In this document: positions 1 through 40,208 of the stretch, one piece after another
Numbering within the stretch: the first letter of the stretch is position 1
Layout: each line of letters starts with the position of its first letter
Source of the DNA: Solirubrobacteraceae bacterium
GTDB lineage: Bacteria > Actinomycetota > Thermoleophilia > Solirubrobacterales > Solirubrobacteraceae
DNA length: 40,208 nucleotides
Reading direction: 5' to 3'
NCBI GenBank assembly: GCA_025451035.1
Contig: JANWLE010000027.1
Location: forward strand, 1 to 40,208
The notes under the pieces: model-generated
Database searches by the model: none
What the model saw: only the letters and a program-made list of their open reading frames with translations
What the model was told of the DNA's origin: nothing
Program-made: the position numbers and the translations under genes

Positions 1-760
1 AGACGGCGTCGGCGCCGGTGCGGGTGAGCAGCTCGAGCCGCTTGGCGATCTCGCCGTGCAGCGCCAGCGCCGCGGGCTGCAGGTCGTTGACCAAGAGCTC
101 GGCGGCCGGCAGCCACGCGCCTGCGCCAAGTGCGTGCTCGAGTGCGTCGTGGACTCCAGCGAGCTCGTGGCGCTCGCGCGCGAGCGCCATGCGGCCGGCC
201 TGCTCATACACCGCCGCCGTGGACAGGCCGCCGACGGCGGGTGCGATGAGCACGCCGAGCGGGCTATGCGGTTCCGGTAGCGCGCGCAGATGCTCTCCCG
301 AGCCGCTCGCCAGCCAGCGCCCGGGGGTGATCGCGGCGGGCACGTCGGCACCCAGGTCGACGGCGAGCTCTGCCAGCAGCTCGGAGCCGAGCCCAGAGAC
401 GTGGGCGGCCAAGCGCAGCGCGCCGGCGGCGTCCGCGGAGCCGCCGCCGAGACCGGCGGCGACCGGTATGCGCTTTTGGATGCGCAGGCGCAGCGGCGGC
501 GCATCCCACCCCGTCGCCTCGCGAAACAACTTGAGCGCCCTGGCGGCGAGGTTCAGCTCGCTCGGCCCGTCGACGCCGGGGCAGATCACCTCATCAGAGC
601 CGGCCGGCTCACCGGCGAGCTCGAGCACGAGCTCATCCGCGAGCGACACCGACTGCATGACGGAGACGATCTCGTGCTTGCCGTCCTCACGCGGCGGACC
701 GAGGAACAGGCCGAGGTTGACCTTCGCCGCGGCCAGCGTCTGCGCGGGCAGCGCGGTCAT
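1..760 (-). CDS. ispE: 4-diphosphocytidyl-2-C-methyl-D-erythritol kinase (C-terminus cut by window edge)
   Basis: ATP-dependent GHMP-family kinase of the non-mevalonate (MEP) isoprenoid pathway; it phosphorylates the 2-hydroxyl of CDP-methylerythritol in the cytoplasm. About 253 codons are visible. The N-terminus reads TALPAQTLAAAKVNLGLFLG, matching the family's first substrate motif (A-K-x-N-L-x-L). The glycine-rich GHMP ATP loop PVAAGLGGGSADAAGAL is intact near residue 95. Family members run about 280-310 residues, so roughly the last 50, with the third GHMP motif, lie outside the window. The ATG at 760 overlaps the rsmA stop in an ATGA, indicating translational coupling. rsmA-ispE adjacency is common in actinobacteria. 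Confidence 0.95.
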   Translation of the reverse strand, partial: MTALPAQTLAAAKVNLGLFLGPPREDGKHEIVSVMQSVSLADELVLELAGEPAGSDEVICPGVDGPSELNLAARALKLFREATGWDAPPLRLRIQKRIPVAAGLGGGSADAAGALRLAAHVSGLGSELLAELAVDLGADVPAAITPGRWLASGSGEHLRALPEPHSPLGVLIAPAVGGLSTAAVYEQAGRMALARERHELAGVHDALEHALGAGAWLPAAELLVNDLQPAALALHGEIAKRLELLTRTGADAV

Positions 761-1584
761 AGCCCCAGCGCCGCTCCGAGCGCGCTGAAGTCCTCGGGGG
801 AGAGCCGCTCGGCGCGCACGTCCGGCGGGTGGCCGAGCTCGACGAGGATCGCCCGCAGCTCCTGGGCTGAGCGACCGCGCGTGTCATGCGCGTGGCGCAG
901 CGAGCCGACGAGCGTCTTGCGCCTGTGCGCGAAGGCGTCGCCGATCAACGCCCGCAGCGGCGCGCTCGGTCCCTCGCCGGTGCGCGTCATGCCCAGCAGC
1001 ACCGAGTCGACGTTCGGCACCGGGTGAAAGACGGTGCGGGGAATGGCGCGCAGCAGGCGCACCTCGCAAGCGAGCTGGGCGATCACCGACGGCGTGCCAT
1101 AGGTGCCGCCGCCGGGCTTGCTCGCCAGCCGCTCGCCGACCTCGCGCTGCACCATCGCCACCCAGCCGGTGACGCTCGGCAGCTCGCAGATCGTGCGCAG
1201 CAGCGCGGCGGCGGCGATCCCGTACGGGAGGTTCGCGATGACCTTGCTCGGCGTCGGGCGCATGCCGGCGAGGTCGACCTTCAGTGCGTCACCCCAGTGC
1301 ACGGTGACGTTCGCGTGCGGCGCGGTAGCGTCGGTGAGCGCCTCCCGCAGGCGGGTGTCGAGCTCGATCACGTGGACGTGACGCGCGCGGGAGGCGAGAT
1401 GCTCGGAGAGCACGCCGAGGCCGCCGCCGATCTCGAGCGTGACGTCGGTGCTGGCCAGCTGCGCGGCGGCCGCGATGACCTCGAGGATGTTCGAGTCGAT
1501 CAGGAAGTTCTGGCCGAGCTCGCGGTCGGGGCGCACCGCGAACTGGCGCAGACGACGCAGGCTCGGCTGGTTGGGGTGGCCCAT
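757..1584 (-). CDS. rsmA: 16S rRNA (adenine1518/1519-N6)-dimethyltransferase RsmA (KsgA)
   Basis: Dimethylates two adjacent adenines in the 3'-terminal hairpin of 16S rRNA during late 30S assembly. The 275-residue protein has the N-terminal family signature GQNFLIDSNIL, SAM motif I LEIGGGLGVLSEHL, and catalytic motif IV NLPY (in VIANLPYGIAAAAL). The reading frame is open further upstream, but the ATG at 1584 is preceded by a strong GGAGGTGA Shine-Dalgarno sequence about 7 nt away and gives the normal family length and N-terminus. It lies 8 bp after tatD and overlaps ispE by 4 bp, so it belongs to the metG-tatD-rsmA-ispE operon. Confidence 0.96.
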   Translation of the reverse strand: MGHPNQPSLRRLRQFAVRPDRELGQNFLIDSNILEVIAAAAQLASTDVTLEIGGGLGVLSEHLASRARHVHVIELDTRLREALTDATAPHANVTVHWGDALKVDLAGMRPTPSKVIANLPYGIAAAALLRTICELPSVTGWVAMVQREVGERLASKPGGGTYGTPSVIAQLACEVRLLRAIPRTVFHPVPNVDSVLLGMTRTGEGPSAPLRALIGDAFAHRRKTLVGSLRHAHDTRGRSAQELRAILVELGHPPDVRAERLSPEDFSALGAALGL

Positions 1585-1592
1585 TGCGAAGC

Positions 1593-2341
1593 TCACCTCC
1601 AGCCGAACACGCGTGCGGCGTTGCGCTCCACGGTGCGCGCCAGCTCGTCCAGTGAGACGCCCCGCAGCTCCGCCAGAAAGGCCGCGGTGTGAGCGACGAA
1701 CGCGGGCTGGTTCGGCTGTCCGCGGACAGCCTGCGGCGTCAGGTAGGGAGCATCGGTCTCGACCAGCAGGCGCTCTGCGGGGACCGCCTTGGCGGCGTCG
1801 GCGAGCTCTGTGGCGTTCCTGTAGGTGACGTTTCCGGCGAACGAGATGACATACCCGCGGTCCAGGCACTCCTGCAGCTGCGCGGCCATCGAGAAGCAGT
1901 GCATCACCACGCTCAGGCCCTGCGCCTCGCTGGCCAGCAGCGCGAGCGTCTGGCGCTCAGCGGCGCGAGTGTGGATCACCAGCGGCTTGCCTGTGCGCCG
2001 CGCAAGGGAGATCTGCGCGCGGAAGGCACGCTGCTGCGCCTCGACGGGCGCGGCCTCGCGGTAGAAGTCAAAGCCGGTCTCGCCGATCGCTGCGCAGCGC
2101 TCGTGCGCCGCCAGCTCTTCGAGCAGCGTGAGAGTGTCCTCGTCGAAGCTGCTCGCCTCGTTGGGATGATGACCGACCGCCGCGTAGACCTCGGCGAACT
2201 GAGTGGAGGCATCCAGCGCCGCGCGCGAGGAGGCGCCGTCCAGGCCGACGGTGAGGATGCGGCTCACCCCGGCCGCTCTGGCTGCCGCCAAGAGCTCGTC
2301 GTTCGCTGGCGCGCACAGGTGCAGGTGCGTGTGGCTGTCGA

Positions 2342-2345
<4 letters not shown>
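1593..2345 (-). CDS. tatD: TatD family metal-dependent hydrolase/DNase
   Basis: TIM-barrel metallohydrolase of the TatD family; members act as 3'-5' exonucleases or DNases in DNA repair and D-Tyr-tRNA-type quality control, so the exact substrate is uncertain. Metal ligands are visible: DSHTHLHL at residues 3-10, GETGFDF (the conserved Glu) near 90, VIHTR near 125, VMHCF near 150 and VETDAPYLTP near 200. The 250-residue length is normal. The ATG at 2345 overlaps the metG stop (ATGA), so translation is probably coupled. The metG-tatD-rsmA order is widely conserved in Gram-positive bacteria. Confidence 0.94.
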
Positions 2346-3847
<1,502 letters not shown>

Positions 3848-3902
3848 CAAGGCTACCCGCCCCCCGTCAGCGGGAGCTTCCAGGAGACCGCGCTCGCGGC
3901 GC

Positions 3903-4124
3903 TCAGCGCCGGCGCACGTTGGTCAGCGAGACCGTGTGCTCGTTGCCGGAGCTCAGCGAGCGGACCCGCAGCCTGAGCCAGCTGAAGCCGACCACCTCGC
4001 CCGTGCCGCTGCCTCCGGCGAGACGAAACTCGACCTGGCGCCCGCGGCTGTAGCGGCGGCTCAGCAGGACGCGCACTAGGAATAGCGCCAGCAGGATGAC
4101 GAGGGCGAGATAGAGGATGCTCAT
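3903..4124 (-). CDS. Small single-pass membrane protein, unknown function
   Basis: 73-residue protein that I do not recognise. Residues 2-21 (SILYLALVILLALFLVRVLL) form one hydrophobic helix, followed by basic residues SRRYSRGRQ. This predicts the N-terminus outside or in the membrane and a cytoplasmic C-terminal part of about 50 residues. That part alternates charged and hydrophobic residues (VEFRLAGGSGTGEVVGFSWL) and looks like a small beta-rich domain. The ATG at 4124 is preceded by AAAGGCAGC, a weak ribosome-binding site. It lies between rsmI and metG on the same strand, 52 bp before metG, and is probably cotranscribed with it. Function is unknown. Confidence 0.6.
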   Translation of the reverse strand: MSILYLALVILLALFLVRVLLSRRYSRGRQVEFRLAGGSGTGEVVGFSWLRLRVRSLSSGNEHTVSLTNVRRR

Positions 4125-4210
4125 TGCTGCCTTTGAGCGCTAGATCGTCAGGACGGCCGCTCGGGGCGAGCACCGGCACGCCGGACTCGACGAGTGTCGG
4201 GTGCCGCGGC

Positions 4211-5041
4211 TTAGCTCTCACCTAGCAGACCGTCATACAGCTCGTTGGCGCTCACGCCCGTGAGCTTGGCGAGCACGCCAGCCGCGGGACGGGGGCGGGC
4301 GCCAGCGTCGACGAGCGCGCGCAGCGCCGCGAGCGCGTCGGCGGGCTCGCGGCTAGCGGCGGGTGCCTGCGCGATGACGAGCACGACCTCCCCGCGCGGC
4401 GTGTGCTCGCGGTAGTGGGCTGCGAGCTGGGCGGCGGTGGCGCGCCTGACTTCCTCGTGCAGCTTGGTCAGCTCGCGACAGACAGCCACTTGACGCGACG
4501 GCTCGAGCTCGCTCAACACGAGCAGCGTCTGCGCGAGCCGCCGCGGCGACTCGAGCGCCACCAGCGTCTGGGGCGAGCTGGCCAAGACGCGCTCGAGCTC
4601 AGCGCGCTTGCGCGGGAGAAAGCCGGCGAAGCAGAAGCTCTGCGCGGTGTGCCCGGAGGCGACGAGCGCCGCCGTCACAGAGCTCGGGCCGGGCAGCACC
4701 CGCACCTCTAGCTGCGCGTCCAGGGCCGCACGGACCAGCTCATAGCCGGGGTCGGAGATGAGCGGCGTCCCCGCGTCTGAGACGAGCGCGACGACCGCGC
4801 CCGAGCGCATTCGCTCGAGCAGCTGCGCGGTGCGGGCCCGTTCGTTGTGCTCGTGGAAGCTGACGAGCTCGCGGGCATGTATCTGGTGGCGTTCAAGCAG
4901 CACACGCGTGTGGCGGGTGTCCTCGCAGGCGAGGATGTCGGCCTCGCGCAGCGCGCCCAGCACGCGCAAAGTGACGTCTTCGAGGTTGCCGATCGGCGTC
5001 GCGCACACCAGCAGCCCGCCGCCGGCTAGCTCACCCTTCAA
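4211..5041 (-). CDS. rsmI: 16S rRNA (cytidine1402-2'-O)-methyltransferase RsmI
   Basis: Tetrapyrrole-methylase-fold enzyme that 2'-O-methylates C1402 of 16S rRNA at the decoding centre. The N-terminus LLVCATPIGNLEDVTLRVL and the signature ACEDTRHTRVLLERH are diagnostic. VALVSDAGTPLISDPGYELV and the LPGPSSVTAALVASG loop complete the SAM-binding cleft, and GFLPRK is also typical. The 276-residue length is normal. Its 5' end overlaps the 3' end of the ROK kinase by 11 bp, so the two are probably cotranscribed. rsmI next to metG/tatD is a common Gram-positive arrangement. Confidence 0.96.
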   Translation of the reverse strand: MKGELAGGGLLVCATPIGNLEDVTLRVLGALREADILACEDTRHTRVLLERHQIHARELVSFHEHNERARTAQLLERMRSGAVVALVSDAGTPLISDPGYELVRAALDAQLEVRVLPGPSSVTAALVASGHTAQSFCFAGFLPRKRAELERVLASSPQTLVALESPRRLAQTLLVLSELEPSRQVAVCRELTKLHEEVRRATAAQLAAHYREHTPRGEVVLVIAQAPAASREPADALAALRALVDAGARPRPAAGVLAKLTGVSANELYDGLLGES

Positions 5042-6017
5042 CCGATGCTCCCAGCAGCAACCCGTCGAGCCCGTCGAAGGCGAGCGCGGCCGCGCCGATC
5101 ATGCCCGCCTCGGTGCCGAAGTGCGCCCGCTCGACACGCACCTGTTCGCGTGAGGGACGCAGCCCGCGTTCGGCGAGCACGCGTCGGGCGGGCTCGAGCA
5201 GCAGCTCGCCCGCCGCGATCACGCCGCCGCCGACGACGATGACCTCCAGGTTGAGCATGTTCACGAGGTTCACGATCCCCACGCCGAGGCGCCGGCCGAT
5301 CAGCTCGATCAGCCCGATCGCTTCGCTGTCGCCGTCGTGGGCCAGCTCGGTCACGAGCGCGCCGGTGATCGCGCGTCCGGAGGCTAGCGCCCGGCCGAGG
5401 CTCGAGTCGGGGCGCTCGTGCGCGAGCGCCAGCGCTTCGCGGGCGAGCGCGGTGCCGGAGGCGAGACTCTCCAGGCAGCCGTGGTTTGGGCAGTTGCCCT
5501 GGCACGGCGGCCCGTTTTCGTCGATCACCATGTGGCCGAGCTCGCCGGCGGCGCCGTGAGCGCCACGGTAGAGGCGCCCGGAGAGGATCAGGCCCCCGCC
5601 GATGCCCGTGCCAACCGTCAGCATCGCCGCGTGCGAGCAGCCACGTGCCGCGCCGGCGCGGTGCTCCGCGAGCGCGGCTACGTTCGCGTCATTGTCGACG
5701 AACGCCGGCAGGCCGAGCCGCTCGCTCATCACCGCCCGGAAGTCGATGTCGGCGAGCGGGAGATTGACGGCCATGACCGCCACGCCACGATCCTGGTCGA
5801 TCAGGCAAGGGATGCCGAAACCGACGGCACTCACCTCGACTGGGCTCGAGGCCCGTACCTCCTCGACGGCGTCGACCACCGTGTCGAGCACCTCCTTCTG
5901 GTCTGCGCCGGGCGCCGGGCGCTGGACGCGCTGCAATACGCGCAGCTGCTCGTCGAGCGCGCCGACGATCAGCTTGGTGCCGCCGAGGTCGACTCCGATC
6001 ACGCACTTGGGGTGCAT
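5031..6017 (-). CDS. ROK family sugar kinase (glucokinase-like)
   Basis: 328-residue cytoplasmic ROK protein. It has the phosphate-1 loop IGVDLGGTKLIVG at residues 7-19, the phosphate-2 region TVGTGIGGGLILSG, catalytic Asp in FVDNDANVAALAE, and the ROK zinc site GHM followed by CQGNC and GCLE. There is no N-terminal DNA-binding domain, so this is a kinase and not an XylR/NagC-type repressor. ATP-dependent phosphorylation of glucose is the likeliest activity, but N-acetylmannosamine or another sugar is possible. No Shine-Dalgarno sequence precedes the ATG; a TATAGT hexamer lies 6 nt before it, so the mRNA is probably leaderless. It heads the transcription unit that runs into rsmI. Confidence 0.9.
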   Translation of the reverse strand: MHPKCVIGVDLGGTKLIVGALDEQLRVLQRVQRPAPGADQKEVLDTVVDAVEEVRASSPVEVSAVGFGIPCLIDQDRGVAVMAVNLPLADIDFRAVMSERLGLPAFVDNDANVAALAEHRAGAARGCSHAAMLTVGTGIGGGLILSGRLYRGAHGAAGELGHMVIDENGPPCQGNCPNHGCLESLASGTALAREALALAHERPDSSLGRALASGRAITGALVTELAHDGDSEAIGLIELIGRRLGVGIVNLVNMLNLEVIVVGGGVIAAGELLLEPARRVLAERGLRPSREQVRVERAHFGTEAGMIGAAALAFDGLDGLLLGASVEG

Positions 6018-6023
6018 TGGGCA

Positions 6024-6029
6024 ACTATA
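6024..6029 (-). promoter_or_regulatory. -10 hexamer (TATAGT) of the ROK kinase gene, leaderless layout
   Basis: TATAGT on the minus strand ends 6 nt before the ATG at 6017, and no Shine-Dalgarno sequence is present. A transcript from this hexamer would begin at or next to the start codon. No clear -35 is visible. Confidence 0.55.
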
Positions 6030-6140
6030 GGTGCGCTGCTTTGGAGGCGAGCCTCAGACGGCTCGAGCGTGAAGACCCGAGCGTTGGTTTAGGCGCCCGT
6101 AAGCTTGCTCGCGCAAAACTCTTCTAAGCAGCCCAAGCCG

Positions 6141-7277
6141 ATGAGCCCGCCCCCACAGGACAGCCCGCAAGACAGGCCCCGTTATCCGCCCGCGCCGCCA
6201 GCGGGTGCTGCTGGCCCGCGCGAGCCGCGGCGAGCCGACGCGCCCGTCTACACCCGCTACCGCGCTCGACCGAGGCTGTTTGGCTCAGGCGACGATGAGC
6301 AGCTGGCGCCCGAGCCCGCTCGCGTGGGGCGGCCGCGGCGCCTCACGCCCAGGCGGCTGGCGCTGGCGCTCGTAGCGGTGATCGCCGGCTGGCTCGTGCT
6401 TTCGCTCGTCTTGTTTCTCCTCAGCTCGCACTTCGAGCGCGTCTCGCCACCGGCGGACGTCAACAGCGTGCTCGACCCGGGCGGCTTCCCGCTGGCGAGC
6501 ACCACGAACATCCTCGTGCTCGGATCCGACCAGCGCCAGAAGAGCTCCAAGGAACCCGGCGCGAACACGTCCGGCCCGAGCCGCTCGGACACGATCATGC
6601 TGGTGCGCACCGGCGGCGGGCACTCCGCCCGGCTCTCGATCCCGAGGGACACGGTCGTGGAAATCCCCGGTCACGGCGAACAGAAGATCAACGCCGCGTA
6701 CGCGTTCGGCGGGCCGAAGCTTTCGATCACGGTGCTCAAGCGCTACCTGGGGATACCGATCAACCACGTGGTGATCGTCAGCTTCGAAGACTTCCCGGCG
6801 CTCGTCGACGCGATGGGCGGCGTCGACTACAGCGGCGGTTGCGTGATCGCGCGTGTCGATGGCGGCTACAGCAACGGCGGCGTGACGCTGCGCCTGAAGG
6901 CCGGCGCCCACCATCTCGATGGCCGCGAAGCGCTCGCTCTGGCGCGCACCCGCGAGAACCTCTGCGACCCGCGCCAGAGCGACCTCGAGCGCGTGCAGCG
7001 CCAGCAGCGCCTGCTGCAGGAAATCAAGAGCCGGCTGCTGAGCCCCTCGAGCTTCCTGCGCCTGCCGCTGATCGCGTGGAACGCCCCGCCGACGATCATC
7101 TCCGACATGTCCGGGCCGACCCTGCTCGGCCTGTTCGCGGCACTCGAGCTGGGCGGCACGCCGCCGACGCGAGTGCTCGGACCGCAGGGCGTCGTGACCC
7201 TCCCCGACGGGGAGACGGGGTTGCGCGTCTCCGCCTCACAGTGGCGTGCGGCCGCCGCGCGGTTCATGGCGGGCTGA
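6141..7277 (+). CDS. LytR-CpsA-Psr (LCP) family cell-wall polymer ligase
   Basis: Membrane-anchored phosphotransferase that attaches lipid-linked wall polymers (arabinogalactan-, teichoic- or other glycopolymer-type) to peptidoglycan. The 378-residue protein starts with a Pro-rich cytoplasmic tail of about 65 residues. One transmembrane helix follows at about 72-95 (LALALVAVIAGWLVLSLVLF), then an extracellular LCP domain. LCP hallmarks are NILVLGSDQR, SRSDTIMLVR, LSIPRDTVVEIPG, KINAAYAFGGP, and the Arg-rich ALARTRENLCDPRQSDLERV that binds the pyrophosphate of the lipid donor. A TTG at 6105 is also in frame; the ATG at 6141 is preferred. It is divergent from the ROK kinase, with 123 bp between them. 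Confidence 0.92.
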   Translation: MSPPPQDSPQDRPRYPPAPPAGAAGPREPRRADAPVYTRYRARPRLFGSGDDEQLAPEPARVGRPRRLTPRRLALALVAVIAGWLVLSLVLFLLSSHFERVSPPADVNSVLDPGGFPLASTTNILVLGSDQRQKSSKEPGANTSGPSRSDTIMLVRTGGGHSARLSIPRDTVVEIPGHGEQKINAAYAFGGPKLSITVLKRYLGIPINHVVIVSFEDFPALVDAMGGVDYSGGCVIARVDGGYSNGGVTLRLKAGAHHLDGREALALARTRENLCDPRQSDLERVQRQQRLLQEIKSRLLSPSSFLRLPLIAWNAPPTIISDMSGPTLLGLFAALELGGTPPTRVLGPQGVVTLPDGETGLRVSASQWRAAAARFMAG

Positions 7278-7304
7278 GCGTTTCGGCGCGGGGTGTGCGT
7301 GTGG

Positions 7305-7335
7305 CCAGCCGCTGGCGCTAGGCGGCCGCGGCTGG
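7305..7335. terminator. Possible bidirectional terminator hairpin between LCP and ruc-like genes
   Basis: Perfect 8-bp inverted repeat (CCAGCCGC and GCGGCTGG) around a 15-nt loop, spanning the end of the minus-strand ruc-like gene and lying 28 bp beyond the LCP stop. There is no T tract, which is common for actinobacterial hairpins. It sits between two convergent genes. Confidence 0.4.
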
Positions 7336-7677
7336 CTCCGCCTTCTTGGCGCTGGCGCCGTCGCCTTTCGCCGCAGCGGCGGTGTCTGCTTTCGCGGTGT
7401 CTGCTTTCGCGGCGTCGCCTTTGTCCTCGGCCTGCGTTTTCTCGGAGGAAGCAGCCGCCGATGAGCTGCTGGCGTCGGACTGGTTCTCGCGCTGGCGCTT
7501 GCGCGTACCGTAGTCGGTGTTGTAGAAGCCCGAGCCCTTGAAGTGCACGGCCGGGGCATGCAGGACGCGCTCCACGGGGACGCCCGTCTCGGGGTCGGTC
7601 CTGAGCGGCTCGTCACTGAAGGACTGCAGCAGCTCGAACGTCGTGCCGTCTGGTCGTCTGTACTCGTAGATAGGCAT
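7318..7677 (-). CDS. FmdB/Ruc-like small chaperone lacking the zinc-ribbon cysteines
   Basis: 119-residue protein. The N-terminal half (MPIYEYRRPDGTTFELLQSF, SDEPL, then VHFKGSGFYNTDYG) is a clear FmdB-family domain. The closest known relative I can name is Mycobacterium tuberculosis Ruc (Rv0991c), a redox-regulated chaperone with a disordered tail that is coregulated with hsp60/hsp70. Here the two CxxC pairs are replaced (YRRPDG and DPETG), and the protein contains no cysteine. Residues from about 60 on are a disordered Ser/Ala/Lys/Asp tail with the repeated unit AKADTA. The ATG at 7677 gives the canonical MPIYEY; a GTG at 7683 is possible. No Shine-Dalgarno sequence is present. The start codon touches a CIRCE operator, which supports a heat-shock role. 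Confidence 0.85.
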   Translation of the reverse strand: MPIYEYRRPDGTTFELLQSFSDEPLRTDPETGVPVERVLHAPAVHFKGSGFYNTDYGTRKRQRENQSDASSSSAAASSEKTQAEDKGDAAKADTAKADTAAAAKGDGASAKKAEPAAAA

Positions 7678-7703
7678 TGGCACTCGAATTATAAGAGTGC
7701 CAA
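7677..7703 (-). promoter_or_regulatory. CIRCE element (HrcA operator) over the promoter of the ruc-like gene
   Basis: Perfect 9-bp inverted repeat with a 9-bp spacer: TTGGCACTC at 7677-7685 and GAGTGCCAA at 7695-7703. The CIRCE consensus is TTAGCACTC-N9-GAGTGCTAA; this site differs by one symmetric pair (A to G, T to C) and keeps the exact arm and spacer lengths. On the minus strand the spacer contains TATAAT (7693-7688), a consensus -10 hexamer 10 nt before the ATG, and the operator's last base is the A of the ATG. HrcA binding here would block RNA polymerase, and heat or unfolded protein would relieve it. Confidence 0.88.
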
Positions 7704-7734
7704 AGACATTTTGGGGAACTGCGCTGTCCGCGGC

Positions 7735-8343
7735 TCAATCGGCCAGCAGGGCCCGCACACAAGTTATGCCTGCTTGCATCGTTGCAGCGAAGTCCCGGTC
7801 CGGCTCGCTCAGCATTCTCAGCGCGAAGCCGTCGGCGAGCGAGAAGAGGATCTCCGCCACCGCCTCAGGCTCGGCGTGCAAGCGCAATACGCCCCGGCTC
7901 TGCGCGTTCGCGAGCAACACGCCGACCTGCTCGCGCGTGCGGCGCAACAGCTCGGAGTACTCGAGCGCGATCTCACGGTTACGCCGCGACAGCGTGAACA
8001 GCTCGAAGACGAGCGTCAGAAAGTCAGGTTCGGCGCTGACCGTCTTCTGCAGGTTGCGCGCCATCAGGTCGATGAAGTCATCGGCTGTGCGCGCGTTCGT
8101 CAGCTGGCGCTCGAGCATCTCCATGCGCACCTCGCATTCGCGGCGCACCGTCTCGACCAGCAGCTGCTCCTTGGTACCAAAGTAGTAGTGCAGAAGCCCC
8201 CGCGAGACGCCCGCTTCGCGGGCGACGTGGTCGAACGTGGCAGCCGCGGCGCCGCGGCTCGCGACGCTGCGGCGCATCGCCTCGATTATGCGCTGGGGCT
8301 TCTCGCCAGAGAGCGATCTGCTCGCCGCTACGGAACTCGCCAC
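7735..8343 (-). CDS. TetR/AcrR family transcriptional regulator
   Basis: 202-residue one-component repressor. The N-terminal TetR helix-turn-helix is clear at about residues 18-65: RIIEAMRRSVASRGAAAATF, then VAREAGVSRGLLHYYFGTKEQLL. The C-terminal ligand domain (LARNLQ, LTLVFELFTLSRRNREIA, EAVAEILFSLADGFALRML) resembles the BetI/TetR_C_6 type. Its ligand and targets cannot be read from the sequence. The start is GTG at 8343, only 28 bp after the upstream membrane-protein gene on the same strand, so the two probably form an operon. No nearby transporter suggests a drug-efflux role. Confidence 0.9.
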   Translation of the reverse strand: MASSVAASRSLSGEKPQRIIEAMRRSVASRGAAAATFDHVAREAGVSRGLLHYYFGTKEQLLVETVRRECEVRMEMLERQLTNARTADDFIDLMARNLQKTVSAEPDFLTLVFELFTLSRRNREIALEYSELLRRTREQVGVLLANAQSRGVLRLHAEPEAVAEILFSLADGFALRMLSEPDRDFAATMQAGITCVRALLAD

Positions 8344-8371
8344 AGTGATGTTGTCCAGGCGCCGTGGCGCT

Positions 8372-8824
8372 CTAGGACGCCTCTGTCCCTACGGTGGAGG
8401 GCGCCTCCTGCGCGGGCATGGTGGTGGAGCTGTAGTCGAACTCCTCCTCTGCGCCGAACAGCATGTCGAGCACCTTGGAGCGAAGATCCTCGCTGAGGAC
8501 AAGCGCGAGGGTCGCGCCGACGACCAGCAGCAGCAGCGGGCGAGCCAGGCCGCCCGAGCGTTTGCGCGGCGGCGGCGAGGTCATCGCGTTCGCGGCGTTG
8601 CGCAGCGCACTGGCCGCCTGCGACAGTTCGCGCTGAAGCTTCTTGTCTTCGAAGATCGCCTTGCTGGCGGGCTTACCGTTGTTCATCCGCGTATAGGCGC
8701 CGCGGGCGGCACCGTACGCGGTGAGCAGGCTCGCGCGCAGATCCTCGTCTTCGATCAAGCGCTTGATGTACTGGTTTCTCGCAAGCGCCTCACGCGCCTT
8801 GCCGATGTCATCCTTTGCCGCCAT
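8372..8824 (-). CDS. Conserved-looking single-pass membrane protein, unknown function
   Basis: 150-residue protein that I do not recognise. Residues 1-80 are a charged helical region (DDIGKAREALARNQYIKRLI, then LRASLLTAYGAARGAYTRM). A Pro/Arg stretch (SPPPRKRSGG) precedes one transmembrane helix at about 93-108 (ARPLLLLVVGATLALVL), and a short acidic tail follows. The positive-inside rule puts the N-terminal domain in the cytoplasm. The ATG at 8824 has GGTGG about 10 nt upstream and a plausible promoter further up. It lies upstream of the TetR gene and could be its partner or target. Confidence 0.7.
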   Translation of the reverse strand: MAAKDDIGKAREALARNQYIKRLIEDEDLRASLLTAYGAARGAYTRMNNGKPASKAIFEDKKLQRELSQAASALRNAANAMTSPPPRKRSGGLARPLLLLVVGATLALVLSEDLRSKVLDMLFGAEEEFDYSSTTMPAQEAPSTVGTEAS

Positions 8825-8867
8825 CTGTAAGCCACCACCTATGCATCGCGCGTTGCCGGTCACACCC

Positions 8868-8895
8868 AATATACCCGCTGGGTAAAGCCCACTAA
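8868..8895 (-). promoter_or_regulatory. Candidate sigma70-type promoter for the 8372-8824 gene
   Basis: On the minus strand, TTAGTG (8895-8890) and TATATT (8873-8868) are separated by 16 bp. They would give a leader of about 37 nt carrying the GGTGG ribosome-binding site. The rest of the 145-bp gap 8825-8969 is G/C-rich, and I see nothing else in it. Confidence 0.4.
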
Positions 8896-8969
8896 GCACC
8901 CACCCGCGCCCCCACGGCGAGGGCCGCCCGCTCGCCAAGAGCCCGACCATGCCGGCGCGCTCCCGACTC

Positions 8970-9950
8970 CTAGAAGATGCCGTACTCGCGCACCAGCGGG
9001 TAGAGCGAGGTCTCGAACAGCAGCGCCGATAGGCCCTGCTCGAGCTCCTTGCCCAGACGCGCAGCTTCACCGAAGGCGTCTGAGCGCTTTGAGCTCTCGC
9101 GCGTCACCCCTTCGAGCTCCTCACGGAAGGCGGCCTGGTCGAGCAGCCCGAGAAAGTCGTCGTAGGCACCGAGCGCCCTGCCTCCCGGGTCCGCGGCGTG
9201 GTGGCTGAGGAACGCCTGGGCGATCCGGTCGGTGGGCGACATGTCGAACTGCTCGCGCAGAAAGGCGGGCATCTGCGCGTGCTCGAGCCACGCGCATTCG
9301 AACACAGGCAACAGCCCGCCGGCGAACAGGACCTTGCGGGAGGTCCTCAGCTTCGCGTTGCGCAACCCCCACTTGTGCGGGCCTTCGCGCTCCTTGCCGG
9401 CGAAGTCGACGCAGATCGTGCGCCAGTAGCGGATCACATCGTTCAGCAGAAAGCGCGGCGGGCGAAAGCCCTTGACCGAATGGTCCAGATAGCGGTCGAC
9501 GAGCTGCGCGCGGACCGCTTGATGCACCTGCGCGCCGGTCGCATGGACGGACTCCAGCAAGAGCAGCATGCGCCGCGAGAGGTTGGAGTTGTTATCGCGC
9601 TCGAGCCCGATCTTCTCGATCAGCTGCTCGCTGGCGACTGGCGCGCCGAAGATCCCCTGGTCGCCGGGGGCCCGGTCGAGCACGGTCTGGACCTGCTCGA
9701 CGGACGGACGCACCTGCGCGCGCTCAGCGCCGGCGAGCAGCACCATGAAGTCGTCATCGCTGCCGCTGGTCAGCTCGGCCCGCCCCCAGGAGCCCATCAG
9801 CACTACCGAGACGTCGGCTTGGTGCTCGAGCGCTTGCAGCCTGGCGCGGCAGGCGATCAGCCCCTCGGTGGTCTGCGCGCGGGCTCTCGTCAGGTGTGGG
9901 AAAGCGCGTCCGCTGGCCTGCGCCAGCTGCTCGAGGGGAGCACCTGGCAT
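8970..9950 (-). CDS. DUF294/GlnD-type nucleotidyltransferase-like protein
   Basis: About 326 residues. The N-terminal domain carries a polymerase-beta-type nucleotidyltransferase motif, VVLMGSWGRAELTSGSDDDF (about residues 49-68). This has the G-S loop and the D-x-D metal pair seen in GlnD uridylyltransferases and DUF294 proteins. The C-terminal part is all-helical and resembles the helical bundle that follows this domain in that family (FLLNDVIRYWRTICVDFAGK). There are no HD or ACT domains, so it is not full GlnD. I chose the ATG at 9950 because it clears the upstream stop at 9964; an ATG at 10004 would overlap the upstream gene by 41 bp. Substrate is unknown. Confidence 0.75.
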   Translation of the reverse strand: MPGAPLEQLAQASGRAFPHLTRARAQTTEGLIACRARLQALEHQADVSVVLMGSWGRAELTSGSDDDFMVLLAGAERAQVRPSVEQVQTVLDRAPGDQGIFGAPVASEQLIEKIGLERDNNSNLSRRMLLLLESVHATGAQVHQAVRAQLVDRYLDHSVKGFRPPRFLLNDVIRYWRTICVDFAGKEREGPHKWGLRNAKLRTSRKVLFAGGLLPVFECAWLEHAQMPAFLREQFDMSPTDRIAQAFLSHHAADPGGRALGAYDDFLGLLDQAAFREELEGVTRESSKRSDAFGEAARLGKELEQGLSALLFETSLYPLVREYGIF

Positions 9951-9963
9951 CCCTGCGGCTGGC

Positions 9964-10653
9964 TCAGGTCTCCCGCGGCGGAGCCTCGAGTATCCAGGGG
10001 ACATCCAGACAGCGTTGCAGCAATGGGACGAACAGCTCCTCGTGCTCCTCGCTCAGCGCGACGTGGTGGCCGTCGTGTGAGAGCGAGCTTACGTGCACGT
10101 GACGCAACCGTGTCCTGAACGCGTCCAGCAGCTCGGTGGCCGCGAGCATCGTCTCGTCAAGCGAACAGGCGTGCGCGATGTCGAAGCAGAAGCCGGCGTG
10201 CGGCAACTGGGCGAACCAGCGCTCCAGCTCCTCGGCGCTGCGCCCGTCCCGCTTGCGGGCGTCCATGTTCTCCAGCACCAGCTTGCGCCCGAGAGCGCGC
10301 CACGGCTCGGGGTCGCGGATCGTGTCGGGGTGCATCACGATCGCCTGGACCGACACCGACAGCCGCGCGAGCCTGCCCGCCAGCTCGGCTTCCGAGATCA
10401 CCCGGCCCTTCGACGGCCCGTGCACGGAGAGGTAGCGAAACGGCAGCGCCGGCGCGCTCTGCAGGTAGCGCTCGAGTCCCGGCAGTTCGTCCTCCGCCAG
10501 CGCGGACAGCTCGACCGCGAACGGCGAGAAGGCCCTCGCGCGCTCGATCTGTCCCTCCCACTCGCCGCGCAGGTCGTCCATGTAGCCGGTGGAGACCCCC
10601 AGCGGATGGTGGGAGAGCAGCACGGGCGACTCGGCGAGCACGGGAGAGATCAT
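9964..10653 (-). CDS. Xylose-isomerase-like TIM-barrel protein
   Basis: 229-residue member of the AP-endonuclease-2/sugar-phosphate-isomerase superfamily. Likely metal ligands on successive strands are visible: Glu in AVELSAL, His in YLSVHGPSKG, His in AIVMHPD, Glu in LVLENMD, Asp and His in FCFDIAHA, His in HVHVSSLSHDGHH and Glu in WILEAPP. This pattern suggests a metal-dependent isomerase or epimerase acting on a sugar or cyclitol, but no substrate can be assigned. It is short for the family (usually 250-290). TACCGT lies 11 nt before the ATG and there is no Shine-Dalgarno sequence. It probably shares a transcript with the nucleotidyltransferase 13 bp downstream. Confidence 0.75.
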   Translation of the reverse strand: MISPVLAESPVLLSHHPLGVSTGYMDDLRGEWEGQIERARAFSPFAVELSALAEDELPGLERYLQSAPALPFRYLSVHGPSKGRVISEAELAGRLARLSVSVQAIVMHPDTIRDPEPWRALGRKLVLENMDARKRDGRSAEELERWFAQLPHAGFCFDIAHACSLDETMLAATELLDAFRTRLRHVHVSSLSHDGHHVALSEEHEELFVPLLQRCLDVPWILEAPPRET

Positions 10654-10703
10654 GTGAGTGACCCACGGTAGCGAGCGGACAAGATGCCAACTCGCAAGCG
10701 GCG

Positions 10704-10937
10704 CTACGCGTACAGCGCCGCTTGCTCCTGCGCGGTGGGGAACGCCCAGGCGGCTTGGCGGCGACGCTCTTGGCGGAAGACGAAGCGCAGCTGCTGCGGT
10801 GGACGTAGCTGCGCCGCGTTGGGACGGAAGGTGGCACAGGGCTCATCCAGGCTGAGCGCGCACAGCATGTTGCACCGGAAAAAGCATTCCTCGCAGCTGA
10901 CCTTGCGCGCGGCAGACTTTGTTTGCTTGGATTGCAC
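10704..10937 (-). CDS. Small cysteine-cluster protein, unknown function (possibly frameshifted at its 5' end)
   Basis: 77-residue protein with five cysteines in C-x2-C-x3-C-x3-C-x7-C (VSCEECFFRCNMLCAL, then DEPCATFRPN; residues 15-34). The spacing suggests a metal or Fe-S site. The C-terminal half is Arg/Gln-rich. Codon choice is strongly G/C-ending, which supports coding on this strand. The GTG at 10937 follows AAGGGG by a few bases and comes directly after an in-frame TGA. A second frame immediately upstream, from GTG 10996 (PSPEEATVFVQTLDNKGIE), also has coding-like codon use and runs into this gene. The true protein may therefore be longer by about 20 residues through a frameshift. I do not recognise the family. 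Confidence 0.6.
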   Translation of the reverse strand: MQSKQTKSAARKVSCEECFFRCNMLCALSLDEPCATFRPNAAQLRPPQQLRFVFRQERRRQAAWAFPTAQEQAALYA

Positions 10938-11154
10938 TCAATCCCCTTGTTATCGAGCGTCTGAACGAAGACCGTGGCTTCCTCGGGGGAAGGCACAGTG
11001 CGGCATCAAAGCATCGTCGAGAGACGCGCTCAAGGGGTGCGGTCAACCGCTTCCCGCAAATCGCAAGGAAAACCTGCTTAGCCCGGAAAATGCCTCCAAA
11101 ACGTAACTTTCGTGTAACAAGCGCACGCTTTTTCGCGGACTTTGCGGGATGCCC
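10938..11154. other. 217-bp intergenic region between the small Cys protein and LhgO
   Basis: Noticeably lower in G+C than its neighbours. It lies downstream of lhgO and upstream of the small cysteine-cluster gene, both on the minus strand. It contains a GTAAC direct repeat with an 11-bp period (11103-11107 and 11114-11118), a short hairpin GCGGT-TG-ACCGC near 11036-11047, and the possible 5' coding extension described for the small gene. I found no convincing promoter. Confidence 0.4.
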
Positions 11155-12396
11155 TTAGAGCTCGAACGCCACGCGTGCGCGCTCGACGACGTGACGGGCG
11201 ATCGCCAGCGACGCGGTGGCGGCAGGCGACGGCGCGTTGCGGACATGCAGGGCACGGTCTGTCAGCGAGAACACGAAGTCCTCGACCAGCCGCCCGTCGC
11301 GGTGCACAGCCTGGGCGCGAACGCCCGCGAACGCCGGCTCGAGGTCGCTCGCACCGATCTCCGGCACAAGCTCTTTAGCGGCTCGCACGAGCGCCGGCAG
11401 CGACACCGAACGGTATAGCTCAGAGAGCCCCGTCCGCCACCAGCGCGCGAACATCCGCCACGATCCGGGCCAGCTCAGCGTGTCGAGCGCATCGCCCGCG
11501 CGCACGCGCCGCAGGCGGTATGCGTCGCGCGCTCCCACCAGCAGCGCGGTCGGGCCGAGCAGCACCTCGCCGTCGATGTGCCTGCTCAGATGCACTCCCA
11601 GGAAGGGAAGCTCGGGGTCGGGGACCGGGTAGATCAGCGAGCGCACGAGCTCCCGGCGCTCGCCGCGCAGGCGCAGGTACGCGCCGCGGAAAGGCAGGAT
11701 CCGCGGGTCCGCGGGCGCGCCGCAGGCGACGGCCAGGCGATCTGACCACGCTCCCGCGCAGAAGATCGCGTGACGGGCCTCGGTCGCGCCATGGGCGTGG
11801 CTCAGCACGAGCGAGTCGGCGCGCGGGGTGATCGCGCTCACGCCGCAGCCGCAGGCGATGCTCCCGCCGCCTTCGAGCACCTCCCACGCGAGGGAGCCCG
11901 CCAGCGCCGTGAAGTCGACGATCCCGGTGTTCGCGCAGTGCAGGCCGGCGAGCGCGCGCGCATGCGGCTCGAGCTCGGCCAGCTGGCGCTGATCGACACG
12001 TCGCAGCGGACCGGCGCCGTTTGCTCGCCCGCGGCGCTCGAGCTCCGCCAAGCGCGCTAGCTGCCTCTCGTCGCTGGCGAGGATCAGCTTGCCGGTGCGC
12101 CTATGCGGGATCTCGTTCCTCGCGCAGTACTCATACAGCTCGCGCGCCCCCCGCACGCACAGGCGAGCCTTCAGCGAACCGGGCTTGTAGTAGACGCCGG
12201 AGTGGATTACGCCGGAGTTGCGGGCACTCTGGTGGCTGGCGAGCCCGTCCTCGCGCTCCAGCACACAGACGCTTAGGCGGGGCAGGCTGAGCTGCAGCTG
12301 ACGCGCGAGCGCCAGACCGAGGATGCCGCCGCCGACCACCGCCACCTCGCAGCGCGCAGGCGCCTGGGCGGTGAGCTCGAGCTCGCGCGGGGCCAC
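11155..12396 (-). CDS. lhgO: L-2-hydroxyglutarate oxidase/dehydrogenase (LhgO family)
   Basis: FAD enzyme of the DAO fold that oxidises L-2-hydroxyglutarate to 2-oxoglutarate, feeding electrons to oxygen or the quinone pool. The 413-residue protein opens with the dinucleotide loop VAVVGGGILGLALARQL, then the family signature SARNSGVIHSGVYYKPGSLK. GKLILASDE, NTGIVDFTAL, LLGPTAL and the C-terminal GVRAQAVHRDGRLVEDFVF with HVRNAPSPAATASLAI are also characteristic. The frame is open further upstream into the divergent gene. I chose the GTG at 12396 because TACAGT lies exactly 8 nt before it and no Shine-Dalgarno sequence is present. Confidence 0.92.
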   Translation of the reverse strand: MAPRELELTAQAPARCEVAVVGGGILGLALARQLQLSLPRLSVCVLEREDGLASHQSARNSGVIHSGVYYKPGSLKARLCVRGARELYEYCARNEIPHRRTGKLILASDERQLARLAELERRGRANGAGPLRRVDQRQLAELEPHARALAGLHCANTGIVDFTALAGSLAWEVLEGGGSIACGCGVSAITPRADSLVLSHAHGATEARHAIFCAGAWSDRLAVACGAPADPRILPFRGAYLRLRGERRELVRSLIYPVPDPELPFLGVHLSRHIDGEVLLGPTALLVGARDAYRLRRVRAGDALDTLSWPGSWRMFARWWRTGLSELYRSVSLPALVRAAKELVPEIGASDLEPAFAGVRAQAVHRDGRLVEDFVFSLTDRALHVRNAPSPAATASLAIARHVVERARVAFEL

Positions 12397-12404
12397 AGCC
12401 TCGC

Positions 12405-12410
12405 ACTGTA
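12405..12410 (-). promoter_or_regulatory. -10 hexamer (TACAGT) of lhgO, leaderless layout
   Basis: TACAGT on the minus strand ends 8 nt before the GTG at 12396 in the 45-bp divergent gap. Transcription would start at or beside the GTG, which is the main argument for that start codon. Confidence 0.5.
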
Positions 12411-12441
12411 TCGGCGGCCGGCTGGCGTCATCATCCGCGTG

Positions 12442-13404
12442 ATGCGCATTTTGATCACGGGCGCCAGCGGCTTCGTCGGATCGATGCTCGCCTGGCGGCT
12501 GGCCACCGGCGAGCACGAGCTGCGCGCGATCTCACGCGAGCCCGAGCGGGTGCACAGCGCCCTGCGAACCCAGTTGCGTCGTGAGCGCATCGACGCCCTC
12601 GAGCGCCACCCACTCGAGGTCTTGCGCGCCGACGCGCTCAGCGGCGAGGGTCTCGCCCGCGCCCTCGACGGCGTCGAGCTCGCCTACTACCTGATCCACT
12701 CGATGCAAGCCTCGCTCGAGGGCTCTTTCTCTGAGCGCGAGCGGCGCGCCGCCCGCAACTTCGCCGAGGCCGCGGCAGCCGCAGGCGTGCGGCGCATCGT
12801 GTATCTCGGCGGGATCATCCCGACCGGGCTTCAGGCCTCCGCGCACCTGGCGAGCCGTCAGGAGGTCGAGCAGATCCTGCTCGAGGCCGTGCCCGACTCG
12901 CTGGCGCTGCGGGCGTCGATCGTGATCGGCGCGGGCTCGCGCTCCTTCCGGCTGCTGGTGCGCCTGATCGAGCGCATGCCGGTGCTCGTGCTGCCCTCCT
13001 GGCGGCACTTTCGCACACAGCCGATCGACGCCCGCGACGTGATCCAGATGCTGCTGGCGGCAGCGCATGCACCCGCGGACCTTCCGCGCAGCCTGGACAT
13101 CGGTGGCCCCGAGACGCTCAGCTACGAGCAGATGATCAGGCGCATCGCGACGGTGATGCTCCTCGACCGCCCGCGTGTGACGTTGCGGGCGAGCCTCACT
13201 CCGCTGATCGCGCCTGTCGCTGCCGCGCTCGCGGCCGAGGACCCGCAGCTGATCGGGGCGTTGATGGAGGGGCTCTCGGGCGACCTGCTCGCCGCCGACG
13301 AGCAGGCGCCTCGCCTGCTGAAAGTGCGCCTGCACGACTTCGACTCCGCGGTCGAGCACGCGCTCGGCGAATGGGAGTCGATCGAACCGCTCGCGGCCAG
13401 GTGA
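12442..13404 (+). CDS. NAD(P)-binding atypical SDR protein (NmrA/NDUFA9-like)
   Basis: 320-residue Rossmann protein. The N-terminal loop ILITGASGFVGSMLAWRL binds NAD(P), and the YYLIHSM motif (in ELAYYLIHSMQA) is typical of the atypical SDRs related to complex I subunit NDUFA9. RIVYLGGIIP replaces the usual SDR Tyr-x3-Lys active site, so a classical dehydrogenase reaction is unlikely. DIGGPETLSYEQMIRRIA is also a feature of this family. Physiological substrate unknown. The start is ATG 12442 (a GTG lies just before it). It is followed 26 bp later by the SRPBCC gene, with which it may form an operon. Confidence 0.85.
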   Translation: MRILITGASGFVGSMLAWRLATGEHELRAISREPERVHSALRTQLRRERIDALERHPLEVLRADALSGEGLARALDGVELAYYLIHSMQASLEGSFSERERRAARNFAEAAAAAGVRRIVYLGGIIPTGLQASAHLASRQEVEQILLEAVPDSLALRASIVIGAGSRSFRLLVRLIERMPVLVLPSWRHFRTQPIDARDVIQMLLAAAHAPADLPRSLDIGGPETLSYEQMIRRIATVMLLDRPRVTLRASLTPLIAPVAAALAAEDPQLIGALMEGLSGDLLAADEQAPRLLKVRLHDFDSAVEHALGEWESIEPLAAR

Positions 13405-13430
13405 GCGCGGCCGCTACGGTGTGAGCCGCA

Positions 13431-13877
13431 ATGAGCCTCGTCACAGCCTCGATCAGCCTCGCTGCGCCGCCCGAGGAGGTGTGGCGGATGGTCATGGACC
13501 CCAACCGCCTCGGTGACTGGGTGAGCATTCACCGCCGCCTGCTGCGTGCCGACGAGGGGCCCGCACGCGTCGGCTACAAGATGGACCAGCGCATCAGCAT
13601 GCGCGGGGTCAGCCTCGACGTGCACTGGAAGCTGATCGACTGCGTCCCGGCCGAGCGCGCCGTGTGGCAGGGCCGTGGCCCGGCGCGCTCGCGCGCCGAG
13701 ACCGTCTACGCGCTGGCGCCAGAGGACGGCGGCACGCGCTTTGACTACCGCAACGAGTTTCACCCGCCGCTCGGGCCGGTCGGTGCGCTCGCCAGTCGCG
13801 CGCTGGTGGGCGGAATGCCAGAGCGCGAGGCCAGGCGCACGCTGGAGCGCCTCTCAGCGCTGATGCAAGGCCGCTGA
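13431..13877 (+). CDS. SRPBCC/polyketide-cyclase-fold protein
   Basis: 148-residue START/SRPBCC-superfamily protein with a hydrophobic ligand pocket. The opening strand-helix pattern ASISLAAPPEEVWRMVMDPNRLGDWVSIH is characteristic, as is the closing long helix (SRALVGGMPEREARRTLERLSALM). Such small stand-alone proteins bind lipids or aromatic compounds or act as cyclases; nothing here fixes the ligand. TACGGT lies 10 nt before the ATG and there is no clear Shine-Dalgarno sequence. It follows the SDR gene on the same strand, and the two may act on the same metabolite. Confidence 0.85.
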   Translation: MSLVTASISLAAPPEEVWRMVMDPNRLGDWVSIHRRLLRADEGPARVGYKMDQRISMRGVSLDVHWKLIDCVPAERAVWQGRGPARSRAETVYALAPEDGGTRFDYRNEFHPPLGPVGALASRALVGGMPEREARRTLERLSALMQGR

Positions 13878-13882
13878 AGGCT

Positions 13883-13925
13883 GGCGGGGGCGCCGCCTGG
13901 ACCGCTACGGCCCGACGCCCCCGCC
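13883..13925. terminator. Bidirectional terminator hairpin between SRPBCC gene and mdh
   Basis: Perfect 10-bp inverted repeat, GGCGGGGGCG (13883-13892) and CGCCCCCGCC (13916-13925), in the 68-bp gap between convergent genes. There is no T tract. Position and strength make a shared terminator likely. Confidence 0.55.
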
Positions 13926-13945
13926 GCTTGGCGTTAGGCGGCGAG

Positions 13946-14926
13946 CTAGACCAAGCCCTGCTCTTGCACAGTGGCGCGCTCCTCCTGGAGCTCAGCCACC
14001 GACGCGTCGATCTTCGCGCGCGAGAACTCGTCGATCCCGAGCCCCTGGACGATCGACCACTCGCCGCCCGAGCAGGTGCAGGGGAAGCCGCAGATGAGAC
14101 CCTCCGGCACGCCGTAGGAGCCGTCGGAGACGACGCCCATCGAGACCCAGTCACTGGTCCCGGCAACCCAGTCGCGGACGTGGTCGATCGCCGCGTTCGC
14201 GGCCGAGGCGGCGCTGGAAGCGCCGCGCGCCTCGATGATCGCCGCACCGCGCTTGCCTACGTTAGGCAGGAACTCGTTCTCGATCCACGCCTGGTCATCC
14301 ACCACCTTCGCGGCCTGGGTGCCGTTCACCTCTGCGTGGAAGAGATCTGCGTACATCGTCGGCGAATGGTTGCCCCAGACGCCCATTTTGGTGACGTCAC
14401 CCACCGAGACGGCGACCTTCGTCGCCAGCTGCGCGACCGCGCGGTTGTGGTCGAGGCGCATCATCGAGGTGAAGCGCTCGCGGGGAACGTCGGGCGCGTT
14501 GTTCATCGCGATCAGGCAGTTGGTGTTCGCCGGGTTGCCGACGACCAGCACCTTCAGGTCGCCGGCGGCGTGGTCGTTGAGCGCTTTGCCCTGCGCGGTG
14601 AAGATCTTGCCGTTCTCGCTGAGCAGCTCGGAGCGCTCCATCCCCTTGGTGCGTGGCCGCGAGCCGACGAGCAGCGCGACGTTGACGCCGTCGAAGGCAT
14701 CGGCGGCGTTGTCGTGCAGGTCCAGTCCCGCGAGCAGCGGGAAGGCGCAGTCGACGATCTCCATTGCGACGCCCTCGAGCGCACCCATCGCCTGAGGGAT
14801 CTCCAGCAGCCGCAAATCGACTGGCTGGTCGTCCCCGAGCAGCTGGCCGCTCGCGATGCGGAACACGAGGCTGTAGCCGATCTGGCCGGCCGCGCCTGTG
14901 ACGGTCACTCGTATTGGATTGCTCAC
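13946..14926 (-). CDS. mdh: Malate dehydrogenase
   Basis: NAD-dependent interconversion of malate and oxaloacetate in the TCA cycle. The 326-residue protein belongs to the cytosolic-type MDH group. It has the nucleotide loop [19 protein letters not shown], the substrate loop with [33 protein letters not shown], the Asp-Arg region MMRLDHNRA, and the catalytic His in [12 protein letters not shown]. The frame is open upstream inside icd, but the GTG at 14926 overlaps the icd stop in GTGA and gives the family N-terminus [13 protein letters not shown]. Translational coupling to icd is therefore likely, making a two-gene TCA operon. Confidence 0.96.
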
Positions 14927-16140
14927 TGATTCATCTCCTGGGTGAGGTTTTCGTCGATCGAGGCGAGGAACTCCTGGGTGGTCTGCCACTCCTGGTCTGC
15001 TCCCACGAGCAGCGCCAGGTCCTTGGTCATCTTGCCGGCTTCCACTGTCTGCACGCACACCCGCTCGAGCGTGTTGGCGAAGTCGCTGACCTCGGGGGTG
15101 TCGTCTATGCGCCCCCGCGCCTGCAGTGCCCGCGTCCACGCGAAGATCGACGCGATCGGGTTGGTCGAGGTCGGCTTGCCCTCCTGATGCATGCGGTAGT
15201 GGCGGGTGACGGTGCCGTGCGCGGCCTCAGCCTCGACCGTCTTGCCGTCGGCGCTCATCAGCACGCTCGTCATCAACCCGAGCGAGCCGAAGCCCTGCGC
15301 AACCGTGTCCGACTGCACGTCGCCGTCGTAGTTCTTGCACGCCCACAGGTAGCCACCCTCCCACTTCAGCGACGCGGCCACCATGTCGTCGATCAGGCGG
15401 TGTTCGTAGGTCAGACCGGCCGCCTGGAACTCGTCCTTGAACTCGGTCTCGTACACCTCGGCGAAGATGTCCTTGAAGCGTCCGTCGTAGCGCTTGAGGA
15501 TCGTGTTCTTCGTTGACAGGTAGACGGGGTAGTCACGCTCCAGCCCATAGCGCAGCGAGGCGCGCGCGAAGTCGCGGATCGACTCGTCGAGGTTGTACAT
15601 CGCCATCGCGACGCCGCCGCTGGGGAAGTCGAACACCTCGAGCTCGGTCCTCTCGCCGCCATCCTTGGGCGTGAAGGTGAGCGTGAGCTTGCCCTCGCCG
15701 GGCACGACGAGATCGGTCGCTCGGTACTGGTCGCCGAAGGCGTGGCGGCCGATCACGATCGGCCGCTTCCAGCCGGGGACTAGCCGCGGGATGTTCGCGA
15801 TCACGATCGGCTCGCGAAAGATCACCCCGCCCAGGATGTTGCGGATCGTGCCGTTGGGCGAGCGGTACATCTCTTTGAGGCCGAACTCCTCCACACGCGC
15901 CTCATCGGGAGTGATCGTCGCACACTTCACGCCGACCCCGTGGCGCTTGATCGCCTCGGCCGCTTCGACGGTGATCTGATCGTTGGTCGCGTCGCGGCTC
16001 TGGATCGAAAGGTCGTAGTAGTCGAGCTGGACGTCCAGGTAGGGCAGGATCAGCTGCTCCTTGATGAAAGACCAGATGATCCGTGTCATCTCGTCGCCGT
16101 CGAGCTCGACGAGCGGGTTCTGCACCTTAATCTTGGCCAT
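14923..16140 (-). CDS. icd: NADP-dependent isocitrate dehydrogenase (homodimeric, eukaryote-like type)
   Basis: Oxidative decarboxylation of isocitrate to 2-oxoglutarate. The 405-residue protein is the short dimeric type found in eukaryotes and some bacteria. Diagnostic segments are [13 protein letters not shown] at the N-terminus, [14 protein letters not shown], the substrate loop [44 protein letters not shown], and the cofactor region [13 protein letters not shown] good Shine-Dalgarno sequence, AAGGA, lies 7 nt before the ATG at 16140. It is the first gene of the icd-mdh operon and divergent from the AidB-like gene across a 132-bp shared promoter region. Confidence 0.97.
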
Positions 16141-16258
16141 GTGTTGGTCCTTGGTGTCTAGAGCGTTAGGCAGTAACGCGATCGCACCACCGGTGTGATG
16201 CGTCGCGGTGAATTGCCCGCCGGCGGCGATGCTATCGCGGCGGGCGATCCGGGAGAGC

Positions 16259-16264
16259 TAACCT
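16259..16264 (+). promoter_or_regulatory. -10 hexamer (TAACCT) of the AidB-like gene, leaderless layout
   Basis: TAACCT ends 8 nt before the ATG at 16273. No Shine-Dalgarno sequence lies at normal spacing. It is in the 132-bp divergent gap that must also hold the icd promoter; I see no clear -35 for either gene. Confidence 0.5.
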
Positions 16265-16272
16265 TTAGCGCG

Positions 16273-17985
16273 ATGGCCACCGTCACCCACCCGTCCACGC
16301 AAGACCTGGCCAGCGGCGCCGAGCCACGCGGGACGCACGAGGTCTTCAACCAGGCATCTGCCTTCGAGGGCTTCGATCTGTACCGCAGCAACGTGGCGCT
16401 CACCGAGGCCGTCGAGCGCGAGGGGGCGGGCTGGATCGCAGAGCAGGCCAGCCAGATCGGCGTGTTCGCCGGCGGCGCCGAGGCGATCGAGCTGAGCCGG
16501 CTCGCCAACGAGAACGTGCCAGTTCTGCGCACGCATGACCGCTTCGGCAACCGCATCGACCAGGTCGACTACCACCCCGCCTACCACCGCTTCATGGAGA
16601 TCTCCATCTCCCACGGGCTGCACTGCCTGCCGTGGACCGAGCGGCCCGGCGGACACGCCGCGAGAGCGGCGGCCTTCATGACGATCTCCCAGGCCGAGGG
16701 TGGCCACGGCTGCCCCATCTCGATGACCTGCGCGGTCGTGCCCAGCCTGCGCAAGCAAGCGGAGCTCGCGGCCGCCTGGGAGCCGCTGCTGTTCTCGCGA
16801 GTCTACGACGCGCGGCGCATAGCGCCCGCCGAAAAGAACGGCGTCACCTGCGGAATGTCATTCACGGAGAAGCAGGGCGGATCTGATTTGCGCGCCAACA
16901 CGACGCGCGCGCGTCCACTCGGAGCGGGCGGGGCCGGCGGCGAATACGAGCTGACCGGGCACAAGTGGTTCTGCTCGGCGCCGATGTCAGACATGTTCCT
17001 CATCACGGCGCTCACCCCGGAGGGAATCTCCTGCTTCTTGCTGCCGCGCGTGCTGCCCGACGGGAGCCGCAACCGTTTTCACATCCAGCGCCTGAAGGAC
17101 AAGCTCGGCAACCGCTCCAACGCCTCAGCCGAGATCGAGCTCGACGGCGCGTGGGCGCAGATGGTCGGAGAGCCGGGCCGGGGGGTCGCGACCGTGGTCG
17201 AGATGATCAACCAAACGCGCCTGGACTGCACGCTGGGCTCAGCCGCCGGGATGCGATCAGCCGTGGCGCTCTCGACGCACCACTGCGCGGGCCGCGCGGC
17301 GTTCGGCAAGCCCTTGATCGAGCAGCCGCTGATGCGCAACGTGCTCGCTGATCTGTGCGTGGAGTCCGAGGCGGCCACGGTCACCGCGATGCGCCTTGCG
17401 CGCGCCTACGACGAGGCCGGCGCAGACACGCAGCGAGGCGAGCACGACACGCAGGCGCAGCTGTTCAGGCGCCTCGCTACCGCCGTCGCCAAGTACTGGA
17501 CGTGCAAGCGTGGCCCGGCGCACGCCGCTGAGGCACTGGAGTGCCTCGGAGGAAACGGCTACGTGGAGGAGTCGGGCATGCCTCGCCTGTATCGCGAGAT
17601 GCCCGTCAACTCGGCTTGGGAGGGCTCGGGCAACGTGATGTGCCTCGACGTCTTGCGGGCAATGGTCAAGCAGCCTGCCTGCACCGACGCGTTCATCGCC
17701 GAGCTCGAACTCGCCGGCGGCGCCGATCAGCGCCTTGACATGCACCTGCAGCGCGTCAAGGACGAGCTGTCGACTTTCGAGGACGCCGAGCCACGAGCGC
17801 GGCGGATCGTCGAGAACATGGCGCTCGCACTGCAGGGCTCGCTGCTCGTTCGCCACTCCCCGCCCGCGGTCGCGGACGCGTTCTGCGCCTCCCGCCTTGG
17901 TGCTGACGGCGGGCTTGAGTACGGCACGCTGCCAGCCGGCTGCGATTTCGCCGCGATCATCGAGCGCCATCGCCCGCAGGGCTAG
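16273..17985 (+). CDS. AidB-like acyl-CoA dehydrogenase
   Basis: 570-residue FAD flavoprotein of the acyl-CoA dehydrogenase superfamily. Length and motifs place it with E. coli AidB (about 540 residues), a flavoprotein of the adaptive response to alkylation, rather than with the 380-residue beta-oxidation enzymes. Visible features are HPAYHRFMEISISHGLH, the flavin-binding GMSFTEKQGGSDLRAN, WFCSAPMSDMFLITA, KDKLGNRSNASAEIELDGA, the C-terminal ECLGGNGYVEESGMPRLYREM and NSAWEGSGNVMCLDVLRA. The DNA-protective role is known for AidB, but many such homologues are uncharacterised. The ATG at 16273 has a -10-like TAACCT 8 nt upstream. Confidence 0.88.
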   Translation: MATVTHPSTQDLASGAEPRGTHEVFNQASAFEGFDLYRSNVALTEAVEREGAGWIAEQASQIGVFAGGAEAIELSRLANENVPVLRTHDRFGNRIDQVDYHPAYHRFMEISISHGLHCLPWTERPGGHAARAAAFMTISQAEGGHGCPISMTCAVVPSLRKQAELAAAWEPLLFSRVYDARRIAPAEKNGVTCGMSFTEKQGGSDLRANTTRARPLGAGGAGGEYELTGHKWFCSAPMSDMFLITALTPEGISCFLLPRVLPDGSRNRFHIQRLKDKLGNRSNASAEIELDGAWAQMVGEPGRGVATVVEMINQTRLDCTLGSAAGMRSAVALSTHHCAGRAAFGKPLIEQPLMRNVLADLCVESEAATVTAMRLARAYDEAGADTQRGEHDTQAQLFRRLATAVAKYWTCKRGPAHAAEALECLGGNGYVEESGMPRLYREMPVNSAWEGSGNVMCLDVLRAMVKQPACTDAFIAELELAGGADQRLDMHLQRVKDELSTFEDAEPRARRIVENMALALQGSLLVRHSPPAVADAFCASRLGADGGLEYGTLPAGCDFAAIIERHRPQG

Positions 17986-18027
17986 ACGCAGCCGCAAACA
18001 GGCCGCCTCAGACGCCTCCGCGCGTCC

Positions 18028-18033
18028 TACCAT
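18028..18033 (+). promoter_or_regulatory. -10 hexamer (TACCAT) of the site-2 protease gene, leaderless layout
   Basis: TACCAT ends 8 nt before the ATG at 18042, and there is no Shine-Dalgarno sequence. The 56-bp gap to the upstream stop is enough for an independent promoter. Confidence 0.5.
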
Positions 18034-18041
18034 TTGCGTAT

Positions 18042-19199
18042 ATGCCCATCCGCACAAGGTTCCAACTAGCCCGGATCTTCGGGATTCGCGTAGGCGTCAG
18101 CGGCAGCTGGTTCGTCGTGTTGTTCCTGCTCATCTGGCTGCTCGCCACCGAATACTTCCCAGCGCTGCTCGGCGGCTCACCGACGAAGAACTACGCGATT
18201 GCGGTCGTCGCCGCGCTCGGCTATTTCGGCTCGCTGATCCTGCACGAGCTCGGCCACGCGCTGATGGCCCGCCGGCAGGGCATCCCGGTCGCAGGGATCG
18301 ACCTGTGGTTCTTTGGCGGGGTCTCGCACCTGCGCCGCGAGCCGCAGACCGCGGGCGAGGCGTTCAAGGTCGCGATCGCCGGTCCGCTCGTGACGCTCGC
18401 GCTGTTCGTCCTGTGCGTGCTGGTCGGCACGCTCGTGGCCAGCACCCAGAGCTTCGCCGAAGTGGCGCTGCCGCGCCAGGGGTTCGTGACCACCCCGGCG
18501 CTCGCCCTGATCGGCTGGCTGGGTTTCATCAATGGCGTGCTGTTCCTCTTTAACCTGCTGCCCGCCTTCCCGCTGGACGGCGGGCGTATAGCCCGCGCGC
18601 TCGTGTGGTGGCGCACCGGCGACCGTCACCGCGGCACGCGCCTGACGGGCCGGGCGGGCCAGGCGCTGGCGATGCTGCTCGGGCTGGCCGGCATGTACGC
18701 GCTGTTGCGCGGCGACACGCTCGGGCTGTTCACGCTGGTGCTGGGGATGATCATCTACCAGGCCGCCGGAACCGCAGTCGTGCAGGGCTCCTTCGGCCAG
18801 CGCATCCAGGACGTGAAGGTCTCCGACATCATGGATACCGAGCCGGTCACAGTGCCCGCCCAGACCGGCCTGCTGGACGCCGAGGAGCAGTTCTTCCAGC
18901 GTTACAGCTGGCCGTGGTTCGCGGTGGTCGATCCCGCCCGCCGTTTCCTCGGCGTGGTGCGCGCAGAGCGAGTGCAGGCGGAGATCGCCGCCGGGCGCCC
19001 CGCGCTCGCGGTCAACGAAATCATGGAGTCAGACATCGAGGCGCAGATCGGCGCGGAGGAGCCGCTGGAGTCGCTGCTGCGCAGCGATGGGCTGCGCCGT
19101 CTGGGGGCGATGGTCGCAGTCGACGAGAACGGCGTGCTGCGCGGCGTGGTGACGCTCGCGCAGATCCAACGGGCGCTCAAGCTCGCCGGCGGGCCCTGA
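18042..19199 (+). CDS. Site-2 protease (M50 family) with C-terminal CBS domains
   Basis: 385-residue intramembrane zinc metalloprotease of the SpoIVFB/Rip3 group. The zinc motif HELGH is at 68-72 in a membrane helix, and the third ligand is the Asp of NLLPAFPLDGGR near 179. About six hydrophobic segments occupy residues 20-265. The soluble C-terminal 120 residues hold a pair of CBS domains (VSDIMDTEPVTVPAQTG, then VNEIMESDIEAQI), which usually sense adenine nucleotides. Such proteases cleave membrane-bound regulatory proteins such as anti-sigma factors; the substrate here is unknown. No anti-sigma gene is adjacent. Confidence 0.93.
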   Translation: MPIRTRFQLARIFGIRVGVSGSWFVVLFLLIWLLATEYFPALLGGSPTKNYAIAVVAALGYFGSLILHELGHALMARRQGIPVAGIDLWFFGGVSHLRREPQTAGEAFKVAIAGPLVTLALFVLCVLVGTLVASTQSFAEVALPRQGFVTTPALALIGWLGFINGVLFLFNLLPAFPLDGGRIARALVWWRTGDRHRGTRLTGRAGQALAMLLGLAGMYALLRGDTLGLFTLVLGMIIYQAAGTAVVQGSFGQRIQDVKVSDIMDTEPVTVPAQTGLLDAEEQFFQRYSWPWFAVVDPARRFLGVVRAERVQAEIAAGRPALAVNEIMESDIEAQIGAEEPLESLLRSDGLRRLGAMVAVDENGVLRGVVTLAQIQRALKLAGGP

Positions 19200-19277
19200 C
19201 GTTCCCAACACGCAGCCCCTCATAACCGACACGCATGCCTTTACGCGGCCGGCTCGGCGGCGAGGGTCGCGCTCGTT

Positions 19278-19283
19278 ATAGAG
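19278..19283 (+). promoter_or_regulatory. Candidate -10 hexamer (TAGAGT) of the sdhABE operon
   Basis: TAGAGT (within TTATAGAGT) lies 41 nt before the sdhA ATG in the 125-bp gap after the S2P gene. Unlike the leaderless genes, sdhA has a Shine-Dalgarno sequence, so a leader of about 35 nt fits. No clear -35 is visible. Confidence 0.35.
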
Positions 19284-19324
19284 TCTCGCCCGACACAGCC
19301 CTCTCTAGACGATCCAAGGGAGCA

Positions 19325-21016
19325 ATGCCAGCACACGACGTCCTCATAATCGGCGCCGGTCTCGCCGGACAGCGCGCCGCCCTCGCCGCCGCGACTTCCG
19401 GATCTAGCGTGGCGATCATGAGCAAGGTCCATCCGGTGCGCTCCCACTCGGTCGCCGCCGCCGGCGGCATCAACGCCGCCATCAACGTAGCCGACGACTG
19501 GCGCTCCCACGCCTACGACACGGTCAAGGGGTCTGACTTCCTGGGCGACCAGGACGCGATCGAGATCATGTGCTCGGAGGCCCCCGGCGAGGTCATGCAC
19601 CTCGAGCACATCGGCGTCACGTTCCACCGCAACGAGAAGGGCGAACTCGACCTGCGCGCGTTCGGCGGCGCCTCTATGAACCGCACCGCGTACGTGGCTG
19701 ACATCACCGGCCAGGCAATCTTGCACGTCCTCTACGAGCAGCTGATGAAGAACCACGAGCGCGTCGAGCGCTACGAGGAGTGGTTCGTGACCTCGCTGTT
19801 GCAGGACGACTCCGGCCGCTGCTGCGGGGTGATCGCCCGCGACGTGCGCACGGGGCGAATGGAGGTCTTCGCCGCCAAGAACGTGATCCTGGCGTGCGGC
19901 GGTGCCGGGCAGACGTACAGGCCGACCACGAACGCGCTGATCGTCACAGGGGACGGGATCGCGCAGGCCTACCGCGTCGGCGCGCCGCTGATGGACATGG
20001 AGATGGTCCAGTACCACCCGACCACGCTGGTGGAGAACGGCCTGTTGATCACCGAGGGCGCCCGCGGCGAGGGAGCGGTGCTGCTGAACTCCGAGGGCGA
20101 GCGCTTCATGGAGAAGTACGCCCCGAACAAGATGGAGCTCGCCTCGCGCGACGTCGTCTCGCGCGCCGAGCAGACCGAGATCCTCGAGGGCCGGGGTGTC
20201 GGCGCTCACGGCGAGGGTATCTACCTGGACATCACCAAGGTGCCGCGCAAGCGAACGCTGGAGGCGCTGCGCGAGATCGTCAACATCGGCAAGGATTTCG
20301 CCGGCGTGGACATCACGCGCGAACCGATCATGATCCGACCCGGCCAGCACTACATCATGGGCGGCGTCAAGACCGACGTGAATGGCGCAACCCCAATCGA
20401 GGGCCTGTACGCGGCTGGCGAGGTCGCCTGCGTATCGGTCCACGGCGGCAACCGCCTGGGCGCCAACTCGCTACTGGACACGCTGATCTTCGGCCGCCGC
20501 GCCGGCGAACACGCCGCCGCGCGGTCCTCCTCGATGGCGATGCCGACCCCGCCCGAGGCCCAGTTGCGCGACGACGCGGCCAAGATCGACTCGATCATCG
20601 CCCGCGATCGCTCCGGCCGGCGCGTCTCGGAGATCAAGGACGAGCTAGGCGACACAATGAACAAGTACGTCGCCGTGTACCGCGACGAGCAGGGCCTGGA
20701 CAAAGCCCACGAAGTCGTCCGGCGACTGAAGGACGAGGCGCAGAGCGCGTACATCGACGATCGCGGCACGGTCTTCAACCAGGACGTGCTCGGGGCGATC
20801 GAGCTCGGCTACATGCTCGACTGCGCAGAGGCGATCGTCGTCGCCGCGCTCGAGCGCAAGGAGTCGCGCGGCGCCCAGTTCCGCACCGACTACCCCGAGC
20901 GCAACGACGATGAGTGGCTCAAGCACATCGACATCACCGTCGGGACGGACGGCCCTCAGGTCAGCTATTCACCAGTAACCATCACTCAGTGGCAGCCCGA
21001 GGAGCGCAAATACTAG
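19325..21016 (+). CDS. sdhA: Succinate dehydrogenase/fumarate reductase flavoprotein subunit
   Basis: FAD-bearing catalytic subunit that oxidises succinate to fumarate. The 563-residue protein starts with LIIGAGLAGQRAALAAA and has the covalent-FAD histidine in RSHSVAAAGG (His41). Substrate residues appear in VQYHPTTL, ITEGARGEGAVLLNSEGERF, the Arg loop LASRDVVSRA, and GGVKTDVNG with NRLGANSLLDTLIFGRRAG. The ATG at 19325 follows AAGGGAG. It is the first gene of sdhA-sdhB-sdhE; no cytochrome b or other multi-helix membrane subunit is present, pointing to a type E enzyme. A 17-codon open frame bridges to sdhB. Confidence 0.97.
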   Translation: MPAHDVLIIGAGLAGQRAALAAATSGSSVAIMSKVHPVRSHSVAAAGGINAAINVADDWRSHAYDTVKGSDFLGDQDAIEIMCSEAPGEVMHLEHIGVTFHRNEKGELDLRAFGGASMNRTAYVADITGQAILHVLYEQLMKNHERVERYEEWFVTSLLQDDSGRCCGVIARDVRTGRMEVFAAKNVILACGGAGQTYRPTTNALIVTGDGIAQAYRVGAPLMDMEMVQYHPTTLVENGLLITEGARGEGAVLLNSEGERFMEKYAPNKMELASRDVVSRAEQTEILEGRGVGAHGEGIYLDITKVPRKRTLEALREIVNIGKDFAGVDITREPIMIRPGQHYIMGGVKTDVNGATPIEGLYAAGEVACVSVHGGNRLGANSLLDTLIFGRRAGEHAAARSSSMAMPTPPEAQLRDDAAKIDSIIARDRSGRRVSEIKDELGDTMNKYVAVYRDEQGLDKAHEVVRRLKDEAQSAYIDDRGTVFNQDVLGAIELGYMLDCAEAIVVAALERKESRGAQFRTDYPERNDDEWLKHIDITVGTDGPQVSYSPVTITQWQPEERKY

Positions 21017-21068
21017 AGATGAGCGGACCGTCCGCCACAGCCCCCGCGAATGAGGAGATGAGCATCTG

Positions 21069-22226
21069 ATGGCCGAGACGCACAAGCCGCCGGAGCAATT
21101 CACCCTGCGGCTGCGCCGTTACAACCCGGAGTCGGGCGAGGCCCCCTACTGGGACGAGCACACGATCGAGCTCGAGCCCCACCGCTCGGTGCTGGAGGGG
21201 ATCCTGCAGGCCAGGGCGAAGTTCGACGGCTCGATCGGTATCCGCTGCTCCTGCCGCGCGGCGATCTGCGGCTCCTGCGGAGTGCGCATCAACGGCGAGC
21301 CGGGCCTGGCCTGCCACACCCACCTGGATCACGCCAGGGAGTCCGCCAAGGACGGCGTGATCGAGGTCGAGCCGATGGGCAACATGCCCGTCATCAAGGA
21401 CCTGATCGTCGACATGGACGCGGTGCACTGGAAGAAGATCAAGCGCGTCACGCCCTGGCTGATCAACAAGCAGCCGGTGCCCCAGCGCGAGTACATCGTC
21501 GACCGCGAGGCGATGGTGGACGTCACCCAGACGATGGCCTGCATCCAGTGTGGTGCGTGCGTGTCCGACTGCCTGTCGATGGAGGTCGATCCCGGCTTCA
21601 TCGGGCCGGCCGCGCTCGCGAAGGCCTATCGCTTCGTCGGCGATCCGCGTGACGACCAGCGCTTTGAGCGCCTGAACGACCTCTCGCAGGACCCGCAGGG
21701 GATCTACGACTGCACCCACTGCTTCAAGTGCGTTCAGGCCTGCCCGAAGGACGTCAACCCGATGGGACAGATCATGCGCCTGCGGCGTATCGCCGGCTCT
21801 GACGAGCACATCGTGGACGCCAACAACGGCCATCGCCACGAGGAAACGATCACGACGCTCATTCGCGACTACGGTCTCCTGCACGAGGCGGAGATGCTGC
21901 CACGCTCCTATGGCGGGAACTCCTGGTTCGGAAAGTTCCATCCAGCCGCCGGCAAGGAGCTGCTGTCCTCGCTGCCGGTCATCACCAAGGCGCTTCTGCG
22001 CCGCAAGGTCAATCCCCGTATCGCGATGTTCGGCCACAAGATCGCCAAACGCGACCTCGACGCGGTCAAGCGGATCTACCAGCGCGTGGAGTCACGTCCT
22101 GAGCGTTACGAGCTGAACCTGTACATCACCGGCTACGACGAAGAGCCCGAGCAGGCGCCGGTGTCCGCCACGGCCGGCGACGCGATGCCTTCGGCGCCGG
22201 GATCGGAAGGGAGCACGAACCCATGA
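21069..22226 (+). CDS. sdhB: Succinate dehydrogenase iron-sulfur subunit with extra cluster cysteine and C-terminal extension
   Basis: Electron-transfer subunit of 385 residues, well above the usual 230-250. The [2Fe-2S] ligands are C60, C62, C67, C70 and C82. The [4Fe-4S] ligands are C158, C161, C164 and C168 (CIQCGACVSDC). The third cluster motif is CTHCFKCVQACPKD, with C215, C218, C221 and C225. Standard SdhB has only three cysteines here for a [3Fe-4S] cluster; C218 is the extra ligand expected for a second [4Fe-4S], as known for type E enzymes. About 130 residues follow the clusters. The ATG overlaps a preceding mini-ORF stop (TGATG), and the gene overlaps sdhE by 4 bp. Confidence 0.96.
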   Translation: MAETHKPPEQFTLRLRRYNPESGEAPYWDEHTIELEPHRSVLEGILQARAKFDGSIGIRCSCRAAICGSCGVRINGEPGLACHTHLDHARESAKDGVIEVEPMGNMPVIKDLIVDMDAVHWKKIKRVTPWLINKQPVPQREYIVDREAMVDVTQTMACIQCGACVSDCLSMEVDPGFIGPAALAKAYRFVGDPRDDQRFERLNDLSQDPQGIYDCTHCFKCVQACPKDVNPMGQIMRLRRIAGSDEHIVDANNGHRHEETITTLIRDYGLLHEAEMLPRSYGGNSWFGKFHPAAGKELLSSLPVITKALLRRKVNPRIAMFGHKIAKRDLDAVKRIYQRVESRPERYELNLYITGYDEEPEQAPVSATAGDAMPSAPGSEGSTNP

Positions 22227-23125
22227 AGGTCGCCTACTGGCCCGGCTGCGTCAGCCGTGGATTCACGCCCGAGCTGCACGGCTCGATGGCCAAGGTAGCG
22301 CCATTGCTCGACATCGAGCTGGTCGAACTCGACCGCGCCAACTGCTGTGGCTGCGGCGTGATCTCCGAGCACAACCAGGAGCTCGCCGACACGCTGAACG
22401 CGCGCACCTTCGCGCTCGCCCAGCAGGTGCAGGGAGCGGAGCTGATGATGAACATCTGCTCGACCTGCCAGGGCGCCCAGAGCGAGTGCCAGCAGCGCCT
22501 TGACGCGAACGCCTCCTACCGCGCGCAGATCAACCAGACGCTTTCAAACGAGGACCTCCACTACGAGAAGGGCCTGACGAACAAGAACCTGCTGTGGCTT
22601 TTGGTCGAGGAGATCGGCCTAGACGAGCTGCGCTCCCGCGTCAGGCGCCCGCTGACGAACCTGAAGGTCGGGCCGTTCTACGGCTGCTACATCGTTCGAC
22701 CCCGTGAGCGCCTCGGGATCGACAAAGACAGCCAGCGCGACCAATACCTAGAGTGGGTGATCGATGCGCTCGGTGGCACGGTTATCGAGTACGCCGGCAT
22801 GCGCAAGTGCTGCGGTTTTCCGATCATCACGATGAACAAGGAAGCCTCGCTCAAGCAGGCCGGTCGCCATCTCGGCGACGCCGTGGACGCCCAGGCCGAC
22901 TGCCTGGTGACCCCCTGCCCACTGTGCCATTTGAACCTCGATCTGCAGCAGCCGCTCGCCGAGAAGGCGGTCGGACGCGACCTCAACATGCCGGTCTTGC
23001 ATCTGCCGCAGCTGCTGGGCCTGGCACTGGGTCTCGAGCCCAAGGAGCTCGGCTTGAGCCGCCACGTGGTCAAGCCCACGTCGGTCATCGACTGGTCAAC
23101 CTCGGTCGTCGGCGCCACCGCTTAG
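22223..23125 (+). CDS. SdhE/HdrB-like cysteine-rich (CCG domain) subunit of type E succinate dehydrogenase
   Basis: 300-residue protein with two CCG-type cysteine-rich domains, as in HdrB and in SdhE of type E succinate:quinone reductases. The first domain has C9, the ANCCGCG cluster (C41, C42, C44) and ICSTC (C79, C82). The second has C155, RKCCGFP (C196, C197) and TPCPLCH (C232, C235). There are no transmembrane helices, so membrane attachment would be by amphipathic segments. It is presumed to replace the SdhC/D cytochrome b anchor and pass electrons to quinone. The ATG overlaps the sdhB stop (ATGA). The symbol sdhE is also used for an unrelated flavinylation factor, so I leave it blank. 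Confidence 0.9.
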   Translation: MKVAYWPGCVSRGFTPELHGSMAKVAPLLDIELVELDRANCCGCGVISEHNQELADTLNARTFALAQQVQGAELMMNICSTCQGAQSECQQRLDANASYRAQINQTLSNEDLHYEKGLTNKNLLWLLVEEIGLDELRSRVRRPLTNLKVGPFYGCYIVRPRERLGIDKDSQRDQYLEWVIDALGGTVIEYAGMRKCCGFPIITMNKEASLKQAGRHLGDAVDAQADCLVTPCPLCHLNLDLQQPLAEKAVGRDLNMPVLHLPQLLGLALGLEPKELGLSRHVVKPTSVIDWSTSVVGATA

Positions 23126-23216
23126 CGGCGCACACGCGCGTCTTTCTTCAGGATCAGTCCAGTAACCCCAGGCTGAGGGTATTCCCGCAAGTTGACCCGC
23201 AGCTTGTCGAGCTTGC

Positions 23217-23245
23217 TTGACAGGTCAACCAGTGGTTGGTAGTTA
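23217..23245 (+). promoter_or_regulatory. Candidate promoter of the collagen/Hcp gene with overlapping palindrome
   Basis: TTGACA (23217-23222) and TAGTTA (23240-23245) are spaced 17 bp; TAGGAT at 23244-23249 is an alternative -10. The -35 lies inside the palindrome TTGAC-AG-GTCAA (23217-23228). GTTGACC (23191-23197) also pairs with GGTCAAC (23223-23229), suggesting an operator. The rest of the 169-bp gap after sdhE shows nothing else I can name. Confidence 0.45.
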
Positions 23246-23294
23246 GGATCGTCACAAGCAGTGCACCTGAGACATCCTCGAAGGGGGGCGGGCA

Positions 23295-24218
23295 ATGAGC
23301 CAGTGGGAGGCAAACGAGATCGCGCGCGAGACGCAGCGGCGGATGCGTCTGCGGGGCGCGATGAAGATCGTCCTGCCGACCGCGGCGGCGCTCGGCGCGG
23401 GGGCCGCCATCGCGGTCGGGGCGATCCCGGGCAGCGACGGTGTGATCACGGGTTGTTACGCCGGCACAGAAGGAGCGGTAATCGTCGACAAAGACCTGAC
23501 CTACCGCGAGCTCCCGGGCGCGCTGCGCGTCATCGACCCCAGCCTGCCGCCTACGATCACGCCCCCGGCCGGTGGGCCGGCCGAACCGAACCTGGCCGCG
23601 GTTTGCGATCCCAAGCAGGAGACCCAGATCACCTGGAACCAGAAAGGTCCCACCGGCCCACAGGGTCCTCAGGGCGCTCCCGGCACACCGGGTTCGCAGG
23701 GCTCCCCCGGCGAATCGGGCGGAGAAACCACGTTCGGGCTGGACAACAAAGCCGGGTTGACTTTCCTCAAGCTCGACGGCGTTAGCGGGCAGGCGACCGA
23801 CAGGCGCCATAAGGGCGATATCGAGGTGAGCTCGTTCTCGTTCGGTATCCACAACACCGGCGCGCACGGCTCCGGCGGTGGCGGCGGCGCGGGCAAGACC
23901 TCGTTCGAGTCTTTCACGATCATGAAGACGGTCGACAAGACCTCGCCGCTTCTGTTCCAGGCGTGCGCGACGGGCAAACACATCAAGTGGGCGGAGCTGC
24001 TGTTCGCGCGCAAGGCCGGGAGCAAGCAGGAGGACTACCTGTACATCAAGCTCACCGACGTGCTGGTCTCCTCGGTGCAGGCCGGCGGCTCGAGCAAAGG
24101 CGCACCCCAGGAGCAGGTGTCGCTGACCTTCCAGAAGATGCAGGAGACCTACCTCAACGGCGACGGCAAGCCGCAGGCGACGCTGAACTTCAACCTGTCG
24201 GCGAACGCCAAGATCTGA
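23295..24218 (+). CDS. Membrane-anchored collagen-like protein with C-terminal Hcp-type domain
   Basis: 307-residue three-part protein. Residues 24-46 are one hydrophobic helix preceded by a basic segment (RRMRLRGAMK), so it is either a signal anchor or an uncleaved export signal. Residues 50-117 match a module often placed before bacterial collagen repeats (VITGCY, GALRVIDPS, WNQKGP; Cys54 and Cys104). Eight Gly-X-Y triplets follow from Gly118. Residues 155-285 are an Hcp1-family domain (LTFLKLDGVSG, FESFTIMKTVDKTSPLLFQA, CATGKHIKWAEL, LTDVLVSSVQAGG). Hcp proteins form hexameric rings in type VI secretion tubes, but no other T6SS gene is here. It is lysine-rich (19). GAAGGGGGG provides the ribosome-binding site. 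Confidence 0.88.
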   Translation: MSQWEANEIARETQRRMRLRGAMKIVLPTAAALGAGAAIAVGAIPGSDGVITGCYAGTEGAVIVDKDLTYRELPGALRVIDPSLPPTITPPAGGPAEPNLAAVCDPKQETQITWNQKGPTGPQGPQGAPGTPGSQGSPGESGGETTFGLDNKAGLTFLKLDGVSGQATDRRHKGDIEVSSFSFGIHNTGAHGSGGGGGAGKTSFESFTIMKTVDKTSPLLFQACATGKHIKWAELLFARKAGSKQEDYLYIKLTDVLVSSVQAGGSSKGAPQEQVSLTFQKMQETYLNGDGKPQATLNFNLSANAKI

Positions 24219-25720
24219 TCGCCGCGACAGCGTACGACCGGCTCGCCTACCCGGGCTTCGCCTACGCCGCGACCCATCCCGCGCGGCTGCAGGCGCTCGG
24301 GATGCTGTTCGGGCTCGACCCGTCGCCCGCGCACGCCTGCCGGGTGCTGGAGCTCGGCTGCGGCGACGGCGGTAACGCCCTGTCGATAGCCCAGGCGCTG
24401 CCGGAGGCGAGCGTGCTCGGAGTGGACGCCTCGCCGGTGGCGATCGAGCGCGGTACCGCACTCGCGGACGCTGCTGCGCTCGAGAACGTGCGGCTGCGCT
24501 GCGCGATGTTCGAGAGCCTCACCGAAGGGCTCGGCAGCTTCGACTACATCGTCTCCCACGGTGTCTACTCGTGGGTCCCTCCGCCGGCGCGCGCCGCCCT
24601 TCTCGCCTGTGTGAAGCGCTGCCTGGCGCCGAAAGGCATCGCGTTCGTCAGCTACAACGCCTACCCGGGCAGCTATCTGCGCGACATGGCGCGCGACATC
24701 CTCGCTTACCACGTGCGCGACATCGAGGACCCGCAACGGAAGCTCGCGGCGGCCCAGGAGCTGATGCAGACGATCGTGGCGATCGAGGAGCCCTCGCCGT
24801 TCGCGCGCGTGCTGCGCGAACACATGGAGCGCATGCTCGGCTACAGCGACGCGCTGCTCTTCCACGACGACCTGGCGGAGGTCTCCACGCCCTTCTACTT
24901 CCACGAGTTCGTCGAGCACGCCGCGCGTCACGGCCTGCAGTTTCTCTCGGAGGCCGATCTGTTCGAAAGCCAGATGCGCGACCTGCCGGACAGTGCCGCG
25001 CCGCTGATGGCCGGACTGCCCGACGACGCCGTCGTGCGTGAGCAGTACCTGGACTTCTTCAAGAACCGCATGTTCCGCCAGACGCTGCTATGCCACGCAG
25101 AGGCTTCTGTGAACCGCGCGCTCGACGACCGCGAGATCGAACGCTGCTGGATCGCCTCGTCCGCGCGGCCATCGGAGGAGGAGGAAAAGGAGGAGCAGCA
25201 GGTGGAGCCCGCCCAGCCGCCGCAGCAGACGTTCGCGACCCCCGAGGGCTTCACGGTGACCAGCAGCGAGCCGCTCGTCATCGCCGCCCTGCATGCGCTC
25301 GAGCACGCATGGCCCCAGGCCCTGAGCTTTCGGGAGCTGCTCGAGCAGGCTATCGCGGGCACGGATCTAGAAGTGCCGATTGAGCAGGCCGCCGCACGTC
25401 TGCGCGAAGTCTTGCTGCAGGCTTACCTGGCGCGAATCGCGCAGCTGCTCGGATCGCCACCGTCGGTCGCCGGCGACCCGCCCGAGCGGCCACTGGCGAG
25501 CGCGCTCGCACGCTCGCAGCACGCGGCCGGCTCGCACGCTCTCAGCTCGCTGCTGCACGCCAACGCGCGCTTGGAAGACGAGCTCGAGCCGCGGCTGTTT
25601 GAGCTGCTCGACGGCACGCACGACCGCGCCGAGCTGGCGCGAGAGCTCGATGCGCCGCCCGAGCAGGTAGAGGAGGCGCTTGCGCGCCTCGCCTGGGTCG
25701 GGTTGTTGCAGGCAGAGTGA
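24215..25720 (+). CDS. SAM-dependent methyltransferase with regulatory and winged-helix domains (PKMT-like)
   Basis: About 501 residues. The N-terminal class I methyltransferase domain has motif I VLELGCGDGGNALSIA, the acidic LGVDASPVAIERG and FDYIVSHGVYSWV. The segment YNAYPGSYLRDMARDIL and the following helical region match the methyltransferase regulatory domain (PF10119 type). A Glu-rich linker then leads to a C-terminal winged-helix-like region (LFELLDGTHDRAELARELDA). This order resembles rickettsial outer-membrane protein-lysine methyltransferases. No ATG, GTG or TTG fits: CTG at 24215 overlaps the Hcp gene's TGA as CTGA, and the next ATG (24302) would delete the conserved YDRLAYPGFAYAATHP. 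Its substrate may be the neighbouring lysine-rich Hcp protein (inference). Confidence 0.82.
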   Translation: MIAATAYDRLAYPGFAYAATHPARLQALGMLFGLDPSPAHACRVLELGCGDGGNALSIAQALPEASVLGVDASPVAIERGTALADAAALENVRLRCAMFESLTEGLGSFDYIVSHGVYSWVPPPARAALLACVKRCLAPKGIAFVSYNAYPGSYLRDMARDILAYHVRDIEDPQRKLAAAQELMQTIVAIEEPSPFARVLREHMERMLGYSDALLFHDDLAEVSTPFYFHEFVEHAARHGLQFLSEADLFESQMRDLPDSAAPLMAGLPDDAVVREQYLDFFKNRMFRQTLLCHAEASVNRALDDREIERCWIASSARPSEEEEKEEQQVEPAQPPQQTFATPEGFTVTSSEPLVIAALHALEHAWPQALSFRELLEQAIAGTDLEVPIEQAAARLREVLLQAYLARIAQLLGSPPSVAGDPPERPLASALARSQHAAGSHALSSLLHANARLEDELEPRLFELLDGTHDRAELARELDAPPEQVEEALARLAWVGLLQAE

Positions 25721-25794
25721 GATCTGGCTTGCGCCATGGATGGCCGCTCGCGTGAACGGCCAAACAGGTTGGCTCGCCAGCCAGGATGGCCAGA

Positions 25795-25800
25795 TACGAT
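25795..25800 (+). promoter_or_regulatory. -10 hexamer (TACGAT) of the monooxygenase gene, leaderless layout
   Basis: TACGAT ends 6 nt before the GTG at 25807. This argues against the upstream in-frame ATG at 25786, which would lie before the predicted transcription start. Confidence 0.45.
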
Positions 25801-25806
25801 GGCGGG

Positions 25807-27297
25807 GTGGCTGTGACGCGCACCGAGAAGATCGTGATCGTGGGTGGCGGCTTTGGCGGTATCACCGCGGCGATCGAGCTACAGAAGCACGGTTTTCGTG
25901 ACCTGACGCTGCTCGAGCGCGCCCCGGCACTGGGCGGCACGTGGTTTCACAACAGCTATCCGGGCGCGGCCTGCGACGTGCCGAGCCACCTGTATTCGCT
26001 GTCGTTCGCGCGCAGGCGCAACTGGTCGCGGCTGTGCGGGCCCCAGCAGGAGATCCTCGACTATCTGCGCGAGGTCGCCGGCGAGCACGGCATCGAGCGC
26101 CTCGTCGAGACCGACACGGAGGTCACCCGCTGCGTCTGGGACCGCGGCTGTTGCCGCTGGACGATCGAGAGCGCCGACGGGCGCAGCTGGCAGGCGGACG
26201 CGGTAATAATCGCCACCGGCCAGCTTCACCGCGAGGCATACCCACAGATCGAGGGGCTCGAGGATTTCGCCGGCCACAGCTTTCACTCGGCCAAATGGGA
26301 TCACGACTATGAGCTGCGTGGTAAGCGCGTGGGCGTCATCGGCACCGGCGCGAGCGCCGTGCAGTTCGTGCCCGAGATCGCCGAGGAGGTCAGTGAGCTC
26401 GTCGTCTTTCAACGCACCGGCAACTGGTTTCTGCCACGCGAGAACCGACCCTATTCGCGGCTGTTCAGGACTCTCCTGGCGATCGTCCCCGGAGCGCAGG
26501 CGGTGTACCGGTGGTGCATCTACCACTACACCGAGGCGCTCACGCTGATGATCCGCCATCCCCGCACGATCGGCAGGCTCGGTCGGGCGCGCTCGGCGGC
26601 GTTCATGCGCTCGCAGCTGAAAGACCCGCAGCTACGGGAGCGGGTCTGGCCTGACTACACCTTTGGCTGCAAGCGGATCCTGTTCAGCTCTCAGTTCCTG
26701 GCGACACTCGAACGGCCCAACGTGCGTGTCGTGACCGAGCAAATCACGCGGATGACGCCGCGCGGCCCGAGCACAGCCGACGGCAATGTGCACGAACTGG
26801 ACTGCCTGATCTACGCAAGCGGCTTTAGAACCAACGACTTCATGTTCCCGATGGAGATCGTAGGCAGCGACCAGCGCCGTCTGCGCGACGTGTGGGCACA
26901 CGGCGCGCACGCCCATCTCGGCGTCACGATCCCGGGCTTTCCCTCCCTGTTTCTCATGTATGGACCGAACACGAACACCTCCGGCGGCTCGATCCTGATC
27001 TATCTCGAAGCGCAGGCCTCCTATCTGCGCCAGGCGCTGTCGCTGCTGCGCTCGAGCGGCGCGGGCGCGATCGACGTGCGCCCCGAGGTCGAGGAGCAGA
27101 GCAACAGCGAGCTTCAAAAGCGCTTTGATGGCACCGCGTGGACCAGCTGCGACTCCTGGTATCGCGACGAGACGGGTCGCATCGTCACCAACTGGCCCGG
27201 CTACATGCGCGAGTACGTCAAGCGCACCAGGACGCTCGACCCGGATGAGTACGTGCTGCTCAACCCGGTCGCCGCGCCCTCGCCGGTGGCCGCCTGA
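25807..27297 (+). CDS. Flavin-containing monooxygenase, Baeyer-Villiger type
   Basis: 496-residue FAD- and NADPH-dependent monooxygenase that would insert an oxygen next to a ketone carbonyl or hydroxylate a lipophilic substrate. The FAD loop IVIVGGGFGGITAAIEL is at about 9-25, and LGGTWFHNSYPGAACDVPSH is typical of the group. The NADPH loop is GVIGTGASAVQFVPEIA. The fingerprint F-x-G-x3-H-x3-W-D (residues 154-165, FAGHSFHSAKWD) identifies a class I BVMO. DCLIYASGFRTNDF and GPNTNTSGGSILIYLEAQ are also characteristic. Substrate unknown. In-frame starts at 25786 (ATG), 25807 and 25813 (GTG) are possible; the -10 position favours 25807. Confidence 0.92.
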   Translation: MAVTRTEKIVIVGGGFGGITAAIELQKHGFRDLTLLERAPALGGTWFHNSYPGAACDVPSHLYSLSFARRRNWSRLCGPQQEILDYLREVAGEHGIERLVETDTEVTRCVWDRGCCRWTIESADGRSWQADAVIIATGQLHREAYPQIEGLEDFAGHSFHSAKWDHDYELRGKRVGVIGTGASAVQFVPEIAEEVSELVVFQRTGNWFLPRENRPYSRLFRTLLAIVPGAQAVYRWCIYHYTEALTLMIRHPRTIGRLGRARSAAFMRSQLKDPQLRERVWPDYTFGCKRILFSSQFLATLERPNVRVVTEQITRMTPRGPSTADGNVHELDCLIYASGFRTNDFMFPMEIVGSDQRRLRDVWAHGAHAHLGVTIPGFPSLFLMYGPNTNTSGGSILIYLEAQASYLRQALSLLRSSGAGAIDVRPEVEEQSNSELQKRFDGTAWTSCDSWYRDETGRIVTNWPGYMREYVKRTRTLDPDEYVLLNPVAAPSPVAA

Positions 27298-27352
27298 ACG
27301 CAGAGCCGCGTGGCGGCGAGGGGCCGGTTGGCCGCGGAGCTGGCGGAGCCTC

Positions 27353-27358
27353 TAGGCT
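27353..27358 (+). promoter_or_regulatory. -10 hexamer (TAGGCT) of wecB, leaderless layout
   Basis: TAGGCT ends 8 nt before the GTG at 27367, with no Shine-Dalgarno sequence. TTGGCC at 27328-27333 is a weak -35 candidate with a long (19-bp) spacer. Confidence 0.5.
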
Positions 27359-27366
27359 GCCTCACT

Positions 27367-28434
27367 GTGAAGGTCCTCACGGTCGTCGGGAACAGGCCGC
27401 AGTTCATCAAGGCTGCGGCGGTATCTGGCCTGCTGCGCGCAGAGCACGAAGAGCTGCTGGTCCATACCGGCCAGCACTACGATGACGCGCTCTCACAGGT
27501 GTTCTTCAATGAGCTGGGACTACCGCGCCCGGAGCGCGAGCTCGCCATCGGCGGCGGCTCCAACACCTCGCAGACGGCGCGCATGCTTGCCGCGCTAGAG
27601 CCGCTGCTGAGCGAACTCGCACCCGACGCGGTGCTGGTCTACGGGGACACCAACTCCACGCTCGCCGGCGCGCTCGCGGCCGCGCAGGCTCAGATATCGC
27701 TCGCGCATGTCGAGGCGGGGATGCGCTCGTTTGACCGCGGCATGCCGGAGGAGCTCAACCGGGTGCTCACCGACCACATGTCGAGCCTGCTGCTCTGCTC
27801 TTCGCAGCTCGCGGCGGAGAACCTCGCAGCCGAGTCGGTCCACGGCACGATCGACATCGTCGGTGACGTGATGGTCGACGTGGCGATGCGCACAGCGACG
27901 GCCGCGCGCGCCAACACCGAGGTGCTCGCGCGCCACGGCATCCAGGACGGTGGCTATGTCGTGCTCACCGCGCACCGCGCGGGCAACGTCGACGACCCGG
28001 CGCGCCTGCAGGCGCTCGTCACGCTCATCGCCGCGCTCGAGCGGCCAGTCGTCTTCCCATTGCATCCCCGTACACGGGCGCGCCTGCAGGACGCCGGCCT
28101 GTTCGCGGAGCTCGCCACGCTGAGCGGGATGCATCTCACCGAGCCGCTCGGCTACATAGAGTTCAGCGCGCTACTGTGCCACGCAAGCGCGGTGCTCACC
28201 GACTCCGGCGGCGTGCAGAAGGAGGCGTATTTGGCGGGCGTGCCGTGCGTGACGCTGCGGTCCACCACGGAGTGGACCGAGACCGTCTCGACCGGCTGGA
28301 ACACGCTCGTCGACCTGGATGCGGCCGCGGCGCTTGCGGCGCTCGAGCTAAAGCCCTCCGCCGATCGCCCGCCGCTGTACGGCGACGGACGCGCGGCCGC
28401 GCGGTGCGTGTCGGCGCTCGGCGCTCTGGGCTGA
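27367..28434 (+). CDS. wecB: UDP-N-acetylglucosamine 2-epimerase (non-hydrolysing)
   Basis: Converts UDP-GlcNAc to UDP-ManNAc for cell-wall or surface polysaccharide synthesis. The 355-residue protein has the family's MKVLTVVGNRPQFIKAAAVS start, VHTGQHYDDALSQVFF, VLVYGDTNSTLAGALAA, HVEAGMRSFDRGMPEELNR, TAHRAGNVDD, PLHPRTRARL and the C-terminal LTDSGGVQKEAYLAGVPCVTLRSTTEW. All catalytic regions appear intact. The frame is open for 19 codons upstream, but the GTG at 27367 gives the canonical N-terminus and has a -10-like TAGGCT 8 nt before it. Its stop lies 3 bp from the stop of convergent lysC. Confidence 0.96.
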   Translation: MKVLTVVGNRPQFIKAAAVSGLLRAEHEELLVHTGQHYDDALSQVFFNELGLPRPERELAIGGGSNTSQTARMLAALEPLLSELAPDAVLVYGDTNSTLAGALAAAQAQISLAHVEAGMRSFDRGMPEELNRVLTDHMSSLLLCSSQLAAENLAAESVHGTIDIVGDVMVDVAMRTATAARANTEVLARHGIQDGGYVVLTAHRAGNVDDPARLQALVTLIAALERPVVFPLHPRTRARLQDAGLFAELATLSGMHLTEPLGYIEFSALLCHASAVLTDSGGVQKEAYLAGVPCVTLRSTTEWTETVSTGWNTLVDLDAAAALAALELKPSADRPPLYGDGRAAARCVSALGALG

Positions 28435-28437
28435 GCG

Positions 28438-28938
28438 CTAGCCCGCCTCGGCGGCGTTGGGCCCCTCCAGCCCGAACGCGCCATGCAGCGCCCGCACCGC
28501 CCGCGGGACGTGCTCGCTGGCGATGACGCAGGAGATCTTGATCGGCGAGGTGGAGATCATCTCGATGTTGATCCCCTCGCCGCCGAGGACGCTGAAGACC
28601 TTTGCCGCCACGCCTGGGTGTGAGCGCATGCCGGCCCCTACGATCGAGACCTTGCCCATCTGCTCCTGCATGCTCAGGTCCTTGAACACGCGGCTGGCGA
28701 GCGGCTCGAGCGCGCCGCGCGCTACGCGCAGATCCTCGCGGGGCACCGTGAAGGAGATCTCCGCCCGCCCGCCCGCGGAGCTCGGCTCGTTCTGGACGAT
28801 CATGTCGACGCTCACGTTCGCCTCCGCCAGCGCGCGGAAGATGTCAGCCGCCACGCCTGGTTCGTCCGGCACCCCGGTGAGCGTCAACCGCGCTTCCGCG
28901 GTCGAATGGGTGACAGCTGTGATGAGGGGGTTCTCCAT
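28438..28938 (-). CDS. Aspartokinase beta (regulatory) subunit from internal start
   Basis: In-frame internal start within lysC: AGGAG, then 5 nt (AAACC), then the ATG at 28938. This is the best Shine-Dalgarno/start pair of the gene, while the full-length start has none. The product would be 166 residues ([18 protein letters not shown] onwards), containing both ACT domains and no kinase domain. This matches the alpha2/beta2 organisation known from Bacillus subtilis and Corynebacterium glutamicum, whose beta subunit starts at the same domain boundary. Confidence 0.7.
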
Positions 28939-29679
28939 GGTTTCTCCTGCTGAGAGGACAACGGTACCGGGGGAGTCATCGAACGAGGAGCGACAGTGGA
29001 TGCGCACGCCGTGGTTGCGCGCGTACTCCACCGCCCGCAGCTGCAGCACGGCCGCTCCAGACGCCGCCATCTCCAGCATCTCGTCGAAGGACACGACCGG
29101 GAGCTTGCGGGCGCCGGGCACTATGCGGGGATCGGCACTGAACACGCCCGCGACATCGGAGTAGATTTCGCATTCTTCGGCCCCGACGGCTGCCGCCAGC
29201 GCCACCGCCGTGGTGTCCGAGCCACCGCGGCCCAGTGTCGTCACGTCGCTCGTCGTCGAGACGCCCTGGAAGCCCGCGACGAGCACCATCTGGTCCTCGG
29301 CGAGCGCGGTCTTTATGCGGTCTGCGCGCACGTCGAGGATCCGTGCCTTGGTGTGCGAGGTGTCGGTCATGATCCCAGCCTGCGAGCCGGTCAGCGAGAT
29401 CGCCCGGTGGCCGAGGTCGTTGATCGCCATCGCGCACAGCGCGCACGAGATCCGCTCGCCGGTCGAGAGCAGCATGTCCATCTCGCGCGGGTGCGGGGCG
29501 TCAGAGACCTCCTCCGCCATCGCGATCAGCTCGTCTGTCGTCTTGCCGCGCGCGGAGAGCACCGCCACCACCTGGTAGCCGGCCTCGCGCTTGTCGACGA
29601 TGCGCCTGGCGACGCGCTTGATGCGCTCGGCGTCGGCGACCGAGGTGCCGCCGAACTTCATCACAACTAGCTTTGACAC
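28438..29679 (-). CDS. lysC: Aspartokinase (alpha subunit, with in-frame beta start)
   Basis: Phosphorylates aspartate at the head of the lysine, threonine, methionine and diaminopimelate pathway. The 413-residue protein has the kinase motif [52 protein letters not shown] and [15 protein letters not shown]. Two ACT domains follow (about 265-400), where lysine/threonine feedback acts ([37 protein letters not shown]). The GTG at 29679 is chosen over GTG 29685 because TATTCT ends directly before 29685 and 6 nt before 29679. A strong internal ribosome-binding site makes a separate beta subunit likely. Convergent with wecB. Confidence 0.96.
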
Positions 29680-29685
29680 GCCCAC

Positions 29686-29691
29686 AGAATA
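29686..29691 (-). promoter_or_regulatory. -10 hexamer (TATTCT) of lysC, leaderless layout
   Basis: TATTCT on the minus strand ends 6 nt before the GTG at 29679. It directly follows the SNF2-gene terminator hairpin, so the lysC promoter and the upstream terminator share the same 30 bp. Confidence 0.5.
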
Positions 29692-29694
29692 GAC

Positions 29695-29712
29695 CGCCCG
29701 ACTTGCCGGGCG
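29695..29712 (-). terminator. Hairpin after the SNF2 ATPase gene, upstream of lysC
   Basis: Perfect 6-bp stem CGCCCG / CGGGCG with a 6-nt loop, 27 bp after the SNF2 stop. It is followed on the minus strand by GTCTATTCT, a weak T-containing tail that is also the lysC -10. Confidence 0.45.
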
Positions 29713-29739
29713 TCGCCGCGAAGAGGCCCTGAGTGTGTC

Positions 29740-32430
29740 TTAGGCGACCGCGCGCAGATGACGGTACGGCGCGGCGCGCAGCTCGGCTATCAGCTGCTCG
29801 AGCAGCGGCTGGTCATCTTCGGCTTGGCCGTCGGTGACAGCGGCGATAACCGCGCGCTTCTGCTCGAGCAGCCTTGCGATCGTCTCGTCGATCGTGTCCG
29901 CGGCGAGTAGGTAGTAGGCGTTGACAGCGTCCTTCTGCCCGATCCGGTGGCAGCGGTCCTCCGCCTGGTCGTGCCTGGCGGGCGTCCAGTCGAGCTCGAG
30001 GAACGCGACGTTCGAGGCGCGTGTGAGCGTCAGGCCCTGCGCGGCCACCTCCATCGAGCAGACGATCAGCTGGGGAGCTGTGGCGGTCTGCTGTTGGAAT
30101 GCGCGCACCGCTTGGTCACGCTCGCGCGGGCTGTCGCAGCCGAGGATGTGCGCCGCGCCGGGGTAGCGCTCCAGCACGGCGCGCTGTATCTCGCGGTGAC
30201 GGGCGAAGACCACGAGCCGCTCCCCCGTGCTCAAGAAGTCGTGAATCCAGGCGAGCGCCGCCTGTAGCTTGCCGCGCGCTGCCAGTAGCTTGAGCGCGTT
30301 CAGGCGCACGAGCCGCTCCGCTCGCAGCGCGGCGGCGACCTTCGCGTTCAACTCGCGCAGGTCCAGCGGCTGGCTGCGCAGCCATGCGAGCACATCCCGC
30401 TCAGCCAGGCTGTACTCCGGCTGATTGTCGAGCTCGATCGGCACGATGCTGCGTGTCTTGGCGGGCAGCTGCGTCAAGACCTCGCTCTTCAACCTGCGCG
30501 CGAAGCAGCGGGCACGCAAATGCCAGTGCAGGCGCACGTGAGCGTCAGGGCCACTGAAGCGGCGGCTGAAGGCGGCACCCGAGCCGAAGTCGCCGAGCCG
30601 CCCCAGTATCCGTAGCTGCGATACGAGCTCGGGCGGGTTGTTCATGACGGGCGTCCCGGTGAGCGCGAGCACGAGCCCGTCGGGCGCGATGTTCGACGCC
30701 AGGCGGGCTACCGCCCTAGTCCGCTTCGCGCGAGCGTTCTTGCAGTAGTGCGACTCGTCGAGCACAAGCGCTCGCGCTTTCACCGCGCAGAGCGCAGCCA
30801 TGCGTCTGGCGACGATGTCGTAGTTGACGACTATCACCTGCGCGTGGCTCGCAGCGCCGGCGGCGCCCGCGCCGAGGACTTCGACAGTGCGGTGCGGTAT
30901 CCAGCCTGCGAGCTCGGCCAGCCAGTTCAGCTTCAGGCTCGCCGGACACACGATGATCGCGGGATAGGCGTCGTCGGCCTCGAGCGCTGCGATCGCCTGA
31001 ATCGTCTTGCCCAGCCCCTGCTCGTCGGCGAGGAACGCGCGGCGCTGGCTCAGCAGATAGCTGACGCCCGCCCGCTGGAACGGCTTCAGCTGTCCGCCGA
31101 GCCCTGGGATCTCGAGGTCGTCCTCACGGGCGGCGCTGAGCGCCACGACCCCGGCTGAACGGGCGTGGCGCTCTCGTATCTCCTGCAGAAGCTCGAGCGC
31201 CGCTGGGTCCACCCACACCCCGTGCTCAGCGAGGAACGCATCCAGTGACGGTACGCAGAACGGGTCGGCGTGAATCGCCGGCAGCAGCGCATGCTCGTGT
31301 GCGTGCCGCCGCGGTGGTTTCGGCGGGAGCGTGCCCGCCAGCCCGGTAAAGAGCTCGAGCAGCGCCGGCTGGTGGCCGGGCGCGAGCACGAAGCTCTCTG
31401 CCTCGTGGACGACCGAGCGCTCCAGCACAGCCGGCGGCAGCGGCCATCCCCGTTCCAGCGCGACCGCGCAGCGGCGCGCTGCGCTTGAGAGCTGACCGGC
31501 CAGATGCTCCTTGATAACGCGCCAGTTCGCGAGCGTGATCGGCAGGTGATCGGCCCCCTGCAGCTGCTCATACAGCGGCCGCGGCAGCCGCGCTGTATCG
31601 CCTTGGAGCAGGAAGACGGGTTCGGTGGGGTCGCCGGCCACGTCCACCGTGCCATCCCAGCGACGCGCCTGGGAAAGCCAGCGCTCGACGCGCGGATCGA
31701 TGCGCCGCGGCTCGAGCTCGTCGAGCAGCTCTCCGATCGCCTGGGCGTCACGCTCGAGCGCCTGCACGCCAAGCGCTCCCTCGGGGCCGTCGAGTGCTGG
31801 CAGGCCTGCGTTGGCCGCGAGCACCCGCGCCAGCGGTGCGTGCTCGGCGGCGATGATGATCCAGCGGCGCGAGTTCGTGTCGCGGCGAAGCTCGACCTCG
31901 TCGCCGGGCTGGTCCTCGCGGTGCGCCGCGGTGGCGCGCACCCGCGCGTCGATTGCTTGTTCGCATTGGCGTGTCAGGCGCAGCGCGCAGGCGCGCTCGC
32001 GCAGCTGGCCGACGAGCGTGAGTGCCTGCTCGTCGAGCGGCAGCAGTGAACGGCCGATAGCATCGATCCGATAGGCACAGGGGTGGCCTAGCAGCACGGC
32101 GGTGATCTCCCTCGGGGCGTCGCTCGAGAAGCTGAGCCACCAGTCGGCGTCGGGGCGCGCGAGGTCGATCACGCACTCCCGTCGATCACGTCTGGCCAGG
32201 CTGCGGCTGATCGCCCGGGCCAGCTTGTCGCTCAGCTTCACCTCGAGGCCAGCGTGCGCCAGCAGCCCGCTCAGGGCAGCCGCACGCTCGCCGTCGAGCG
32301 GTATACGCCATGCCCGTCGCTGTGGATCCCAGCGGCGGCCGGGGATCGCGCGCAACAGCTGCCTGAGGCGCTCGTCGTAGGGGAACTCGAGGACGGCCTC
32401 GCCATCCTCGAGTGAGGCGATGAGTGGCAC
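29740..32430 (-). CDS. SNF2-family DNA-dependent ATPase, SMARCAL1-like
   Basis: 896-residue superfamily 2 translocase. The C-terminal ATPase has LKPFQRAGVSYLL, Walker A DEQGLGKTIQAI (about 469-480), ICPASLKLNWLAEL-type motif Ia, DESH box LVLDESHYCKN (about 558), ALTGTPVMNNPPEL, RLVVFARHRE and motif VI QAEDRCHRIGQ (about 822-832). The N-terminus (FPYDERLRQLLRAIPGRRWD, then AWRIPL) resembles the HARP/annealing-helicase region of SMARCAL1 proteins. About 400 further residues before the ATPase have no motif I recognise. A role in replication-fork remodelling or recombination fits its place after recR. TATCGT lies 7 nt before the GTG at 32430, which I prefer over GTG 32439. Confidence 0.9.
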   Translation of the reverse strand: MPLIASLEDGEAVLEFPYDERLRQLLRAIPGRRWDPQRRAWRIPLDGERAAALSGLLAHAGLEVKLSDKLARAISRSLARRDRRECVIDLARPDADWWLSFSSDAPREITAVLLGHPCAYRIDAIGRSLLPLDEQALTLVGQLRERACALRLTRQCEQAIDARVRATAAHREDQPGDEVELRRDTNSRRWIIIAAEHAPLARVLAANAGLPALDGPEGALGVQALERDAQAIGELLDELEPRRIDPRVERWLSQARRWDGTVDVAGDPTEPVFLLQGDTARLPRPLYEQLQGADHLPITLANWRVIKEHLAGQLSSAARRCAVALERGWPLPPAVLERSVVHEAESFVLAPGHQPALLELFTGLAGTLPPKPPRRHAHEHALLPAIHADPFCVPSLDAFLAEHGVWVDPAALELLQEIRERHARSAGVVALSAAREDDLEIPGLGGQLKPFQRAGVSYLLSQRRAFLADEQGLGKTIQAIAALEADDAYPAIIVCPASLKLNWLAELAGWIPHRTVEVLGAGAAGAASHAQVIVVNYDIVARRMAALCAVKARALVLDESHYCKNARAKRTRAVARLASNIAPDGLVLALTGTPVMNNPPELVSQLRILGRLGDFGSGAAFSRRFSGPDAHVRLHWHLRARCFARRLKSEVLTQLPAKTRSIVPIELDNQPEYSLAERDVLAWLRSQPLDLRELNAKVAAALRAERLVRLNALKLLAARGKLQAALAWIHDFLSTGERLVVFARHREIQRAVLERYPGAAHILGCDSPRERDQAVRAFQQQTATAPQLIVCSMEVAAQGLTLTRASNVAFLELDWTPARHDQAEDRCHRIGQKDAVNAYYLLAADTIDETIARLLEQKRAVIAAVTDGQAEDDQPLLEQLIAELRAAPYRHLRAVA

Positions 32431-32437
32431 GGCCGGC

Positions 32438-32443
32438 ACGATA
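32438..32443 (-). promoter_or_regulatory. -10 hexamer (TATCGT) of the SNF2 gene, leaderless layout
   Basis: TATCGT on the minus strand ends 7 nt before the GTG at 32430 in the 42-bp gap after recR. The upstream in-frame GTG at 32439 overlaps the hexamer and so would lie outside such a transcript. Confidence 0.4.
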
Positions 32444-32472
32444 TGCCGATCGGCGGATGCAAGCGCGCTCGC

Positions 32473-33084
32473 TCAGACGGCCTGGCGGTGAGCGAGCGCC
32501 TTGCCGAGCGTCACCTCATCTGCATACTCGAGGTCGGCGCCCACGGGTAGCCCCGAGGCAAGGCGGGTGATCACCAGCTGCGGGGAGCGCTGGTGCAGCT
32601 CGCCGGCGATGTGAAGCGCCGTCGCTTCGCCCGTGGTGGTCGGGTTGGTCGCCAGGATCACCTCGTGTACCGCCCCTGCGGCGTCCTCGACGCGAGTGAG
32701 CAGCTCTGCGATCTTGAGGTCCTCCGGGTCGACGCCGTCGATTGGCGAGAGGGCTCCCCCGAGGACGTGGTAGACGCCGTGAAATTCATGCGTGCGCTCC
32801 AGCGGGATCACGTCGCTTGGCTCCTCAACGACGCAGATCGTCGAGTGGTCGCGGCGCGGATCCTGGCAGATGCGGCAGCGCGCCTCGTCAGCGAGGTTGA
32901 AGCAGACCTCGCACAGGCCGATCTTCTGCTTGACCTCGAGGATCGCGTTGGCCAGCGCGGCGGCGTCATCGCCGGACGCGCGCAGGATGTGGAACGCCAG
33001 CCGATGGGCGGTGCGGTTGCCGACACCCGGGAGCTTGGAGAGCTCTGTCACCAGCCGCTGGACCGGCGGCGCAAACGTGTTCAC
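32473..33084 (-). CDS. recR: Recombination mediator protein RecR
   Basis: Ring-forming zinc protein that works with RecO/RecF to load RecA at gaps. The 203-residue protein has the helix-hairpin-helix LSKLPGVGNRTAHRLAFHIL, the zinc finger CEVCFNLADEARCRIC (C-x2-C and C-x2-C), and a Toprim domain (STICVVEEPSDVIPLERT, ILATNPTTTGEATALHIA) ending in RLASGLPVGADLEYADEVTLGKAL. The GTG at 33084 has a G-rich ribosome-binding stretch just upstream. It is 8 bp after ybaB in the classic dnaX-ybaB-recR cluster. Confidence 0.97.
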   Translation of the reverse strand: MNTFAPPVQRLVTELSKLPGVGNRTAHRLAFHILRASGDDAAALANAILEVKQKIGLCEVCFNLADEARCRICQDPRRDHSTICVVEEPSDVIPLERTHEFHGVYHVLGGALSPIDGVDPEDLKIAELLTRVEDAAGAVHEVILATNPTTTGEATALHIAGELHQRSPQLVITRLASGLPVGADLEYADEVTLGKALAHRQAV

Positions 33085-33092
33085 GGCCCCCC

Positions 33093-33431
33093 CTACAGTC
33101 CCGGCATCCCGAGCGCACCGAGGTCCAGCCCCCCGGTCAGCCGCCCCATCCGCTCCTCTGCGAGCTGCTGCGCCGAGCGCAACGCCTCGTTGGTCGCGGC
33201 CAGCACCATCTCGCAGAGGATCTCGACATCCTCCGGGTCCAAGGCGCCCGGATCGATCTCGACCGCCTTCACCTGGAGGTCCCCGGAGACCCGCACCTTG
33301 ACCATGCCGCCCCCGGCCGAGGCTTCGAGCACCTCGTTGCGCAGCTGCTCCTGAGCGGCCTGCATTTCCTGCTGCATCTTCTGTGCTTGTCTGAGCATCT
33401 GCTGCATGCCCGGCATCTTCGGTTGGGGCAT
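33093..33431 (-). CDS. YbaB/EbfC family nucleoid-associated protein
   Basis: 112-residue small dimeric DNA-binding protein, known in the family to coat the nucleoid and sometimes to assist RecR. The N-terminal helix is Met/Gln-rich (MQQMLRQAQKMQQEMQAAQE). The core is EASAGGGMVKVRVSGDLQVKAVEIDP, DPEDVEILCEMVLAATNEAL, and the tail is Gly/Leu-rich. GGAGAG precedes the ATG at 33431. It lies between dnaX (69 bp upstream) and recR (8 bp downstream), the usual position. Confidence 0.96.
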   Translation of the reverse strand: MPQPKMPGMQQMLRQAQKMQQEMQAAQEQLRNEVLEASAGGGMVKVRVSGDLQVKAVEIDPGALDPEDVEILCEMVLAATNEALRSAQQLAEERMGRLTGGLDLGALGMPGL

Positions 33432-33500
33432 CTGCTCTCCAATCTGGTCGATCCCACCCCTATGTTGCCTGCCCCTGACGGCAGCGGCCAGCGTCTAACG

Positions 33501-35285
33501 CTAGACGGTGGAGTCTCGTGGCAGCTCTTCGGCGTCGAACTCGGCCATCAGGCGCGCCACGAGATCCTCGTGGCCCGGCTCGCTGGAGCGGCGCTCCCGC
33601 TCCTGCGAGCCCTGCTCGCGCAGCTCGTAGGCGAGCCGCAAGCGCAGCCCCGAGAGCTGATACAGGGCGGTGCCGACCATCGTGCGGTTGGCGTGATCTT
33701 CGGCTTTCTTCTTCAGGAACGCGTCGTTTGGAGCGAACGCGAGAACTAGCTCATCGCCCTTGAGCTCGACCGGCCACGCCTCATCGATCAGCGCGCCGAG
33801 CAGGGCGTTCTCCGAACGGATCAGGTCGACCACGGCCGGCCACAGCGACGCGATCGACTCGAGGTCGCAGGAGACGGCGGGGATCTCGGCAAGACCGTCG
33901 GGCGCCACGGCGCTCGCCTGGGCCTGCTCGGGCTCGCCCTCCGGGTCGGCCACGGCGACGGCGCTCTCGGCGACCGGCGCGGTATTTGCCTGGGACGCCG
34001 CATCAGCGACGGGTGCCTGGCGCGCCACCGGCTCCTCCTCACCCACGGGCCAGAGATCCTCCTCTCCTGGCGCGGTCCGCGGCGGGACTGGCGCGGGCGG
34101 GACCACCCGCGGCGGCGCGGCGAGGGAGCCGGTGGAGCCTCGCTGAGCCTCGAGCCGCTCGATGCGGGCCAGCAGCGCCTGCGTCGAGGCGTCTACCTCG
34201 GGGTTGGCCGCCTTCACCAGCGCCAGCTCCAGCTGTGTCCTTGAGTCAGCGCCCGCCTTGATCGCCTCCATCGCGGCCGCGAGCAGATCGAGTGTCCGCA
34301 CCACCAGCGCACGCGGTATGCGCTCTGCCTGCTCGAGCAGCCTGGTGTCACCCTCGGGTGTGAGGGAGAGCTCGGCGGGGACCTCCTCCATGGTCTGTAC
34401 CACCAGTAGCTCGCGGGCGTGGACCTCCAGATCCGCGACGAACGCGGCGGAGTCGCGTCCCCGCTGCACGCACTTCGCGACCGCGGCCAGCGCGCTCCTT
34501 GAGTCGCCCGCGGCAAGCGCCTCGAAAACGTCCTCCATCAGCGCTGCATCGGCGACGCCCAGCACCGCGAGCACGTCCTCGAGCTTGATCTCGCTGCCGC
34601 TGTAGATCGTCAGCTGCTCGAGCGTCCCGAGCGCGTCGCGGAAGCTCCCGGTCGCCGAGCGGGCGATAGCGACCACGGCCTCGAGCGGGATCTGGATTTC
34701 CTCGGACTCCGCGGCTCTGCGGATGACGCTCGCGATCTGCTCGACGGTCGGCCGGTGGAAATCGAAGCGGTGGCAGCGGTCAATCACCGTCGGGGGAACC
34801 TTCTGAGCCTCGGTGGTGGCGAGCACGAAGACCGTGTTCGGTGGCGGCTCCTCGAGCGTCTTCAGGAACGCGTTCCACGCCGCAGCGGACAGCATGTGCG
34901 CCTCGTCGAGAATGTAGACCTTGTGGCGCCCGGAGACCGGGGCGAAGACGACGCTCTCGCGCAGCTCGCGGATATCGTCAACCGAGTTGTTCGACGCGGC
35001 GTCCATCTCAATCACGTCGAGCGAGGTCGCGTTCGCGATCGCGCGACAGGAGTCGCACGCGCCGCACGGGTCACTGGTTGGGCCGCGCTCGCAGTTCAAG
35101 CAGCACGCGAGGATCTTGGCGGTCGAGGTCTTGCCGGTCCCGCGGGAGCCAACGAACAGGTAGGCGTGGTGGACCTTGCCCTGCTGCACCGCATTGCGCA
35201 GCGTACGCACAACGGGCTCCTGGCCGACCATGTCAGCGAAGCTGCGGGGACGGTGGCGACGATATAGCGAGCGGACGTTCGACAC
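33501..35285 (-). CDS. dnaX: DNA polymerase III subunits tau/gamma
   Basis: Clamp-loader ATPase that holds the replisome together. The 594-residue protein opens with SLYRRHRPRSFADMVGQEPV and has Walker A VGSRGTGKTSTAKIL near residue 45. The zinc module is CCLNCERG, CGACDSC; Walker B is YILDEAHMLS, with sensor 1 LATTEAQKVPPTVIDRCHRFDF. An Ala/Pro/Glu-rich linker (about 360-460) precedes the C-terminal tau domain IASLWPAVVDLIRSENALLGA. I see no slippery frameshift site for a gamma form. The frame is open far upstream, but the GTG at 35285, with GAGG 5 nt before it, gives the family N-terminus; TAGACT lies 10 nt before it. Confidence 0.96.
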   Translation of the reverse strand: MSNVRSLYRRHRPRSFADMVGQEPVVRTLRNAVQQGKVHHAYLFVGSRGTGKTSTAKILACCLNCERGPTSDPCGACDSCRAIANATSLDVIEMDAASNNSVDDIRELRESVVFAPVSGRHKVYILDEAHMLSAAAWNAFLKTLEEPPPNTVFVLATTEAQKVPPTVIDRCHRFDFHRPTVEQIASVIRRAAESEEIQIPLEAVVAIARSATGSFRDALGTLEQLTIYSGSEIKLEDVLAVLGVADAALMEDVFEALAAGDSRSALAAVAKCVQRGRDSAAFVADLEVHARELLVVQTMEEVPAELSLTPEGDTRLLEQAERIPRALVVRTLDLLAAAMEAIKAGADSRTQLELALVKAANPEVDASTQALLARIERLEAQRGSTGSLAAPPRVVPPAPVPPRTAPGEEDLWPVGEEEPVARQAPVADAASQANTAPVAESAVAVADPEGEPEQAQASAVAPDGLAEIPAVSCDLESIASLWPAVVDLIRSENALLGALIDEAWPVELKGDELVLAFAPNDAFLKKKAEDHANRTMVGTALYQLSGLRLRLAYELREQGSQERERRSSEPGHEDLVARLMAEFDAEELPRDSTV

Positions 35286-35295
35286 TTCACCCTCG

Positions 35296-35301
35296 AGTCT
35301 A
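35296..35301 (-). promoter_or_regulatory. -10 hexamer (TAGACT) of dnaX
   Basis: TAGACT on the minus strand ends 10 nt before the GTG at 35285. A GAGG lies between them, so either a very short leader or a leaderless transcript is possible. Confidence 0.4.
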
Positions 35302-35450
35302 TCCACGGCTTGAGGAGACGTTGCGCTAGCCGACCGGTATCGCTCGCAACTGACTGCGAGTGGCCACAATTCTGCGACAGAGATGGGCCCGGCGAGCCCG
35401 TTTTGTGACGAAGGCGGAGCTTGCGCGTGACGGAGCGCGCCCCTTGTGGA

Positions 35451-35456
35451 TAGCTT
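35451..35456 (+). promoter_or_regulatory. -10 hexamer (TAGCTT) of the GT-C glycosyltransferase gene, leaderless layout
   Basis: TAGCTT ends 8 nt before the GTG at 35465, with no Shine-Dalgarno sequence. It is in the 179-bp divergent gap with dnaX. The rest of that gap shows nothing further. Confidence 0.5.
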
Positions 35457-35464
35457 CTGCGCCC

Positions 35465-36934
35465 GTGAGCCTGATACGCAAGCTAGCCTCCCGCCGCCTG
35501 CAGACGCCGATCGCAGTGGTGCTCGGGGCGCTGATCTTGCGTCTGCTCTGCGGGGTCGGATTCGCCAACTACGACACGCTATATGCGCTTGCATGGGGCG
35601 GGCAGCTGGCCCGCGGAGAAGTGCCCGCCTACGGCGTCAAGATCGCTCCCACGCCCCACCCGCTGGTCGAGCTCCTGGGCGTCGTCCTCACGCCGTTGTC
35701 GGCGCGCACGATCGAGAATGTCGTCGTCGCGCTCGGATTTCTGGCGCTGGCTGGCTGCGGCTGGGTCATCTACCGGCTGGGCCGCGAGTGGCTCGGTAAG
35801 GCCAGCGGAGCGTTCGCGGCGCTCATCCTGCTGACACGCGTGCCACTGCTCTCCTACGGCACCCGTGCCTACATCGACGTCCCCTACCTGCTGCTGGTGC
35901 TGTGCGCGCTGCTGGTCGAGACGCGCCGCCGCCGCGCCGGCACGCCAGTGCTCGTTCTGCTGGCGCTAGCAGGGCTGTTGCGCCCCGAGGCGTGGGTGTT
36001 CTCCGCGCTCTACTGGGTCTATCTCACCGGCTGGCTGCCTCGCCGGCTGCGTAAACACCAAATCGACTATGAGCCGCCGCTGGGGCGCAGGCAGCTGTTT
36101 CTGGCGGCGCTGCTGGCGGCCTCAGCGCCGCTAGTATGGATCGTCAGCGACCTGTTGATCACAGGCGACGCGCTGTGGTCGCTCGTCAACACGCGCCACA
36201 CCGCACAGGCGCTGAGCCGTGTCAGCGGGCCAGCGAACGCCGTGCAGTACATCCCGCGGCGCATCGGCGAGATCTTGCGCGTCCCCGTGCTGGTGGGCGC
36301 CGCCTTCGGCGGCATCGCCTCGCTCGTTTGGCTGCGCGACCGCGTGCGGCTGGGGGCTGGCGCGGGCGTGCTAGCCGTGCTCGTCTTCGCCGTCTTCGCG
36401 AGCGCAGGACTGCCGATCGACACCCGCTACGCGTTCCTGACAGCCGCGATCCTCTGCCTCTTCTGCGGCGCGGGCGCATTCGGCTGGCTCGCCCTAGAGC
36501 GTGGCAGCGCACTGCGGCGCTGGTGGCTAATCGGCGGAGTCGCGGTGACGGTCGCGGTGCTCGCCTACATGCCCTCCCAGTACCGCTCGGCCAACCACGA
36601 GCTGAGCAACCTACAGCGCCAGCAGCGCATCCAGAACGACCTGCTCGCGCTCGTCGAAAAGAAGGCGATCACCCTGCGTTGCGGGCCGGTCGGGGTCCCC
36701 AACCACGCCCCCATCCCGCTGCTGGCGCTGTATCTGAAAGCGAGCCCGGCTCGTATCGTGAGCGCCCAGAGCACGCAGATCTCCAGCGGCACCTTCATAG
36801 ATCCCGCCAACGCCGAAGTCCAGAACGACTACATCCTCGACCCGAACGACCCGCCGCCCCGCGAAGTGACCCCCCCGCCGGGCTTCAAGGCGAGCGCCAC
36901 CAGCCGCTCCTGGCTCATCTTCGAAAAGTGCTAG
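35465..36934 (+). CDS. GT-C fold membrane glycosyltransferase (ArnT/PMT-like)
   Basis: 489-residue polytopic membrane protein, probably transferring a sugar from a polyprenyl-phosphate donor to a lipid, protein or wall acceptor outside the membrane. About ten hydrophobic helices cover residues 10-375. The first extracytoplasmic loop has the GT-C type acidic site (FANYDTLYALAWGGQLARGE), then the APTPHPLVELLG region seen in GT39/GT83-like proteins. The soluble tail of about 115 residues has Pro/Asp-rich segments (LDPNDPPPREVTPPPGF). Donor and acceptor unknown. The GTG start at 35465 is chosen from the -10 TAGCTT 8 nt upstream; the frame is open before it. It is convergent with the SRP RNA. Confidence 0.82.
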   Translation: MSLIRKLASRRLQTPIAVVLGALILRLLCGVGFANYDTLYALAWGGQLARGEVPAYGVKIAPTPHPLVELLGVVLTPLSARTIENVVVALGFLALAGCGWVIYRLGREWLGKASGAFAALILLTRVPLLSYGTRAYIDVPYLLLVLCALLVETRRRRAGTPVLVLLALAGLLRPEAWVFSALYWVYLTGWLPRRLRKHQIDYEPPLGRRQLFLAALLAASAPLVWIVSDLLITGDALWSLVNTRHTAQALSRVSGPANAVQYIPRRIGEILRVPVLVGAAFGGIASLVWLRDRVRLGAGAGVLAVLVFAVFASAGLPIDTRYAFLTAAILCLFCGAGAFGWLALERGSALRRWWLIGGVAVTVAVLAYMPSQYRSANHELSNLQRQQRIQNDLLALVEKKAITLRCGPVGVPNHAPIPLLALYLKASPARIVSAQSTQISSGTFIDPANAEVQNDYILDPNDPPPREVTPPPGFKASATSRSWLIFEKC

Positions 36935-36959
36935 CGGCGGCGAGCAGCCGGCTGCAAAG

Positions 36960-37236
36960 AGAGGACCGTGCACCCCTCTTCGAGACTCTCACCACTGCTC
37001 ACAGGTCGCTGACCGAGACTCCGGATCGGGAGCTCCCGCTGCGCCTGCCGAGAATCGCTTAAGGCTGCTTCCTTCCGGACCTGACCTGGTTCACGAGCCG
37101 ACACCGCGCGGGACCCGAGCCATCAACGCCGCAGACAGCGGAGCGAACAGGGCAGGATCCCTCCGAGAGGAATTCAGCCCCGCTAGAGCGGATTGCGGGT
37201 TCAGGGCACCGCTACCTCCCCGCCTAGCACGGTCCA
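36960..37236 (-). ncRNA. ffs: Large-type signal recognition particle RNA with Alu domain
   Basis: RNA scaffold of the SRP for cotranslational membrane targeting. The conserved S-domain core with the GGAA tetraloop (CAGGTCAGGTCCGGAAGGAA, then GCAGCC) lies at 37063-37088. The 5' part carries an Alu-domain sequence very close to Bacillus subtilis scRNA: GCGGGGAGGTAGCGGTGCCC, AATCCGCTCTAGC and GAATTCC (about 37160-37225). The ends pair perfectly: GGACCGTGC (37235-37227) with GCACGGTCC (36971-36963). The inner stem GGCTCGGG/CCCGATCC flanks the S domain. Length is about 277 nt, near the 271 nt of B. subtilis. Ends are approximate. It lies one gene away from dnaX. Confidence 0.93.
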
Positions 37237-37243
37237 ACGAGTG

Positions 37244-37249
37244 ATCCTA
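37244..37249 (-). promoter_or_regulatory. -10 hexamer (TAGGAT) of the SRP RNA gene
   Basis: TAGGAT on the minus strand ends 7-8 nt before the predicted RNA 5' end near 37236. No consensus -35 is visible. This is an independent check on the 5' end given by terminal base pairing. Confidence 0.55.
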
Positions 37250-37346
37250 GCGCGATCGTGCGGGCGGGCCACTCTCTAGCGAGTCCTCTCGCCGCACTGG
37301 CATCCCAGAGCTGATCGTGCGCGAGACGTGATCTGTCCTCGACGGC

Positions 37347-37352
37347 TAAGTT
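37347..37352 (+). promoter_or_regulatory. -10 hexamer (TAAGTT) of the lipoprotein gene, leaderless layout
   Basis: TAAGTT ends 9 nt before the GTG at 37362, with no Shine-Dalgarno sequence. The 125 bp between the SRP RNA 5' end and this gene hold the two divergent promoters and nothing else I can see. Confidence 0.4.
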
Positions 37353-37361
37353 AGCCTGACC

Positions 37362-38144
37362 GTGACAGAGCACAGCGAGCCTCCAGCGCCAGCGGCGGCC
37401 CCGCCACCAGGGGCCAGCCAATCACGTTCCGCGATGGGCTCTCTCGCCGCGGGAGACAAACGCCGCAGAACGCTCACGCTGCTGCTCCTCCCCGCCCTGC
37501 TTGGTCTTATGGTCGGCGGCTGCGGCGGCGCGAGCGGCACTTCGCCGAGCACGCCAGGCCTGGCGCTCGAAAGATCGGATCTAGTGAGCGTCGTCCATGC
37601 CCTCGAGCGGGCGCAGGGATCGGTTCAACTGGAGGCCCAAGCCGCTCGCGTAGCGTGGCCGTTGATAAGCAAAGGGCTGCCGGCGACGATCTCGCCGTCT
37701 CTGCGCGCGCAGCTCGCTCGCGCCAGTGTCGCCGCGAGCGGGATCCGCGCTCCATCCTTCATGACACAGCTCGAACAGCCGACGTTGACCCGACGGGTTT
37801 ACCTCACAGGGCCGGCGGCAGGAATAGCCGGGCTGTTTCAGTCGTTCAGCAACCTCACCGAGCAGGGATGGACGTTGATGACAGCAGCCGCCGAGCGGCT
37901 GAACGGCAGCTCGCCCGCAGCCAACACCTACCTTCGCGCCGCCTCCAAGCTCTACATCAGCTGCGTCTACGACGGGCATTTCGACCTCGCGGCGATCGGC
38001 AAGAACCTGCAACACGACTACCTCACCCTCGGCGGGCCCCAGGTGTTCGGCGGCTCTCTGCCTCAAGCCGAGGTGACGTCGCTGACCAGCTTCTACTCGA
38101 CGCAGCTGCGGCTCGAGCCGCACTCGATCCTGCCACTCGGGTGA
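37362..38144 (+). CDS. Putative lipoprotein, unknown function
   Basis: 260-residue exported protein that I do not recognise. After a Pro/Ala-rich stretch, the basic segment DKRRR is followed by the hydrophobic TLTLLLLPALLGLMV and a lipobox VGGC with cysteine at about 54. This predicts a lipoprotein attached to the outer face of the membrane. The mature part (about 200 residues) is helical and Ser/Ala/Leu-rich, with no metal or catalytic motif. The signal peptide begins unusually far in if the GTG at 37362 is used; an ATG at 37434 would give a normal-length signal. The GTG is favoured only by its -10-like hexamer. Confidence 0.7.
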   Translation: MTEHSEPPAPAAAPPPGASQSRSAMGSLAAGDKRRRTLTLLLLPALLGLMVGGCGGASGTSPSTPGLALERSDLVSVVHALERAQGSVQLEAQAARVAWPLISKGLPATISPSLRAQLARASVAASGIRAPSFMTQLEQPTLTRRVYLTGPAAGIAGLFQSFSNLTEQGWTLMTAAAERLNGSSPAANTYLRAASKLYISCVYDGHFDLAAIGKNLQHDYLTLGGPQVFGGSLPQAEVTSLTSFYSTQLRLEPHSILPLG

Positions 38145-38154
38145 CTGCTCGCCG

Positions 38155-38559
38155 ATGTCGCGCGCCGTCGAGGATCGCAACCGCCGGATGTTGCAGGCGC
38201 GCGACACGATGGACCGCGCCTTCGCGCAGCCGCTCGACGTGCCGGCGCTCGCGCGTGTCGCCCACGTCTCACCGGCGCACTTCAGCCGCCAGTTCCGGGA
38301 GACGTTCGGCGAGACGCCACACCGCTATCTGCAGCGACGTCGCGTGGAGCGCGCGATGGAGCTGCTGCGCGAAACCGACCGCCCTGTGACCGAGATCTGC
38401 CTTGACGTCGGCTTCTGCAGCTTGGGGACCTTCAGCCGCACCTTCCGCGACATCGTGGGCGAGCCGCCGTCGCGCTACCGCGAGCGTTTCGCGGCTGGCG
38501 GCGCCGCCTTGCGCGTGCCGGCCTGCTGGGCGATGGCGTGGCTGCGCCCGGCGGGATAG
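38155..38559 (+). CDS. AraC family regulator, DNA-binding domain only
   Basis: 134-residue protein consisting of little more than the two helix-turn-helix motifs of an AraC domain. HTH1 is LDVPALARVAHVSPAHFSRQFRETFGETPHRYLQRRRVERAMELL; HTH2 is VTEICLDVGFCSLGTFSRTFRDIVGEPPSRYRER. Both are complete, including the conserved GF and P-x2-YR. There is no N-terminal ligand domain, so it either responds through a partner or, like SoxS/MarA, through its own level. It starts 10 bp after the lipoprotein gene and lies upstream of a VOC gene, its likely target or operon partner. Confidence 0.9.
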   Translation: MSRAVEDRNRRMLQARDTMDRAFAQPLDVPALARVAHVSPAHFSRQFRETFGETPHRYLQRRRVERAMELLRETDRPVTEICLDVGFCSLGTFSRTFRDIVGEPPSRYRERFAAGGAALRVPACWAMAWLRPAG

Positions 38560-38597
38560 AGAGCAGATTCGGAGAAGCGTGCCGCGATGCGACCGTC

Positions 38598-38603
38598 TAG
38601 CGT
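38598..38603 (+). promoter_or_regulatory. -10 hexamer (TAGCGT) of the VOC gene, leaderless layout
   Basis: TAGCGT ends 7 nt before the ATG at 38611, with no Shine-Dalgarno sequence, inside the 51-bp gap after the AraC gene. The VOC gene may thus have its own promoter. Confidence 0.45.
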
Positions 38604-38610
38604 GGCGGCC

Positions 38611-39066
38611 ATGATCAAGCGAATCAGCCATACCTTCATCCATGTCCTCGACCAAGACGAGGCGCTCGACTTCTACGTCGGCAAGCTCGGCATGGTCGTC
38701 CACACCGACGCCGATCTCGGGCACATGCGCTTCCTGACGGTGACGCTTCCGGGAGGGGACCCGCCGCAGATCGGCCTGATGCTGCCCGGGCCACCGGCCT
38801 ACGACGAGGCGACCGCCGCGGAGATCCGCGAGCTGGTGGCCAAGGGCGGCGCCGGCGGCGGCGTGATCTTCGAGACCGACGACTGCCATGGCACCTACGA
38901 GCGGCTGCGCGCGGCCGGCGTGGAGTTCACCCAAGAGCCGGTGGAGCGCTTCTACGGGATCGATTGCGCCCTGCGCGACCCCTTCGGGAACCCGATCCGC
39001 TTCACGCAGCCTCCGGACGGCCCGATCGTGGTGCCTTCGCCCGAGGAGCTGCGGGAGCAGTCCTGA
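38611..39066 (+). CDS. VOC (glyoxalase/dioxygenase fold) protein
   Basis: 151-residue vicinal-oxygen-chelate protein made of two beta-alpha-beta3 modules. The first is ISHTFIHVLDQDEALDFYVGKLGMVVHTDADLG, the second GGVIFETDDCHGTYERLRAAGVEF, then ALRDPFGNPIRFTQP. His7 or His11 and the later Glu/Asp positions could bind a metal, but the usual ligand set is not fully clear. Members include glyoxalases, ring-cleavage dioxygenases and antibiotic-binding proteins. An AraC regulator directly upstream suggests an inducible role against a reactive or toxic compound; this is inference. Confidence 0.88.
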   Translation: MIKRISHTFIHVLDQDEALDFYVGKLGMVVHTDADLGHMRFLTVTLPGGDPPQIGLMLPGPPAYDEATAAEIRELVAKGGAGGGVIFETDDCHGTYERLRAAGVEFTQEPVERFYGIDCALRDPFGNPIRFTQPPDGPIVVPSPEELREQS

Positions 39067-39251
39067 CGGCGCCAGCGCTGGAGCAACGACACACAGACGG
39101 CGATTGGCACGCGGAGCACCGTGTCGGCGACACCGTGACCGGCTGCCTGGAGAGCATTGCGGAGGGGCTCAAAGAACCCGTGCGGGCTGACAATCCGGTC
39201 GACGACCGGGAGGTACCTCACGTTGGCATAGCCCGCAGCGGCTGTGGTGTG
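39067..39251. other. 185-bp gene-free stretch between VOC and vapC
   Basis: I see no RNA, hairpin or promoter here. The minus strand is open (VVDRIVSPHGFFEPLRNALQ and onwards) with fairly G/C-rich third positions, but it has no start signal and runs into the VOC gene. At most it is a decayed coding fragment. Confidence 0.35.
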
Positions 39252-39668
39252 TCAGTCCAGTATGCGTAGACGCAGCTTGTCGAGGACATTTGCGATGCGC
39301 TCGAAGTCGTGGTCGCGTGTCCACAGTTCGGCGTTCGCTGAAACTGCGCAGACCGCTATCTCTACGTCGATGAGTGGGGTGGTCTGTCCCTGTTCGGACA
39401 GCTTGGCTGCTGTGTGGCCTATGGTGAGCCAGTCTGCGTGCTTGAGCTCGACCCACACCTGGGCGCCGAGCTGCTCGGCTAGCTCGTCACGTTGCGCTCC
39501 GCGTGCCCCGGCAAGCAGCTCCGCTACCACTGGCCCACAGGTGACTATCTGCTCCTGCTCGATCAGCCGGTCGAGCTCGTCTGCCGGGGGGAGGGTCTCG
39601 CTCTGGGTCGGCTTGGCCGGCGTGGTTCTGAGGTAGTGCACCCAGACTGAGGTGTCCGGAAGGATCAC
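39252..39668 (-). CDS. vapC: VapC-type PIN domain toxin
   Basis: 138-residue PIN ribonuclease, the toxin of a type II toxin-antitoxin pair that cleaves RNA (often tRNA or rRNA) when released. The acidic metal-binding residues are D5 (LPDTSVWV), E50 (VVAELLAG), D101 (LIDVEIAV) and D119/D121 (WTRDHDFERI), so the active site looks intact. The start is GTG at 39668, 11 bp after the antitoxin stop. G+C is lower than in the surrounding housekeeping genes, which suggests horizontal acquisition. Confidence 0.92.
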   Translation of the reverse strand: MILPDTSVWVHYLRTTPAKPTQSETLPPADELDRLIEQEQIVTCGPVVAELLAGARGAQRDELAEQLGAQVWVELKHADWLTIGHTAAKLSEQGQTTPLIDVEIAVCAVSANAELWTRDHDFERIANVLDKLRLRILD

Positions 39669-39679
39669 GGCTGGTGTTT

Positions 39680-39892
39680 CTAGCGTTGGCTGAGTTCGGC
39701 TTGTCTGCTCTTGCGCCAGTAGTCGGGGTCCTCGAAGGTGATCTTCCCTCGCAGTCGGCGGATGCCGCGAGCGGCGTCTCTGCGCAGGTAATCGGTGATC
39801 GCGGTCTCGACGGCCTTCGTCTTTGACTTGCCCTTTGACCGAGCCATAAGGGCATCCATCAGGCCATCGTCCAGCTCTAGCGTCGTTCTCAT
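39680..39892 (-). CDS. vapB: VapB-type antitoxin
   Basis: 70-residue antitoxin. The N-terminal ribbon-helix-helix segment is MRTTLELDDGLMDALMARSK, GKSKTKAVETAITDYLRRDA, typical of VapB proteins that bind DNA as dimers. The C-terminal tail (FEDPDYWRKSRQAELSQR) would wrap around the PIN toxin. It precedes vapC by 11 bp, the normal antitoxin-first order. TAATAT lies 5 nt before the ATG and a TATG-A-CATA palindrome overlaps it, fitting autorepression by the VapBC complex. Confidence 0.9.
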   Translation of the reverse strand: MRTTLELDDGLMDALMARSKGKSKTKAVETAITDYLRRDAARGIRRLRGKITFEDPDYWRKSRQAELSQR

Positions 39893-39897
39893 GGCAG

Positions 39898-39911
39898 ATA
39901 TTATGTCATAT
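39898..39911 (-). promoter_or_regulatory. vapBC promoter with palindromic candidate operator
   Basis: TAATAT (39903-39898, minus strand) ends 5 nt before the vapB ATG. The overlapping TATG-A-CATA palindrome lies at 39902-39910. This short A/T-rich patch stands out in a G/C-rich region and is the likely site of VapBC autorepression. Confidence 0.5.
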
Positions 39912-40017
39912 AGCTCGGCGACCATTGGGGCGTTCTGGTGCGTCGGAGCACGGACAAGTGGTCGTCGTCCGAGTTGGGAGTAACCGAACACCATCGATTG
40001 CGCCTGTATCCCCACCA

Positions 40018-40050
40018 GGCGCTCGCTTCGCCACGGCGAAAGCGAGCGCC
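40018..40050. terminator. Strong hairpin downstream of the LuxR-type gene
   Basis: GGCGCTCGCTT (40018-40028) and AAGCGAGCGCC (40040-40050) pair perfectly, and the inner CGCC/GGCG extends the stem to 15 bp with one bulge and a 2-nt loop. There is no T tract on either strand. It lies 56 bp beyond the stop at 40107, so it could terminate that minus-strand gene. Confidence 0.45.
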
Positions 40051-40106
40051 TCGTGAGCCTGCCCTCGCACGACCGCCGGTCATGTCTGACTGGCGCGCAG
40101 GCGAGA

Positions 40107-40208
40107 TCACGCTATTCCATGCTGATAGGCGTAGCGCACCGCCTGCGCCCGATCGCGCGCACCGATCTTGTAGAAGATCCGGTTGACGTGGGTCTTCACG
40201 GTCGCCGG
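40107..40208 (-). CDS. LuxR/NarL-type regulator, C-terminal fragment (cut by window edge)
   Basis: Only the last 33 residues are visible: ATVKTHVNRIFYKIGARDRA, then QAVRYAYQHGIA and the TGA stop. This is the recognition helix and final helix of a LuxR/GerE helix-turn-helix (T-V-K-T-H-V-N-R-I/L-x-K-[IL]-G-x-R-D-R-A-Q-A-V). Most proteins with this end are NarL-type response regulators whose receiver domain would lie beyond the window; that cannot be checked here. Confidence 0.9.
   Translation of the reverse strand, partial: PATVKTHVNRIFYKIGARDRAQAVRYAYQHGIA

What the first reader, a model, noticed from the sequence alone, without database searches (positions are those of the whole stretch)
7318..7703. 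HrcA/CIRCE-controlled Ruc-like chaperone that has lost all zinc-ribbon cysteines
A perfect inverted repeat with CIRCE geometry (9-9-9, one symmetric change from consensus) begins at the A of the start codon and encloses a TATAAT -10. The gene behind it has an FmdB/Ruc N-terminal domain (MPIYEY, FELLQSFSDEPL, FKGSGFYNTD) and a disordered tail, but no cysteine at all. M. tuberculosis Ruc is a chaperone switched on by oxidation of its zinc cysteines and is coregulated with hsp60/hsp70. Here the heat-shock control is kept while the redox switch is gone, suggesting a constitutively active or purely heat-induced form of this chaperone family.
Basis: partly seen in the sequence, partly recalled or inferred. 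Interest (0 to 1): 0.78.

Follow-up and report, generated by a model that had tools for sequence, protein, structure and literature searches.

The report
Cysteine-free relative of chaperone Ruc
A small heat-shock protein whose known cousin is switched on when oxidants strip zinc from its cysteines has, in one bacterial group, lost all zinc-binding cysteines and gained what look like tight protein turns in their place, while this gene keeps its heat-shock operator; this suggests a natural chaperone without the redox switch.

Summary
The window gene (7318-7677, minus strand, 119 aa) is an FmdB/Ruc-family protein with no cysteine. A perfect 9-9-9 CIRCE ends on the A of its ATG and encloses TATAAT. 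The genome has hrcA; the same operator variant stands before two groES genes and a near-identical one before a third.

The protein belongs to a Cys-less form seen in 10 of 22 sampled genera of its family and one genus of another family (order Solirubrobacterales). In most genera it sits at a conserved locus (convergent lytR, often ROK and rsmI) where other genera encode a zinc-ribbon form. CIRCE stands before members of both forms, so heat-shock control is older than the loss.

The ligands were replaced, not scrambled. In all 73 distinct Cys-less N-domains, C8, H12, C28 and C31 became R, T/S, D and T/S; 46 read DPETG at the second knuckle, the centre of the designed mini-protein chignolin. RpoBC phylogeny rejects one clade of Cys-less genomes: parallel loss or allele exchange.

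Best reading: an HrcA-repressed, zinc-independent Ruc-like holdase without a thiol switch. New variant of a known kind.

The parts
7318..7677 (-). fmdB/ruc-like CDS, 119 aa, ATG at 7677-7675, no Cys
7677..7703 (-). CIRCE-type operator TTGGCACTC-N9-GAGTGCCAA, overlapping the A of the start codon
7688..7693 (-). TATAAT, likely -10 element inside the operator spacer; predicted start point within about 4 nt of the ATG, i.e. a leaderless or near-leaderless transcript (inference)
   Evidence: TATA[ACT]T in the spacer in 28 of 28 operators that overlap the ATG, 0 of 36 operators further upstream; no -35 found
7486..7677 (-). FmdB/Ruc N-terminal domain, residues 1-64
7642..7656 (-). former first zinc knuckle, residues 8-12 RPDGT (mostly C-x2-G-H in sister genera)
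7582..7596 (-). former second zinc knuckle, residues 28-32 DPETG (C-x2-C-x in sister genera)
7321..7485 (-). hydrophilic tail, residues 65-119, made only of A,S,K,D,E,T,G,Q,N,P; no bulky hydrophobic residue
7735..8343 (-). TetR-family regulator directly upstream (neighbour, not part of the unit)
6105..7277 (+). LytR-CpsA-Psr gene, convergent; marker of the conserved locus
5031..6017 (-). ROK-type sugar kinase (my reading of the sequence), marker of the conserved locus
4211..5041 (-). rsmI-like methylase (TP_methylase 112.8 bits; RsmI_C 22.5, under its cut-off), marker of the conserved locus

Best explanation
This is the Solirubrobacterales counterpart of the Ruc/FmdB heat-shock protein in a zinc-independent form. 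Shown: HrcA is encoded, and the operator overlaps TATAAT and the start codon and has the arms of the groES operators. Shown: sister genera carry a zinc-ligand set (mostly C-x3-H...C-x2-C), many of them at the same locus, and here both knuckles are replaced by RPDGT and DPETG. Inferred: HrcA represses in unstressed cells by covering the -10; heat releases HrcA and a leaderless mRNA is made. The protein then works as a holdase through its hydrophilic tail, without needing oxidation or zinc release. Control is thus mainly by amount (transcription) instead of by a thiol switch, and the turns keep the N-domain folded without metal.
For: Operator, hrcA and groES operators. HrcA in 59 of 59 genomes tested. 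CIRCE-like site upstream of 23 of 47 Cys-less and 41 of 93 Cys-containing genes, 0 of 2800 shuffled windows, so control predates Cys loss. At least one locus marker (lytR, ROK or rsmI) beside 40 of 47 Cys-less and 59 of 93 Cys-containing genes. Cys-less best copy in all sampled members of 10 of 22 family-f1 genera and of f4 genus g25. Fixed replacements in 73 of 73 distinct N-domains. N-domain under constraint, median dN/dS about 0.24, maximum 0.81, over 1078 pairs; rough because dS is high. No Hsp33 match in 59 of 59 genomes, so that redox holdase does not stand in for it. M. tuberculosis Ruc C8S/C11S and C29S/C32S bind no zinc and prevent aggregation when reduced; the tail is needed; HrcA represses ruc (PMC7448276, passages and sections 8, 10, 13).
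Against: No activity, binding or induction data. 24 of 47 Cys-less genes have no recognisable CIRCE, including 11 of 19 in the window's own genus, so heat control is not kept by all. Genera g17 and g19 showed none of the locus markers (0 of 6 loci), so orthology by position is not shown for them. A domain folded without zinc might imitate the inactive zinc-bound state instead of the active mutants.
Confidence: 0.58

Rival explanations
1. The turns lock the N-domain in a closed, inactive-like fold, and heat itself melts it: a thermally gated holdase in place of an oxidation-gated one.
For: Replacements are fixed and turn-like, not random decay: D-P-x-T/S-G in 73 of 73 and DPETG in 46 of 73 distinct domains. 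DPETG is the centre of chignolin, a designed 10-residue protein (sequence read in a passage of PMC6435801; that these residues form its hairpin turn is recalled).
Against: No structure, stability or activity data. In Ruc, loss of zinc was enough for activity in the 45 C assay.
Confidence: 0.22
2. The family is an adaptor (for example handing clients to DnaK or binding another partner through the conserved FKGSGFYxTD stretch); the zinc site was only structural, so its replacement leaves function unchanged and says nothing about redox control.
For: K47, G48, G50, F51, T54, D55 and Y56 are invariant in 80 mixed sequences while ligands change. Zinc ribbons that lost metal but kept a fold are known, e.g. 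Cren7/Sul7 (abstract of PMC5906684). The Ruc paper reports a DnaK interaction (section 13).
Against: Ruc itself shows oxidation-dependent holdase activity, and its C-to-S variants change activity (section 10).
Confidence: 0.13
3. Zinc-sparing variant, like the C-minus forms of ribosomal proteins (comparison recalled): the point of the change is to save zinc, not to alter chaperone control.
For: Zinc ligands are lost while the rest of the domain is conserved.
Against: The recognised control element is CIRCE, shared with groES. The genome's single L31 match keeps its Cys residues. No second FmdB above the cut-off to switch with. No zinc operator was searched for.
Confidence: 0.05
4. History: a single Cys-less allele spread by exchange (or one ancestral loss with later re-acquisition in g13/g16), instead of several parallel losses.
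For: Replacements at positions 8, 12, 28, 29 and 31 are the same everywhere. The neighbouring lytR tree does not reject one clade (p-AU 0.33). Tandem copies exist in some genomes, one with a 3-Cys second copy (L029).
Against: RpoBC: one clade of all Cys-less genomes rejected, p-AU 2.9e-10; f1 members alone p 0.032. Locus markers are kept around many genes of both states.
Confidence: 0.4
5. Chance or annotation artefact: a decayed pseudogene with a fortuitous palindrome.
For: Fragmented MAG assemblies; some genes without CIRCE.
Against: 0 of 100 shuffles gave such an operator. The Cys-less form recurs in 47 of 140 labelled loci, with 27 invariant columns in a 17-sequence alignment.
Confidence: 0.01

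Closest known systems
Ruc (Rv0991c) of Mycobacterium tuberculosis, FmdB/TIGR02605-type protein
   Same: Zinc-ribbon-family N-terminal domain, hydrophilic tail, HrcA control together with Hsp60/Hsp10 genes (PMC7448276, passages and sections 8, 10, 13; the paper does not use the name FmdB)
   Different: Ruc has C8, C11, C29, C32, binds zinc and is activated by oxidation; here no Cys, and the ligand positions are R, T, D, T in turn-like sequences. I made no direct alignment with Ruc, and did not look for SigH control
C-to-S mutants of Ruc
   Same: Not bound to zinc; active when reduced (PMC7448276, section 10)
   Different: Each mutant lacks two ligands and is laboratory made; the natural form replaces both knuckles with a fixed sequence set and is shared by whole genera
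CIRCE/HrcA regulon
   Same: 9-9-9 inverted repeat, hrcA in the genome, groES operators of the same sequence
   Different: Operator overlaps the likely -10 and the start codon of a likely leaderless gene; arm variant TTGGCACTC
FmdB-family selenoproteins (UxxU)
   Same: Same family TIGR02605, change at Cys positions (table entry in PMC13188914, passage read)
   Different: Opposite direction: selenocysteine gained there, all thiols lost here
Cren7/Sul7 chromatin proteins
   Same: Derived from a zinc ribbon by loss of metal chelation (abstract of PMC5906684)
   Different: Unrelated archaeal family; there stronger hydrophobic interactions, here turn-like sequences
Hsp33
   Same: Redox holdase whose role Ruc is speculated to fill in some phyla (PMC7448276, section 13)
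   Different: No match in any of the 59 genomes tested

Membership tests
FmdB family (TIGR02605) | profile match above the curated cut-off | tested here: met
   35.0 bits against 31.3; Pfam Zn_ribbon_8 33.4 against 34.4, just below
FmdB family (TIGR02605) | zinc ligands CxxC...CxxC (or C-x3-H...CxxC) | tested here: not met
   no Cys in 119 aa; none in the whole protein of 47 labelled and 66 named Cys-less homologues, which overlap in part
FmdB family (TIGR02605) | same genomic position as zinc-site members | tested here: met
   window gene has the convergent lytR, ROK, rsmI row; at least one of these markers beside 40 of 47 Cys-less and 59 of 93 Cys-containing genes; none in 6 loci of g17 and g19
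Ruc-type redox-regulated chaperone | disordered, hydrophilic C-terminal tail | tested here: inconclusive
   composition fits: 55 residues, no bulky hydrophobic residue; disorder not measured
Ruc-type redox-regulated chaperone | repression by HrcA | tested here: inconclusive
   operator and hrcA present; binding and repression not testable with these tools
Ruc-type redox-regulated chaperone | activation by oxidation through cysteines | tested here: not met
   no cysteine, so a thiol switch inside the protein is impossible
Ruc-type redox-regulated chaperone | prevention of protein aggregation; transfer to DnaK | not testable with these tools
   -
CIRCE operator | 9-9-9 inverted repeat near TTAGCACTC, hrcA in genome, same site at groES | tested here: met
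zinc-sparing C-minus proteins (recalled kind) | paired with a C-plus copy and controlled by zinc status | tested here: inconclusive
   no second FmdB above the cut-off in the genome; zinc response and zinc operators not tested

The most novel reading that the evidence does not exclude
At least twice, and perhaps three or four times, lineages of Solirubrobacterales turned an oxidation-gated zinc chaperone into a metal-free one by replacing both zinc knuckles, in place and under HrcA control, with the same autonomous beta-turn sequences (x-D-G-T and D-P-E-T-G, the chignolin centre). This would be parallel evolution of a defined zinc-to-turn swap that moves control from thiol chemistry to transcription and temperature.
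Probability: 0.3. Interest if true: 0.78.

Novelty: new variant of a known kind. Interest (0 to 1): 0.6.

Why it matters
The Ruc paper speculates that this widespread family guards proteins during oxidative stress through its cysteines. A natural clade that keeps the gene, often its locus and its heat-shock operator, but not the cysteines suggests that the redox switch is dispensable for whatever keeps the gene. It also supplies natural pairs (for example Conexibacter sp. S30A1 with Cys, Paraconexibacter antarcticus and Patulibacter without) to test what zinc and oxidation add. The fixed replacements are a natural example of a zinc-free ribbon, useful to those who study metal loss in small folds.

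Tried and rejected
PDB sequence search found no confident match: best E 0.052 with the Cys-less profile and E 0.0052 with the Cys profile, entry 2m6o, an uncharacterized protein (from memory an RbpA zinc ribbon, and RbpA entries follow it). Gene tree of the FmdB domain without the knuckle columns: 50 columns, too few to settle the number of losses (6 changes, 2 forced, 0 of 200 bootstrap trees with one origin). Hsp33 as a stand-in for the lost redox switch: not found, 0 of 59. General zinc sparing: disfavoured by one protein only, L31. Alternative zinc ligands: the fixed replacements R, T/S and P are not ligands (inference, not tested). The terminator-like hits near 7368 are near the shuffle level (2 against 0.8, sd 1.0). 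In the genus scan with up to 3 mismatches the reversed control pattern also rang 0-3 times per genome, so sites with 3 mismatches there are not trusted.

Full report
OBSERVATION. The window holds TTGGCACTC-N9-GAGTGCCAA at 7677-7703 with complementary arms. It is the only match to the CIRCE consensus with up to three mismatches; 0 of 100 shuffles gave one. Read on the minus strand, the spacer holds TATAAT and the 3' arm ends on the A of the ATG of a 119-codon gene (7677-7318). The protein has no cysteine, matches the FmdB family model above its cut-off (35.0 against 31.3 bits) and falls just under the Pfam Zn_ribbon_8 cut-off (33.4 against 34.4). Residues 65-119 contain no bulky hydrophobic residue.

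REGULON. The window lies in a 2.87 Mb draft genome of 122 contigs. From named relatives and group codes it belongs to Solirubrobacterales, probably Solirubrobacteraceae (family coded f1). The genome has one HrcA match (3.4e-47), followed by a dnaJ-like frame (my reading of the sequence). The same operator variant stands before groES on contigs C76 (two sites, one with CTGGCACTC) and C101 (two sites). A perfect palindrome with CTGGCACTC stands before a third groES-like frame on C71. C71 and C101 are contigs under 8 kb, and the C71 frame lies near a contig end and has an odd C-terminus, so the third copy is less sure. So the recognisable CIRCE set is two or three groES genes plus this gene, much like the four HrcA targets of M. 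tuberculosis described in PMC7448276 (passage read). One further three-mismatch match on C92 was not examined; at that stringency the control also rings once in this genome. HrcA is present in 59 of 59 genomes tested across the class.

LINEAGE. Homologues were found in 185 of 201 genomes of the order, 370 of 399 of the class and 347 of 396 of the phylum. I read 140 loci labelled by family and genus: 47 have no Cys and 93 have three or four in the first 60 residues of the best-scoring copy. The Cys-less copy occurs in 45 of 69 loci of family f1 and in both loci of family f4, and in none of 69 loci of the nine other families read. Within f1 it marks 10 genera (g1, g2, g3, g4, g6, g8, g9, g10, g17, g19) and is absent from 12; no genus was mixed, though some were sampled once. 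In 80 named loci, which are the best-scoring 80 of 379 relatives and thus biased to the query, 66 have none, 3 have one and 11 have three. All 30 loci that I read from outside the class, taken from the higher-scoring ones, have three or four (10, 20).

SAME LOCUS, CONTROL FIRST. In the window a convergent lytR is followed by ROK and rsmI. At least one of these markers, in place, lies beside 40 of 47 Cys-less and 59 of 93 Cys-containing genes; flanks were often short. It was found in f1, f2, f3, f4, f5, f7 and f11, and in no locus of f6, f8, f9 and f10, nor in the Cys-less genera g17 and g19 (0 of 6). A CIRCE-like site (at most 5 mismatches, at least 7 of 9 arm pairs, 150 bp upstream) stands before 23 of 47 Cys-less and 41 of 93 Cys-containing genes, against 0 of 2800 base-shuffled windows, and by the same criteria before 9 of 20 genes from outside the class. 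So HrcA control is older than the loss of cysteines. Sites fall in two classes: 28 overlap the start codon and all 28 hold TATA[ACT]T in the spacer; 36 lie further upstream and none does. The overlapping class also occurs before Cys-containing genes (13 of the 28). Operators come and go: in the window's genus 11 of 19 sampled genes lack a recognisable one, 8 of those 11 keep TATAAT near the same spot (read by eye), and G154, which lacks it at this gene, has four CIRCE-like sites with 0-2 mismatches elsewhere (reversed control: 2 at up to 3 mismatches).

WHAT REPLACED THE ZINC SITE. Sister genera mostly read YRC-xx-G-H-x-F ... C-x-x-C-x (C8, H12, C28, C31); of 24 such loci in f1, L169 has D12 and L182 an insertion. 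In all 73 distinct Cys-less N-domains position 8 is R, 11 is G, 12 is T or S, 28 is D, 29 is P, 31 is T or S and 32 is G. The second knuckle reads DPETG in 46 of 73 and D-P-x-T/S-G in all; the first reads RPDGT or RPDGS in 59 of 73. DPETG is the centre of chignolin, GYDPETGTWG (sequence read in a passage of PMC6435801; that it forms the hairpin turn is recalled). This is ordered replacement under constraint: median dN/dS is about 0.24 (maximum 0.81) over 1078 pairs, a rough estimate at high dS. One named MAG (L118) keeps only C28 and may be an intermediate.

HOW OFTEN. On a tree of RpoB and RpoC from 54 genomes the state changes at least 4 times, 3 of them forced by well supported branches. 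One clade of all Cys-less genomes is rejected (p-AU 2.9e-10), and of f1 members alone at p 0.032. Nine genomes have under half of the columns, the window's own among them. The neighbouring lytR tree needs 3 changes, 2 forced, but does not reject one clade (p-AU 0.33). So either parallel losses reached the same solution, or the allele moved by exchange; I cannot separate the two.

MECHANISM. In PMC7448276 (sections 8, 10 and 13 read; passages) Ruc binds zinc through its four Cys, is inactive when reduced, and is active when oxidised. Both double C-to-S variants bind no zinc and are active when reduced, and the tail is needed. The natural Cys-less form cannot have a thiol switch. The genomes also show no Hsp33 (0 of 59; the same search rings in 8 of 14 control genomes). 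The best reading is a holdase whose activity is set by its amount, through HrcA. Because both knuckles became turn-like sequences, the N-domain probably still folds, so a closed, heat-opened form is a serious rival. L31 of this genome keeps its Cys, so general zinc sparing is not indicated by that one protein.

PRIOR ART. Library searches on Ruc/FmdB/HrcA words (listings seen, 10 of 126 papers listed in the last) and on zinc loss showed no paper on a Cys-less Ruc; only open-licence PMC papers are held. The FmdB family is listed with selenocysteine UxxU forms (PMC13188914, one passage), the opposite change. Zinc ribbons that lost metal but kept a fold are known, e.g. Cren7/Sul7 (PMC5906684, abstract).

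VERDICT. Real, conserved, and a new variant of a known kind. The operator and the loss are well supported; the functional consequence is open and easily testable with cultured environmental strains.

Noticed in passing
G000 contigs C76, C101, C71 (L002, L282, L279): Three groES or groES-like genes in one 2.87 Mb draft genome, each with one or two CIRCE sites; the C71 copy lies near a contig end and has an odd C-terminus.
   Followed up: partly
L033, L091, L093, L097, L099, L103, L104, L160, L161 (genus g9 / Patulibacter and relatives; some are the same genome): Tandem pair of Cys-less FmdB genes; only the first has a recognisable CIRCE, and the second carries a variant FYxND motif.
   Followed up: no
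L029 (G005), second copy near 1243-1488: A Cys-less copy with CIRCE followed by a divergent 3-Cys paralogue: both states side by side.
   Followed up: no
L118: A Solirubrobacterales MAG whose protein keeps only the third ligand (CPTTG), a possible intermediate of the loss.
   Followed up: no
L106 and L107, first 60 residues: Two proteins of the Cys-less type with a Cys just before the turn (LECDPETG), one residue before the ligand position of the sister genera.
   Followed up: no
L169 (G048, genus g13): A 3-Cys protein with D instead of H at position 12, so one ligand of the first knuckle seems lost in a genus near the window's.
   Followed up: no
window 19235-22226 +: Succinate dehydrogenase/fumarate reductase-type flavoprotein and iron-sulfur genes (Pfam); no tRNA genes in the window.
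   Followed up: no
L042, L076, L079, L082, L098 record titles: Public records titled Chlamydiae bacterium or Bifidobacterium breve carry genes that cluster with Solirubrobacterales; the titles look wrong.
   Followed up: no
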